This document shows positions 1-47,580 of a stretch of DNA of 47,580 bases, one piece after another. Each line of letters opens with the position of its first letter. The first letter of the stretch is position 1. The position numbers and the translations under genes were made by a program. The notes under the pieces are model-generated. The model had not been told where the DNA came from and did not search any database. It was given only the letters and a program-made list of their open reading frames with translations. Source of the stretch: a virus; the IMG/VR virus record IMGVR_UViG_3300009152_000066, positions 1 through 47,580 of that record; one strand, 5' to 3'.

Positions 1-1
1 A

Positions 2-397
2 GCCGCCAAGCTTGAAGGTGGGCTTCCTGAAAAGGATGGGCCAACCAACATGGGCAGCAAGATCGAGTATAAGGGCAAGTTCGCTGGTAAGTATGATCTG
101 ATTGTTGATCCTCTCTTCCCAGAAGACGAAATCATTCTTGGATACAACGGGGGAAGCCCAATGGATGCAGGATACGTATACTGCCCATACATCCCACTTA
201 TGCCACTACCAATGGTAACCGATCCAGGCAGCTTCCAGCCAAGAAAGGGTATCATGACACGTTATGCTAAGGCTGCAATCCAGCCCGCTAGCAGATTCTA
301 CCGTGTCATCCGCCTAGTCGGAGCTAGCACGGATTACATGAAGCCATACGTCTTCAGCAACGCTGGAACGAATGTCCTCACTGTAAATGCAGGCTGA
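2..397 (+). CDS. 23: Major capsid protein, C-terminal part (T4 gp23-like, 5' truncated by window)
   Basis: Only the last 131 codons are present; the reading frame is open from base 2, so the start lies upstream. The stretch around residues 58-90 of the fragment (GYVYCPYIPLMP, then FQPRKGIMTRYAK) is the conserved C-terminal block of T4-type gp23 capsid proteins, which form the hexamers of the prohead shell. An internal ATG at 50 is not the gene start. A hairpin terminator follows the stop by about 25 bases, consistent with a highly expressed late gene that ends its own transcript. Confidence 0.9.
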   Translation, partial: AAKLEGGLPEKDGPTNMGSKIEYKGKFAGKYDLIVDPLFPEDEIILGYNGGSPMDAGYVYCPYIPLMPLPMVTDPGSFQPRKGIMTRYAKAAIQPASRFYRVIRLVGASTDYMKPYVFSNAGTNVLTVNAG

Positions 398-420
398 TCC
401 TAGCAATACTGCTAGTAATT

Positions 421-450
421 AAAAGCGGGCCCTAAAAAGCCCGCTTTTTT
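421..450 (+). terminator. Rho-independent terminator after the capsid gene
   Basis: An inverted repeat AGCGGGC / GCCCGCT encloses a short A-rich loop and is followed by a run of six T. It sits 24 bases after the capsid stop codon and before the TAAATA promoter of the neck gene. Confidence 0.9.
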
Positions 451-464
451 ATTTTAATGCAGAC

Positions 465-471
465 CTAAATA
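465..471 (+). promoter_or_regulatory. Putative late promoter (CTAAATA)
   Basis: CTAAATA resembles the T4 late-promoter box TATAAATA recognised by gp55-type sigma. It lies between a terminator and the neck gene, 9 bases before its ATG. The same box occurs upstream of genes at 2895, 35590, 40945 and 47175. Confidence 0.55.
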
Positions 472-480
472 TCTTATAGA

Positions 481-1341
481 ATGGTAATTCCTCTTATATC
501 AGGCTACGGCTCATCTTATGGAAAATACGGTGGTTCTAGGACCACAGACTATACTCACCCTGGGGATATTGATGCGTCTAAATTAAATGCTAATTTAGAA
601 GTTGACGGGGTGCAATTTAATTTATTTGAGCAAACAGTAAATGATTACATATTAGCTCAATTAGGGCATCCGATAGTGTCCGTAGAATTAACTCCATTTC
701 AAATTAAAACTTGTATAGACGAAGCCATATCAAAATTAGATTATCATGCCCCTCAATGGGCTAATCAATTTGCAGTGTTTGATGCGTCAAGCGGTGTAAA
801 CATATATGAGCTTCCCCAGTTTATGATGAATAATTTAAGCTATGTTGGATATAAAAAAGATATTTTAGGCTTAAATTACACTCCAGGTTCATTAGCTTTT
901 GATTTAACTTTGGCGTTTTTTAACACAAACAGATTTTTCCAAGGCGGAGGAATCGGGGACTTCTTCCTAACGCAACAATACTTAGAGATAATGAGAAGAG
1001 TGCTGTCTAACGAGGGGGCATGGTCAGTTGTAAATGGTAGATACATTCAACTTTACCCAGCACCAACTGAAACCCCTACACCAGTGATCGTAGAGTATCG
1101 AGCTTTGGACTCTAACACAATAAATCATGCCTACCGCAGTTGGATCCAACGATACGCTTTGGCGTGTGCTAAGGGCATCCTGGGGCGCGTAAGAGGCAAG
1201 TATAGGACACTCCCTGGTCCAGGTGGAGGAGCACAATTAGACGGAGGAATACTAACTCAAGAAAGCTCGCAAGAAAAGAAAGATTTAATTGAGGAGTTGA
1301 TTTCTGAAATCGAAGAGCGTCCTATGTTTATAGTTGGATAA
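481..1341 (+). CDS. 13: Neck / head-completion protein (T4 gp13-like)
   Basis: A 286-aa protein at the position where T4-type phages place neck genes. The C-terminal third has the pattern typical of gp13-like proteins: a helix with YALACAKGILGRVRGKY (around residues 227-243), then a Pro/Gly-rich loop (TLPGPGG) and a helical acidic end. It would sit on the portal and help close the DNA-filled head. T4 gp13 is 309 aa, so length fits. The ATG follows a TAAATA box closely and has no obvious Shine-Dalgarno. Assignment rests on pattern and gene order; gp14 is the alternative name. Confidence 0.65.
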   Translation: MVIPLISGYGSSYGKYGGSRTTDYTHPGDIDASKLNANLEVDGVQFNLFEQTVNDYILAQLGHPIVSVELTPFQIKTCIDEAISKLDYHAPQWANQFAVFDASSGVNIYELPQFMMNNLSYVGYKKDILGLNYTPGSLAFDLTLAFFNTNRFFQGGGIGDFFLTQQYLEIMRRVLSNEGAWSVVNGRYIQLYPAPTETPTPVIVEYRALDSNTINHAYRSWIQRYALACAKGILGRVRGKYRTLPGPGGGAQLDGGILTQESSQEKKDLIEELISEIEERPMFIVG

Positions 1342-1342
1342 T

Positions 1343-1912
1343 ATGAGTAAATTTTCAAAATTTAAATCTAACATTAACTTACCAAATACGGATGATTACG
1401 ATAGCCCAATAAGGTTATTTAATAAAATATCCGATCAAAATTTATTTAATGTTATAGATCAAGAGCAGATGAAATTAGCTGGCTCTCCATTGTTAATATT
1501 TAAGTATTATCAAAATGCTGAGATTGACGATGTGTATGGAGAAGAGAGAAACAAAACTCACTCAGTAGAACCTATCAGGGCATTTGGTCACTATGAGCCC
1601 AGAGCGATAGAAGAAAATTTAACTCAATTTGGTATAGAGCTTACGAACGATCAGCAATTTACATTTAATAAATCTTACATAGAAAAAAAATTAGAAAGAC
1701 CTCTAATCCCTGGGGACATAATTAAGCCAGAATTTCAAAATTTAAAATATGAAGTGTATGAAGTTCAGGAAGATAGTTTTGAAGTTTATGGGGTATATCA
1801 TTTAATGTGTAGTGCTAAACTTCTTAGGGATTCTCAAGATGTTCATAATCAAATTACTCCTACTTCCGACGAGATAATAACCAGAATAGATCCTAAGGAG
1901 CCTTATGAGTAG
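1343..1912 (+). CDS. 14: Neck / head-closure protein (T4 gp14-like)
   Basis: The protein is 189 aa from the ATG at 1343, which overlaps the region of the upstream stop codon. A TTG three codons earlier (1334) is an alternative that I consider less likely. The central part (RPLIPGDIIKPEF, then KYEVYEVQEDSF and VYGVYHLMC) is a small beta-barrel-like pattern seen in head-closure/gp14-type neck proteins. T4 gp14 is longer (256 aa). It lies between a gp13-like and a gp15-like gene, the expected order for a neck module. Function is inferred mainly from position and this pattern. Confidence 0.5.
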   Translation: MSKFSKFKSNINLPNTDDYDSPIRLFNKISDQNLFNVIDQEQMKLAGSPLLIFKYYQNAEIDDVYGEERNKTHSVEPIRAFGHYEPRAIEENLTQFGIELTNDQQFTFNKSYIEKKLERPLIPGDIIKPEFQNLKYEVYEVQEDSFEVYGVYHLMCSAKLLRDSQDVHNQITPTSDEIITRIDPKEPYE

Positions 1913-2831
1913 TTTAGTCAATAGCAAAGTTTTAAAAGAAATCTTAGAAAAAACAAATTCCTCTATTGGAATGTATGTTCAAAAAGTATTTAAAGATACG
2001 CTAAGAAACTTAATTAATATATTTGGCAATACTTATTATGTTGATAAAAATAATAGCACAATAAAAGTTAAATGTTTTCATGCCAATCAAGAGAGGGCGG
2101 TGGCTAAAACATTTATAGGTAATAATATAACTCTGCCAATTATCACAGTGTCTGAGAACAATGCTTCAAAAAATGATGACCGAGGACGATACACTCCAAT
2201 ATTAATTCACGAAAAATATTGGCACAAAAGAAAAAACAGAGCAATAAGAACTCTGTCAATGGCCCCGCGTCCGATAGACATAAAGTATACAATAAACATT
2301 TGGGCAAAATATAAGGAAGATCTAGATCAAATAAGAGAATATATTTTAATTTTATTTAATCCAGATTTAGAAATTAAAACTCGGCAAAGCAACATTACCA
2401 AAGCATTCCTGGAGAGCGAGTCCGACATCCAGCAGTCGGAGGCTGACGATCAACAGGACAGAATTTTAAAGAAATCCATAACCATAAAAGTTGAAACTTT
2501 TATAGAAAACCCAAAGTTTTTATACACCTCCACAGGCAAGATAGAAACTATAAACTATCAAATATCTTTAGAGGGGACAAATGTTCAAGAGAGTGCATCC
2601 ACGGCAGCAGTCACTCACGCGATTGAGTGTAACTGCTCGGAGTGTGTATTGCCATTGTATTTAATAAATGGTGAATCTTTTAATATATCTACTCTATGTC
2701 AAATCGCATCTAGCCACGGTTCTGGGTGCTCCTGCTCTGATTGCACATTGTTAATAACTTTAATTTCAGGTGTCGAAGCTAATATTTCTGTCAATTGCGC
2801 ACCTATCGAATCCATAGATGAATTAAACTAA
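1905..2831 (+). CDS. 15: Tail terminator / sheath stabiliser (T4 gp15-like) with Cys-rich C-terminal tail
   Basis: A 308-aa protein. The middle (MAPRPIDIKYTINIWAKYKEDLDQIREYILILFNP) matches the pattern of T4-type gp15 tail-completion proteins, which cap the tube and sheath and join tail to neck. It begins 8 bases inside the upstream gene and precedes the sheath gene by one small ORF. After about residue 235 it has an unusual extension with two imperfect repeats, each starting CNCSEC or CSCSDC and continuing into a hydrophobic stretch ending in FNIS or ANIS. T4 gp15 is 272 aa, so this extension accounts for the extra length. Confidence 0.55.
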   Translation: MSSLVNSKVLKEILEKTNSSIGMYVQKVFKDTLRNLINIFGNTYYVDKNNSTIKVKCFHANQERAVAKTFIGNNITLPIITVSENNASKNDDRGRYTPILIHEKYWHKRKNRAIRTLSMAPRPIDIKYTINIWAKYKEDLDQIREYILILFNPDLEIKTRQSNITKAFLESESDIQQSEADDQQDRILKKSITIKVETFIENPKFLYTSTGKIETINYQISLEGTNVQESASTAAVTHAIECNCSECVLPLYLINGESFNISTLCQIASSHGSGCSCSDCTLLITLISGVEANISVNCAPIESIDELN

Positions 2832-2870
2832 GATAATTAAATTTTTTAAATTAAATTAATACTTAGCCAG

Positions 2871-2878
2871 GATAAATA
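2871..2878 (+). promoter_or_regulatory. Putative late promoter (GATAAATA)
   Basis: GATAAATA is one base from the T4 late consensus TATAAATA. It lies in the 63-base gap before the gene at 2895, with a weak AGAGAAA ribosome site between it and the ATG, and would drive the sheath/tube unit. Confidence 0.65.
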
Positions 2879-2894
2879 CTATTAGAGAAATTTT

Positions 2895-3113
2895 ATGCCT
2901 AAGCAACCATCAAGCGTAGTTAAGCCCTCTACAGAGGTAACTAAGTCAATAAAGAATTACTCTTTGCAGGGTATAAACATTATTCTGAAGAATGGAAATG
3001 ATTTTGATAATGTTTGGCTCTCCCCTAAGCAATCAATTAGAGTTCTTGAGAGCCAAATTACCCAACAGGTAAAAAATCTTCATAAAAGAAGATTAGTTAT
3101 TATAGGAAATTAA
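2895..3113 (+). CDS. Small conserved-looking protein upstream of sheath
   Basis: A 72-aa protein of unknown function, directly after a late-type promoter and 11 bases before the sheath gene. The first 20 residues are polar and probably flexible. Residues 25-70 (INIILKNGNDF, VWLSPKQSIRV) look like a compact beta-rich domain with a basic end (HKRRLVIIGN). Its co-transcription with sheath and tube suggests a structural or assembly role, but nothing in the sequence proves it. Confidence 0.75.
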   Translation: MPKQPSSVVKPSTEVTKSIKNYSLQGINIILKNGNDFDNVWLSPKQSIRVLESQITQQVKNLHKRRLVIIGN

Positions 3114-3124
3114 AAGGCAATTAA

Positions 3125-5167
3125 ATGGCAGGCATCCCTACAAGTCCAGCAGTCGTTTTCCTAGAGAAAGATAATTCAGCCTACCCTCCAAATATCAACT
3201 CATCCATAGTTGGTATAGTTGGTTACGCAACAAAAGGTCCAACAAACGAAGCAACTTTAATAACAAGCCAGGAAAACTTGATTAGAGTATTCGGAAATCC
3301 AAGAGAGAGTTTGCCTGGGCAAGGTCTTGAGGGAGCTTTGGAAATCCTTGAAACCACAAATCAAATAAGGTTCGTTAGAGCTACCCCTGGAGATGCAACT
3401 GAAGCCTCAGCTTATGCTCAGTTTGGAGCTTGTCCAGCCATAGTCCTAAAACCAGGACCCTACGGGCTAACTAATAATTTATATTTAACTGTTACAGTAA
3501 AAGACTCCAATGGAGTCACTGTTCTGGACGAAAAAGATATTGACGTATTATCATCAACAACTAATGTTAGTAACAATTTAACACAAGCTTCAGCGGTTGC
3601 AAAAATAGTTGGCGACGGATCTTCAAGACTGGATCATGCCTTTGTTGCTTTTGATTCAAATTCTGATTCATCTGGATATTTTGTCGGAGCCTACGCTGGT
3701 AAAGCTGCGTTGTTAAGCGTTCAAGCTTATTCTAGCACTGCACGCGAAACTTCAGATGGAGTATCAATCTTAGTGAAAGTTGACGCTCTATCTGGAATCA
3801 CGGTTGGGACTTTTGCCTCATCAATAACAGTTTCTGGATCAGATATTCCAACTAGCTCACTAGCCTATCTAGTAAGATCATTATATGATGGTGATGGATA
3901 CAATTTAAGCTCGGATATTAACACTGGGCAAGCTTTAGGTATAAGCATAGAAACTGAAAACGGCGGTGGTTTAAAGTCATTGCTGACAGTAAATAATGAA
4001 GGCGTCGCTGCGGAAACTTATACCATATCCCTGCTAAATGATACAACTTTCATAGAGAATGTTATCAACGTAGGTGTCGATAATGCTATATCAGATTATG
4101 TGAAGGGAGAACTTTATGGTAGCGGAACTTCGCTAACATATGCGTCTCCATTAGCTGATAATGTTACACAAATCAAAAATCTTAACACAGGTATTTCTGT
4201 AAGTGGTATTTCAGGAATTAATCCTCTGTTCGTTAAGTTGATTGATAAGACTGTGGGCCTTGCAAATGGGTCTGTGGGTTCCGTAACCACATCTGGGGTT
4301 ATAGGATCCCCCGCCACTAAGACTGGAATTTATGCCTTAGATGACGATCTACTAAATATATCAATGGGTATAGTCCCAGGAATTTCAGATCAGAGCGTTC
4401 AAAATGCACTGATAACTTTAGCTGAAACGTCTCAGAATTTCTTAGCAGTGGTATCCCCTCCACAGGGTTTAGACACGGTTCAAGAAGCTGTGGATTGGAT
4501 GAATGGTAAAGGAGATGGTAGAACCGCTGCAATAAATAGCTCCTGGGGCGCGGTGTTCTGGCCTTGGGTTCAGGTCTTTGATACATTCTCCTTAAAGGAT
4601 ATGTGGTATGATCCTGCAATATTTGCCGTAAGACAAATGGCATTCACAGATAATGTTGCAGAGACATGGTTTGCTCCCGCAGGATTCACTAGAGGCAGAC
4701 TAACTAAGCCAACGTCAGTTGAGCTTGGTTTGAATCAGGGTGATAGAGACGCTCTGTATGTTACAAATATAAATCCTATAGTAAACTTTGCACCAGAAGG
4801 TATTACTATATTTGGACAAAAGACAGCACAAAGAGCTTCCACTGCTTTGGATAGAATCAATATAAGAAGATTGATGATATTCTTAAGAAAGGTTCTATTG
4901 CAGACTGGTAGAACAGATTTGTTTGAGCCAAATGATGCATTTACTTGGGAGACGGTAAAAGATAAAGCAGAGGCTTTATTGTCCGATATCCAAGCTAGAA
5001 GAGGCATTACAGATTTCAGAGTAATTTGCGATGAGACTGTAAACACTCCAGTTAGAGTTGATAGGAACGAGCTTTGGTGCAAGATATTACTGAAGCCAAC
5101 TAAGACTGCTGAATGGATTATCTTTGAGGTAAATCTCACAAGTCAGTCTGCAAAATTTAGTGGATAA
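3125..5167 (+). CDS. 18: Tail sheath protein (T4 gp18-like)
   Basis: A 680-aa protein, close to T4 gp18 (659 aa). The N-terminus (GIPTSPAVVFLEKDNS and IVGIVGYATKGP) and the C-terminus (LWCKILLKPTKTAEWIIFEVNL) are the conserved ends of contractile sheath proteins, which interlock between subunits. The middle, about residues 100-420, is Ser/Thr/Gly-rich and beta-like, as expected for the variable outward-facing domains. The tube gene follows 5 bases downstream, the classic gp18-gp19 order. Confidence 0.93.
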   Translation: MAGIPTSPAVVFLEKDNSAYPPNINSSIVGIVGYATKGPTNEATLITSQENLIRVFGNPRESLPGQGLEGALEILETTNQIRFVRATPGDATEASAYAQFGACPAIVLKPGPYGLTNNLYLTVTVKDSNGVTVLDEKDIDVLSSTTNVSNNLTQASAVAKIVGDGSSRLDHAFVAFDSNSDSSGYFVGAYAGKAALLSVQAYSSTARETSDGVSILVKVDALSGITVGTFASSITVSGSDIPTSSLAYLVRSLYDGDGYNLSSDINTGQALGISIETENGGGLKSLLTVNNEGVAAETYTISLLNDTTFIENVINVGVDNAISDYVKGELYGSGTSLTYASPLADNVTQIKNLNTGISVSGISGINPLFVKLIDKTVGLANGSVGSVTTSGVIGSPATKTGIYALDDDLLNISMGIVPGISDQSVQNALITLAETSQNFLAVVSPPQGLDTVQEAVDWMNGKGDGRTAAINSSWGAVFWPWVQVFDTFSLKDMWYDPAIFAVRQMAFTDNVAETWFAPAGFTRGRLTKPTSVELGLNQGDRDALYVTNINPIVNFAPEGITIFGQKTAQRASTALDRINIRRLMIFLRKVLLQTGRTDLFEPNDAFTWETVKDKAEALLSDIQARRGITDFRVICDETVNTPVRVDRNELWCKILLKPTKTAEWIIFEVNLTSQSAKFSG

Positions 5168-5172
5168 TAAAA

Positions 5173-5757
5173 ATGGTAAATAGCTATTATCAAAATGATT
5201 ATCGGCCTTTTGCGAAAGGCCAATCTCTGCCTAAAATATCAACAACTTTAGATGCAGTAAGAGCATATCAATTCGAAGTCCAGTTCTTTGGGCTTCCTCC
5301 AAGCCTATCAAATCAACAACAAGACCTGACCCTTGCCGCCAAGCAAGTAGGATCAATAAGCTTTGGAGTTGAGGATATCGCAGTTCACAGAGTAAACGAT
5401 ACGGTGTTCTACCCTGGGAAGCCAACCTTCGACTCAGTAAGCATAACCTTTGATAACTTATATCTTAGGAGCACTTGCAAAACTTTGTGGGAATGGTTTA
5501 AATCAACTTATGATCCAATAAGCGGAGATATGACAAAGTTAGCTGCCCCAGGTGGTTCTCCTAACAGAACATTTAAAGCTAACAAAATGAGAATTATTGA
5601 GTTGGACAATACTAAGAATCCTCATGCTGCCATAGAGCTTTACGGAATATATCCAAAGAGCGTAAGCTTCTCCGAGAAGAATTACTCTACAAGTGAATAC
5701 GCGACTATATCAGTTGATTTTAGATTTGATTTTATGGATTACTTTAATTATCCATAA
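5173..5757 (+). CDS. 19: Tail tube protein (T4 gp19-like)
   Basis: A 194-aa protein (T4 gp19 is 163 aa). The pattern YQFEVQFFGLPP near residue 32, then VGSISFGVEDIAVHRVNDTVFYPGKP, and the final strand DFRFDFMDYF are typical of T4-type tube subunits that stack as hexameric rings inside the sheath. It follows the sheath gene by 5 bases and is closed by a hairpin terminator, so it ends this late unit. No gp20 portal gene follows, unlike in T4. Confidence 0.92.
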   Translation: MVNSYYQNDYRPFAKGQSLPKISTTLDAVRAYQFEVQFFGLPPSLSNQQQDLTLAAKQVGSISFGVEDIAVHRVNDTVFYPGKPTFDSVSITFDNLYLRSTCKTLWEWFKSTYDPISGDMTKLAAPGGSPNRTFKANKMRIIELDNTKNPHAAIELYGIYPKSVSFSEKNYSTSEYATISVDFRFDFMDYFNYP

Positions 5758-5788
5758 TGTAATTAAAGTAAATTTTTTATCTTTATTT

Positions 5789-5820
5789 ATAGCCTACCTA
5801 TTTAGGGTAGGCTATTTTTC
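5789..5820 (+). terminator. Rho-independent terminator after tail tube
   Basis: A 10-bp perfect inverted repeat (ATAGCCTACC / GGTAGGCTAT) with a 7-base loop is followed by TTTTTC. It ends the sheath-tube transcript and directly abuts the TATAAT box of the next gene. Confidence 0.9.
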
Positions 5821-5826
5821 TATAAT
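5821..5826 (+). promoter_or_regulatory. Putative -10 box 5 nt before a start codon
   Basis: TATAAT lies between the terminator stem and the ATG at 5832, with 5 bases (AAGTT) between box and ATG and no Shine-Dalgarno. If used as a -10 element, the transcript would start at or beside the ATG. No clear -35 element was seen because that area is the terminator. Confidence 0.5.
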
Positions 5827-5831
5827 AAGTT

Positions 5832-8333
5832 ATGAAGTATTTTAATCAGATCTTAGATAAATATAATTCCTTGCATGAGCAGTATTCTGAGGATCCAGCA
5901 GCCATAGCTAGTGCTAACGAGTTAATAACCTCAGTTAAGTCTAGTGGTAATCCAGCACCAATAAAAGGAAATATAACTTTACAAAGAACTGAAACTGGCG
6001 GCATATCAATATTTGGATTAGGTGCCTTCCCAATAACGGTAATTGAGGATACTGGTCAAACAAATGAAAAAGGTTTTAAAAAATTAGTAGGATTATTATC
6101 TAAGTATAGTGATTTTATTTATGATGGCCCAAGGCAGGAATTATTACTTGGACAACAGCCTGACCAAGGGCAACCTCTAGGTAAGGGTGGTGCAAAGTTC
6201 CCATATTTCCCAAATGCATATGTTGCGAATCCCAAAAAAGTAAAGAATACATTAGAAAAAATTTGTAAAGACGAAGTAGATAAAATAAATAGCAATGATG
6301 AACTTAACAAGAAGCAGAAAACTGAAGCTATTCGAAAATCAAATCAGTCTTGCTCTAAGTTAATAAATGAAACAGACAGGTTAGTAAATGATAACCGTGG
6401 TTCCATAGCTCAAACCCTTGACGCATCTCAAAGATTACTATTTGGATGCGAAGAAGATAATATTGAACAGTGTGAAACTAAACAAGAGGATACTGCTAAA
6501 TCAATAGAGCATAGAAATTCAGCATTCTATGCTATTCAGGATGCTATGAATACTTTAACTGATGCACAAAGAAGAGAAAATAAAATGCTTACTTTGGAAG
6601 AGTGTGCATCATTAAAAAAATCCATAAGTATTACTGGTGGAAAGATGGGTGGAAAGTCTAGGACTTTAGCTATCACTGGTCCTGACGGGAATGGCATGGT
6701 AGTCTTTCAGGAAAGAACAACATTTTTGGCTGACGCATTAACTACTTTAGCAAAAGATGTTAAATGTCCTGATGGATCACCATTTGAATATGAGTCAAAT
6801 ACGGTAGAGTTTTTGACCTCTAACGGAGTAGGTCAATCCACAGGGTCTACTTTGAAGGGTTTTTTCTTTGAAGACTTAAGAGCAGCAATTTCCACTTTAA
6901 AAGACTGTCAGGCAGCAGGAAGACCTCAGGGAGAATGTGACCGGGAAGCATCACAACATCTATTAAGATGGCTTAAAACAAAAGATAACTTATTAAATGC
7001 TATGAGAGACTTGCTAGCTAGGATCAAAGAGAGTGGCGAGTTAGCAGTCGAGTTAGACGATGAGCGGGGAATAAGCTTTATTAATGATTTCCTTAGTAGA
7101 ATATCAGGAGATCTAGAAGCTAGCGAAGAAATGTTAGCTACATTTAACATTATGGCTAGAACCGCAGCACTGGGTGTGTCAGAAAGATCTCCAGCTAAAG
7201 TTGAAAAAACAGGAAACATCACTGGCGGGGGCAAGAAAGCAGACATGACAGAGCATTATAGAACACCAGAGGAAGCAGAAGCTGCGGCAGATAAAATGAA
7301 GTTGTCGCCAGAGCAAAGAAAATATATTAAAGTAAGAAAAGTTACTGATAAGGTAGGTAACACTACCTATGTCCTGGGGGACAGTGTAAAATTTTCATCA
7401 GACGTAGAAAAAATTTATGCTGGGCAAGCTGCTAGATCAAACATTAAAGATGCTATTAGTAACCCAAGGGAAAGTAAAGACTGGTTTGATGCTATGCACG
7501 AAGTTGGTATAACTCCAAAAGATATAACAGCAATTGGTTCGTCTATAAAAGAATTTGAAAGTAATTTAAAAACATTATTAAACTTAGAAGAAGTCGAACA
7601 ATATAAAACAAAGGACGGAAAAAGAATAGCTGTAAATCAAAGAGCCCAAGCTGCGGAAGAAATAACGCGAGCAATAACTGAACAATTAGGAGTAGACTCA
7701 CAAATTTCTCAATCAATGATTGGGGATTTAAAGAAATTGATAGAACAAGAAAAACCCTGGGAAGAAATATCTGGATTTATAGCAGACAAGATATACAAAG
7801 CAAAATTAGAATCGGGATTATTGTCTGATAATCCCCAAGCAGCACTTAACCAGATAGCAACATTTGGAGCTTTCGGAGGCATATCCTCGGATGGATGTTT
7901 CCTTTCCGCAGCAGATGGCCCTAAAGGGAGAATGCATACTTCAGCTCAAAATTATCATATAGAGAGAATGAAGAAAAGATTAGATGAAATAGGTAAACTA
8001 CCTGTGGAGCAGAGATCAAAACTTGTAGAAATGAATTCTAAAAGTATAAACATTAAAGATGATAGCGATCCACCAAAAACAATTTTTACTGTGGTATTAG
8101 ATCAGATGAATGTGGATACCGTCTTTGATGGGGAAGACGTAGTAAAACATTCTAAGGTAACTTCGATCAAGCAGGGAGAACAACCTAAAAATCTAAAAAA
8201 TATAAATGCACAGGAGCAGCCAGAGAATGCATCCACAATTATAGATCGGGACCAACTAATGAAATTCTTAGTCGAGCAGAAGACTACGCTGGACAGGATG
8301 ATCAGCATCATAGCCAGAGATGGTCTGAATTAA
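5832..8333 (+). CDS. Large protein of unknown function (833 aa)
   Basis: Not recognised. The N-terminal 110 residues include a beta-rich part (ITLQRTETGGISIFGLGAFP), the centre (about 140-480) is helical and charged with scattered cysteines, and 500-700 is again helical. No signal peptide, membrane segment or nucleotide-binding motif was found. The C-terminal 90 residues are polar and probably disordered. It lies alone between the tail module and the minus-strand nuclease, whose 3' end overlaps it by 26 bp. Size and location suggest a virion or internal protein, but this is inference. Confidence 0.8.
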   Translation: MKYFNQILDKYNSLHEQYSEDPAAIASANELITSVKSSGNPAPIKGNITLQRTETGGISIFGLGAFPITVIEDTGQTNEKGFKKLVGLLSKYSDFIYDGPRQELLLGQQPDQGQPLGKGGAKFPYFPNAYVANPKKVKNTLEKICKDEVDKINSNDELNKKQKTEAIRKSNQSCSKLINETDRLVNDNRGSIAQTLDASQRLLFGCEEDNIEQCETKQEDTAKSIEHRNSAFYAIQDAMNTLTDAQRRENKMLTLEECASLKKSISITGGKMGGKSRTLAITGPDGNGMVVFQERTTFLADALTTLAKDVKCPDGSPFEYESNTVEFLTSNGVGQSTGSTLKGFFFEDLRAAISTLKDCQAAGRPQGECDREASQHLLRWLKTKDNLLNAMRDLLARIKESGELAVELDDERGISFINDFLSRISGDLEASEEMLATFNIMARTAALGVSERSPAKVEKTGNITGGGKKADMTEHYRTPEEAEAAADKMKLSPEQRKYIKVRKVTDKVGNTTYVLGDSVKFSSDVEKIYAGQAARSNIKDAISNPRESKDWFDAMHEVGITPKDITAIGSSIKEFESNLKTLLNLEEVEQYKTKDGKRIAVNQRAQAAEEITRAITEQLGVDSQISQSMIGDLKKLIEQEKPWEEISGFIADKIYKAKLESGLLSDNPQAALNQIATFGAFGGISSDGCFLSAADGPKGRMHTSAQNYHIERMKKRLDEIGKLPVEQRSKLVEMNSKSINIKDDSDPPKTIFTVVLDQMNVDTVFDGEDVVKHSKVTSIKQGEQPKNLKNINAQEQPENASTIIDRDQLMKFLVEQKTTLDRMISIIARDGLN

Positions 8334-8868
8334 ACTTTCTTGTGTAAGAAAGTATATCTCCAAGTCTGCACACAATATAAGTCTTACCTTGAGTTTTGAG
8401 TTGAAGATAATCTAAACTTAAAGCTTTATCTGCTAAAGTTAAATTATCATCCCTACTGAACAAGCATAAAATATCTTTCCGATCTTGCTGGAACACGATT
8501 AAAAATTGTTTTTGGATTTTGCTTGCATCTCGTTCGGCCTGGAAGATAAAATTCTGAAGTTCAGATTTCAGATTAAATATTGATCCAAGATTTTCTTTAT
8601 TATAACCTTTCTTACATTCTATAATAAACCTAAAGTTCTTAGGTGTTATTAGATCTCCACTAAACTTTAGATGATCAGGCAACTTATGAGTCGTAGAGAA
8701 TGCACCAGAACCTGGGGATCTCATGAACTCGGTAGTATTAAAATGAGTATTAAGTATATGACAAACTTTACGCTCAAATGAATTACCTTTTGTTCTACTA
8801 TTCTTACGCTTCTTTTTGTTGGCGATTAATGAAGTGAGATCGAAATCATCTTGAATTTTTTTGGTCAT
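8308..8868 (-). CDS. PD-(D/E)XK nuclease, possible Holliday-junction resolvase
   Basis: A 186-aa protein on the minus strand. Residues 28-36 (GNSFERKVC) supply the first acidic helix. A loop with RSPGSGAF is followed by SGD around residue 71 and IECKKG around residue 86, forming the E-...-GD-...-ExK core of Hjc/RecU-like PD-(D/E)XK enzymes. The N-terminus is very basic (KKKRKNSR). A resolvase role would replace T4 gp49, but a different nuclease of this fold is equally possible. The ATG is 5 nt after a minus-strand TATAAT and has no Shine-Dalgarno. It converges on the 833-aa gene. Confidence 0.65.
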   Translation of the reverse strand: MTKKIQDDFDLTSLIANKKKRKNSRTKGNSFERKVCHILNTHFNTTEFMRSPGSGAFSTTHKLPDHLKFSGDLITPKNFRFIIECKKGYNKENLGSIFNLKSELQNFIFQAERDASKIQKQFLIVFQQDRKDILCLFSRDDNLTLADKALSLDYLQLKTQGKTYIVCRLGDILSYTRKFNSDHLWL

Positions 8869-8869
8869 G

Positions 8870-8882
8870 CCCTATTATAGGG
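8870..8882. promoter_or_regulatory. Palindromic bidirectional promoter candidate
   Basis: CCCTATTATAGGG is a near-perfect palindrome centred at 8876. It sits exactly between the divergent starts of the minus nuclease (ATG, 8868) and the plus gene (GTG, 8884), one base from each codon. Read leftward it contains TATAAT, read rightward TATTAT, each 5 nt from its start codon. Confidence 0.55.
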
Positions 8883-8883
8883 A

Positions 8884-9198
8884 GTGTCAAAGATTAAACT
8901 AAATGTTTCCGATTGGAAAATATCTACAACCGAAAGATCGAGAGGACGTATGAAAGTAACTATTAAATTGAATAAGGATGAAGCTGAAGGCTTCAAAAAT
9001 TGGTCTACCCATGTTAAGCCTGATGAGCTTTCACAAGAAGATTTCGTCAAGCAAGTATTTTTTAACGGCATCGAATACTTGAATCTCAAGTTGCAAGATG
9101 TTGCTAAGAAGATTATGGAGGATGCCAACCTCCGTCAACAGCTTGAGGCTTCGGGTATTAATGTTCAATCCATAGAAGAGAAGATGAAGCAGCAATGA
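8884..9198 (+). CDS. Small helical protein of unknown function
   Basis: A 104-aa protein from GTG 8884, the start suggested by the shared palindromic promoter. An internal ATG at 8950 with AGAGGA just before it would give 82 aa (MKVTIKLNKDEAEGF) and may be the main start. The body is acidic and helical, with segments such as DELSQEDFVKQVFFNGIEYLN. No enzyme motif is visible. It overlaps the next gene by ATGA, so the two are probably translated together. Function unknown. Confidence 0.75.
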   Translation: MSKIKLNVSDWKISTTERSRGRMKVTIKLNKDEAEGFKNWSTHVKPDELSQEDFVKQVFFNGIEYLNLKLQDVAKKIMEDANLRQQLEASGINVQSIEEKMKQQ

Positions 9199-9557
9199 GT
9201 TTCCCACGTAGCGTAAAATCTCACGACAAGTTTAAGTATCTGATGGACTGCATCGGACGGATTGAAAATGGCGATCCTGCGTTGCCAAAATTTATCCGAG
9301 TGCTGTTTTACACTCCTTGGGATAAGGCTGCGAAGAAGATTAAGGGCTACGATTGCCGCATTAATCTCTTCGATGTCCCAGAGGCTTTTCATGAGATGGT
9401 CGATTGGGTAGGTGAAGGTAACTTCAAGCAGAAGCACCTTAACTATGTTCCGACCCTAGTAACTTTTAGATATGGTGGCGATGAGAACTCACCGCTTCAA
9501 GTAGAAGTTAACGACAACCCGACTGCGATTCAATACGAGCTTGGATCCAGAGGGTGA
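9195..9557 (+). CDS. Hypothetical protein
   Basis: A 120-aa protein not recognised. It starts in an ATGA overlap with the previous gene. It is rich in aromatic residues and Lys/Asp, with a mixed alpha/beta look (residues 35-60 FIRVLFYTPWDKAAKKIKGY). It has no membrane segment or metal motif. Its last 28 bases overlap, tail to tail, the minus-strand sigma-like gene. Confidence 0.75.
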   Translation: MSFPRSVKSHDKFKYLMDCIGRIENGDPALPKFIRVLFYTPWDKAAKKIKGYDCRINLFDVPEAFHEMVDWVGEGNFKQKHLNYVPTLVTFRYGGDENSPLQVEVNDNPTAIQYELGSRG

Positions 9558-9892
9558 ACATTAATTCCAAACTTAAATTCAAAGTAGGACTCTAACTTCA
9601 ACCTGTGCCGCTTAATTTTAGTGGCAACTAGCTTTAAGTTATTAACTATTACCGTGGTGAAGTAATTGAAAGCCGACCCATTTTTCGGGTTGAAGTTTCT
9701 TAGAGTCCGTAGTATAAGGAGGAAGCAATCTTGTTTTGCGTCCTCCTTGTCTACTTTAAAGTGGAATGCGTCTATGATGTTTGAGATGAGGGCATCGAAA
9801 CTCTGCATGAGTTCCTCGTCTTGCGAAAAATCCCCCGAACAGTGAAGCTTAATTAATTCCTCAAACCTTTTATTATTAATATAATTAGACAC
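9530..9892 (-). CDS. 55: Late sigma factor candidate (T4 gp55-like)
   Basis: A 120-aa minus-strand protein from a GTG start. Residues 47-97 (DKEDAKQDCFLLILRTLRNF, then NPKNGSAFNYFTTVIVNNL and KIKRHR) follow the sigma region-2 pattern of gp55 proteins: acidic helix, FNP turn, aromatic F-YFT strand, basic helix. T4 gp55 is 185 aa, so this is short but still covers the core that binds RNA polymerase and the TAAATA box. The GTG lies 6 nt after a minus-strand TATGAT. Its targets would be the TAAATA promoters found here. Moderate certainty; a second sigma-like gene lies at 43813. Confidence 0.55.
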   Translation of the reverse strand: MSNYINNKRFEELIKLHCSGDFSQDEELMQSFDALISNIIDAFHFKVDKEDAKQDCFLLILRTLRNFNPKNGSAFNYFTTVIVNNLKLVATKIKRHRLKLESYFEFKFGINVHPLDPSSY

Positions 9893-9906
9893 AAGGTAAT
9901 CATAGT

Positions 9907-10935
9907 ATGAGAATCCTGCCTGATCCGTTTAAGTTGCAAAATAATTCCTGCAACGGATGTTCCATCCTTGAGAAGAATAAGCCATGCCATTCGATTATGG
10001 ACCACGAAGAGGAGGGTTTCCCAAACGAATGCTCCATCCTGTTCGTGTCCGAATCGTTTAAGATGGAGTTCGGGGAGCTTACCCCGTTCACCAGCAAGGA
10101 GGAGGCTTTGATTGAATCCGCCATCGAGAAGGCTGGGTTCAAGCATCTCCTAGGATCCGTGGAATACACGGCTGCGGTTAAGTGCCCAAGCGTTAAGGAC
10201 AAGGACATGTCCAAGGACGATAAGGATATTTGCCGTCAGCACATCGCTAGGACGATAGATAAGTGCAAGCCTAGCCTGATCTTCGTGTGTGGAAATCTTC
10301 CCATGGTGATGCTGACCAAGAAGTCTGGCATCATGAATAAGCGTGGTAAGATTATCGACCACTACGAGGGAATCCCTGTGGTGCCGATCTATAATCCAAC
10401 TCAGGTAATCGTTGAGCCTCAGAACGACTACCTGTTCTCCTTGGATATCCAGAATGCCATCGAACAGGTTCTAGTTAAGGCTGATGTTAACTCGGAGTTC
10501 ACCTGGATCATGATCGACGATATCCTTAAGCTGTGGGGCCTCGATACCTACACTCGGTTCGATGTAGCTATTGATATCGAAACTACTGGCTTGGACTTCC
10601 TTAAGGATAAGATTCAAACCATCGCTCTTAGTTTTGATATGGGTGACAATAAGCAATACACTGTCACCATCCCTGTGCATCATCCAGAGTTCGTTCAGCC
10701 CAAGGGTTGGATCACTGAGGTGGTAGACTTCCTCAACCGTGTATTCAGGAACCATACGGTTAAGGTCCTGCACAAGGCTCAGTTCGATCTTAAGTTCCTA
10801 AAGCAATTGGGGGTTGAAGTGAGAGGTGTAATCTCCGATACCAAGATCATGCAGCACCTGATCGACGAGAACCTCCCTAAGAGCTTGAAGGATCTTGTAG
10901 GTTATTACTTCCCCTCAGAGCAAGGCATCATCTAA
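9907..10935 (+). CDS. UDG-like domain fused to 5' part of PolA 3'-5' exonuclease (split DNA polymerase, part 1)
   Basis: A 342-aa protein. Residues 1-190 resemble Fe-S uracil-DNA glycosylases (families 4/5): C15-x2-C18 and C93-x15-C109 give four possible cluster ligands, with KPSLIFVCGN and a late YNPTQV loop. Residues 218-342 are a DnaQ-type proofreading exonuclease with Exo I D223/E225 in AIDIETTGLD and Exo II D294 in HKAQFDLKFL. The Exo III Asp is absent here and found in the next ORF. Phage SPO1 polymerase also has a UDG-like N-terminus. The stop overlaps the next start (TAATG), so the parts are probably made together and assemble. Confidence 0.85.
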   Translation: MRILPDPFKLQNNSCNGCSILEKNKPCHSIMDHEEEGFPNECSILFVSESFKMEFGELTPFTSKEEALIESAIEKAGFKHLLGSVEYTAAVKCPSVKDKDMSKDDKDICRQHIARTIDKCKPSLIFVCGNLPMVMLTKKSGIMNKRGKIIDHYEGIPVVPIYNPTQVIVEPQNDYLFSLDIQNAIEQVLVKADVNSEFTWIMIDDILKLWGLDTYTRFDVAIDIETTGLDFLKDKIQTIALSFDMGDNKQYTVTIPVHHPEFVQPKGWITEVVDFLNRVFRNHTVKVLHKAQFDLKFLKQLGVEVRGVISDTKIMQHLIDENLPKSLKDLVGYYFPSEQGII

Positions 10936-11441
10936 TGTTAGGACAAGATGGAAAGAAAGTAGATTGGGCCAACATGCCCTTGCCTATGATGGCAAGAGGT
11001 AATGCGCTCGATGCCTACTTCACTCTTAAGATCTTCAAGAAGCTCAGTCGTAAGATTGACGAGCTTAGAATGACCAACACCTACTACAAGCTCATCGCCC
11101 CTTCGATTAACATGTTCGTCAACATGGAGGTTGATGGCATGCTTATCTCGCAGCCCAAGGTGGATGAGCTTGGCAAAGGTCTTAAGACTGATATCGAAGA
11201 GAAGGAGGAGTCCATGTATTCCTACTCTGAGATCCCTGATAAGACCATGCAGGTAACTTCCACTGATGATCTAATCAAGATCCTATACTCAGTGGACAAG
11301 AAGCTGAACATAGTGGATATGGGATTTGGCTTGTTCCCACCTATCTCTTCTGATAAGACCAACGCACCGAGCACAAGCGCAGAGGCTCTGGACATTCTCT
11401 TGGAACAGCTTGAAGAGGAGATAAATAGACGCAATGGTTAA
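10935..11441 (+). CDS. Split family A DNA polymerase, part 2 (end of exonuclease and thumb)
   Basis: A 168-aa protein. ARGNALDAYFTLKIFKKL (residues 20-37) matches the Exo III region of PolA proofreading domains, with D26 as the third catalytic acid; the usual Tyr of this motif is Asn. NMEVDGMLIS (around 65) is the start of the PolA polymerase domain, and the end (NAPSTSAEALDILLEQL) matches the thumb segment before the palm. It has no activity motif of its own, so it makes sense only as the middle piece of a three-part enzyme. It overlaps part 1 by one base and part 3 by eight. Confidence 0.8.
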   Translation: MLGQDGKKVDWANMPLPMMARGNALDAYFTLKIFKKLSRKIDELRMTNTYYKLIAPSINMFVNMEVDGMLISQPKVDELGKGLKTDIEEKEESMYSYSEIPDKTMQVTSTDDLIKILYSVDKKLNIVDMGFGLFPPISSDKTNAPSTSAEALDILLEQLEEEINRRNG

Positions 11442-12528
11442 TCGCTTTGAAAAGCTAGAGCAGGACAAGAAGATCTCTCAGTCCGTAATCCGAGCGTTGC
11501 CTGATGACAAGCTCGTAGGTGCTAGAGACTTCATCAAGAGACTGCTTGAGTTCCGCAAGAGCAAGAAGCTCTACGATACCTACATCACTGGTGTGAAGAA
11601 TGCGATGAAGTATAACGAGACTAATCGCATCTACGTTGAATACCGAATCGACGGGACTGTGACTGGTCGTCTATCCAATGCTGGTCTTGATGGCAACGAA
11701 GGCAACAAGATGGGTATCTCGTTCCATACTCTACCAAGAGAGACTCAGTTCAATATCCGTGATTATGTCATAGCTCCTCCAGGGCATAAGTTCATCACTG
11801 CGGATATGAAGAGCATGGAGCTACGCATCCTGGCTCACCTAGCCAAAGAGAAGAACATGGCGCGAGCGTTCAATGAGCGTATGGACCTCCATACCTACTC
11901 AGCCTCGCTCACGTTTGCGAAGCCCATGGAGAAGGTCACTAAGGAGGAGCGTCAGATTGCAAAGGCTGTGAGCTTCTTGACGGTGTATGGTGGCACTGAG
12001 AAGACCCTGGCAATGAAGCAGGGTATCAGCTTCAAGAAGGCTAAAAACATTATTGACGGGTGGATGGCTGCGTTCCCTGGCGTTCCGAGATACATGCAGC
12101 ACGTAGATCAGTTCATTACAAAGAATCAATATGCATACACTATTTTCGGTCGCCGTCGTAATCTGCCTAACGCTGCCTCTGAGGCACAGTATATTCGTCA
12201 GGAGGCTTTTAGGCAGGGGCTCAACTTCACAGTTCAGTCTTCAGCTAGTGATACCCTTCTATGCTGCCTCTTGGGAATGGATGCTGAATTTAAGCAACGT
12301 AAGATGAGCACTAAGATCGTGGCTACGGTTCACGACTCAGTAGAATTAATCTCGCCCGACAATGAGGTAGAGGATGCAATTAAGATCCTCCACCACCATA
12401 TGATCGAGTATCCTTACATCAAGGAGCACTTCGGTATTAAATTCTCCGTTCCCCTGGAGATTGAGATTATGGTTGGAAGTTCGTTCGGATCAGGGGAGGA
12501 GTATCATATCAGCAGTCCCACTTCCTGA
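11434..12528 (+). CDS. polA: Split family A DNA polymerase, part 3 (palm and fingers)
   Basis: A 364-aa protein carrying the polymerase active site. TGRLSN lies near residue 77. Motif A is TADMKSMELRILAHL (D124), motif B is R173-x3-K177-x7-YG (the Phe of E. coli position 762 is F181), and motif C is VHDS (D301). The residue after the catalytic motif-C Asp is Ser, where PolA enzymes normally have Glu. The fragment lacks thumb and exonuclease, which are in the two upstream ORFs. This is the only polymerase seen and is PolA type, not the family B enzyme of T4. It ends in a 20-bp tail-to-tail overlap with a minus gene. Confidence 0.93.
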   Translation: MVNRFEKLEQDKKISQSVIRALPDDKLVGARDFIKRLLEFRKSKKLYDTYITGVKNAMKYNETNRIYVEYRIDGTVTGRLSNAGLDGNEGNKMGISFHTLPRETQFNIRDYVIAPPGHKFITADMKSMELRILAHLAKEKNMARAFNERMDLHTYSASLTFAKPMEKVTKEERQIAKAVSFLTVYGGTEKTLAMKQGISFKKAKNIIDGWMAAFPGVPRYMQHVDQFITKNQYAYTIFGRRRNLPNAASEAQYIRQEAFRQGLNFTVQSSASDTLLCCLLGMDAEFKQRKMSTKIVATVHDSVELISPDNEVEDAIKILHHHMIEYPYIKEHFGIKFSVPLEIEIMVGSSFGSGEEYHISSPTS

Positions 12529-12910
12529 GGGACTTATTGATTCTTGAATCTGGATCGCTAGCAGTCTTCTTGGATGTTAGCTTGCTCTTCATTCCAGACA
12601 TTCTAGCGCAGAAAGACTTTCTTCTTCCCGCAGACTTCTTTGATTTCTTAGCCTGATCTGCTGAGACTGGTGGCTTTAGGTTGTGCCCTTGAGCCTTTGC
12701 TGAAGCTCTACCTTTGGCATTCAATCCACCTTCTTTGTTCTGCCCCTCTGATCTTTGCCATGCTGGGGTCTTGCCCTCGCTTACTGGCTGGCATGATCCT
12801 TTGGCGTATGGTTTAACGCCTGGAGTTGGCTTATAGCCTTTCCAGCAGCGACCCTTCTTTTTCTCTAGAATAATTTGAATTATTCTTTCGTAGTGTTCGT
12901 TAAGAATCAC
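12509..12910 (-). CDS. Basic protein with conserved phage C-terminal domain (DUF6321-like)
   Basis: A 133-aa minus-strand protein from a GTG with GGAGG upstream. The C-terminal half (RKSFCARMSGMKSKL, then TASDPDSRINKSLRKWDC) is a motif I recall from many unrelated tailed phages under DUF6321; its function is not established. The N-terminal part has GRCWKGYKPTPG and SCQPV, a small Cys/Trp pattern also recurrent in marine phages. It is very basic and Gly/Lys/Ser-rich. The gene follows the disordered gene at 12912 by one base, so the two form a small operon. Confidence 0.75.
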   Translation of the reverse strand: MILNEHYERIIQIILEKKKGRCWKGYKPTPGVKPYAKGSCQPVSEGKTPAWQRSEGQNKEGGLNAKGRASAKAQGHNLKPPVSADQAKKSKKSAGRRKSFCARMSGMKSKLTSKKTASDPDSRINKSLRKWDC

Positions 12911-12911
12911 A

Positions 12912-13319
12912 TCAGCCTCCTTTACGCTTTCTCAAAATCTTTTTCATTAATTCTAGACGAGGTTTATTTTCCTGTCCGCCGCCAGGGCCGTCAGTGCTGA
13001 GAGGACGAACGGGGGTGGTTCTAGCCTTTTGCTTATCTGGGCCCTTGGATATATCCCCAGTTCTCGCCCGCTCGCCACCACTTGCTCCCGCTTGCTGGGG
13101 TGGTAATTCTTTTGTTCCTTCAGGAGGAACAAATTCTTTTTGGTGAAAATTTTTCTTACCGTTATTTTTTTTTGGTTTATTTCCAGGGTTAGATGATCCA
13201 CTTTTCTTTCCAGCATTTGGGTCCCCAGTGTCTCTAGGGTCGGTGTCTTCCTCTTCATTTAATCTTAGTGAGATTAATTTCTGGGCAACAGCTTCCACAA
13301 TTCTATCTAAAATATCCAT
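12912..13319 (-). CDS. Disordered Gly/Pro/Lys-rich protein
   Basis: A 135-aa minus-strand protein. The first 22 residues form a helix (MDILDRIVEAVAQKLISLRL); nearly all the rest is low-complexity Gly/Pro/Lys/Asn, ending in a basic helix (LELMKKILRKRKGG). Such helix-tail-helix proteins may be virion or scaffold-associated, but no family is recognised. An AGGAG site and TATAAT lie directly upstream on the minus strand. It is the first gene of the two-gene minus unit. Confidence 0.65.
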   Translation of the reverse strand: MDILDRIVEAVAQKLISLRLNEEEDTDPRDTGDPNAGKKSGSSNPGNKPKKNNGKKNFHQKEFVPPEGTKELPPQQAGASGGERARTGDISKGPDKQKARTTPVRPLSTDGPGGGQENKPRLELMKKILRKRKGG

Positions 13320-13354
13320 AATTCTCCTATTATAACAATATTATATATCCCCTT
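13320..13354. promoter_or_regulatory. Divergent promoter region between minus operon and thyX
   Basis: Thirty-five AT-rich bases separate two divergent starts. Leftward, TATAAT (13334-13329) is followed by AGGAGA and the minus start. Rightward, TATTAT at 13339 precedes the thyX ATG by 10 bases, with no Shine-Dalgarno on that side. Confidence 0.45.
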
Positions 13355-14137
13355 ATGACTCAAATAGATTACTTAAAAGACAAAATAAGTTTAATTTCCA
13401 TCGTGGATAAGATGGAAACGGACCCCGCACTTAAAGTAACTAACTCAGCTAGGATTAGTTATAATAAAATTAAGTCCGAGTTTGACGAGAAGGATAAAAA
13501 CTTAACTTCTTTTTTGTGGAAGCATGAGCATACTAGCCCATATCGGCATTCTTATTTTACCTTCCACATTAAGATGCCTCTGTTCGTAGCCCGCCAACTG
13601 ATGAAGTATCAGGTCGGATCTGGGTTTAGGAGCTACGAGGTTGACGGGAAGGAAGTTAGCCTAGAGATCTTTGATCACTTCTACGACTCGGATAAGGGCT
13701 GCTCCTGGAATGAGATCTCAGGTAGATACACCTCAACCTCGGATGAGTTTTATATCCCCAAGGAATTAAGATCCAATCCACCTCACGGCAATAAGCAGGC
13801 GAGCGAGGAGTATGTTAATCCTTTAGATCCGTATCGTATAGACTTCCTACACCCACAAGAGATTCTTTATCGTATGCGAACCCAAGCTAACGAAGCTAAG
13901 GGATTCTACAATAAGATGATAGCTAACGGGGTTGCGAAGGAGATTGCCAGGATGATCCTACCCCAAAATATTTACACGGAATGCTACTGGACTTTGAGCC
14001 TTCAAGCTATTATACACTTCCTGCATCAACGTCTCAAGCCAGACGCTCAATACGAAATTAGAATGTTGGCCGAAGGCGTCTACACACTAGTAAAAGATAC
14101 TTTAGATAAAATAGGACTTAACAAAGAGGATCTATGA
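13355..14137 (+). CDS. thyX: Flavin-dependent thymidylate synthase with an insertion in the signature motif
   Basis: A 260-aa protein that converts dUMP to dTMP using FAD and methylene-tetrahydrofolate. HEHTSPYRH (57-65) and FTFHIKMPLFVARQL (68-82) are typical ThyX, as are the C-terminal LPQNIYTECYWT and HFL-x11-AQYEIR. The RHR-xxS-xNExSxRY signature is altered. RHR is KYQ (84-86), and about 28 extra residues (90-117) lie between S89 and W-NEISGRY (119-125). The remaining residues are intact, so the enzyme is probably functional. T4 uses ThyA; ThyX is the form of many marine phages. It works with the dUTPase and deaminase at 36644-37682. Confidence 0.9.
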   Translation: MTQIDYLKDKISLISIVDKMETDPALKVTNSARISYNKIKSEFDEKDKNLTSFLWKHEHTSPYRHSYFTFHIKMPLFVARQLMKYQVGSGFRSYEVDGKEVSLEIFDHFYDSDKGCSWNEISGRYTSTSDEFYIPKELRSNPPHGNKQASEEYVNPLDPYRIDFLHPQEILYRMRTQANEAKGFYNKMIANGVAKEIARMILPQNIYTECYWTLSLQAIIHFLHQRLKPDAQYEIRMLAEGVYTLVKDTLDKIGLNKEDL

Positions 14138-14481
14138 CCAAGCTTAGTATTAATTTTATTTATCCTAACGGGGATATGATTACCAAGAAGATGTCTATTC
14201 AGCACTTGAGGAATCAGGAGTTGAATGAGAATGGTGGCGTAATCGAATCCCCTAATGGTGGCTACACTATTGTTAGCGATGAGAATGCAAACATGGTGGT
14301 AGCTACTTGCAACTACCGCACGGATAGGTTCAATCGTAAGCGTGGGCTCAAGGAAGCCCTTGCAAAGTATTGGAAGTATAAGATTTGTGACAAGGATTTT
14401 ATGGTGGACGCTATTCAGTCCTACCAAGATAACACAATTGATGTCTTTGTAGAATATGCATTCTTTTTAGAGAATAAATGA
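14134..14481 (+). CDS. Hypothetical protein between thyX and gp47
   Basis: A 115-aa protein not recognised. It starts in an ATGA overlap with thyX. The N-terminal half is beta-like (KLSINFIYPNGDMITKKM), the middle has Asn/Gly turns, and the C-terminal half is helical with RNRKRGLKEALAKYWKYKI. Position in a nucleotide/recombination operon suggests an accessory role, with no direct evidence. Confidence 0.75.
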   Translation: MTKLSINFIYPNGDMITKKMSIQHLRNQELNENGGVIESPNGGYTIVSDENANMVVATCNYRTDRFNRKRGLKEALAKYWKYKICDKDFMVDAIQSYQDNTIDVFVEYAFFLENK

Positions 14482-14482
14482 T

Positions 14483-15535
14483 ATGAATAAGGCTGTTGTA
14501 ATCGGTGATTGTCACTTCACTAATGCTTATCCAAGTTTCGATTACTTGGAGAAGCAGCTACAAACTATTGAGCACATCTTGCTTGATGTAGAAGATGCCG
14601 ATTACATAATTTTTCTAGGTGATGTATTTCACTTTAGAAAGCCCGACCCAGAGACGATAGTAAAGGTTAAGGTCTTCTTTAAAAGACTGTGCAAGTTCCC
14701 CACTAAGAAGATTTTTATTGTTAGAGGCAATCATGATACTGCCAGTAAGTCGGATGACAGCCTGCTTACTATTTTAGATGTATTAGATTATCCGCAGATT
14801 AATATAGTGTATGACAGTAAGGTAGAGGAAGTAGGGGAATGTCTGTTTGGATTTATAGCCCATTTTGAAAGAGATGAAGAGATCCTGACGAGGCTAGCAG
14901 GGGTAGAAGATAAACTGGCTCTCAGTGATCAGAAGAAATTTATTTTTGGGCATTTTGGTTACACGGGGTGCTTGAACACAAACGGGGATGAAGATTTTGG
15001 TTTGAGTTTGAATGTGTTCAAGCACCCCACTTTTCTAGGGCATATCCATAAGCCAGTAGACGAGGGTAACGTGCATGTAGTTGGAACCCCTTACAGCACG
15101 GCATTCTCTGAATCCGATAACTATCACAGATACGCTGTCATTAATACCCTTACCGGGGAATATACGTTTAAAAAGATTAACTTCGGTATCAGGTATTTGT
15201 GCTTTGAATACAGCGCATTAGAAGCTAACAAGGATTTCATCAACGATAGAAAATACAAGACTATCTTGAGAGTCCTATTAAACAATATTACAGATACAAA
15301 TTCAGTTGATCTTCGAAAGAATATTATGGAAGAGTATGACGTTGAATACGTTGATATTAAGTATCTTCCACTGATCGACAATGAATCGCATCAAAGCTCG
15401 TTCAGGCCCAATAGCTTGGCCTTTGATTTTGATGATGATTTAATTTTTAAGTATGTGGAAGAGTGCAATAGTTTGATGTCAAAGGAAGTAATCTTAGAAG
15501 GTCTTAAACTAATTAAAGAACTTGAAGATTCGTAA
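14483..15535 (+). CDS. 47: Recombination nuclease subunit gp47 (SbcD/Mre11-like)
   Basis: A 350-aa calcineurin-type phosphoesterase (T4 gp47 is 339 aa). Metal and catalytic motifs are complete: GD9CH11, GD47VFH, GN83HD, GH157, and GH187IH189. With gp46 it forms the nuclease that resects DNA ends for recombination-dependent replication and host DNA breakdown. It overlaps gp46 by TAATG, consistent with equal production of the two subunits. Confidence 0.95.
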   Translation: MNKAVVIGDCHFTNAYPSFDYLEKQLQTIEHILLDVEDADYIIFLGDVFHFRKPDPETIVKVKVFFKRLCKFPTKKIFIVRGNHDTASKSDDSLLTILDVLDYPQINIVYDSKVEEVGECLFGFIAHFERDEEILTRLAGVEDKLALSDQKKFIFGHFGYTGCLNTNGDEDFGLSLNVFKHPTFLGHIHKPVDEGNVHVVGTPYSTAFSESDNYHRYAVINTLTGEYTFKKINFGIRYLCFEYSALEANKDFINDRKYKTILRVLLNNITDTNSVDLRKNIMEEYDVEYVDIKYLPLIDNESHQSSFRPNSLAFDFDDDLIFKYVEECNSLMSKEVILEGLKLIKELEDS

Positions 15536-17118
15536 TGATATTAAAAACACTAAGAGCGTCTAATTTTTACAGCTTTAAGGACCTAGAATTAAACTTCTCC
15601 AAATACAGGGGAATAGTTTATGTCCGAGGTATCAACCGTGATACCGGAGGTTCTAACGGATCTGGCAAGTCTTCGATATCGGAGATCACCACCTTCGCCT
15701 TGTTTGGCAAGACCATCAGGAAGTCCACTGAAGAGGCTATGGTCAACTGTGATGCCCGCAAAGGGCTGTCAGTTACCCTAGAGGTGGAGAAGCCTGGAGT
15801 CGGCCTAGCGGTCATTACGAGGACCAAGAAGCCCACCTCGCTGAACTTCCACTTGGACGGCAATGACCTAACCCAAGAGAATGCGGCGAAGACCCAGGAG
15901 CTTATTGAGACTACCCTAGGAATTAATTATAAGACCTATGTGGCCTCCATAATGTTCGGCCAGCATGTAGAGGTAGAATTCTTATCTGCCTCCGCTGAAG
16001 ACAAGAGATCCATCATAAGGAACTTCCTCAACCTGGAGAAGATGTTCCAGTATCGGGATAGGATTAAGGAACTTAAGTCTGATTACAGCAACGGATCTAA
16101 GATCTGTGATAACATTATATTAGAACTGTCTCATCAGGCTGAGAATCTTGAATCCAGATTGACTAACCTTGCACCTGTAATTTTAAATGACAATCTGGAG
16201 GACGTTCAGGCCAGACAAGATGATATCACAGCCCTGAAGCAAGAGATGACTTCCAATAAGTGGGAACTGGATATTATTCAAGGTAAAATTAATACGTTGC
16301 AGAAGGAACTTGATAAAGGTGTGTATTCCTACAGGGACGTATGCAAGACCTGTAAAGAAGTTTACACCAAGAAGCAGACTGAGAGCAACGTCAGGGGATT
16401 GCAGAAGAAGATAAATGCACTCACCAAGCAAGCTAATAAATATAATAAATTAATGCAAAAATCGGCGGAGAGGCATTCCAAGCTTAAAAATAAACTTTCA
16501 ATCAAAGATTGGATGGAACTTAAAGCCAAGCATGACGAGTATTTATCGCAGGAAAAAACGAGAAAGGACTATAATGACCTTCTCTCTAGAATATCCGCTA
16601 GAGAGGCTGAAAAGAAGTTTTGTGACGTTAATTACGATGTCATGAGATTCTGGGAAAAAGCTTTCTCAGAACAGGGAATAATTAAATATTTTATAAGAAA
16701 TATTCTAGATTATCTCAATTTTAAGACAAACGAATACCTGTCGATCCTAACTAATAATCAGTTCTCTATACTATTCAATGAAGAGCTAGAAGAGACTATA
16801 ACTAATAACCGTAGAAAGTTATCTTTTATATCTTTAAGTGGTGGAGAGAAGCGTAAGATTAATTTATCAGTTATGTTGGCTTTGCAGTCGTTGCTAACCC
16901 ATACTTCTAAGGAACAATCTAATATAATGTTTTTTGACGAGATTGCTGAGAATATGGACGAGGACGGTTGCAAGGGTATACATAACCTGCTAAAAGCTCT
17001 GAAAGCGGAAGATAAGACTATATTTTTAATTACTCATAACGCTTATCTTAAGAGCTTGTTGGACGGATGTCAGATACTAAACATACAAAAGAAAAATGGT
17101 GAGAGTGTAATACTATGA
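15535..17118 (+). CDS. 46: Recombination ATPase subunit gp46 (SbcC/Rad50-like)
   Basis: A 527-aa SMC-type ATPase (T4 gp46 is 560 aa). Walker A is GGSNGSGKSS at 38-47, the ABC signature LSGGEKRK is at 434-441, and Walker B IMFFDE is at 464-469. Between the ATPase halves runs a coiled coil (about 180-365) with a zinc hook C270-KT-C273 at its apex. It partners gp47 encoded immediately upstream. Its stop overlaps the nrdJ start (ATGA). Confidence 0.95.
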   Translation: MILKTLRASNFYSFKDLELNFSKYRGIVYVRGINRDTGGSNGSGKSSISEITTFALFGKTIRKSTEEAMVNCDARKGLSVTLEVEKPGVGLAVITRTKKPTSLNFHLDGNDLTQENAAKTQELIETTLGINYKTYVASIMFGQHVEVEFLSASAEDKRSIIRNFLNLEKMFQYRDRIKELKSDYSNGSKICDNIILELSHQAENLESRLTNLAPVILNDNLEDVQARQDDITALKQEMTSNKWELDIIQGKINTLQKELDKGVYSYRDVCKTCKEVYTKKQTESNVRGLQKKINALTKQANKYNKLMQKSAERHSKLKNKLSIKDWMELKAKHDEYLSQEKTRKDYNDLLSRISAREAEKKFCDVNYDVMRFWEKAFSEQGIIKYFIRNILDYLNFKTNEYLSILTNNQFSILFNEELEETITNNRRKLSFISLSGGEKRKINLSVMLALQSLLTHTSKEQSNIMFFDEIAENMDEDGCKGIHNLLKALKAEDKTIFLITHNAYLKSLLDGCQILNIQKKNGESVIL

Positions 17119-19013
17119 AGATTAAGCAACTTAATGAACTGGGTCAGAAGATTTTTGAACACCGTTACGCCTATCCAGGTGAGACGAAGTATAGCGACCG
17201 TTGCCGTGCAATGGCGAAGCATATCTCATCTGCTGAGAAGGATGATGAGAAGGAATTCTACGAGCGTAGATTCTTTGAGGTGCTTGCCACAGGCGACTTC
17301 GTTCCTGGTGGAAGAATCATATTCGGCTCAGGCAGACAGAAGCAAAACATGCTTAACTGCTACGTCCTTGAGCCAGAGGATAGCGTAGATTCAATCGGCA
17401 AGGTTATTGCCGATATGTATAAGATCTCTTGCGCTGGTGGTGGTATTGGATTTAACTTTAGCAAGATCCGTCCAAAGGGTGATGATATTCAGAATATCAA
17501 GAATTCTGCTCCAGGTGCCGTATCGGTCATGCAGATGATCAACGAGATCGGTAATCATGTCCGCGCAGGCAAGAACCGTAGAACTGCTCTCATGGCTGAG
17601 TTGAATGTTACTCATCCAGATATCATTGAATTCCTTCACGTTAAGTTGGATCTTGGTCAGCTTACTAACTTCAATATTTCAGTAGCTATTACTGACAGAT
17701 TCATTGAAGCTTGTGAGAACAACGAAGATTGGTATTTCACGTTTAACAACCGTAAGTATCACACTTACGAGATGACCCGCGTAAGCCCTAAGGGTGAGCG
17801 TGAACAAGTTACTAGCATTGGTCTTGATGAGAATGATGCTATTGAGCGTGTAAAGCTTCACAACCTTAAGAACTATGGTGATACGTTTGAGAACGCATTC
17901 CGTAAGGACATGAAGGCTAAAGAGTTGTGGGATCGAATCTGGGAGAACTCAGTTAAGTCTGGTGATCCTGGTATCTTCAACATTGACCTAGCTAACAATT
18001 ACACCAACGTATCCTACTTTGAGCGTATGAATGCTACGAACCCATGTGGCGAGATTACGCTTCCACCATACGGCAACTGCTGCCTTGGTAACATTAACCT
18101 TGCAAACATGGTTGATGACGAAACTGGTGAATTTGACTGGAAGCGTCTTGCACAAGTGGTGCGTGTTGGGGTAAGATTCTTGGACAACGTGCTTACCGTA
18201 AACCACTACCCAATTCCTGAGTGCAACGAGGTAGGTCAGCGTTCCCGCCGTATCGGCCTTGGCGTTATGGGCATGCATTACATGCTCATCAAGGCAGGAA
18301 TCAAGTATGGTTCCGAGAAGTGCCTTGAGTTCTTGGATCGTTTGTTCACCACCATTCGTGATGAAGCTTACAAGGCTTCGGTATACCTCGCTCGGGATAA
18401 GAAGCCATTCCCTGCGTTTAATGCAAGACTCTTCCTGCAAGAAAACTTTGCGAAGACTTTGCCAGCTAGAATCCGTATGATGATCCGCGAGCATGGTATC
18501 CGTAATGCCGTAATGCTTACCGTTCCTCCAACTGGAACGATCTCCATGGTGCATGGTGTATCTAGCGGCATCGAGCCAATCTTTGCAGCTATGTATAAGC
18601 GTCGTTATCGTGTCGCCAATACGTGGGCCGAGGAAGTTGTTCTCGATCCATTGTTCAAGGAATACATTGAAAAGGGTAAGAATCTAGATTTGTTCTTAGG
18701 TGCTTATGATGTAACTCCTGAAGAGCATATTAAGGTTCAAGCCACAATTCAGCGTTACATTGATAATGCGATCAGCAAGACCATCAATCTGCCAGAGTCA
18801 TCGAAGTGGGAAGATATCGCTCAGGTAGCTCTTCAATACGCACCTTATCTCAAGGGACTTACGGTATACCGCGCTGGATCTAAGGGCATGGAGCCACTCC
18901 AGGCAATTCCATTGACTCAAGAGAATATAGCACAGTATGCCAAGCCAGCGAACGCTGCTGAGACTGCATCGGCAGAGGTTTGTAGAATTGGAGATAATTC
19001 CTGCGGGAGCTAA
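17115..19013 (+). CDS. nrdJ: Class II (B12-dependent) ribonucleoside reductase
   Basis: A 632-aa protein that reduces ribonucleotides to deoxyribonucleotides with adenosylcobalamin. It shows CAGGGIGFNFSKIRPKG, the active-site NPCGE (N309, C311, E313), a redox Cys at C82 paired with C322 or C323, PPTGTISM, and SKTINLP typical of NrdJ. It ends in a short Cys tail (VCRIGDNSCGS) expected to re-reduce the active site. No NrdB or NrdG partner is nearby, in line with a single-chain class II enzyme. T4 uses class I NrdAB. The host must therefore make or import B12. It overlaps gp46 by ATGA. Confidence 0.88.
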   Translation: MKIKQLNELGQKIFEHRYAYPGETKYSDRCRAMAKHISSAEKDDEKEFYERRFFEVLATGDFVPGGRIIFGSGRQKQNMLNCYVLEPEDSVDSIGKVIADMYKISCAGGGIGFNFSKIRPKGDDIQNIKNSAPGAVSVMQMINEIGNHVRAGKNRRTALMAELNVTHPDIIEFLHVKLDLGQLTNFNISVAITDRFIEACENNEDWYFTFNNRKYHTYEMTRVSPKGEREQVTSIGLDENDAIERVKLHNLKNYGDTFENAFRKDMKAKELWDRIWENSVKSGDPGIFNIDLANNYTNVSYFERMNATNPCGEITLPPYGNCCLGNINLANMVDDETGEFDWKRLAQVVRVGVRFLDNVLTVNHYPIPECNEVGQRSRRIGLGVMGMHYMLIKAGIKYGSEKCLEFLDRLFTTIRDEAYKASVYLARDKKPFPAFNARLFLQENFAKTLPARIRMMIREHGIRNAVMLTVPPTGTISMVHGVSSGIEPIFAAMYKRRYRVANTWAEEVVLDPLFKEYIEKGKNLDLFLGAYDVTPEEHIKVQATIQRYIDNAISKTINLPESSKWEDIAQVALQYAPYLKGLTVYRAGSKGMEPLQAIPLTQENIAQYAKPANAAETASAEVCRIGDNSCGS

Positions 19014-19014
19014 T

Positions 19015-19578
19015 ATGCCATCTTACACCATAAAGTATGAAAAGGGAGAGAGAGTAATTTACGAAGACGGTCGTAAACTATCTCCCAAAGAAGTTAAAGC
19101 TTACGATAAAGAAAAAGAAGATCGTGCTAAGGATATTACCATGATTTGTAACAATTGTGGTAAGCATGGATACTCTCTTGCAAAAAAGAATGGGGAGCCT
19201 AGAAAGAAGATGTGTCCCGAGTGCGGTGAGCAGATGGTTCAACACTTCTCTATTCTCGTAAAGAAGGATGAATCTCAAGTCCGTCGAAAGACTGAAAGAT
19301 ACAATCATTATGGAATGGATAAGGATCAAGCTGAATCTTTCTATAAGACATCTTTGGAAAGATCTCAGCGAGCCATAGACGGAGTAGGGGGAGCCTCCCA
19401 CTATAAAGCTGTAACCCCAGATATGGATTACATGGTTAAAAATGGTTTAGCTAAACCAATGTCTGACACAGAGGTAAGAAAAGCACAAGAAGCTAGAAAA
19501 GACATGGTTGTAAAGCACGTAGGAAACAAGAAAAAATTTAAAGTAGGTCGTTCAAACAATTCACAATCATCAAAATGA
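19015..19578 (+). CDS. Zinc-ribbon protein upstream of helicase
   Basis: A 187-aa protein from ATG 19015, which has GGGAGC just upstream; the frame is open further 5' inside nrdJ, but that is not used. Residues 44-74 contain ICNNCGKHG and MCPECGEQM, a CxxC...CxxC zinc ribbon. The rest is basic and charged, with a Lys/Asn/Ser-rich tail. It overlaps the helicase gene by ATGA. It may bind DNA or the replisome, for example as a helicase accessory, but that is inferred from position. Confidence 0.8.
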   Translation: MPSYTIKYEKGERVIYEDGRKLSPKEVKAYDKEKEDRAKDITMICNNCGKHGYSLAKKNGEPRKKMCPECGEQMVQHFSILVKKDESQVRRKTERYNHYGMDKDQAESFYKTSLERSQRAIDGVGGASHYKAVTPDMDYMVKNGLAKPMSDTEVRKAQEARKDMVVKHVGNKKKFKVGRSNNSQSSK

Positions 19579-20894
19579 GTTATTCATTCTCAGATAACAT
19601 TCAGCGTGGTATTCTTTATCTTATCAAGCATGATCGGGATTTCTACTCTCAGATTGTAGGGCTAATCAAGCCTGAATACTTTGAGTTCCCATCTTACTCG
19701 TTCATCTTTGATCGCATTAAAGGTTACTACGATAAGTATAAGACTATCCCACCTGATGACATTCTTCTTGAGGATATCAAGAAGAGCATTCCCAAGGGCC
19801 AAGACTTCTCAGATTACGAGGATGACATTCTTCAGATCAATAACATTGATCAGTCTGTCCTCGACAATCGTGAGTTCGTTCTTGATCTAGTAGAGGACTA
19901 CGCGAAGAAGCAAGCCATTTCTCATGCAATCAAGGAAAGCGTTCTTCTGCTCAAGGAGAATCGTATTGCCGAGATCGAAGAGAAGGTGCGTCAGGCAATG
20001 CTCGTTTGCCGTGAGGTCAATGTAGGTCAAATCTACTTTGATGACGTTGATGCCCGTTTCCACCGCCAATTCGACAATAAGGACAAGAAGCGGTTCAAGA
20101 CAGTGTTCAATACTCACAACGAGTTCCTAGACGGCGGCTTGAGTGCCAAGGAGCTTGCAATGGTCATCGCTCCCCCTGGCGTAGGAAAGTCGCTATACCT
20201 CGTCAATCAGGGTGTTGCTGCCATCAAGGAGAATAAGAAGGTTCTTTATATCTCACTAGAGATGGCTGAGGATAAGATTGCTCAGAGATTCGATGCCATT
20301 CTAACCATGGTCCCCACTACTAGGCTTAAGGAGATCTCCTCCCTGCCCACGGTGAAGGATCGTCTCACGAAGGTGAAGGCTAAGTATGCAGATTCAAGAC
20401 TCATCATTAAAGAGTTCCCAACGGGGCAACTCACGGTTAATCAGATTCGGGCACTACTTGTTCAGCTTAAGCTGCACCATGATTTCGTTCCCGATATACT
20501 TATTGTTGACTATCTTGAGCTTCTGCGCCCTAATCGTGTCATTGACGCTGAGTATCAGGCTCAGGAGAGAATCGCTCAGGAACTTCGCGGCCTCGCCATG
20601 GAAAACAATATCCTCGTTTGGACGGCAACTCAAACAAACCGTCAGGGGAAGAAGGTAGCCACTATTACCGACGCAGAGCTTGGTGATAGCTATGGCAAGA
20701 TTCGCCCTGCCGATTGGGCTATCTCCCTCAACCAGACGCAGGAAGAATACGACAAGGGCAGAATGCGTGTATACGTCGTAAAGGCCAGAGACTCCAAGCA
20801 GCACTACACTATCCATGGTGCGGTTAACTATACTAACCTTACAATGGAAGAGATGAGTGCAGAGGAAGCTCAGGCTCAGGATGCTAGCGAATAA
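19575..20894 (+). CDS. 41: Replicative DNA helicase (T4 gp41 / DnaB-like)
   Basis: A 439-aa protein (T4 gp41 is 475 aa). It has an N-terminal helical DnaB domain (1-150) and a RecA-like core with Walker A APPGVGKS (199-206), SLEM (227-230), and Walker B ILIVDYLELL (D312). It unwinds DNA 5' to 3' at the fork as a hexamer. The acidic end is rich in Glu/Ala. It lies in a tight run with nrdJ and the zinc-ribbon gene. No gp61 primase was found in this window. Confidence 0.93.
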   Translation: MSYSFSDNIQRGILYLIKHDRDFYSQIVGLIKPEYFEFPSYSFIFDRIKGYYDKYKTIPPDDILLEDIKKSIPKGQDFSDYEDDILQINNIDQSVLDNREFVLDLVEDYAKKQAISHAIKESVLLLKENRIAEIEEKVRQAMLVCREVNVGQIYFDDVDARFHRQFDNKDKKRFKTVFNTHNEFLDGGLSAKELAMVIAPPGVGKSLYLVNQGVAAIKENKKVLYISLEMAEDKIAQRFDAILTMVPTTRLKEISSLPTVKDRLTKVKAKYADSRLIIKEFPTGQLTVNQIRALLVQLKLHHDFVPDILIVDYLELLRPNRVIDAEYQAQERIAQELRGLAMENNILVWTATQTNRQGKKVATITDAELGDSYGKIRPADWAISLNQTQEEYDKGRMRVYVVKARDSKQHYTIHGAVNYTNLTMEEMSAEEAQAQDASE

Positions 20895-20918
20895 AAGTTA
20901 ATATTTAATCACATCTGC

Positions 20919-20924
20919 TATAAT
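20919..20924 (+). promoter_or_regulatory. Extended -10 promoter 5 nt before a start codon
   Basis: TGCTATAAT is an extended -10 element. Five bases (ACAGT) separate TATAAT from the ATG at 20930, and no Shine-Dalgarno is present, so a leaderless transcript is likely if it is used. Confidence 0.55.
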
Positions 20925-20929
20925 ACAGT

Positions 20930-21376
20930 ATGCGATTTTATCCAAAAGAAAACTTAAGCAAGCTAGATCCTGAAGCTTATTTTGAATTAACTCAGGAACT
21001 GTCTCAGATCGACAAGAATGATATAGTTTCTGAGTTAACTAAGCATCCTTCCATCTATTCGTATTATAACGGGCTGATGATCATGCAGAAGGGTAAGCTG
21101 GACAGATTAAATAATAATCTGTTGCATTTTTACTCTTCTGTTCGTAAGGATGAATCCGAGAATAACCGATCCAAGGGTGGAAAGGCTACTGCGGTATACT
21201 TGGACGATTTCGTTAATTCCAATAGTGAATACTTAGATTTTAAAAATAAAATTCAAGAGGAAGAGCAGATCTACTTGCTTTTGAAGTCGGTTTGTATTAT
21301 GCTAGATCACAAGAAGGACATGTTGATTCAGCTTAGTGCGAACCTCAGATCCGAGACAAAACTTTACAACCATTAA
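20930..21376 (+). CDS. Possible recombination mediator (UvsY-like)
   Basis: A 148-aa all-helical protein (T4 UvsY is 137 aa). The pattern ELTKHPSIYSYYNGLMIMQ, a basic linker with GGKATAVYLD, and DHKKDMLIQLSANLR resembles proteins annotated as UvsY-like mediators that load recombinase onto SSB-coated DNA. It is encoded 15 bases before the gp32-type SSB, a fitting partner. UvsX itself is at 37669. The match is by pattern only and is weak. Confidence 0.45.
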   Translation: MRFYPKENLSKLDPEAYFELTQELSQIDKNDIVSELTKHPSIYSYYNGLMIMQKGKLDRLNNNLLHFYSSVRKDESENNRSKGGKATAVYLDDFVNSNSEYLDFKNKIQEEEQIYLLLKSVCIMLDHKKDMLIQLSANLRSETKLYNH

Positions 21377-21391
21377 AAATAGAGAAAAATC

Positions 21392-22216
21392 ATGAATTTG
21401 AATGAATTGCGTAAGAAGCACGAAGAACTCCTCAAGGGTGGTCAGCAGAAGTCTAGCTCCGGTGCTAGTCTGGACAACTACTTGAAGGTCGAGCCTGGGA
21501 AGAACATCATTCGCATCCTTCCTTGGAAGGATGATTCGAAGCAGTTCTTCTCGGAAGCTGTCATCCATCGGTATGAGTCCGAGGAGGGCCGCATCCAGAA
21601 TTACTACTGCCGCAAGACTCAGAACGAATCGTGCCCTATGTGCGATTTCTACTTTGAACTGTGGAAGATGCACAAGGAGCTTGGCCTCCCACCGAAGACC
21701 AAGAGCAAGTTCGGTGATCTTGCAACCAAGATCAAGGGAACCCCACGCTACTACTTGAACGTGGTGGATCGTCGTTTCCAAGAGGCTAACCCAGATGATA
21801 CGACGGGTGCCGTTAAGATTCTTAGCACTGGTCAGAAGGTGTTCAAGAAGATTATGGATGGCATCTTCAATCCAGACTACCTGGACGAAAACGATCCAGA
21901 TAACACCAATGTTCTTTCGATCAAGAAGGGTAACGACTTCGTTCTTGAGCTTGGCAAGAGTGGTGAGTTCAATAACTACGATCAAAGCACGTTCCGTATC
22001 AAGAAGACCCCTGCGGGTAATGACCGCGAGGTTCGGGCTTGGATGGAGTCGATGCACGACATTCATGGTCTTATCAAGATCGGAGACTATGATGAAGGTA
22101 AGAAGCTTGTAGACATGCTTCGTGTTAATGTTGATGGTGCAAGAGGTCCTCAGAGAAACACTGACGAGGATGATGATCTTGGAGAGAAGAGATTTAATAA
22201 GGAGTTGAAGGTATGA
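21392..22216 (+). CDS. 32: Single-stranded DNA-binding protein (T4 gp32-like)
   Basis: A 274-aa protein (T4 gp32 is 301 aa). The basic N-terminus (MNLNELRKKHEELLK) fits the cooperativity domain. The zinc site H59-x13-C73-x7-C81-x2-C84 matches the His-Cys3 arrangement of gp32. The C-terminus is acidic (DEDDDLGEK), as needed to contact partner proteins. It protects ssDNA and organises helicase, polymerase and recombinase. It is followed in an ATGA overlap by a lipoprotein gene. Confidence 0.93.
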   Translation: MNLNELRKKHEELLKGGQQKSSSGASLDNYLKVEPGKNIIRILPWKDDSKQFFSEAVIHRYESEEGRIQNYYCRKTQNESCPMCDFYFELWKMHKELGLPPKTKSKFGDLATKIKGTPRYYLNVVDRRFQEANPDDTTGAVKILSTGQKVFKKIMDGIFNPDYLDENDPDNTNVLSIKKGNDFVLELGKSGEFNNYDQSTFRIKKTPAGNDREVRAWMESMHDIHGLIKIGDYDEGKKLVDMLRVNVDGARGPQRNTDEDDDLGEKRFNKELKV

Positions 22217-22743
22217 AGAACTTGTTGTTAGCTAGTTTGTTGTTGTTCGTCCCAGCATGTGTTTCGAATGATTCACTTGATGGGCTCAATATGACCACTT
22301 CTGATTACTTGATTGACCCTCCCGGTCTAGCAAGTGCAGATGTGACTGTTATCCCAAAGCAGGCATTCCCGCCAGAGGTGGCGGAGAGTGAAAAGTTTAA
22401 GGGTAAGGAAATTGTAATTGCCCCAGATAGCCTAGTTAAGGCTGGGGCACCAAAGATTGATTTTGTAATTAAGGAAGAAGAGGGCGGACTTGCTCTTTGG
22501 TTCCTTGAGGTGGGATCATTTCTCGCTGGTGTCGGAGCTACGTTTATCCCTCAGTTGGCTCTATTGGAGGCTCTTCTCGCAATGTTGTCACGCAGAAAGC
22601 GTCAGCACTATGCAGATGCGGCGAGAGCCATTCTACCGTCTAACGGTAGCGTAGACCTGAAGGATGCGCTGATTAGCGTATTGAAGGCTCTAGGTGTAAG
22701 GCACACGAAGGTAGAACCTCCTGCCCCACCTCCTCAAGCTTGA
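22213..22743 (+). CDS. Predicted membrane lipoprotein
   Basis: A 176-aa protein not recognised. MKNLLLASLLLFVPAC is a lipoprotein signal peptide with lipobox V-P-A-C16; the Pro is unusual. About residues 92-124 form a long hydrophobic segment, followed by RRKRQ (127-131), suggesting a periplasmic N-terminus, one membrane pass and a cytoplasmic C-terminus. The end is Pro-rich. It is co-transcribed with the SSB and closed by a strong terminator. Candidates are superinfection exclusion or lysis control; neither is proven. It does not look like a standard o-spanin, because of the internal membrane segment. Confidence 0.75.
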   Translation: MKNLLLASLLLFVPACVSNDSLDGLNMTTSDYLIDPPGLASADVTVIPKQAFPPEVAESEKFKGKEIVIAPDSLVKAGAPKIDFVIKEEEGGLALWFLEVGSFLAGVGATFIPQLALLEALLAMLSRRKRQHYADAARAILPSNGSVDLKDALISVLKALGVRHTKVEPPAPPPQA

Positions 22744-22772
22744 TGCTTGAGCGTCTGAAAACTTAAAGTTTT

Positions 22773-22808
22773 CCCCCTGTAATGAAAAATGTTACAGGGG
22801 GTTTTTTT
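22773..22808 (+). terminator. Strong Rho-independent terminator
   Basis: A 10-bp perfect stem CCCCCTGTAA / TTACAGGGGG with a 9-base loop is followed by seven T. It ends the replication operon and isolates the glycan cluster. Confidence 0.95.
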
Positions 22809-22818
22809 ATTTTTAGGC

Positions 22819-22824
22819 TATAAT
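22819..22824 (+). promoter_or_regulatory. Putative -10 box heading the glycan cluster
   Basis: TATAAT, preceded by GGC, lies directly after the terminator and 7 bases before the ATG at 22832. There is no Shine-Dalgarno between them. Confidence 0.5.
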
Positions 22825-22831
22825 ATCTGAT

Positions 22832-24019
22832 ATGTTCGACGGCAAGAAATTAAAGATATTAGTTGTAAATCCTAATCAGGGCGGATGTGCATACTACCGA
22901 AGTCTAATGCCCTATCAAAAACTTCAGGAGCTTTATCCTGATTTAGTAGATATTAAGTTTGATGATAATCCATTAAGACTTAACTTACAAACAGGTAAGT
23001 TTGAATACGCTGGCGCAGAAGAGGGTGAACCCCCACCAGACATGAAGTGGGCTCATGTTGTATTAGTTAACAACATAAGTAATTTCGGGGGACCTTACAC
23101 AGCTAAGGTTCAAGAAATGGCTCATAAAGCCGGGAAGTTTGTTCACTTTGACACGGATGATCTCTTAACAGAGCTTTATGAAGAGCATCATTTAATTGAT
23201 GTATATAAAAATCAAGGTCTTAGCGAACTTACCAAGCACCTATATTATAACTCGCATCTAGTTACTGTAACTCAGACTAAGTTTGCGGAGCGTATAAAGC
23301 CGTTTTGCCGAGGTATTTTGGCGATAGTGAAGAACGCCATAGACTACAGGCTTCCTGGATGGAATCACCCTCGTAGCCGTTCAAAAGCCGTTAGAATAGG
23401 TTGGGCGGGAGGTATTCACCACAACCCAGATGTAAAGATATTCTCGTCTGTTCCTCACTTAGTGAATCAAAAGATTGGGAGAGAGAATGTGTTTTGGGAC
23501 TTTTATGGTATGCCACCCCCACCTAAGGATGATAAGGAGAAGAAGGATTGGCAAAATCAAGTTTGGCATTTCTACAAGGCTGAACTCTTAAAGGGATTTA
23601 AAGGGCAAAGAAATTGGAATACGCATTACGCTGTCGGTCCCGCTGATTATGGAGTATTCTACGCTAATATGGATGTAGCTATTGCCCCTCTGCAAATGAA
23701 TGCATTTAATGACAGCAAGTCGGATATTAAGGTAGCTGAGGCAGGAAGATATAAAGTTCCTATAGTTGCCTCTAATATCGGATGCTACAGTGACGTTATC
23801 AAAAATGGACAGACTGGATATCTGATTGACCCAGAAGCTCCTAAATCAGAGTGGGTTAGAATACTTTCTAAGCTAGTAAAGGATCATAATCACAGGAAGG
23901 AACTAGGAGAAAACCTTCATAAAATAACTGAAGAGTTATTTGATATAAATAAGGTTGTTAAACACAGATTAGACATCTACGAGAAATGCTTTGAAGCTTT
24001 AAATTATAAATTAGATTAA
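22832..24019 (+). CDS. Glycosyltransferase, GT-B fold (GT4-like)
   Basis: A 395-aa protein. The N-terminus (KKLKILVVNPNQGGCAYYR) is an opening Rossmann strand. The C-terminal domain has the GT4 pattern: MDVAIAPLQMNAFNDSKSD, then KVAEAGRYKVPIVASNIG and NGQTGYLIDP, where the donor nucleotide-sugar binds. The sugar cannot be told. It heads the glycan cluster right after a terminator and TATAAT box. Its codon use is less AT-rich than the genes that follow, so it may have an older history in the phage. Confidence 0.82.
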   Translation: MFDGKKLKILVVNPNQGGCAYYRSLMPYQKLQELYPDLVDIKFDDNPLRLNLQTGKFEYAGAEEGEPPPDMKWAHVVLVNNISNFGGPYTAKVQEMAHKAGKFVHFDTDDLLTELYEEHHLIDVYKNQGLSELTKHLYYNSHLVTVTQTKFAERIKPFCRGILAIVKNAIDYRLPGWNHPRSRSKAVRIGWAGGIHHNPDVKIFSSVPHLVNQKIGRENVFWDFYGMPPPPKDDKEKKDWQNQVWHFYKAELLKGFKGQRNWNTHYAVGPADYGVFYANMDVAIAPLQMNAFNDSKSDIKVAEAGRYKVPIVASNIGCYSDVIKNGQTGYLIDPEAPKSEWVRILSKLVKDHNHRKELGENLHKITEELFDINKVVKHRLDIYEKCFEALNYKLD

Positions 24020-24020
24020 C

Positions 24021-24812
24021 ATGATAAAGATAGTAACAGGGTTTTCTGGGCCTGGAGGGTCCACCGTTGCGTTAGCAAATTTATGTAATTTATTTAATTC
24101 TACGGGTAATGAGTGTGAATTTTATGGTCCAACAGATTGGGTTAAAAAAATATTAAAAACAGATTGTTACCGAGAATTAAAAACTACAAGATTTTTTAGT
24201 AATGATAAAATAATTTATCATTTTTTAAATTTAACAATGAGGCCAAATGTTGATAAATTTATACTGTCATGTCATGAAACAAATGTTTTTGAACTAAGAA
24301 AGATTCCTAACTTGGCATATGATAAAATTCATTTTGTTTCTAACTTTCAAAAGAATTGGCAAGGATTTGAGGGAGTTGTAATTCCAAATATAATACCCAA
24401 ATACAACAGATCAGTTAAGAAAAACTACGAGAGAGTTGCGGGTATCATTGGAAGTTTGGATGCTCACAAAAGAACTCATTTATCAATTTTAAGAGCTAAA
24501 CAAGATCCAACCGTGTCCAAAATAGAGTTGTGGGGCCAAATAACCCAACCTGATTATTTTTGGCATGAAGTAGCTCCATTGCTAAATGAGAACATTTCGT
24601 ATCATGGATTTACAGACAATATGCAAAAGGTCTATGATAGGTTAGATGTTGTCTACTCATCTTCTCAAAGAGAGTGTCTCCCCATGATCCAAGGGGAATG
24701 TCTTTACCTTGGCCTCCCGTTCAATGGGTTACCAGAAAATATGAGAACAACTGATGATTACATTTTTGATGACAATGTAATATTAAACAAATGGAAAGAA
24801 TTATTGTCTTAA
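24021..24812 (+). CDS. Glycosyltransferase, short GT-B (GT4-like)
   Basis: A 263-aa protein. It shows FSGPGGSTVALANL at the N-terminus, a central linker with VAGIIGSLDAHKRTHL, and a C-terminal YSSSQRECLPMIQGECLYLGLP that resembles the donor-binding loop of GT4 enzymes. It is shorter than usual (350-400 aa), so one subdomain may be reduced. It starts one base after the preceding stop. Substrate unknown. Confidence 0.65.
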   Translation: MIKIVTGFSGPGGSTVALANLCNLFNSTGNECEFYGPTDWVKKILKTDCYRELKTTRFFSNDKIIYHFLNLTMRPNVDKFILSCHETNVFELRKIPNLAYDKIHFVSNFQKNWQGFEGVVIPNIIPKYNRSVKKNYERVAGIIGSLDAHKRTHLSILRAKQDPTVSKIELWGQITQPDYFWHEVAPLLNENISYHGFTDNMQKVYDRLDVVYSSSQRECLPMIQGECLYLGLPFNGLPENMRTTDDYIFDDNVILNKWKELLS

Positions 24813-25504
24813 CAACAATTTATAACTGTGATAAATATCTAGAAAGATGTTTAAACAGTATAAAATATCAAAATTACAAATCTTGGATATGTTACTTGCT
24901 AAACGATTTATCAACTGATAACTCAAAACAAATAGCAGAAAAATACTGTTACGAAGATTCAAGATTTGTATTGGTTGACAACGATAAAAAATATTACCAA
25001 CCTGGAAATTATGATCAAATACTAAGGTCAAATTTGGTTAAGGATGATGATATAGTTGTAGAGGTTGATGGGGATGATTGGTTGGCGACTCCTGAAGCTT
25101 TCTCCAAGATTGTAGCCAAGCATACAGAGGGATATCTCATTACTCATGGTAGCTTTGTCTATTCAGATGGAAGGCCAGGGTTCTCTAAACCATTCTCAGT
25201 TGATCAGCTTAGAGTGTCTATAGCTAATGCAACTCACTTGCGCAGTTGGAGGGCAAAACTGTGGAAAAATATAAAACGTGAGGACCTTTTCGTTAATGGG
25301 TGGTATGCTGAGACTGCTGGTGATGTGTTTTTTATGTTACCAATGTTAGAGATGGCAGGAGATAATAGGATTGTTCACATATCAGATGTTTTATATGTAT
25401 ACAATGAAACTAACCCGATAAATGACCATAAAGTTAATTTACATAAACAATTGATTTATGCATCAATTGGCAGATCAATTAAGAAATACGAAGAGATATC
25501 ATAA
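24791..25504 (+). CDS. Family 2 glycosyltransferase (GT-A fold)
   Basis: A 237-aa protein with the GT2 start IIVLTTIYNCDKYLERCLNSI, NDLSTDNS around residue 38, and the metal/nucleotide motif VEVDGDDW around 90-97. It overlaps the upstream gene by 22 bases and ends in TAATG with the next. It transfers a sugar from a nucleotide donor; donor and acceptor are unknown. Confidence 0.85.
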   Translation: MERIIVLTTIYNCDKYLERCLNSIKYQNYKSWICYLLNDLSTDNSKQIAEKYCYEDSRFVLVDNDKKYYQPGNYDQILRSNLVKDDDIVVEVDGDDWLATPEAFSKIVAKHTEGYLITHGSFVYSDGRPGFSKPFSVDQLRVSIANATHLRSWRAKLWKNIKREDLFVNGWYAETAGDVFFMLPMLEMAGDNRIVHISDVLYVYNETNPINDHKVNLHKQLIYASIGRSIKKYEEIS

Positions 25505-26247
25505 TGAGTATTGTAGAAAATTCTAATTTACAAAATATAGATGATGTAAAAGTATCTATAGCCATACCAACTTACACAGATCAGACTCAAGATGGATACA
25601 AAAATTTATTAGTTCTTATTAATTCCATAGAACTTCAAAATCATAAAAATTTAGAAATTGTAATATCCGATCATAGTTTAGAATCCAATGACATAGAACT
25701 TTACTGCAACAGTAAAAATATTAAGTTAGACATAAAATATTTTAGAAATTTAGAAGATAAAGGATTTTGGCCCTCTAATTTAAATAACGCTATTAAACAT
25801 TGTTCTGGGCAATTAATAAAACTCATGCTACAGGATGACTTCTTTATTTCTCCTTTTAGTTTAACTAGAATAGTAGAATCATACCTAGAAAATAAATTTA
25901 GTTGGGCAGCAGTAGGGGCTCTCCACACAAGAGATTACAAAACTTACTACAATAAAATAATTCCACATTACAGTGATGAAGTTTATCTAGGAATTAATAA
26001 ACTTGGGGGGCCTAGCTGCATAGTTATAAAAAATGATAATGAAAAACTTTACTTTGATAAGTATTTAAATTGGATGGGAGACTGTGATTATTACCGAAAA
26101 ATGAACGAAAAATATGGAGCACCTCATATAATACAGGATCCTTTAATAGCTTACAAACAGTGGTATGGTCAGTTTTCAAATACCATGTCAAATGAAGTAA
26201 AAAATAAAGAAATGGATTTAGTAAGGAGTAAATATGAGAAAAGATAA
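25504..26247 (+). CDS. Family 2 glycosyltransferase (GT-A fold)
   Basis: A 247-aa protein. VSIAIPTYTDQTQDGYKNLL is the GT2 N-terminus, ISDHSLESND follows, and LMLQDDFFIS is the DxD-like region. It lies in tandem with another GT2 and overlaps the RfbH-like gene by 14 bases. It may add the sugar made by the downstream enzymes, but this cannot be shown. Confidence 0.82.
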   Translation: MSIVENSNLQNIDDVKVSIAIPTYTDQTQDGYKNLLVLINSIELQNHKNLEIVISDHSLESNDIELYCNSKNIKLDIKYFRNLEDKGFWPSNLNNAIKHCSGQLIKLMLQDDFFISPFSLTRIVESYLENKFSWAAVGALHTRDYKTYYNKIIPHYSDEVYLGINKLGGPSCIVIKNDNEKLYFDKYLNWMGDCDYYRKMNEKYGAPHIIQDPLIAYKQWYGQFSNTMSNEVKNKEMDLVRSKYEKR

Positions 26248-27523
26248 AATTAGAAAGTTCTTAGATTTCATGGAAGAATCAGAAAATTCTTTCATACCTC
26301 AATTTTGTCATAATTTAAAAAGTGACAATAAAGTATACTATGGGGGTCCTTACTTTGACAAGGAAGAGTTAGTTGAAGCAATTGATTCTCTTATTTTTGG
26401 AAAATGGTTCTCTAGTGGTCAAAAGGTAAATGATTTTGAAATAAAATTTTCCAGCGAACTTGGGATAAAGCACTCTCTAATGGTGAACTCTGGTAGTTCG
26501 GCCAATCTAGTCGCCATTTCAGCAGCAAAAAAGTATTATGGGTGGAATGACGGGGATGAGATAATTTTAGCGGTGGTGGGATTCCCTACTACGTTGAACC
26601 CCATATTACAGAATAATTTAAAACCAGTTTTTGTTGACATAGAGTTTTCAACTTTAAACTTTGATTTGGATTTATTGGAAAAATCAATAACTCCTAAGAC
26701 AAGAGCAATATTTGTTAGCCCAGTTCTAGGGAACCCGCCAGATATTGATAGAATCGTGTCCATCTGTGATAAGCATAAAATAGTTCCAATATTAGATTGC
26801 TGCGATTCTCTCGGGTCTAAGTGGAATGGCAGGCATCTAGCTGAGTATTTTGATATATCAACCTACTCGTTCTACCCTGCACACCATATAACCACTGGAG
26901 AAGGCGGAATGGTCTGCTCCAACAACGAGGACCTAATACGCATGGCAAGAAGCTTTGCTTGGTGGGGCCGAGGGTGCTACTGTGTTGGAACTCAAAATCT
27001 AGCACCAAGAGGCATTTGTGGTAAGAGGTTTGATAACTGGATACCCGAGCTAGACTATGTGATAGATCATAAATACCTATTTAATCAAATAGGATATAAT
27101 TTAAAACCATTAGACTTGCAAGGAGCTATAGGTCTTGTGCAGTTATCTAAGTTACCAGATATTCATACCAAAAGAATAGATAACCATAGAAAGATAGTTT
27201 CCATATTATCAAAAATAAATGGAATATCTTTTGGATCTGTGTTGCCTAACTCAGAAGTTTCTTGGTTCGGCGTCCCGGTTATTTGTGAAAATAATAAAAT
27301 AAAGTCTAAGTTAGTTGAACATTTTGAAAAGAACGGTGTTCAAACTAGAAACTATTTTGCTGGCAACATCTTGTTTCAACCTGCATATCGTCACCTAGGG
27401 CAACCATTTGACTACCCTGAGGCTAATAAAGTCCTTAGCTTAGTCTTCTTTCTAGGATGCTCACCAACCATAGATGATAATAAACTAAAATATTTGGAGT
27501 CAATAGTTAATGAATTCAATTAG
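26234..27523 (+). CDS. rfbH: RfbH/E1-like PMP- and Fe-S-dependent sugar 3-dehydrase
   Basis: A 429-aa DegT-fold protein (RfbH is about 437 aa). The catalytic Lys of aminotransferases is His: SFYPAHHITTGEGG places H217 there, the hallmark of 3-deoxygenating enzymes such as RfbH/E1 and ColD. Cys190-x57-Cys248-x-Cys250-x11-Cys262 follows the E1 [2Fe-2S] ligand order except for a longer last spacer (x7 in E1), so E1/RfbH is favoured over ColD. It would remove the 3-hydroxyl of CDP-4-keto-6-deoxyglucose on the way to 3,6-dideoxyhexoses. No E3 reductase or CDP-glucose genes are in the window; the host may supply them. AAGGAG precedes its ATG. Confidence 0.85.
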   Translation: MRKDKIRKFLDFMEESENSFIPQFCHNLKSDNKVYYGGPYFDKEELVEAIDSLIFGKWFSSGQKVNDFEIKFSSELGIKHSLMVNSGSSANLVAISAAKKYYGWNDGDEIILAVVGFPTTLNPILQNNLKPVFVDIEFSTLNFDLDLLEKSITPKTRAIFVSPVLGNPPDIDRIVSICDKHKIVPILDCCDSLGSKWNGRHLAEYFDISTYSFYPAHHITTGEGGMVCSNNEDLIRMARSFAWWGRGCYCVGTQNLAPRGICGKRFDNWIPELDYVIDHKYLFNQIGYNLKPLDLQGAIGLVQLSKLPDIHTKRIDNHRKIVSILSKINGISFGSVLPNSEVSWFGVPVICENNKIKSKLVEHFEKNGVQTRNYFAGNILFQPAYRHLGQPFDYPEANKVLSLVFFLGCSPTIDDNKLKYLESIVNEFN

Positions 27524-28322
27524 TGTATTTGGGGGGAGTGGCTTTATCGGGTCTACCTATTGCAAGCAATTTCCCTCTAAAGTAATACCAAGAAATGATT
27601 TAATTTCCGAAACACCGGATATTTTATACTTTATAAGCACGGTAGATAATTATAATGTTTTAGATGATGTTACTTTAGATATAGAAACAAATTTAATTCA
27701 TTTGATGAAAGTTCTAGATGCAAATAAAGAAAATCTGAAGTGCATAAATTTTATAAGTTCTTGGTTTGTATATGGAGACACTGACTTACCCGCCAATGAG
27801 GACTCTGTATGCAAACCTAAAGGATTTTATTCAATCACAAAGAAGTGTGCTGAGGACTTACTAATCTCTTATTGTAGAACAAATAAAATAAATTATAGAA
27901 TTTTTAGACTTTCAAATGTGTATGGTAAAAATGATTTAAAAGTTTCTAAAAGAAAAAATGCTTTACAATATTTAATAAACAAAATAAAGAGCAACGAATC
28001 CATAGAGCTATATCATGGCGGAAAATTTTATAGAGATTACATGTTTGTGGATGACGTTTGCAGAGCTATAAATCATCTTTTAACTTATGGTGAACTTGAT
28101 TCCATATACAATATTGGAACTGGCGATAAGATAGAGTTTCTTGAGATAATTCAAAAAGCAATTAAACTTACTAACTCTAATTCAAAAATAATTGAAATAT
28201 TGCCCTCAGAGTTTCATCAAATAGTCCAAGTAAAAGATATAATTTTGGACGTATCAAAATTAATTAATACTGGATTTAAAAGAGGAGAAAACATATTAAA
28301 TATTTTAGATAGTTTATTATGA
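27510..28322 (+). CDS. NAD(P)-dependent sugar epimerase/reductase (SDR)
   Basis: A 270-aa extended-SDR protein. GGSGFIGS at 8-15 binds the nucleotide, and S83/S84 with Y107-SIT-K111 form the active site. It resembles nucleotide-sugar 4-reductases or epimerases. Its place directly after the RfbH-like gene (14-base overlap) suggests the next step of dideoxyhexose synthesis, as abequose or paratose synthases do. The exact product cannot be assigned from sequence. It is somewhat shorter than RfbJ (about 299 aa). Confidence 0.82.
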   Translation: MNSISVFGGSGFIGSTYCKQFPSKVIPRNDLISETPDILYFISTVDNYNVLDDVTLDIETNLIHLMKVLDANKENLKCINFISSWFVYGDTDLPANEDSVCKPKGFYSITKKCAEDLLISYCRTNKINYRIFRLSNVYGKNDLKVSKRKNALQYLINKIKSNESIELYHGGKFYRDYMFVDDVCRAINHLLTYGELDSIYNIGTGDKIEFLEIIQKAIKLTNSNSKIIEILPSEFHQIVQVKDIILDVSKLINTGFKRGENILNILDSLL

Positions 28323-29053
28323 AAAAAAATTTAGTTATTTCTATATTTGATTACAATCCTGATTGGATAAAATTTTTAAATGATGATATTAAAATTTTTT
28401 TATACAGGAAAGGTGGTCAAAAACAAAGATTTGATGAAATAATTTTAGATACAAATGTTGGGAGAGATGTCCACACATTCTTTAAACATATATGCTTGAA
28501 TTATGAATCTCTATCGGATATAACTTTTTTTTGCCAAGACTTTCCGTTCGACCATTGGGAGAATATTATTGAAACTATAAATGGAGATTTAGATATAATT
28601 AGTAAAAATGCCCAAATTTCCATGGGTGGTTATTTTGGTTACCACAATAATACTTATGATTCTACTGGTGGGAAAGGAACTATACTTCAAAAGTATGGGA
28701 TAGAAAAAATTAGGGGGAGTGGAGCCTGGGGCATGTTTCCTTCGACCCATCACCATGGCGGAGTCTGTATTAGATGTAACTGGAAAGGATCTCCGCAGCA
28801 CAATCATGAAGATTTAAATTTAAACTATTGGTTTAAAAAATTTTTTAAAAATGAAATCCCAGGATATTATGAATTTATTCCTGGAGGACATTTTGGTGTG
28901 ACTGAAAATCAAGTGAAATTAAGGAAAAAAGTTTTTTATGATGAAATCGTAAAATTTTTAGAAACTGATCCCCTTGCACCTTGGATAATAGAAAGGTTAG
29001 AAGGTTATATTTTTAACCCATCTTACGAAGAGTTAGATATTTTTAAAGGATAA
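28319..29053 (+). CDS. DUF3431-like protein, probable glycosyltransferase-related
   Basis: A 244-aa protein. The N-terminal pattern (ISIFDYNPDWIKFL, then TNVGRDVHTFFKHICLNYESL and TFFCQDFPFDHW) and the late PGGHFGVTENQVKLR and FYDEIVKFL fit DUF3431, a family found near glycosyltransferases in eukaryotes and bacteria; biochemistry is not established. It overlaps the SDR gene by four bases. It probably acts in the same glycan pathway. Confidence 0.6.
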   Translation: MKKNLVISIFDYNPDWIKFLNDDIKIFLYRKGGQKQRFDEIILDTNVGRDVHTFFKHICLNYESLSDITFFCQDFPFDHWENIIETINGDLDIISKNAQISMGGYFGYHNNTYDSTGGKGTILQKYGIEKIRGSGAWGMFPSTHHHGGVCIRCNWKGSPQHNHEDLNLNYWFKKFFKNEIPGYYEFIPGGHFGVTENQVKLRKKVFYDEIVKFLETDPLAPWIIERLEGYIFNPSYEELDIFKG

Positions 29054-29058
29054 TTAAT

Positions 29059-29904
29059 ATGAAGATCTATGATTGCTTTCAATTTTTTAATGAATTAGAT
29101 ATATTAGAAATAAGGTTAAACACTTTAAATGATTTTGTAGATTATTTTGTTTTGGTTGAATCGACTGTTACTTTTTCTGGGAAGTCTAAACCTTTATATT
29201 ATCAAGATAACAAACATAGATTTAATAAATTTTCTGATAAAATTATTCATGTTGTTGTTGATGATACTCCAAATCAAAATCCGTTTGAAAGAGATGTTTT
29301 TCAAAAGAATTGCATAATTAGGGGATTGCAAAATTGTAAAGATGAGGATGTCATTATCACCAGCGATGTCGATGAAATTCCTAATCCAAAATATTTATCA
29401 ACATTGATAAATAATTGCCCTGACAATAAAGTTTATCACTTTGCACAAAATTTATTTTATTATTTTTTAAATTTAAAAGAGATATCTGGCAATTTATTGT
29501 CTTACACAGGGGAATTTGATGGTGTGATTGAGAAGAAATGGCTTGGTTCTAAATTATGTAAGTTTAAATTTTTAAAAGACAAGCCAGTAAGCATATTGAG
29601 GCACCCCGAGATGAAGAGTGTTGGTATTAGAGTTCCTGATGGTGGGTGGCACTTTACTTACGTTGGAAGTGACGGGAGTATGACTCAAGAACAAAAAATT
29701 TCTCACAAGATTGAATCTGCTGCACATCAAGAATTTAATAATTATTCAATTAAGAGCAGAATTGTTGACAATATAAACTCTAATAAAGATATCTTTTATC
29801 GACCTTCTAAATTTAAAGTTGTTGAAGTTGATAAGTCATTCCCAGATTATATTGTAAACAATAAAGATAAATACAAATATATAATTAAAGATAATGATAG
29901 TTAA
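29059..29904 (+). CDS. Family 17 glycosyltransferase-like protein
   Basis: A 281-aa protein. Its opening (IYDCFQFFNELDILEIRL), VLVESTVTFSGKSKPL and ITSDVDEIPNP are GT17 signatures, the family of beta-1,4-mannosyl-glycoprotein N-acetylglucosaminyltransferase. In phages and bacteria GT17 members occur in surface-polysaccharide clusters; the acceptor is unknown. AAAGGA precedes the ATG. Confidence 0.8.
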   Translation: MKIYDCFQFFNELDILEIRLNTLNDFVDYFVLVESTVTFSGKSKPLYYQDNKHRFNKFSDKIIHVVVDDTPNQNPFERDVFQKNCIIRGLQNCKDEDVIITSDVDEIPNPKYLSTLINNCPDNKVYHFAQNLFYYFLNLKEISGNLLSYTGEFDGVIEKKWLGSKLCKFKFLKDKPVSILRHPEMKSVGIRVPDGGWHFTYVGSDGSMTQEQKISHKIESAAHQEFNNYSIKSRIVDNINSNKDIFYRPSKFKVVEVDKSFPDYIVNNKDKYKYIIKDNDS

Positions 29905-30787
29905 TGAAATAAAATACGGACAAGGCTTGGGTAATCAACTTTTTTGCTATGTTACCACAAGATGTATTTCTAAGGATAATGGATATGATTTTGGATTCTT
30001 GGGCGTTGAGTGGTTAGGGGATAAAAGATTTAATTCTAAGGGATTGTATTTTATGAATCTTGATCTTGGATTAACTCCAATAAAACCAAAAAGTTTATAT
30101 TCAGAAAAATCACTAAGAATAAAATTAAATACTTGTAACCATGATATGACTCATGGTTGTGATGTGAGATTATATGATAGAAATCTTGCGAATATCCTGG
30201 ACAACACTCTGATAGATGGATCTATGCAGGATCAAAAATATTTTTACCATCATATACAAGATATCAAACAGTGGTTAAAGGTAAAACCAGAATACGACAC
30301 CTATGAGTTTAGTAAAGAAGACCTCTGCATAATCAATTTCCGTGGCGGAGAATATGTGAATTACTCTGAGTTGTATCTTCAAAGATCTTATTGGGTAAAT
30401 GCTATTGCTAATATGCTAAAGCTAAACTCAAATATGAAGTTTAAAGTTATAACAGACGATGTAACCTCAGCAAAAAGGATGTTGCCAGAGATTGAGGCTT
30501 TTCATTTTGATATTGGTTTAGATTATGCTATTATTAAGAATGCAAAATACTTGATACTATCCAATTCTACATTTGCTTGTTTTCCTACCTTTACTAGTGA
30601 AACTGTGAAATATATTATTGCACCAAAATATTGGGCCAGACATAATGTTTCTGATGGATATTGGGCTACTGGGCAAAATTTGTATAGTAATTGGATGTGG
30701 CAAGATCGTAATGGTAAGCTGTTTAGCTATGACGAGTGTTGTGCTGAGTTTGAAGAATACAAATTAAAATCTAAAATATATGCTTGA
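29894..30787 (+). CDS. Divergent family 11 (fucosyltransferase-like) glycosyltransferase
   Basis: A 297-aa protein. YGQGLGNQLFCY is the GT11 N-terminus, DGSMQDQKYF the conserved middle, and ILSNSTFACFPT the late motif. The usual HxRRGDY motif is altered to INFRGGEYV, which lacks the second Arg and the Asp. A changed sugar preference is possible. Gmd and Fcl for GDP-fucose are encoded 3-4 kb downstream, so fucose is a plausible donor. It overlaps both neighbours slightly. Confidence 0.7.
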   Translation: MIVNEIKYGQGLGNQLFCYVTTRCISKDNGYDFGFLGVEWLGDKRFNSKGLYFMNLDLGLTPIKPKSLYSEKSLRIKLNTCNHDMTHGCDVRLYDRNLANILDNTLIDGSMQDQKYFYHHIQDIKQWLKVKPEYDTYEFSKEDLCIINFRGGEYVNYSELYLQRSYWVNAIANMLKLNSNMKFKVITDDVTSAKRMLPEIEAFHFDIGLDYAIIKNAKYLILSNSTFACFPTFTSETVKYIIAPKYWARHNVSDGYWATGQNLYSNWMWQDRNGKLFSYDECCAEFEEYKLKSKIYA

Positions 30788-31448
30788 TCTAAGTAATGTA
30801 ACTTTGTTAGCTATAACTTCAGTAAAATTTGATGAACATATAGCTTCTTTGAAGCGAAGCATGAGCCATGCAAAGTTTGCGCGAGTAGTTTTAGCAACTC
30901 ACGAAAAGCCTAAAAATCTGCCAGAAGATATTGTTTGGGAAGATATAGGGAAAAAAATTGATTATGTTCAATTTAGCGAATACTGTATTTACAACATGAC
31001 TAACCATGTCCATACTGATTTTTGCTTGCATGTTCACGACGATAGCTGGATACTAAGGCCAGATTTGTGGACTGATGAGTTTTTCAAGTATGACTATATT
31101 GGTGCTCCTTGGCCCCTCAGCTATGAAGGATTCATTGATCCTTTTGGAAGGCACATAAGAGTTGGGAATGGAGGATTCTCTTTAAGATCCAAGAAGCTGC
31201 TGGATGTCCCAAAAAAAATTAATATACCCTTCGAAGTAAACGAAGGTGATTTTTATAAACATATGAATGCTAATTCCTATAATGAAGATGGAAATATATG
31301 CGTTCACAATAGACATTTATACGAAATGATGGGTTGTAAGTTTGCTCCAATAGACATTGCAGCTAAGTTTTCAACTGAAGTTAAAGTTCCTGAGTCTGTA
31401 GAATCTTTTGGATTTCATAAAAGATTCCCATCTTGGGCAAAAATGTAA
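30780..31448 (+). CDS. DUF5672-type glycosyltransferase-like protein
   Basis: A 222-aa protein. The pattern LHVHDDSWILRPDLW, YDYIGAPWP and VGNGGFSLRSKKLL is DUF5672, a family associated with glycosyltransferases and found in viral glycan islands. FSTEVKVPES and FGFHKRFP are the usual C-terminal motifs. The HDD may be the metal-binding motif. Substrate unknown. Confidence 0.72.
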   Translation: MLDLSNVTLLAITSVKFDEHIASLKRSMSHAKFARVVLATHEKPKNLPEDIVWEDIGKKIDYVQFSEYCIYNMTNHVHTDFCLHVHDDSWILRPDLWTDEFFKYDYIGAPWPLSYEGFIDPFGRHIRVGNGGFSLRSKKLLDVPKKINIPFEVNEGDFYKHMNANSYNEDGNICVHNRHLYEMMGCKFAPIDIAAKFSTEVKVPESVESFGFHKRFPSWAKM

Positions 31449-31463
31449 TTAGGAATAAATAAT

Positions 31464-32009
31464 ATGACAAGTTCTGTAAGATTATTTTCTGCTTTTAGAA
31501 AAGATAAAAAAATTTTAGTTGAGACTGGGACATTCTTTGGCGACGGTATTGAAAGAGCATTTTCTGCTGGATTTGAGAAGGTTTTTACGTGTGATATCAA
31601 TAAAGAATATGTCGATAGTGCGATAAATAAATTTAAAGATAAAAATTTAGTTGCAAAGCATGCAACTTCCGAGGAGGCATTACCTTTATTTTTAAATGAG
31701 ATTGAAGAGCCTTCTGTTTTTTTTCTAGATGGACACTTTATGCCTTTCGATTCAGCGAGAGAAGATTTAGGCTTTGGACCAACTACAAAATTAGATAACT
31801 ATAAGCCTTGTCCATTGATTGAAGAGCTAAACATAATAAAGAATCATCACATAAAAACTCACACAATTCTTATTGATGACATACAAGATTTTTCGACTTG
31901 GGTTTTTGGTAATGTTTCAAAAAATCAAGTTTTGGAGTTAATCGCTTCAATTAATCAAAATTATAAGCATTTAACTTTTGATAATGTCTTATGTTTTTGG
32001 GTTGATTGA
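31464..32009 (+). CDS. Probable SAM-dependent methyltransferase
   Basis: A 181-aa protein. LVETGTFFGDGIERAF with VFTCDINKEYV looks like motif I and the acidic end of strand 2 of class I methyltransferases. FFLDGHF and ILIDDIQDF provide later strands. It probably O-methylates a sugar of the glycan made by this cluster; that target is inferred from position. Confidence 0.62.
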   Translation: MTSSVRLFSAFRKDKKILVETGTFFGDGIERAFSAGFEKVFTCDINKEYVDSAINKFKDKNLVAKHATSEEALPLFLNEIEEPSVFFLDGHFMPFDSAREDLGFGPTTKLDNYKPCPLIEELNIIKNHHIKTHTILIDDIQDFSTWVFGNVSKNQVLELIASINQNYKHLTFDNVLCFWVD

Positions 32010-32012
32010 TAA

Positions 32013-32903
32013 ATGAATACTACTAAAATAATAATTTGGGGACATAAATTACATTCCCATACTCATTCTTATATACACAATGCCTACTACAATACATTTA
32101 AGAAATTAGGTTATGAAACTTTTTGGTTTGATAACAATGATAACGTATCAAATTTCAATTTTAATGATTGTATTTTTCTTACAGAAGGGCAAGTAGACGC
32201 AAAAATACCTTTGAATCGTAGTTCCAGGTATATTCTTCATCACTGCAACACCAATAAGTATGAAAATTATCATTACATAAATTTGTGTAATTATGTTAAT
32301 GACTGCACTATTGGGAAATCATATAATTATGCTGGTGGCAAAGTAGAAAAGATAAATTATTTTACCTATTTTGATTCAAAGAACAAGGCTTTATATCAAC
32401 CTTGGGCTACTACCTTATTTCAGGAAGAGTTTGATGAGTTTCTACCCCTAGACCCTTCAGTTAATGAAATATACTATATTGGGACCGTTTGGGGCGAGAA
32501 CATCAACGAGATCAACAAGTTTTATAAGAGTTGTGTAGGTAAAAATAAAAAACTTGTAATAGCAAAGACTAAATCAGAAGAAGAATCTAGGGCACTTGTA
32601 AGACAGTCTTTTATTTCCTCAGATGTTAGGTTGAAGCACCACGTTGATGTGGGGTATATCCCTTGTAGAGTCTTTAAGAACATAAGTTACGGGAAGATAC
32701 CCGCGACAAACTCTAGTTATATAAGGGATTTTTTTGGTGTAAATACACTGCCTTATACATTTGATATAGAAAACTTAGTTCAATGCAACACGGACTTCTA
32801 TAATCTGCCAGAAGTAAAAGAGTTATTTCATTTCTTGTCTCATGAGGTAAGAAAGAATCATACATTTGTAAATAGAATAAATCATATTTTAGAAGTCTTA
32901 TAA
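32013..32903 (+). CDS. Probable GT-B glycosyltransferase
   Basis: A 296-aa protein of unclear family. It starts KIIIWGHKLHSHTHSY with a mixed beta/alpha domain. YIPCRVFKNISYGKIPATNSS near residue 218 resembles the donor-binding region of spore-protein-type or family 1-like transferases that end in a 'fix the sugar at the current location' motif. It lies between the methyltransferase and the fucosyltransferase genes. Confidence 0.55.
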   Translation: MNTTKIIIWGHKLHSHTHSYIHNAYYNTFKKLGYETFWFDNNDNVSNFNFNDCIFLTEGQVDAKIPLNRSSRYILHHCNTNKYENYHYINLCNYVNDCTIGKSYNYAGGKVEKINYFTYFDSKNKALYQPWATTLFQEEFDEFLPLDPSVNEIYYIGTVWGENINEINKFYKSCVGKNKKLVIAKTKSEEESRALVRQSFISSDVRLKHHVDVGYIPCRVFKNISYGKIPATNSSYIRDFFGVNTLPYTFDIENLVQCNTDFYNLPEVKELFHFLSHEVRKNHTFVNRINHILEVL

Positions 32904-32910
32904 AGCTATA

Positions 32911-33663
32911 ATGATTATCACAAAATTGCAAGGTGGGTTAGGGAATCAATTATTCCAATGGGCTGCAACGTATTCAGCTTCAAAAAAGTTAAATTGTGAT
33001 TATTTTTTTGATCTAAGTTTTTACAATAACTCTGTTGATAGACCTTTCATGCTTTCAAATTTTGATTTAAAAATTGAACAGTTTAGGGGTCATCAAGTAT
33101 CTTTAAAAATTTTAAACGATGATTTTAAATACTCACCGATTAAAGATAATTGTTTTTTGAATGGGTATTGGCAGTCTGAAAAATATTTTGTAGATCATAA
33201 GGATGATATACTGAATATTATTCTATCAAAAAACACTGAAGATAACATTAAGAGATATATTTCTAAATATCCGTGCCTTTTAGAAAACACGACTTCCTTA
33301 CATATTAGGCGGGGTGACTACAGTAAATTGGAGGATACTCATCCAATTCAATCCCTGGGATATTATCATTCCGCTTTAAATATTTTGTCTCCAAAAAATA
33401 TTTTAATTTTTTCTGATGATATTGCTTGGTGCAGAAGTAACTTAAATTTTCAGAATTGTGTATTTGTTGATGAGGAGGATGCCATATCCAGCCTATATTT
33501 GATGTCGCTATGTAAGTCTAACATAATAGCTAACAGCACTTTTAGCTGGTGGGGAGCTTGGTTAAACAAAAACAAAAGAGTTGTTGCTCCCAAAAAATGG
33601 TTTGGGATAAACGGCCCTGCTGATTGGAAGGATATCTATTGCGAGGATTGGGTGGTAATTTGA
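32911..33663 (+). CDS. Alpha-1,2-fucosyltransferase-like (GT11)
   Basis: A 250-aa GT11 protein with all classical motifs: LQGGLGNQLFQ at the N-terminus, LNGYWQSEKYF in the middle, LHIRRGDYS as the GDP-fucose-binding motif, and NSTFSWWGAWLN near the C-terminus. It fits the GDP-fucose genes that immediately follow. A TATAAT is visible right before its ATG but overlaps it, so it is not counted as a promoter. Confidence 0.9.
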   Translation: MIITKLQGGLGNQLFQWAATYSASKKLNCDYFFDLSFYNNSVDRPFMLSNFDLKIEQFRGHQVSLKILNDDFKYSPIKDNCFLNGYWQSEKYFVDHKDDILNIILSKNTEDNIKRYISKYPCLLENTTSLHIRRGDYSKLEDTHPIQSLGYYHSALNILSPKNILIFSDDIAWCRSNLNFQNCVFVDEEDAISSLYLMSLCKSNIIANSTFSWWGAWLNKNKRVVAPKKWFGINGPADWKDIYCEDWVVI

Positions 33664-34565
33664 AAATATTATTAACTGGTGCTAATGGTCTTGTAGGATC
33701 TCAAATAAAAGCAGACATTAGGTTAAATGGTAGGAAGGACTTGAATTTAATGAATTACGATGAAGTTTTTTCATTGTTTACAAAGGAAAAACCTGACGTA
33801 ATAATTCACACCGCTGCTAGAGTTGGTGGCTTGTTTGCTAACATGAATTACATGAGTGATTTTTATTTTGAAAACATAGTAATGAATTCAAATGTTCTTC
33901 AAGCAGCAAAGAAGGCTGGAATACAAAGGGTCATATCCTTCCTATCTACTTGCATATTCCCTGATTCAATAAAATATCCGATGCAAGAGGATGATTTGCA
34001 CAAAGGAGAACCTCACTCATCCAACTTTGGATATTCATACGCTAAAAGAATGTTAGAGGTTCAAAGTAGGGCAATAAGAAGTGAACTTGGGTTTGAATAC
34101 ACTTGCCTCATCCCTACAAACATTTATGGACCAAACGATAATTTTAACTTAGAGACATCTCATGTTCTTCCATCTTTAATTCATAAATGTTATTTAGCAA
34201 AAAAGAACAACAGTGATTTTGTAGTTTATGGTAGTGGCAAACCTATGCGAGAGTTTATCTACTCAAAAGATATTGAGAGACTCGTAGACAAACTTGTGAA
34301 CATAAAAAATATACCAGATAAAATAATATTGTCCCCGAGCAATGAAGTTAGCATAAAAGAACTTGCCTTTGAAATAGCTAACAAATTTAATTTTAAAGGG
34401 AGAATTATTTTTGATGAATCTAAGTCTGATGGGCAGTTAAGAAAGAACACCTCCAACGCAAAGTTAAATTCAATCATTGGAGATTTTAAATTCACAAAGT
34501 TATCAGATGGAATATCTGAAACAATTGACTGGTTTCAGAACAACTACTATAATTGTAGGAAATGA
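33660..34565 (+). CDS. fcl: GDP-L-fucose synthase
   Basis: A 301-aa bifunctional epimerase/reductase completing GDP-fucose from GDP-4-keto-6-deoxymannose. GANGLVG at 7-13 is the cofactor loop. ARVGGLFANMNY, FLSTCIFP and Y125-SYA-K129 are signature residues of WcaG/Fcl. I chose a TTG start at 33660 (MKILLTGANG), overlapping the upstream TGA as TTGA. An ATG at 33624 would add 12 atypical residues. Confidence 0.92.
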   Translation: MKILLTGANGLVGSQIKADIRLNGRKDLNLMNYDEVFSLFTKEKPDVIIHTAARVGGLFANMNYMSDFYFENIVMNSNVLQAAKKAGIQRVISFLSTCIFPDSIKYPMQEDDLHKGEPHSSNFGYSYAKRMLEVQSRAIRSELGFEYTCLIPTNIYGPNDNFNLETSHVLPSLIHKCYLAKKNNSDFVVYGSGKPMREFIYSKDIERLVDKLVNIKNIPDKIILSPSNEVSIKELAFEIANKFNFKGRIIFDESKSDGQLRKNTSNAKLNSIIGDFKFTKLSDGISETIDWFQNNYYNCRK

Positions 34566-35548
34566 AAACTGCGATTATTACTGGAATATCTGGGCAGGAT
34601 GGATCCTATCTTGCTGAATTATTATTGAGCAAAGGATATAAAGTTGTAGGGATACTTAGGCGACATTCCTCCCCTGAGCATCAAACTTCAAGATTAGATT
34701 CTTACGGAATTAAAAATAAAGTTACCTTGGTTTATGGGGATGTCACTGACCTCCCATCTTTATTAAGAGTTTTCTCTGAATACAAGCCAGATGAAATTTA
34801 TAACTTGGCCGCTCAAGCTCACGTTAAGATAAGCTTCGACCAGCCTTCCTACACTACGGACTCTATTGTATTTGGCACGCTAAACGTGCTAGAAGCCGCT
34901 AAGGCTGTGTGTCCTGAGGCTAGGATATACCTAGCTGGCTCCTCTGAAATGTATGGCAATGAGAGAGATCCTGACGGCTTTAGACGAGAATCAACTAAGA
35001 TGGTCCCAGTAAGTCCTTATGGCTGTGCCAAGTTATATGGATTTAATTTAGGGAAAGTATATCGGGAATCATACGGGATGTTCATATGCAACGGTATATT
35101 GTTTAATCATGAGTCCCCGAGAAGAGGTTTGAACTTCGTTACGAACAAAGTAGTAGAAGGAGCTGTTAAGATATCGAAAGGTTTAAGTAACTCATTATCC
35201 TTAGGTAATTTGAAAGCGACCAGAGATTGGGGCCATGCCAAGGACTATGTAAAGGCTATGTGGCTGATGCTTCAGAAGGATAAGCCAGATGATTACGTAT
35301 GTTCCACCGGGGAATCTAGGTCCATTGAAGAGTTATGTGACATAGTTTTTACAAATTTAAAATTAGACTACAAGGATTATGTTAAAGTTGATCCTAAGTA
35401 TTTCCGCCCACTTGAGTTAGATGATCTTAAAGGCGACTGCCAAAAAGCCAGGAAAGAACTTAATTGGGTTAAAGAGTATACTTTCTTTGGTATGATTCTA
35501 GAAATGATAAATTATTGGGATAATAAACTAAATTTAAAGATAGTTTAA
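34562..35548 (+). CDS. gmd: GDP-mannose 4,6-dehydratase
   Basis: A 328-aa SDR protein. GISGQDG (8-14), NLAAQAHV (81-88), SSEMYG (127-132), Y153-GCA-K157 and SPRRGLNFVTNK are typical Gmd signatures. It makes the substrate for Fcl, which is encoded immediately upstream in an ATGA overlap. GDP-mannose itself must come from the host because no ManB/ManC is visible. It ends the 15-gene glycan cluster. Confidence 0.95.
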   Translation: MKTAIITGISGQDGSYLAELLLSKGYKVVGILRRHSSPEHQTSRLDSYGIKNKVTLVYGDVTDLPSLLRVFSEYKPDEIYNLAAQAHVKISFDQPSYTTDSIVFGTLNVLEAAKAVCPEARIYLAGSSEMYGNERDPDGFRRESTKMVPVSPYGCAKLYGFNLGKVYRESYGMFICNGILFNHESPRRGLNFVTNKVVEGAVKISKGLSNSLSLGNLKATRDWGHAKDYVKAMWLMLQKDKPDDYVCSTGESRSIEELCDIVFTNLKLDYKDYVKVDPKYFRPLELDDLKGDCQKARKELNWVKEYTFFGMILEMINYWDNKLNLKIV

Positions 35549-35559
35549 TTTAAAATACG

Positions 35560-35566
35560 CTAAATA
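35560..35566 (+). promoter_or_regulatory. Putative late promoter (CTAAATA)
   Basis: CTAAATA followed by TCT is the same box as at 465. It lies in the 41-base gap after gmd and 23 bases before the ATG at 35590, with AGAGG as ribosome site between. Confidence 0.55.
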
Positions 35567-35589
35567 TCTGTGTATGATCAGAGGTGATT

Positions 35590-35991
35590 ATGGGCACAGA
35601 TACAGAGAGAACTCAGGTAACTATTGATTTATCTTTAGCTAAGATTGAAGTTAGGCTCAGTGAGCTTGAAAGACGCTTAGATAAGACTAAAATTGATAAG
35701 TTTTTTGAATTAGCTACTCGGTTTGCACTCCCATTCATCATTGCACTTGGTTCTGTTGCCCTCACGCTTCACAACCGAGTGTCTTACCTGGAGAATACGG
35801 CTTTTAGTCGATATGATTACCAGAGAGAGATGAATGACCTCAAAGTGCAGATTGAAAAATTAAAAGATACAGATCCTTTCACAAGAGATGCATTTACGAA
35901 AGTTGACGTAAAGTTAGATGCTTTACGAGACAGCATAGATAAGTTAAAGGAGCGAGTTATTCGGGTCGAAGCCGCAGCGATCCCGAAATAG
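35590..35991 (+). CDS. Small membrane-anchored coiled-coil protein
   Basis: A 133-aa protein with one membrane segment at about 44-62 (FALPFIIALGSVALTLH) between two charged helical, probably coiled-coil stretches (14-38 and 76-128, heptad-like with many Lys/Glu/Leu). The ATG at 35590 is chosen because AGAGG lies 5 bases before it; a GTG at 35584 is possible. Its late promoter and topology suggest a lysis or envelope role such as a holin accessory or spanin-like protein, but no family is recognised. Confidence 0.7.
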   Translation: MGTDTERTQVTIDLSLAKIEVRLSELERRLDKTKIDKFFELATRFALPFIIALGSVALTLHNRVSYLENTAFSRYDYQREMNDLKVQIEKLKDTDPFTRDAFTKVDVKLDALRDSIDKLKERVIRVEAAAIPK

Positions 35992-36010
35992 TTCTTGAAT
36001 CTGGTGCATC

Positions 36011-36445
36011 ATGTCCTACACTAAGGGCATGCAAACATTCCTCCCCTACGCAAATTTTCACCAGTCCGTGCAGGCTCTAGACTACCGTCGCCTTGGCAAG
36101 CAGCGTGTTGAGGCGATGCAACTTGTAAACAGCACTTACAAGCTCGCTCGCGGTTTTCCCGTCAAGGGCTGGGCGAATCACCCTGCCCGCAACATGTGGG
36201 ACGGCTACATGGATGCCCTCAAGTTTTACCACAACGTGTGCATCCAGGAGTGGGTTGCGCGGGGATACAACAACACCATGCAGCTTTACGACCTCCCACA
36301 GGACATTGTGATGCCTCCCTGGATCGGTGACGAGCGTGTCCATCGCAGCCATCGTAGCAATCTGTTGCGTAAAGATCCTGTATTTTATTCTCAATTTAAT
36401 TGGTCAGAATCTCCCGACATCCCCTATTATTGGCCTGTATCGTAA
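36011..36445 (+). CDS. Pyrimidine-dimer DNA glycosylase-like protein
   Basis: A 144-aa protein. MQTFLPYANFHQSVQALDYRRLGKQR, WANHPARNMWDGY and HRSHRSNLLRKDPVFY match the family annotated as pyrimidine-dimer glycosylase (MSMEG_6728 type), related in role to T4 DenV. It would repair UV damage in phage DNA. The HP/W and H-x2-H-x3-L-RKDP motifs are intact. Base composition is more GC-rich than its neighbours, hinting at a separate acquisition. Confidence 0.8.
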   Translation: MSYTKGMQTFLPYANFHQSVQALDYRRLGKQRVEAMQLVNSTYKLARGFPVKGWANHPARNMWDGYMDALKFYHNVCIQEWVARGYNNTMQLYDLPQDIVMPPWIGDERVHRSHRSNLLRKDPVFYSQFNWSESPDIPYYWPVS

Positions 36446-36453
36446 CACAATAT

Positions 36454-36678
36454 ATGATTGATGCATTCCTCAGGCAGACCCTATTCAAAACATGTGGGGC
36501 TGCCTTAACTCTATTCTCAGTATACCGCTTGTATGGGCCCATCGAAATGGGTATGGTAGCGGGAATACTATGTATGCTAGAGTATGCTTACACGGCATTC
36601 CTAGCTTGCTACAATGCAAGAACGATAACTCAAATTAGGTCTAATGATGAAGTTAAAGATCAAACTCTTCACGGATGA
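36454..36678 (+). CDS. Small membrane protein
   Basis: A 74-aa protein from ATG 36454, which is preferred over in-frame codons from 36400 that lie inside the glycosylase gene. Two hydrophobic stretches (about 10-28 and 31-52) suggest two membrane passes, with a charged C-terminus (RTITQIRSNDEVKD). Its last 35 bases overlap the dUTPase gene. No Shine-Dalgarno is visible. Function unknown. Confidence 0.5.
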   Translation: MIDAFLRQTLFKTCGAALTLFSVYRLYGPIEMGMVAGILCMLEYAYTAFLACYNARTITQIRSNDEVKDQTLHG

Positions 36679-37078
36679 CGCTAGCTTTCGGCCACCAGTG
36701 CAATCTACGCCTGGGTCGGCAGGCTGGGATATTCACGCAACGGAGGACGTTGTTGTCCCCCCATTGGAAATGCGTATTCTGAGGACTGGATTCGGACTCC
36801 AGATCCCTAAAGGATACTACATTTCTATTGTGCCTAGGTCATCCTACGGCAAGAAACGTATCATGATTACGAACTCGCCTGGAACTATAGATAGTGACTA
36901 CACTGGTGAGATTAGCATCATGCTTTACAACAACAGCATGGATTTTTTCTTTATTAAGAAGGGAGATCGTATTGCGCAGATGATCCTTCTTCAGTATAAC
37001 GAGATGGAGTTCGATTACGTCGAACAGTTCGATATTACCGACCGTGGTGACGGTGGATTTGGAAGCACTGGACAATGA
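36644..37078 (+). CDS. dut: dUTPase
   Basis: A 144-aa trimeric-type dUTPase with all five motifs: GSAGWDIHA, PRSSYGKK, GTIDSDYTGEI, KGDRIAQMIL and RGDGGFGSTG. It hydrolyses dUTP to dUMP, keeping uracil out of DNA and supplying ThyX. ATG at 36644 or 36647 are both possible. Its presence fits the UDG-like domain on the phage polymerase. Confidence 0.95.
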   Translation: MMKLKIKLFTDDASFRPPVQSTPGSAGWDIHATEDVVVPPLEMRILRTGFGLQIPKGYYISIVPRSSYGKKRIMITNSPGTIDSDYTGEISIMLYNNSMDFFFIKKGDRIAQMILLQYNEMEFDYVEQFDITDRGDGGFGSTGQ

Positions 37079-37320
37079 GCAAGTTAGATTACATGCAAGG
37101 CCAACTAGACTTCATGACCGAGATGGTCGATTGGTTCAACAACCGAGTTGTAGAGATTAAGGAGCCCAAGGAGGTTAGTGTGCTTGATGAGCTTGAAGAC
37201 ATCATTGCAATGCTATCGCTCCGTAAGTTTCTGACTGAGCAAGATGTAGAAGAGTTTAGGACCTCTGCACAAGTTATCGACGAAGACAATAGACCTACCT
37301 TTACTGAGGATGGTGACTGA
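37075..37320 (+). CDS. Hypothetical acidic protein
   Basis: An 81-aa helical, very acidic protein (for example LDELEDIIAML, DEDNRPTFTEDGD) of unknown function. It is coupled by ATGA to dut and by TGATG to the deaminase gene, suggesting a link to nucleotide metabolism only by position. Confidence 0.7.
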   Translation: MSKLDYMQGQLDFMTEMVDWFNNRVVEIKEPKEVSVLDELEDIIAMLSLRKFLTEQDVEEFRTSAQVIDEDNRPTFTEDGD

Positions 37321-37682
37321 TGCTTCTGCAAGAGGCGACTGAAGAGGATCTCTCGGACCCGTGTATGCTCCTAGCTAAGTCTCACGCTGAAATGAGCGGA
37401 TTGAGATTTAAGCTGGGAGCGGTGATTAAATATGGTAAAACAAAGATTGCAGCCTATAATAGCAATAAGACACACTCTACGTTCGGTTGCGGACGTTATC
37501 GGAGTTTACATGCGGAAAGTTATTGTATTCTTCGGGCAATTAAGCGGGGTGTTGATCTTAGCCGCTCTGTGCTTTATGTGTATCGTGCTCATGGTCTTAT
37601 GGCGAAGCCTTGCCCTGATTGCGAAGCCCTTATACGGCGATTCCGAATTAAGAAGGTAATCTATACTAATGTTAAATCGTGA
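37320..37682 (+). CDS. Cytidine/dCMP deaminase-like protein
   Basis: A 120-aa protein. H64-A-E66 and P97-C98-PD-C101 are the zinc and catalytic motifs of the cytidine deaminase superfamily. It could deaminate dCMP to dUMP for ThyX, completing a dCMP/dUTP to dTMP route. It is shorter than typical dCMP deaminases (about 150-190 aa), so the exact substrate is uncertain. It overlaps uvsX by 14 bases. Confidence 0.8.
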   Translation: MLLQEATEEDLSDPCMLLAKSHAEMSGLRFKLGAVIKYGKTKIAAYNSNKTHSTFGCGRYRSLHAESYCILRAIKRGVDLSRSVLYVYRAHGLMAKPCPDCEALIRRFRIKKVIYTNVKS

Positions 37683-38652
37683 AATTCTAGAAAAGCTGAA
37701 GAACCCTCAAACTCTTCAGGAGACTGAAACAAGTCTCGGGTGGATTTCCACTGGTAGCCTTGCGCTCAACCGCATTATCAGTGGTAACTACGACCAAGGT
37801 ATTCCTGTAGGTGCTATCACTCAACTTAGAGGTGATAGCTCCACGGGCAAGACTCTATTCCTAACTTCAATCCTAATTGAAGCACAGAAGAAGGGATACT
37901 TTACTAAGCTTGTAGATGCGGAAAATGCATACAATGAAGTATTCGCAAAAGCTCTTGGTCTTGATCCTGCAACGCTACTCTACTCTGCCCCTGAGTGTCT
38001 TGAAGATGCGTTTGCGGACATTGAAAACACTATCGAGGCTATTCGTGCAAGTGATACGGACACGCCGATTATTATCGGACTAGACTCACTTGCAGTCCTC
38101 GGCACCAGGAAGGAACTCAATACTGAGAATTACGAGCACAGCCCAGCAGACGGAGCGCATAGAGCCCTGGTAACTGGTATGTGCTTCCGCAGGATCAATC
38201 CTATTCTTAGAAAGCACAAGGTAGCCCTTATCGTCATCAACCAGATCAGATCAAAGATTGGTGTGATTTACGGCTCCCCAGAGACTAATGCTGCGGGTGG
38301 CAAGAGCCTAGAGTATTATCTTGGGGTAGATCTTAAGACCTTCCGTAGAGAGAAACTTAAGGACGATAAAGACAACCCACTAGGTATTCGTGGTGAGGTA
38401 GAATGCACCAAGAATAAGTATTCGATCCCATATCGCAAGTGTGAGTTCGAATTAGTATTCAATCAAGGACTCAGTAAGTATTACGGGCTACTTGATTTTA
38501 TGGCTGATGATGGTATAGTCAGCAAGTCCCCCAACGGCAGATGCCAACTGGGTGACACCAAGTTTACTACCAAGGAATTTATTAACTTAATTTCCGATAA
38601 AAATAACCGAGACTTTGATATAATAAGAAGTAAGATCGGATACACCGATTAA
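37669..38652 (+). CDS. uvsX: Recombinase UvsX (RecA-like)
   Basis: A 327-aa RecA-fold protein (T4 UvsX is 391 aa). Walker A is GDSSTGKT at 55-62, IIIGLDSL is Walker B, and ALIVINQIRSKIG is the L1/L2 region typical of UvsX/RecA. It forms filaments on ssDNA for recombination-dependent replication. It is far from the SSB/UvsY-like genes at 20930-22216. Confidence 0.93.
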   Translation: MLNREILEKLKNPQTLQETETSLGWISTGSLALNRIISGNYDQGIPVGAITQLRGDSSTGKTLFLTSILIEAQKKGYFTKLVDAENAYNEVFAKALGLDPATLLYSAPECLEDAFADIENTIEAIRASDTDTPIIIGLDSLAVLGTRKELNTENYEHSPADGAHRALVTGMCFRRINPILRKHKVALIVINQIRSKIGVIYGSPETNAAGGKSLEYYLGVDLKTFRREKLKDDKDNPLGIRGEVECTKNKYSIPYRKCEFELVFNQGLSKYYGLLDFMADDGIVSKSPNGRCQLGDTKFTTKEFINLISDKNNRDFDIIRSKIGYTD

Positions 38653-38669
38653 ATTTAAGGAGTAATAAA

Positions 38670-38888
38670 ATGAGCGACCCAAATGAAAAGTTAGAGCAGA
38701 TCGTTAATGATGCCATGGCCCGTCAACTTCGTGCCAAGGATGAGCCAGCTACCCAGCCTCTCTTTGAGAGTATTGAGGACTACCAGAAGTCCTCTGGCAA
38801 GCGTTTTCGTATGACCAAGGATCAGGTATCCAGAGGCATCAGCCGTGAAACTGCTTTCCAGGAGTTTATCCAGAAGCTGTCTCGCTGA
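38670..38888 (+). CDS. Hypothetical helical protein
   Basis: A 72-aa protein with AAGGAG before the ATG. The composition is Glu/Gln/Arg-rich (QLRAKDEPATQPLFESI). No family recognised. It follows uvsX by 17 bases, and its stop overlaps the next start (TGATG). Confidence 0.7.
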   Translation: MSDPNEKLEQIVNDAMARQLRAKDEPATQPLFESIEDYQKSSGKRFRMTKDQVSRGISRETAFQEFIQKLSR

Positions 38889-39076
38889 TGTTTGAGTATA
38901 GAAGACATTTAATCTTCTTTTTTCTTGGTATTATTGAGAATTTAATTAATTTTACCTGCTCAATAGTCCATACCTATCCTAAGGTGGACTTCCAGTTTAA
39001 GTATTGGGAGTCCACCTCTTCGACAGCTAAAAAGAACTTTTTAAATAAAATAAGACATGGGAAAGACGTTTCGTAA
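38888..39076 (+). CDS. Hypothetical small protein with hydrophobic N-terminus
   Basis: A 62-aa protein starting in TGATG. Residues 7-27 (HLIFFFLGIIENLINFTCSIV) are hydrophobic, perhaps membrane-associated, and the end is basic. Function unknown. Supported only by tight packing with its neighbours. Confidence 0.5.
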   Translation: MFEYRRHLIFFFLGIIENLINFTCSIVHTYPKVDFQFKYWESTSSTAKKNFLNKIRHGKDVS

Positions 39077-39284
39077 GGAAAAAACAATTTCTAAGCAGCG
39101 ACAGAGGCTAAATACTAATAAGGGAGCAAAGAGGTTCCACTTTGAGGAATACTACTATGATCCCCTTGCAGATGGTAAAATTAATGGTGTAGAGGAAGAG
39201 ACAGATGCCAAAGAAGTATATCCTAGCCAAGAGCTACATAAGCAAAGACCACCTCAACCGTCTGATAAAACAGATAACGGATAA
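39057..39284 (+). CDS. Hypothetical small basic/acidic protein
   Basis: A 75-aa protein with a basic N-terminus (KTFRKEKTISKQRQR) and an acidic, polar C-terminus; likely disordered. It overlaps the previous gene by 20 bases and the next by 80. It has only a weak ribosome site, so it is less certain than the next gene, whose AGAGGAAGAG site lies inside it. Confidence 0.45.
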   Translation: MGKTFRKEKTISKQRQRLNTNKGAKRFHFEEYYYDPLADGKINGVEEETDAKEVYPSQELHKQRPPQPSDKTDNG

Positions 39285-39570
39285 TGTTAAAACGGATAGA
39301 GAGCAGAGCCTAAGCCTGTTAGGTTCTGCCCAGACTCGTCTTGAGGGGGCTGAAACGACTATGGAGTATGCCGAAACCTTGAAAGGCGTCGTATCCATCC
39401 TAAAACAAGTCCAGGACGTAAACCAGACCTTACTGAAAGCTATGGGGATAATTCAATCCTTTGTGGCTAAGACTTCTAGTGGTAAGAAAGCTGATCCTAC
39501 CAGCTTATTTGATGGATTATCAAAACTAACAGGCACCTCAAATGGCAACGAAGAAGAAGACGAAGACTGA
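39205..39570 (+). CDS. Hypothetical helical protein
   Basis: A 121-aa protein with a strong purine-rich ribosome site (AGAGGAAGAG) just before its ATG. It is mostly helical (residues 20-90) and ends acidic (GNEEEDED). No family recognised. It overlaps the Clp-type gene start by 29 bases, so it may be translated with it and could be an adaptor, by position only. Confidence 0.7.
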   Translation: MPKKYILAKSYISKDHLNRLIKQITDNVKTDREQSLSLLGSAQTRLEGAETTMEYAETLKGVVSILKQVQDVNQTLLKAMGIIQSFVAKTSSGKKADPTSLFDGLSKLTGTSNGNEEEDED

Positions 39571-40909
39571 AGAATTCTACAAGGCTCCATGCCCAAGTAT
39601 CGACCAGATTCTTAGAATCAAGCGTCTAGATACTAAGTCTGCGATTGAGTTATTTAACAAGCTAAAGGATTTTGTGGCTAATCTTGAGCCAGAGAATTCA
39701 ATAACAGCTTATGCTAATAAATTAATCCAAGAGCTTCTCAACGACCCAGACATTCTTAAGCCCTACCTTGAGGATGATCTTGCATATGGTTTGGTTCTTA
39801 AGGAAGTCTACGAGTGCATTGTAGATATCTACATGCCATTCCGTATTGAGTATGTTTGCTCCACAATCAATACTAAGTTAAAGAACGATGTCCCAGCTAC
39901 CAATGGGTTACCCACTGAAGTTAACGATATGCTGGAAGATCTAGAGAAAGCAATGTCTACGCTAACCAAGGGCAAGAAGACTTCGACTGCAACTCATCCA
40001 AAGACCCTTAAGGAGCTTCAAAGCCTTGAGGCTGCGTTAAAGAAGGGTGTGATTGGACAGGATGAAGCTATTGAGAGTTTAATTAGGAAGTCCAAGCTTA
40101 TCTCTGTAGGCTTTGAAACTCGGGGAGCTTTCTTCTTTATTGGCAGAACTGGTGTAGGTAAGACTGAGCTTGCCAAGCAGTTTGGTGAGAAGTTCTACGG
40201 TAACTTCGCTAAGATTAACTGCTCAGAGTTTGGCAACGGACACGAAGTTAGCAAGCTGATTGGTGCCCCTCCAGGCTATGTTGGATCCAACCAGAAGTCA
40301 TTCTTTGCTGAAAAGGCTGAGAAGGGTAATCGCTGGGTATTCCTCTTTGACGAGATTGAGAAGGCCCATGAGAAGCTCTATAACCTATTGCTGTCCTTGC
40401 TAGACGATGGCACAATCACCGATAGCCAGGGAGTCGTATTAGACTTCTCCCGAAGTATATTCCTATTCACATCCAATCAAGGCGTCCGTGATCTCAAGAC
40501 TAAGACGCTATCATTCAAGCATAACGCTAATGAAGAAGCAGATAAAGAGACACTTAAAGACTCCCTGGATCGTATGTTCAGCCCTGAGTTTAGAAATAGA
40601 ATTGATGAGTTTATCTATTTCAACGATCTCACCGTCGAAGATGCTAAGAAGATTGCAAAACTTAATCTCAAGCAATATCCTGTTGTCATCAGCGATAATC
40701 TATTGGATTATGTTGTGTCTAATTGTTATAGTGTCGAATATGGTGTGCGCGAATTGAAGAGATTTATTAAGAATAATGTAGCTTTACCCATTGCCGAAGC
40801 TATATTGAATAGCCCTGTTCCACCTTCCAAAGGCGACAAGTATCAAGTTAGCATCAAGGAAGGTAATCTGGTGGTTGACGGTCTTGCGAAAGATTGTTGG
40901 CTTCCCTGA
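39542..40909 (+). CDS. Clp-type AAA+ ATPase (single ClpA/ClpB D2-like module)
   Basis: A 455-aa protein. A helical N-terminal region of unknown type (1-160) precedes one AAA+ module. It has GVIGQDEAI (169-177), Walker A GRTGVGKT (201-208), pore loop GYVG (245-248), Walker B VFLFDEIEKAH (266-276), sensor 1 TSN (310-312), Arg finger SPEFRNRID (347-355), and sensor 2 YGVREL near 397. Where ClpA has the ClpP-docking IGL loop, this protein has TLSFKHN, so binding to host ClpP is uncertain. It may unfold proteins during infection or remodel virion complexes. Confidence 0.88.
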   Translation: MATKKKTKTEEFYKAPCPSIDQILRIKRLDTKSAIELFNKLKDFVANLEPENSITAYANKLIQELLNDPDILKPYLEDDLAYGLVLKEVYECIVDIYMPFRIEYVCSTINTKLKNDVPATNGLPTEVNDMLEDLEKAMSTLTKGKKTSTATHPKTLKELQSLEAALKKGVIGQDEAIESLIRKSKLISVGFETRGAFFFIGRTGVGKTELAKQFGEKFYGNFAKINCSEFGNGHEVSKLIGAPPGYVGSNQKSFFAEKAEKGNRWVFLFDEIEKAHEKLYNLLLSLLDDGTITDSQGVVLDFSRSIFLFTSNQGVRDLKTKTLSFKHNANEEADKETLKDSLDRMFSPEFRNRIDEFIYFNDLTVEDAKKIAKLNLKQYPVVISDNLLDYVVSNCYSVEYGVRELKRFIKNNVALPIAEAILNSPVPPSKGDKYQVSIKEGNLVVDGLAKDCWLP

Positions 40910-40924
40910 TAATTTTTAATAATT

Positions 40925-40931
40925 CTAAATA
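40925..40931 (+). promoter_or_regulatory. Putative late promoter (CTAAATA)
   Basis: CTAAATA lies 13 bases before the ATG at 40945 in a 35-base gap, followed by AAGAGG as ribosome site. Confidence 0.55.
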
Positions 40932-40944
40932 AAGAGGCTATTAT

Positions 40945-41181
40945 ATGACAGACAACCTAACATTGGTTGTTTACAATGTCAATCGTGCATTGCAGGAGTT
41001 AAATCTACACTGTGAGCAGATAGACGATGCCATGGAGAGTTTAAAAGAACTCAAGAAGAGTATTCTGCATAATATTTCTGTGGCGAAGCAAAGCATGGAA
41101 GCACTATATAATGCAGAAAGAAACATTGAAGAACTCCCTGAGGAACCGCTGCGATTCTTGTGGCGAGATGGCGTCTTGTAA
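40945..41181 (+). CDS. Hypothetical helical protein
   Basis: A 78-aa protein after a late-type promoter. It is nearly all helix, with heptad-like Leu/Ile spacing (NRALQELNLHCEQIDDAMES), probably a coiled coil. Its last 71 bases overlap a zinc-finger ORF in another frame. Function unknown. Confidence 0.65.
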   Translation: MTDNLTLVVYNVNRALQELNLHCEQIDDAMESLKELKKSILHNISVAKQSMEALYNAERNIEELPEEPLRFLWRDGVL

Positions 41182-41338
41182 GAAATACAATTTAGCCTAC
41201 CTGTGTGTAGGCTGTTTGAGAATGGACAAGTCTGGAACCCCAAGGGATTCTAAGGGTAAAATATTCTCAAACGAATCTGTAACTTTAATCATTCCTGACG
41301 AGGAAAAACCTTATCGTAATAGAAAGAGAAAGAGATGA
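41111..41338 (+). CDS. Small zinc-finger protein overlapping its neighbour
   Basis: A 75-aa protein. RCDSCGEMASC and YLCVGCLRM give two CxxC pairs, a zinc-ribbon-like finger at residues 14-39, followed by a basic tail (YRNRKRKR). GGAAG lies about 9 bases before the ATG. The 71-base overlap is unusually long for a phage gene pair but both frames look coding. It could bind nucleic acid or regulate transcription. It overlaps the next gene by ATGA. Confidence 0.6.
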   Translation: MQKETLKNSLRNRCDSCGEMASCKKYNLAYLCVGCLRMDKSGTPRDSKGKIFSNESVTLIIPDEEKPYRNRKRKR

Positions 41339-41697
41339 AAAAGATTAACTATGAAGAACTAGGGCGCAGCATCGGTGCCCTCATACAAGAAAAACAACAG
41401 TCTTATGGTGATTCATTCCATAAGTCTGGGGAAGTAATGAAGCAATTATTTCCAAATGGTATTCCACCCGAGAGCTATGTTGACGCATTGGCTCTTGTTA
41501 GAATCATTGATAAGTTGTTTAGACTAGCAACTGATCCTGGTTACAATGGAGAGAACTCATGGGGTGACATTGCAGGGTATGCATTGTTGCGCCTAGGAGA
41601 TGTAGAGAGTAAGAAGAATGTATCTAAATTTCTTCCCCCCGACTTCGAAATTGAAGTTACAAACGAAAGCTATACTTATTACAAGAGCAAGGAGTGA
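41335..41697 (+). CDS. Hypothetical protein, possibly nucleotide-related (MazG/DUF1599-like)
   Basis: A 120-aa helical protein. QSYGDSFHKSGEVM, ALALVRIIDKLFRLA and ENSWGDIAGYALL resemble phage proteins annotated near all-alpha NTP pyrophosphatases and 'nucleotide modification associated' domains. The acidic motifs expected for catalysis are only partly evident. Function therefore open. Confidence 0.5.
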   Translation: MKKINYEELGRSIGALIQEKQQSYGDSFHKSGEVMKQLFPNGIPPESYVDALALVRIIDKLFRLATDPGYNGENSWGDIAGYALLRLGDVESKKNVSKFLPPDFEIEVTNESYTYYKSKE

Positions 41698-41698
41698 T

Positions 41699-43747
41699 AT
41701 GGACTTTAAAGTGACAATTCAAAACATCAGCACTGTTGGCCCCCAGAGCGGATGGATTTCTATGGGCGTGCCAGATTCAGTCGCATCGCAATACGATGGC
41801 AAGAATTTTATTGCGAAGACAGAAGATGGCAGAGCATTTAAGATGCGAATGCGTGGTAAAGAGCTTTTTGTTAATGCAGATATGCATGGCAATGAGACTT
41901 TTACTGTTGCTGCAATACCAGATGATCAACCAGCAGAACCATTTATATTCTCTGATTGGGTAACTGATGAGCCTGCTAAGGTTGTTCCATCATTTAGCAT
42001 TATGACAGAGGATGGACTACGCAAGGACTCTATCCCCATGGTGTTCTGGGATGGAAGCCTAGCCAAGCCTAGAGCCTTCTTCCAGTTCCTTAACTCTAGC
42101 GACACTCGACTTCGTGTTTATATTAAGACGGAGATCCCTGATGCTAGTCTTCACATTGAGGGCTGGCTGGATGTTTACAGTGGGCAAGATGCTGTGCCAA
42201 TGGTTATCCGTTGCTCACACGGAACCGTAGCTAGCGAGAGAGTGCTAAATAAGAGATTCGGATCCTTATCAATGTTTACTGGCGAGAAGCCAGTAGTTGA
42301 TTTCCGTAAGCAGAAGGGTCTACGTGAGACTATCTTCCGCACGGATATTGGTCTGTGGGAGACTGAGATTGCATCTCCAAGAGCTTGGTGGAAGGCCAGA
42401 GTTATTGAAGTATTTGGTGCAATCCTTTGTTTGCCACCATATGATAAGCTTGCTGAGGTTCTTAAGATTCCAGAGAATGCAAAGAGATTTGCATCTTTGC
42501 AAGCCCGTGAACAAGCCCCAATGGCTGGTATTGTTCAATTGTGGGATAATAACTTCTTAGCCACTAAGACTGTTCCACAGAGTCCAATTGGTGAAACTAA
42601 TTTTGTTAGAACTGCTTACTCACAGTTCCTAAACAGAATCAATACTTTTGGTGATGAGTATAACGCGAGAGCTTACGCACAGCCACAGAACTCAGGCCAG
42701 ACTGGAGATCAGCCAGACTTCGGTATCAGCCGTGGTGAGCTTGTAGTTACCAGCGATCAGCCTTGGGCACTATGGGATTACCGTTTTAGCGTGCAAGCTT
42801 GGATGTTGCGTCCTTATGCCCACAAGGAAGCTGATGGTAGCCCAATGAAGGCTGCAAATCACCCAAACACCAAGCTTTACAATCTTGCAATTGATACTAG
42901 ATTCGGCTCAGACTTCCTTGGATTCCCAAATCCAATGCCATATTCGGAGTTCTGGACTGGATCAGATAATCAGCACAGATCAGATAACTTGCTATTTGCA
43001 ATGTATGCTCTGACCCGTGATCCAAGCATTGAAGCAACAATTAGGGATCTGCTGCAATGCCAACTCATGGAAGTGAAGACTTGGGAGCTATATGGGCCTC
43101 CAATCGGCAGCATTGGCTCACCAAGAGGCTGGGGCAGACCACTGCTCTCAATGGCTCACGCTCACTCCCTGGGCTTTACGGAGGCAACTGCATACATGAA
43201 CGAGATGGTTAACATCATGTATAATGGTGCTTCGATGATGGCTCTGCCACAAACTGAACGTCATACGGTTAGAACTCTCTCTAATAATGGTGGTAAGTAT
43301 GGTTGGGTTGATGCACAAGGTCAACCAATTCGTGCATGGGTTTGTTGGGAGGAGGCTATTGCAGCAATCGGTCTTTGGGCTGTTTATCGTGTCACAAAGA
43401 ACGATAAGGCCAGATATCTCGCAGGAGAAATTGGTAAGACCATTGCCAAACATGCATTCTTTAAGGCGCAGGATAACAAGTGGTATGCTTGCTACTCTGT
43501 GCGTTGGGATACTCAAAATCCAGGCATCCCGCTCCCGGATAGCGCGTATAGGCTGACCGCTCGCCCAGAGGATAACAAGGATGTATTCGTCTATGGTATG
43601 CAGCAATGGATGTTGCCTGCCCTGAGAATATTCCTTAGACTTGAGACTGATGGCAATAACCCAGATATACAACGCGCAGTGGAGATTATAAACTTCTTCG
43701 GACCAATCCCAAGAAGTTATAATGATGCTGCTTGGTGGGCAATCTGA
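41699..43747 (+). CDS. Large protein with probable alpha/alpha-toroid, possible polysaccharide-active virion protein
   Basis: A 682-aa protein from ATG 41699, chosen because AAGGAG lies directly before it; the frame is open upstream but unlikely used. Residues 1-250 are beta-rich (for example RLRVYIKTEIPDASLHIEGWLDVYSGQD). Residues 400-660 are helical, with repeated aromatic helices (LLFAMYALTRDPSI, EEAIAAIGLWAVYRVT, YGMQQWMLPALRIFLRL). A beta-sandwich followed by an alpha/alpha toroid recalls the rhamnogalacturonan-lyase (PcRGLX/YetA) layout. Catalytic residues cannot be assigned. A tail-associated, polysaccharide-binding or degrading role is inferred. A hairpin terminator follows. Confidence 0.6.
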   Translation: MDFKVTIQNISTVGPQSGWISMGVPDSVASQYDGKNFIAKTEDGRAFKMRMRGKELFVNADMHGNETFTVAAIPDDQPAEPFIFSDWVTDEPAKVVPSFSIMTEDGLRKDSIPMVFWDGSLAKPRAFFQFLNSSDTRLRVYIKTEIPDASLHIEGWLDVYSGQDAVPMVIRCSHGTVASERVLNKRFGSLSMFTGEKPVVDFRKQKGLRETIFRTDIGLWETEIASPRAWWKARVIEVFGAILCLPPYDKLAEVLKIPENAKRFASLQAREQAPMAGIVQLWDNNFLATKTVPQSPIGETNFVRTAYSQFLNRINTFGDEYNARAYAQPQNSGQTGDQPDFGISRGELVVTSDQPWALWDYRFSVQAWMLRPYAHKEADGSPMKAANHPNTKLYNLAIDTRFGSDFLGFPNPMPYSEFWTGSDNQHRSDNLLFAMYALTRDPSIEATIRDLLQCQLMEVKTWELYGPPIGSIGSPRGWGRPLLSMAHAHSLGFTEATAYMNEMVNIMYNGASMMALPQTERHTVRTLSNNGGKYGWVDAQGQPIRAWVCWEEAIAAIGLWAVYRVTKNDKARYLAGEIGKTIAKHAFFKAQDNKWYACYSVRWDTQNPGIPLPDSAYRLTARPEDNKDVFVYGMQQWMLPALRIFLRLETDGNNPDIQRAVEIINFFGPIPRSYNDAAWWAI

Positions 43748-43775
43748 TAAAACCCTCAATTACCTTGAACAATAA

Positions 43776-43812
43776 GTGCCAGGAACTATAATGGTTTCTG
43801 GCACATTTTATT
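43776..43812 (+). terminator. Probable Rho-independent terminator
   Basis: GTGCCAGGAA / TTTCTGGCAC forms a 10-bp stem with one G-T pair and a 9-base loop, followed by ATTTTATT. It closes the 682-aa gene. TATAAT (43787-43792) lies in the loop region and could also serve as a -10 for the next gene. Confidence 0.75.
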
Positions 43813-44388
43813 ATGATTGAACTCACAACAGAACAATGGGACTTATACCTCAAGAAGTATAAGAATTTAATGTGGAGAATCTCACACTTAATTAGTGGAG
43901 ACTCCATGCTTGCATCGTTGGAAGATAACTATTCGGATTTAAACATAGCCGCAATAGAATCTATCAACGGGTTTCACAAGAAGACAGGAGAAAGCTTCGA
44001 TGAGATGATCAACAATAAACTTTTTGATCAATATACGAAGACTTGCCTGTGGACGGCAAAGGCTCGAAAGGGTATAAAGCTCTCAGAGCGTATGCCGTTT
44101 AGAAATAGACATGTATCAATAGATGAACTACGGCAAGACGAGGAATCATCATTTGATATCGCTGACGTATCTGCCGCCAGAGATGTAAGCAGAGTAGATG
44201 CTGGAGATATAGTAAATACTTACGACTACAAGGTTAAGAGAATAATCAAAGCCTTGCAGGATAAGCCTGAACTTATGTCTAGCACTGGTAATATTAAGAT
44301 TAACCCACTGGCTAAGGAGCTTGGTGTTTCTGTAGCTAAGGTTAAGGATGTAATTAAGTTCTTGGAGGATAAAAATGAATATAATTGA
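43813..44388 (+). CDS. Second sigma-factor-like protein
   Basis: A 191-aa protein. Residues 12-90 (KYKNLMWRISHLISGD, NYSDLNIAAIESINGFHKKTGESFDEMI) have the spacing of sigma70 region 2. The C-terminus has a helix-turn-helix-like stretch (INPLAKELGVSVAKVKDVIKF, about 164-184) like region 4. A basic/aromatic segment (RMPFRNRHVSIDE) lies between. It differs from the shorter gp55-like gene at 9530 and may direct another promoter class, or be a transcription regulator. It overlaps the next gene by 14 bases. Confidence 0.5.
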   Translation: MIELTTEQWDLYLKKYKNLMWRISHLISGDSMLASLEDNYSDLNIAAIESINGFHKKTGESFDEMINNKLFDQYTKTCLWTAKARKGIKLSERMPFRNRHVSIDELRQDEESSFDIADVSAARDVSRVDAGDIVNTYDYKVKRIIKALQDKPELMSSTGNIKINPLAKELGVSVAKVKDVIKFLEDKNEYN

Positions 44389-44605
44389 TAACGCAGTTAA
44401 GTCGGTGGTTAGCCCTGAGCTAGATCCAAATAGCAGAGAGTTTATGCTAGAGGCATTCAGGGAGGCTGCCCCACCAGACTTCTTTGACCCATGGAAGACT
44501 GACGCTGAGAGATTGGAAGAGTCTTTTATGCCCTACAGCAGCGTATATAACGAAATTCTAGAGAAGCTTATGAAGGATTACACCGATGGCGATGTCAACA
44601 ACTAA
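44375..44605 (+). CDS. Hypothetical acidic protein
   Basis: A 76-aa protein, acidic and Pro/Phe-rich (REAAPPDFFDPWKTDAERLEE). No family recognised. It is embedded in a row of overlapping genes; it overlaps the thermonuclease start by 20 bases. Confidence 0.65.
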   Translation: MNIIDNAVKSVVSPELDPNSREFMLEAFREAAPPDFFDPWKTDAERLEESFMPYSSVYNEILEKLMKDYTDGDVNN

Positions 44606-45104
44606 GAAGCGTAAGAAGACTAAGTATCACAACGAGATTCTATCCTATGAAGTGATAGATGGAGATACGATTCGGGCTGTTCTCGACCTAGGCTATAGTT
44701 GTTACAAAAACGTAACAATTAGACTCGTAGGTATGGATACTCCTGAATTAAAATCTAATAATCCTTTGGAGCAGGAAGCAGCTAAATTATCCAAGCAGGT
44801 AATTAGTAGAATGCTTGAACTAGCCTGGGATGGGCAGGTAGACCTAGAGTCTGAATCTGTAGACTTATATGGTAGACCATTGGGTAGGATTTACTTGCAC
44901 AAATTTAAATGTGATTTAGCTCAAACTTTAATTAATTTAAAGGCTGCAAGATATTACCCTGGTAGCAATGCTAGGAATCCTTGGGGCAACGACGATCTTA
45001 AGATTTTAAATGAAAATTGTAGTAATTTCTTAAAGGATTCTATGGCTAATATTAATAAATTTTTAGCCGAGAGATTTGACGGGTATCCAGGGATGGGGTG
45101 CTAA
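44586..45104 (+). CDS. Thermonuclease (staphylococcal-nuclease family)
   Basis: A 172-aa protein. VIDGDTIRA, IRLVGMDTPE and LYGRPLGRIYL are the SNase-fold active-site segments (Asp/Thr calcium site, Arg and Glu catalysts). A basic N-terminus (TTKKRKKTKY) contains no signal peptide, so it acts inside the cell, perhaps in host DNA degradation or phage DNA processing. Starts at 44586 or 44592 are possible. Confidence 0.88.
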   Translation: MAMSTTKKRKKTKYHNEILSYEVIDGDTIRAVLDLGYSCYKNVTIRLVGMDTPELKSNNPLEQEAAKLSKQVISRMLELAWDGQVDLESESVDLYGRPLGRIYLHKFKCDLAQTLINLKAARYYPGSNARNPWGNDDLKILNENCSNFLKDSMANINKFLAERFDGYPGMGC

Positions 45105-45106
45105 AT

Positions 45107-45259
45107 ATGGTTGATGGGCATGCAGGTAAGGGAGACTCTTATCGTAAAGTCGATCCGGGTAAGTTTCGCAGCAATTTTGATAAGATCTTTTCCAAGAAGA
45201 AAAAGAAACCTGCTCCGAAAACCAATGAGCATAAAGGACATAAAACTGGTAGAGCGTAA
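45107..45259 (+). CDS. Small conserved phage protein (50 aa)
   Basis: A 50-aa protein too short for usual ORF cut-offs. KGDSYRKVDPGKFRSNFDKIF (residues 8-28) is a motif I recall from small ORFs in many tailed phages (KGDxYRPVDxxKFxxNFDxIF); the function is unknown. The C-terminal half is Lys-rich. It starts two bases after the thermonuclease stop, and its last 35 bases overlap the HExxH gene. This argues that the longer open frame from 45111 is not translated at its 5' end. Confidence 0.75.
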   Translation: MVDGHAGKGDSYRKVDPGKFRSNFDKIFSKKKKKPAPKTNEHKGHKTGRA

Positions 45260-45479
45260 TTTACGTTATTATTGGGGTTACGCCTACCCCACGGTTAGAC
45301 GGATAGAGATCAGCACAAACTTAACTGATAAACAATACATGGATACTTTAATCCATGAGATCCTGCATGTCCTTTATCCCACGGACTCTGAGAGTAAAAT
45401 CTCTAAGAATGCTAGCACTATCCGTTATTATCTTTGGAAGCAAGGTTTTCGCAGATTAAATAAAAAAGATGAAATATAA
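45225..45479 (+). CDS. Small HExxH metalloprotein (SprT-like)
   Basis: An 84-aa protein from ATG 45225. The frame is open from 45111, but the upstream part overlaps the 50-aa gene in another frame and looks non-coding. IHEILHVLYP supplies an HExxH zinc-binding helix, as in minimal SprT/WSS1-type peptidases. The third ligand is not obvious, and the domain is smaller than known proteases, so activity is uncertain. Basic strands precede the motif. Confidence 0.6.
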   Translation: MSIKDIKLVERNLRYYWGYAYPTVRRIEISTNLTDKQYMDTLIHEILHVLYPTDSESKISKNASTIRYYLWKQGFRRLNKKDEI

Positions 45480-45708
45480 GTTTACGACTTATAATGGTAG
45501 AATTAAAGTCTACGCTGGCGACCATGTAATGTTTACATTTAACCAGCTAGACTTTAAAGGTTATTATGCATACAAGGATGACGTAAATCTTTATGGGATA
45601 GACATTTATCTCATGAACGATAAAGGTGGAGCTACAACCATGGAAATCTATTTTAAAACTAAAAAAACATGGTTGGATATCCTAAAACTGCTTGATCAGA
45701 ACATGTAA
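45469..45708 (+). CDS. Hypothetical beta-rich protein
   Basis: A 79-aa protein not recognised. It is rich in Tyr/Asp and short strands (KFTTYNGRIKVYAGDHVMF), ending in a helix (TWLDILKLLDQNM). It overlaps the HExxH gene by 11 bases. Confidence 0.7.
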   Translation: MKYKFTTYNGRIKVYAGDHVMFTFNQLDFKGYYAYKDDVNLYGIDIYLMNDKGGATTMEIYFKTKKTWLDILKLLDQNM

Positions 45709-45713
45709 AGAGC

Positions 45714-45719
45714 TATAAT
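45714..45719 (+). promoter_or_regulatory. Putative -10 box 6 nt before a start codon
   Basis: TATAAT preceded by GC lies 6 bases before the ATG at 45726 in an 17-base gap, with no clear Shine-Dalgarno. A transcript from here would run into the tRNA cluster. Confidence 0.5.
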
Positions 45720-45725
45720 TCCCGC

Positions 45726-45947
45726 ATGAACCCAATCGACACTAAAGTTCTCAGAGAGAAGTGGCCCCCAATGCACGAAGGAACTACCCATTCCGGTGAG
45801 TGCCATAAGTGGCATTATTCCTGTGCAATTCATCGCCTTTGTGATGAATTAGATGAGGAAAGAAAGCGTGCTAGCATCTATTATAACATTGCTAGAGACA
45901 GTATGATTACTCCCTATTCTGGGGAAGATGAATACTGGGAACGCTGA
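45726..45947 (+). CDS. Hypothetical Cys/His-containing protein
   Basis: A 73-aa protein. HSGECHKWHYSCAIHRLCDEL contains several Cys and His that could bind a metal; the rest is acidic helix. It ends 10 bases before the first tRNA and may share its transcript. Function unknown. Confidence 0.65.
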   Translation: MNPIDTKVLREKWPPMHEGTTHSGECHKWHYSCAIHRLCDELDEERKRASIYYNIARDSMITPYSGEDEYWER

Positions 45948-45957
45948 AATAGCTCAT

Positions 45958-46028
45958 GCCCGTTTAAGTAAGTGGTATACATGATAACTTGTAATTATCA
46001 ATCGCAAGTTCGATTCTTGCAGCGGGTT
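45958..46028 (+). tRNA. tRNA-Thr (anticodon UGU)
   Basis: A 71-nt cloverleaf: acceptor GCCCGTT / AGCGGGT with G-U pairs; a three-pair D stem; anticodon stem GATAA / TTATC with loop CTTGTAA, giving TGT at 45990-45992; T arm GCAAG-TTCGATT-CTTGC. It reads ACA. CCA is not encoded. The anticodon loop matches bacterial tRNA-Thr(UGU). Confidence 0.75.
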
Positions 46029-46032
46029 TAAT

Positions 46033-46115
46033 GCCAGAATTCCTGAGAGGCCAAAAGGACCACTTTTGTAAAGTGGCGACGTAAGTCTTCGTGCGTTCGA
46101 ATCGCACTTCTGGCT
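46033..46115 (+). tRNA. Class II tRNA with apparent anticodon UGU
   Basis: An 83-nt tRNA: acceptor GCCAGAA / TTCTGGC, D stem CCT / AGG, a perfect anticodon stem CCACT / AGTGG with loop TTTGTAA (TGT at 46067-46069), an extra arm GAC-GTAA-GTC, and T arm GTGCG-TTCGAAT-CGCAC. A long variable arm is normal for Leu, Ser and Tyr, not Thr. The D-arm (CCTGAGAGGCCAAAAGG) is Tyr-like. Amino-acid identity is therefore uncertain. CCA is not encoded. Confidence 0.75.
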
Positions 46116-46159
46116 CATTTATTTTAGATAGATTCAAGTTTCATAGATATTCGAACCTA

Positions 46160-46165
46160 TATAAT
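46160..46165 (+). promoter_or_regulatory. Putative -10 box for the HNH gene
   Basis: TATAAT lies 14 bases before the HNH gene, followed by AGGAG as ribosome site. Unlike the boxes at 5821 and 20919, it leaves a normal short leader. Confidence 0.5.
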
Positions 46166-46179
46166 TGTAGGAGAACACT

Positions 46180-46596
46180 ATGATAACTTGTAAAACCTGT
46201 TACATTGAAAAGCCGTTGGAGAATTATACCCAAAGTCAGCAAAGACCTAAGGGTAGGTGCAAAGAATGCCAAAAAAACTATTCAAGACAGCATTACTTGA
46301 ATAATAAAGAAGAATATCTTGACAGAGATAAAATAAGAAGGGACGAATACAGAAAATTAATTGCACAATACAAAGATGTCCCTTGCAAGGATTGTGGTAT
46401 AAAATATCCTCCGTATGTAATGGATTTTGATCACTTGAATTCAGAGGAAAAAAGTTTTACGATAGGCAGGGCAGTAGCTAGTGGGATACACAAAGAAATT
46501 GTAATTGAGGAAATAAAGAAGTGCGAAGTTGTTTGTTCTAATTGTCATAGAGAAAGAACTTACAATAGAGCATCACGAAGAATTTTACGCGGGTGA
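46180..46596 (+). CDS. HNH endonuclease between tRNA genes
   Basis: A 138-aa protein. CKTC (4-7) and CKEC (27-30) form a zinc finger. C-KD-CG near 69, FDHLNSEEK (HNH His) and CEVVCSNCHRERTYNR (last part of the zinc-bound HNH fold) make up the nuclease. It is likely a free-standing homing endonuclease. It has its own TATAAT and AGGAG. Its stop codon lies inside the first bases of tRNA-Gly, as if it was inserted directly next to this tRNA. Confidence 0.9.
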   Translation: MITCKTCYIEKPLENYTQSQQRPKGRCKECQKNYSRQHYLNNKEEYLDRDKIRRDEYRKLIAQYKDVPCKDCGIKYPPYVMDFDHLNSEEKSFTIGRAVASGIHKEIVIEEIKKCEVVCSNCHRERTYNRASRRILRG

Positions 46597-46664
46597 GGTG
46601 TTTATGGATACATGCGAGCCTTCCAAGCTTGAGTAGACCGGATCGTTACCGGCCACCCGCTCCA
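46589..46664 (+). tRNA. tRNA-Gly (anticodon UCC), CCA encoded
   Basis: Acceptor GCGGGTG / CACCCGC, anticodon stem CGAGC / GCTTG (one G-U) with loop CTTCCAA, TCC at 46622-46624, reading GGA. The T loop is ATCGTTA, unlike the usual TTCRANN, and the first T-stem pair is mismatched. CCA follows the discriminator. The first 8 bases are shared with the end of the HNH gene. Confidence 0.8.
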
Positions 46665-46690
46665 TTTAAAACTTTATCAGGCTAAACAAT

Positions 46691-46945
46691 ATGATTAACA
46701 TGACGAAATACGAGGAAGTTAATATTTTCCTGCGCTATCTCCAGGAGCTTGAGGATAACGGCTTTAATCGCTTCAGGTTGCATGGATACCAGAAGCATGG
46801 GGATGATACCAAAGACGTTCCAGAGGGCAGCCTATACACCCACACGCTTGCCTACGAGCTTGATATGCTGATCTCTAAGGCAATCATGTTCGACAGCTAC
46901 GTAGAGACTCAGAAGATGATTCAGGGGACCAGTGATGAAGGCTAA
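46691..46945 (+). CDS. Hypothetical protein
   Basis: An 84-aa protein of unknown function with an N-terminal helix (TKYEEVNIFLRYLQEL) and polar middle. It starts 27 bases after the tRNA-Gly 3' end and overlaps the next gene by 14 bases. Confidence 0.65.
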   Translation: MINMTKYEEVNIFLRYLQELEDNGFNRFRLHGYQKHGDDTKDVPEGSLYTHTLAYELDMLISKAIMFDSYVETQKMIQGTSDEG

Positions 46946-47123
46946 ACCTGCATTTAAAGTAACTATTACAAAGGAAGACGATTTATATCGAGCATGGGTG
47001 GAGGATCAGCCTCATATCCATGCTTTAAGTTATAACTTTGATATAGTTAAATTAAATATTAAAGAGTGTATTGAGGTTTGGACTGATACACAGAATCCGA
47101 AAATTATCTTTAATATAAAATAA
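46932..47123 (+). CDS. Small HicB-like protein
   Basis: A 63-aa protein. FKVTITKEDDLYRAWVEDQPHIHALS and LNIKECIEVW follow the pattern of the HicB antitoxin N-terminal domain (a small partial RNase H-like fold). No HicA toxin or HicB DNA-binding domain is adjacent, so it may be a stand-alone fold with another role. Confidence 0.5.
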   Translation: MMKAKPAFKVTITKEDDLYRAWVEDQPHIHALSYNFDIVKLNIKECIEVWTDTQNPKIIFNIK

Positions 47124-47149
47124 TAATTAAAATTATGTTTTTGGGAGGG

Positions 47150-47155
47150 TAAATA
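47150..47155 (+). promoter_or_regulatory. Putative late promoter (TAAATA)
   Basis: GGTAAATAG lies 19 bases before the ATG at 47175, with GAGGA between as ribosome site. Confidence 0.45.
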
Positions 47156-47174
47156 GAATAGAGGAAATCCTTAC

Positions 47175-47580
47175 ATGAAAGATCGTATTTTACAAAAACT
47201 TCTAGAGTTTGATTATGAGTCTGTTATGAGAAAGATTCATGGGGACACCGGAACAACCCTAAAAAGGCTAAAGCAAGACAATGCGGCTAAAAAAGCAGCC
47301 GAAAGAGCAGCTAAGTTAAAGCAGCAGCAACAGTCACAACAACAGCAACCACAGCCCGAAAACTCGTCAACTGATATTAGAAACTTACTTATAAACAAGT
47401 TATCTAAGTTAGTTAATGAGTCCAAACCTTATCAACCAACCCAAGCGGACAGAGACGATGAAGAATCATATCGCGCAGGGAAAGAGGCAGAGAGAGATCA
47501 AGGTGGAGTTGATGCTGAAATAGGTGATATGGCAAAGTTTTATGGGCAGAAAACTAAGAAGCCAACTAAGAAGCCAACTA
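47175..47580 (+). CDS. Low-complexity protein, 3' end cut by window
   Basis: The first 135 codons are present and the frame stays open to the window edge. The N-terminus is helical (MKDRILQKLLEFDYESVM), then come Ala/Lys-rich helices, a Gln-rich stretch (QQQQSQQQQPQP), and a charged segment ending in repeats of KKPT. GAGGA and a TAAATA box precede it. It is probably a late virion-associated or scaffold-like protein, but no family is recognised. Confidence 0.75.
   Translation, partial: MKDRILQKLLEFDYESVMRKIHGDTGTTLKRLKQDNAAKKAAERAAKLKQQQQSQQQQPQPENSSTDIRNLLINKLSKLVNESKPYQPTQADRDDEESYRAGKEAERDQGGVDAEIGDMAKFYGQKTKKPTKKPT
47552..47580 (+). repeat. 12-bp tandem repeat at window end
   Basis: AACTAAGAAGCC is repeated head to tail at least twice inside the last ORF and encodes TKKP units. 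The array runs into the window edge, so its full copy number is unknown. Confidence 0.8.

Follow-up and report, generated by a model that had tools for sequence, protein, structure and literature searches.

How are two divergent genes expressed when little besides a palindrome separates their start codons? The question is raised by a locus in a virus record of IMG/VR (47,580 bases, part of a larger genome) that we analyzed over its whole length (termed the window). Comparison of the window with annotated phages gave no match at the DNA level and only distant protein matches.

The intergenic palindrome and its conservation

Along the plus strand, the locus reads CAT (8866 to 8868, the ATG of the minus-strand gene), G (8869), the palindrome CCCTATTATAGGG (8870 to 8882), A (8883), and GTG (8884 to 8886, the start of the plus-strand gene). 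Direct reading thus confirmed the description in the initial annotation of a 13-base palindrome between divergent starts, with one extra base on each side and a TATAAT-like box 5 nt from each start. The features of the region are the following.

8308 to 8868, minus strand: PDDEXK / RusA-like Holliday junction resolvase gene (PHROG 244, E 3.5e-20; Pfam PDDEXK_15, E 8.9e-26)
8870 to 8882, no strand: 13-bp palindrome CCCTATTATAGGG
8872 to 8880, no strand: conserved core CTATTATAG (general form CTATNATAG), the putative bidirectional promoter element P1
8873 to 8878, plus strand: -10-like box TATTAT of the plus-strand gene, ending 5 nt before GTG 8884
8874 to 8879, minus strand: -10-like box TATAAT of the minus-strand gene, ending 5 nt before ATG 8868
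8884 to 9198, plus strand: gene A, 104 aa, starting with GTG and conserved together with the site, without a recognised fold
9195 to 9557, plus strand: gene B, 120 aa, overlapping the end of gene A
9530 to 9892, minus strand: gp55-like phage sigma factor, region 2 only, 120 aa, candidate promoter reader (profiles and structure model)
9897 to 9905, minus strand: second site P2, CTATGATTA, half degenerate, its -10 lying 6 nt from the GTG start of the sigma gene; some relatives have the complete palindrome here

The N-terminus of gene A, counted from the GTG, is conserved in relatives, and an ATG at about 8950 to 8951 is disfavored as the true start. The internal methionine M23 (about 8950) is kept without exception in 22 homologues, many of which have AGAGGACGT before it; a second, shorter product from an internal start is possible. 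Fold comparison of gene A gave nothing clear (best Foldseek E 0.32, to Fis; best Z 4.4), and the idea, formed by eye, of a ribbon-helix-helix repressor was dropped, the model consisting of two strands plus helices. Gene B is probably in the same transcript as gene A. Further along, at 9907 to 12528, three adjacent ORFs of 342, 168, and 364 aa appear to make up a split family A DNA polymerase; uracil-DNA glycosylase-like and 3'-5' exonuclease domains lie in the first.

The window contains a single exact copy of the 13-mer. Perfect 13-nt palindromes with a 1-nt center number 18 in the window versus a mean of 14.5 in shuffled sequences, so that the palindrome by itself is not significant; its significance comes from its core being kept in relatives. 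We collected these by a protein search with the resolvase, not by motif, which yielded 80 loci, and scored the upstream region in 75 of them. Exact CTATNATAG was found between the resolvase and the divergent gene in all 75 (a count over related phages, not over independent events), at resolvase identities of 44 to 100% and with A, T, G, or C as the central base. When 11 clusters at 70% identity were each reduced to one representative, the 8 specified bases were invariant and all other positions from -25 to +33 varied. Only near-identical relatives have the outer CC/GG pairs in common. The search for the palindrome in related phages, proposed in the initial annotation as a check, therefore upheld the core but not the outer pairs, and it is the 9-mer CTATNATAG rather than the 13-mer that is conserved.

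A phage-wide class of sites near start codons

We then surveyed nine contigs of the group, including the window, for similar sites; as these contigs are related to one another, the counts below do not represent independent events. The motif CTATNATA was found 65 times within 40 nt upstream of gene starts, 31 of them at 5 to 8 nt, versus 10 and 3 for the reversed motif. Among 280 rearrangements of CTATAATA, the true order ranked top at 4 to 8 nt from starts (17, with 6 for the next, an overlapping word, and a mean of 0.28), and in the window alone CTATAAT scored 6 versus a mean of 0.11. When the flanks of TATNAT were left free, C was found at -13 in 47/70 sites and A at -6 in 47/70 (background, 18% and 27%), giving the consensus CTATWATA; the 70 sites showed no signal for a -35 element. 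Four sites in the window illustrate the class.

5820 to 5827, plus strand: predicted one-way promoter CTATAATA, 5 nt between its -10 and ATG 5832 of an 833-aa gene; same layout in 8/9 contigs
20918 to 20925, plus strand: predicted one-way promoter CTATAATA, 5 nt between its -10 and ATG 20930
22818 to 22825, plus strand: predicted one-way promoter CTATAATA, 7 nt between its -10 and ATG 22832 of a glycosyltransferase-like gene
45713 to 45719, plus strand: one-way promoter-like CTATAAT, 6 nt before ATG 45726

In 8 of the 9 contigs, a predicted promoter of the class lies 5 to 6 nt before the ATG of the long gene that follows the tail tube gene. At 5785 to 5832, a terminator-like hairpin (GCCTACC...GGTAGGC, then TTTTT) abuts the CTATAATA site and the ATG of the 833-aa gene, a fusion also seen in contigs G003, G007, and G008. 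Another divergent pair of the window (12912 to 13319, minus strand, and 13355 to 14137, plus strand, ThyX-like) has two separate, nonsuperposed -10-like boxes in its 35-nt spacer (13320 to 13354). The leaderless class was rejected as a genome-wide feature of the 595-kb phage LR756511, where it is sparse in 150 kb (6 TATNAT at 4 to 8 nt versus 5 in the control). A distant resolvase homologue of that phage (L129, 5989 to 6003) is preceded by CTATGATAT, 5 nt from its -10 to the ATG and not palindromic.

Shine-Dalgarno sequences were found at 1/40 starts with the motif at 4 to 8 nt, at 14/26 with the motif at 12 to 30 nt, and at 201/538 without it. A motif at 4 to 8 nt together with a near absence of Shine-Dalgarno sequences is a signature of leaderless or near-leaderless mRNAs. 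As in the leaderless mRNAs of bacteria and phages, there is no Shine-Dalgarno sequence and the -10 box lies just upstream of the start codon (spacing peak at 5 to 8 nt); the difference is that a single 9-bp element here seems to serve two leaderless starts.

The spacing at the two flanking genes differs between lineages. In most clades, gene A starts 5 to 8 nt past the -10; in the others the distance is 12 to 22 nt (once 39), often with a Shine-Dalgarno sequence. The resolvase starts 5 to 6 nt past the -10 in the clade of the window, in L008, and in L056/L061, and 16 to 22 nt past it, usually with a Shine-Dalgarno sequence, in most other relatives. Double leaderless control would thus be limited to some lineages, whereas the shared promoter is predicted in all of them. 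Of the earlier proposal that both mRNAs are leaderless, the part concerning gene A stands: its spacing in most clades and its lack of a Shine-Dalgarno sequence strongly support a leaderless or near-leaderless start. For the resolvase, such a start is plausible in the clade of the window, but most relatives appear to have a leader. A -10 placed 5 nt before the start codon would put the usual +1 on the second base of that codon; initiation would therefore have to occur 1 nt earlier than usual. In E. coli, GTG serves less well than ATG as the start codon of a leaderless mRNA.

Two probable superposed promoters and their candidate reader

We consider it likely, from the sequence comparisons, that the site works in both directions as a phage promoter with a -10 element only, formed by two superposed CTATWATA, with messages starting at or near the two start codons. 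The invariant core, the phage-wide class, and the recurrence in IMG/VR described below give good support to the shared bidirectional promoter that the initial annotation had put forward. In the mechanism we propose, two octamers would be superposed exactly on opposite strands at one site. C-13 of one promoter is then G-5 of the other, and the palindrome CTATNATAG is forced. G at -5 was found in 4/43 class sites without a divergent neighbor versus 15/27 with one, so the symmetry is a property of the divergent arrangement, not of the promoter as such. RNA polymerase, probably with the phage gp55-like sigma factor, could bind the site either way round, in one orientation at a time, and would begin transcription about 6 to 7 nt past the box, with a timing that we infer to be late. 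The two starts would be about 16 to 18 bp apart, at or beside both start codons, and the resulting mRNAs would be leaderless or nearly so for gene A and, in the clade of the window, for the resolvase as well.

The protein encoded at 9530 to 9892 is the likely reader of the CTATWATA promoters. Among its 16 aligned homologues, all match Sigma70_r2 (best 8.3e-6) and 10 match a phage late sigma PHROG (best 3.2e-5). Its structure model (pLDDT 85.5) matches sigma region 2 structures, including T4 gp55 (7d7c_F; 112 residues aligned, Z 10.0, rmsd 3.1); a Z near 10 is modest for a helical protein, but the match list is nonetheless made up of sigma factors. A sigma factor with region 2 only fits promoters without a -35 element. 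The same two-way promoter might instead be read by the main sigma factor of the host, and might then be early and not late, as TATAAT is the host consensus too and bacterial sigma-70 promoters can be bidirectional in the same geometry. We regard this as rather unlikely, since the class lacks a -35 signal, sigma-70-type sites nearby occur only at chance level, C-13 and A-6 set this phage class apart, and the gene for the region-2-only sigma lies about 1 kb from the site.

The initial annotation had also assigned the palindrome a role as operator. If that were its main function, a dimeric regulator, perhaps gene A, would bind it to repress both genes, the promoters merely coinciding with it; the perfect symmetry, the strict conservation, and a conserved small gene that always adjoins the site would suit such a regulator. 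Superposed promoters fully explain the symmetry, however, the scarcity of G-5 in one-way promoters of the class speaks against a separate operator, and the same palindrome is found at other gene pairs without gene A beside it. No DNA-binding fold or family was recognised in gene A. A mainly operator function seems improbable, and a separate operator role lacks support. That closely spaced divergent genes enclose a palindrome by chance, for which the abundance of 13-nt palindromes in the window could speak, is extremely improbable: conservation rules it out for the core, which is invariant in all scored relatives while the flanking positions are all saturated, and chance is retained for the outer CC/GG pairs only.

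Recurrence at other gene pairs and relation to known systems

We next scanned IMG/VR with the pattern CATNNNCTATNATAGNNNATG and, as a control, with the reversed core, 120 stretches being listed for each. At least 12 among the 120 matches listed had ORFs on both sides (11 with each ORF of at least 100 aa), versus 1 among the 120 listed for the control (0 with each of at least 100 aa). The recurring pairs were the gp55-like sigma factor with DNA polymerase and the terminase large subunit with a glycosyltransferase; the sigma/polymerase site of the window, P2, is half degenerate. In L172 (5826 to 5846), a single CTATNATAG separates divergent genes for a terminase large subunit and a glycosyltransferase-like protein, each start codon lying 3 nt from the site, and this layout recurs in several IMG/VR contigs.

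Bidirectional promoters of bacteria have been described by Warman, Grainger, and colleagues (PMC12825309, PMC10268837): their -10 elements are near symmetric, and their starts are most often 18 bp apart. The bidirectional phage promoter proposed here shares with them a single symmetric -10 element for both orientations, in which -7T and -11A coincide across strands, and a predicted start spacing of 16 to 18 bp. It differs in its perfect symmetry (CTATNATAG), kept through deep phage divergence, in its phage consensus, and in having start codons at the predicted starts.

T4 late promoters carry TATAAATA at -13 to -6 (PMC1524935). The octamers of the class likewise occupy -13 to -6, without a -35 element and with a region-2-only phage sigma factor encoded nearby, but their consensus is CTATWATA and not TATAAATA. 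With the register the same and the sequence different, we do not call the site a T4 late promoter, although it would work like one. The T4 motif itself was rejected as the late motif of this phage, occurring only twice in the window. We know of no T4 late promoters that are two-way palindromes. A search of the open-access literature, which leaves most subscription papers outside, found no comparable phage case.

A wider proposal, which we hold about evenly balanced between true and false, is that widespread uncultured myophages use a dedicated gp55-like sigma factor and leaderless, -10-only promoters, with one 9-bp palindrome serving as both promoters at several divergent core gene pairs (resolvase/gene A, late sigma/DNA polymerase, and terminase/glycosyltransferase) and start codons a few nucleotides away on each side.

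The bidirectional promoters recently described in bacteria mostly have imperfect symmetry, whereas the symmetry here is perfect and unchanged across deep divergence. A 9-bp element adjoining start codons offers a natural system for testing how polymerase chooses its orientation, and the site lets one study two leaderless genes that may share an element as well as the sequence read by a divergent gp55-like sigma factor. The motif may also be used for promoter prediction in a large group of uncultured phages. If our reading is correct, the site would be, to our knowledge, about the shortest control region of two genes, and an unusually compact switch acting on both simultaneously, in which the orientation of polymerase would couple the two outputs.

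Follow-up and report, generated by a model that had tools for sequence, protein, structure and literature searches.

A family A DNA polymerase encoded in three genes, with a divided exonuclease site, in a lineage of T4-type phages

Can a DNA polymerase be encoded in three genes, with its proofreading site shared between two of them? The question is raised by a 47.6-kb virus record from IMG/VR, analysed here over its whole length (the window), in which T4-type virion genes (the end of Gp23, a head-tail adaptor, a tail sheath stabilizer and the tail sheath) precede a block of replication genes (ThyX, SbcCD-like, RNR and DnaB-like helicase). Three ORFs on the plus strand occupy positions 9907-12528: ORF1 (342 aa, 9907..10935), ORF2 (168 aa, 10935..11441) and ORF3 (364 aa, 11434..12528). 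The initial annotation had read them as a family A polymerase split into overlapping genes in three different frames. The split itself was borne out by the ORF positions, the Pfam matches and the alignments described below. The frames, however, are 1, 3 and 1: ORF1 and ORF3 share one frame and ORF2 uses another, which makes two frames and not three.

ORF1 combines a UDG-like domain (Pfam UDG, 27.4 bits for a cut-off of 24.3) with the N-terminal half of an exonuclease, carrying Exo I and Exo II (DNA_pol_A_exo1, 47.9 bits). Its profile matched positions 7-128 of the Klenow chain, where the Klenow residue number is the chain position plus 323. ORF2 matched no Pfam family, and routine annotation is therefore likely to label it hypothetical; its profile nevertheless matched Klenow chain positions 158-294 (E 1.3e-7), which correspond to the C-terminal exonuclease half, with Exo III, and to most of the thumb. 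ORF3 holds the last thumb helix, the palm and the fingers (Pfam DNA_pol_A, E 2e-74). Taken in order, the three ORFs tile a single PHROG profile (phrog_17) at 499-783, 793-919 and 931-1237, and Klenow residues ~330-451, ~481-617 and ~625-904; the partition is collinear and no part is absent. Relative to the Klenow subdomain limits as we understand them, neither break coincides with a domain boundary: the first interrupts the loop that connects Exo II to Exo III, and the second comes immediately before the last thumb helix.

The exonuclease motifs were found where the initial annotation had placed them. Exo I (D223 and E225, codons at 10573..10581, plus strand) and Exo II (D294, 10786..10788, plus strand) are in ORF1, Exo III (D26, 11010..11012, plus strand) is in ORF2, and these residues align with Klenow D355/E357, D424 and D501. 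Those of ORF1 were invariant in 83/83 aligned rows, and D26 was an aspartate in 84/84. All residues of a DEDD 3′-5′ exonuclease (D-E-D-D) are present, divided between ORF1 and ORF2. The tyrosine which, in the DEDDy type, is found four residues ahead of the last Asp (Tyr497 of Klenow) is not: this position is Gly22 of ORF2, a glycine in 84/84 rows, whereas the tyrosine is kept by two unsplit relatives, MW202455 and Gordonia phage Yarn. To judge from these residues, nothing is missing from the metal site on paper, but the exonuclease may work at another rate or serve another role, with an activity that may be weak or altered. Because the Tyr497 position is invariantly glycine, proofreading by the split polymerase is best regarded as putative.

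In ORF3, the residues of motif A (D124/E129), motif B (R173/K177/F181/Y185) and motif C (D301) are near-invariant, so that all three family A motifs, the catalytic Asp pair and the O-helix R/K/F/Y are accounted for. No single chain was found to hold thumb, palm and fingers together: the thumb is split between ORF2 and ORF3 in 113/113 of the loci listed below. The assignment of the thumb to ORF2, and of palm and fingers to ORF3, is thus right for palm, fingers and most of the thumb, but the last thumb helix belongs to ORF3, because join 2 precedes it. Alignment with MW202455 and Yarn also revealed ~45 residues astride join 2 (11404..11535, approximate limits) that are absent from these unsplit relatives. 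They are shared between the C-terminus of ORF2 and the N-terminus of ORF3; little extra sequence is present at join 1.

The UDG-superfamily region of ORF1 (aa 59-173, 10081..10425, plus strand) was delimited by Pfam, profile matches and alignment. The profile of ORF1 matched the family 4 UDG 4zbx (E 3.7e-13), and the fold also matched 1ui1. Four cysteines (C15, C18, C93 and C109), present in 81-82/84 rows with gaps in the remainder, are presumably the ligands of a [4Fe-4S] cluster as in family 4 UDGs, and in that case both the fold and the cluster cysteines of family 4 are found in ORF1. The first UDG motif reads S-E/D-S, as opposed to what we take to be the GEAPG type of family 4, and the His of the second motif, conserved in 81/84 rows, is Asn163 in the window. 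These substitutions suggest that the domain (9907-10425) is perhaps a uracil sensor or a structural part, and not an active glycosylase.

Related loci were gathered by scans of IMG/VR that required all three parts, each scan returning the best 80 matches; split loci were called by profile searches of stop-to-stop frames, and loci were counted as distinct when the central 200 bp of ORF2 differed. At least 113 distinct loci have all three parts in separate ORFs, with ORF2 identities down to ~35%. The same split, looked for in these related genomes, is kept in all 113 loci listed, far more often than chance would give, and no clean joined gene was found among them. At one locus (L032) ORF1 and ORF2 are in one frame, on a poor contig whose frames are broken throughout; its near relatives L029 and L030 are cleanly split. 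The same three genes, together with Gp23, were also found on a 130.6-kb contig (L286, QCKN01000003.1) of a single-cell assembly, Prochlorococcus sp. AG-409-P03, which possibly indicates a host link, or else a co-sorted particle. Among 50,697 deposited phage genomes there was no close relative, the best reaching ~33-35% identity.

The initial annotation had remarked that phages of the T4 superfamily normally carry a family B polymerase, gp43. The T4-type capsid protein Gp23 (PF07068) was found in 9/9 records, including the window, and no match to the family B polymerase (PF00136) was found in the nine records, which are of 47-111 kb, some of them 91-111 kb, and possibly partial, nor was a family B polymerase detected in the Prochlorococcus single-cell assembly. 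A search for the sliding clamp (PF09116) gave no match, with controls that were equally silent. Nearly everything known of the carriers, a large T4-type group living in lakes and oceans, comes from metagenomes. Just ahead of the polymerase locus of the window, a 120-aa minus-strand ORF (9530-9892) has a weak similarity to Sigma70 region 2, below the Pfam cut-off, and is possibly a small late sigma factor.

The two joins of the window are those seen in the initial annotation, namely TAATG (10933..10937, plus strand), where the ORF1 stop overlaps the ORF2 start by one base, and an 8-base start/stop overlap of ORF3 with ORF2, ATGGTTAA (11434..11441, plus strand). Judging by the overlaps, translation is probably coupled across both. 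At join 1, the one-base overlap occurs in 73/113 loci listed, 70 of these 73 having TAATG; six others have an overlap of 7, 14 or 17 or a gap of 1, one has 42 bp, and in 32/113 an insert of more than 100 bp (173-2403 bp) separates the genes. All three values of the frame relation are seen. One locus (L049) is in no join 1 class: at its position 4526, ORF2 has ATC where relatives have the ATG start, which points to a non-canonical start, or else to an error in the assembly. Join 2 is more uniform, with overlaps of 8 bases in 74/113 loci listed and of 4 (ATGA) in 17/113, some longer overlaps, two inserts (585 and 132 bp) and a +1 frame relation in most loci; a purine-rich, SD-like match is found upstream of ORF3 in 72/82 loci. 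That the joins had evolved, and were not random frameshifts, is upheld by the 113 loci listed, but coupling is not required at join 1.

The join 1 inserts consist of unrelated genes, often on the opposite strand: an HNH_3 gene (L108), a 2OG-Fe(II) oxygenase (L079), a 271-aa ORF (L064 and L019), a small membrane-type ORF (L146 and L194) and many opposite-strand genes, some of them lipoprotein-like. On a tree of 83 loci, insert presence requires 13 changes, at least 6 of them forced by well-supported branches, and the insert has therefore been gained or lost repeatedly. A homing endonuclease was not retained as the cause of the split, the HNH_3 gene being the only one of its kind among the insert genes examined; as the other inserts encode oxygenases or small proteins of membrane or lipoprotein-like type, it is simply one possibility. 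A TATAT-type element was found at most 16 nt before the ORF2 ATG in 28/32 interrupted loci, versus 0/73 uninterrupted ones. A near-constant TATTATATAGNN-ATG abuts ORF2 in L080, L083, L085, L102, L123, L247 and others; in interrupted loci it sits between the leftward gene and ORF2, and it looks like a bidirectional, near-leaderless candidate promoter. In the window, two minus-strand genes lie directly downstream of ORF3, a DUF6321-bearing gene and its neighbour (12509-12910 and 12912-13319), and similar-looking genes sit on the minus strand at join 1 in other members.

A chain made of ORF1, a 15-residue linker and ORF2 of locus L007, in which two stops were read through as a device, was modelled with AlphaFold2. 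The exonuclease core had a pLDDT of ~85-94, and residues 195-425 of the model, which come from both genes, superposed on Klenow 324-544 (Z 19, rmsd 3.0, ~210 aa). The linked chain is accordingly predicted to be one Klenow-like exonuclease fold, a prediction that may owe something to AlphaFold's Pol I prior, since stops were read through and the alignment rows were unpaired fragments. When ORF3 was modelled alone, palm and fingers were confident and the thumb part (residues 1-46) had a pLDDT below 50, as expected if the thumb requires ORF2.

What else could give three ORFs at this locus? Three genes would be mimicked by a pseudogene in decay, or by frameshifts introduced in sequencing or assembly, and frames 1, 3 and 1 with overlaps are the pattern expected from two indels. 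Yet the breaks are identical in the 113 loci listed, from many metagenomes as well as a single-cell assembly, purifying selection acts on all three ORFs (pN/pS 0.06-0.31), the catalytic residues are invariant, and entire genes stand at join 1 in 32 loci. We consider this explanation so improbable as to be negligible, and sequencing error is excluded by the conservation of the split across loci. A single chain might still be produced by programmed ribosomal frameshifting, -1 at join 1 and +1 at join 2, for which the short overlaps and the prevailing +1 relation at join 2 could be invoked. This is very unlikely, given that join 1 shows all three frame relations and may hold as much as 2.4 kb of inserted, often opposite-strand genes, that join 2 shows overlaps of 4, 8 or more bases and two inserts, that the codons preceding the stops vary, and that nearly all ORF3 have a start codon within the overlap. 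Because 32/113 loci have inserts and all frame relations are seen, neither frameshifting nor read-through is the general mechanism. Separate translation is the only reading that fits all joins.

The pieces could also be rejoined after expression, at the RNA level by a group I intron or at the protein level by a split intein. Precedents are the intron carried by gp31 of SPO1 in the corresponding gene, and the split-intein PolB of phage MIJ3 (PMC6892783). The overlapping joins of the window leave no space for an intron, Rfam gave no match for 9700-12700 or for any of ten related loci, and ORF1 and ORF2 lack tails of intein length at the breaks, as a split intein would require; we find this explanation hardly credible. 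Another reading is that ORF3 is the working polymerase, that ORF1 and ORF2 are independent accessory proteins, and that the exonuclease is not rebuilt. It would suit the many loci in which ORF1 is apart from ORF2-ORF3, behind opposite-strand genes, as well as the glycine at the Tyr497 position, and ExnV1 is an example of an exonuclease fragment that stands alone (PMC9629493). Against it, ORF1 is without Exo III, D26 of ORF2 is invariant with no other evident use, the thumb required by ORF3 is largely supplied by ORF2, and the L007 model completes the fold, albeit as a prediction. This reading has a small but appreciable chance of being right.

We favour, with a probability of about 0.8, an ancient double fission that led to an obligate three-chain Klenow-like polymerase, the complex and its activity being what we infer. 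The ancestor would have been a single-chain UDG-Exo-PolA replicase, broken twice in an ancestor of the phage clade, one break falling within the loop that separates Exo II from Exo III and the other in the thumb. Three separately translated polypeptides would assemble into one Klenow-like enzyme, with ORF2 as the bridge: with its N-terminal half it would supply what the exonuclease fold and metal site of ORF1 lack, and with its C-terminal half the thumb above the palm and fingers of ORF3. Both the invariant D26 and the predicted fold support a single exonuclease built from ORF1 and ORF2. Overlapping genes would allow co-translational assembly, and interrupted genes would imply assembly in trans, which is expected in some members because genes, often opposite-strand, separate ORF1 from ORF2.

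The order of domains is not new. UDG, 3′-5′ exonuclease, then thumb-palm-fingers is also the order in gp31 of SPO1, in Lysinibacillus phages, in gp205 of PaBG, whose domain architecture has been described (PMC7412058), and in UOF77006.1 of MW202455. Unlike the three-gene form, these replicases are one polypeptide (in SPO1, via an intron), and in MW202455 a single ORF of 804 aa covers all three profiles. In the tree, which has long branches, a supported branch separates the split clade from three outgroups. Unbroken homologues were found well outside the clade only, as expected for an ancestral state, and since these single-chain relatives have the same domain order, the split is most likely derived.

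Split phage polymerases as a kind are already known. In Vibrio phage D69 (OZ195729, L204, 743-4622), a family A polymerase with a UDG is in at least three pieces; one break separates Exo II from Exo III and is occupied by a 181-aa ORF, which shares 26 bases with each of its neighbours. Its second break is at motif B, as against the thumb here, and its sequence is very distant; the D69 split is probably an independent case. The initial annotation had called a proofreading site made of two polypeptides unusual: the divided site is indeed conserved, but it is not unique in view of D69, and proofreading itself is putative, as said above. Family B polymerases are split in T4-like phages (gp43A/gp43B of Aeromonas phages) and in archaea (PolB of Methanothermobacter). 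They are likewise rebuilt from separate gene products, but belong to another family and are in two pieces, and we know of no divided exonuclease metal site among them. An intron has been reported in 25.g43B of a split gp43 (PMC2993671). In the OM43 phages MEP401 and MEP402, a family A polymerase is in two ORFs across the lineage (PMC10580990); there the exonuclease is whole in the first ORF, and the break, with a small ORF between, is in the polymerase domain, an intron being suspected by the authors (PMC10580990). Rhodothermus phage RM378 is a cultured Far-T4 phage (PMC4360716). Its p024 is a T4-type (Far-T4) polymerase piece with an exonuclease part, by eye of family B and not family A; RM378 was not retained as a relative sharing the split, since p012, p025 and p024, as annotated, have no correspondence to ORF1, ORF2 and ORF3. 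A description of the three-part form, with exonuclease and thumb both divided, in a whole T4-type lineage was not found in accessible papers, nor did a search of these papers turn up this split in Far-T4 or other T4-type phages.

Polymerase and proofreading sites are usually held to need one chain or whole subunits; here, the cuts cross both domains. The exonuclease metal site and the thumb are cut, yet the layout dates far back, occurs widely in lakes and oceans, and has not reverted in any of the loci listed. These phages are a natural test case of whether and how proofreading can assemble in trans, and of how gene fission gets fixed. More tentatively, the polymerase may be an obligate heterotrimer that proofreads in trans, its parts being in different transcription units in some members, in which case the balance between ORF1 and ORF2-ORF3 could determine what share of the polymerase is able to proofread during infection.
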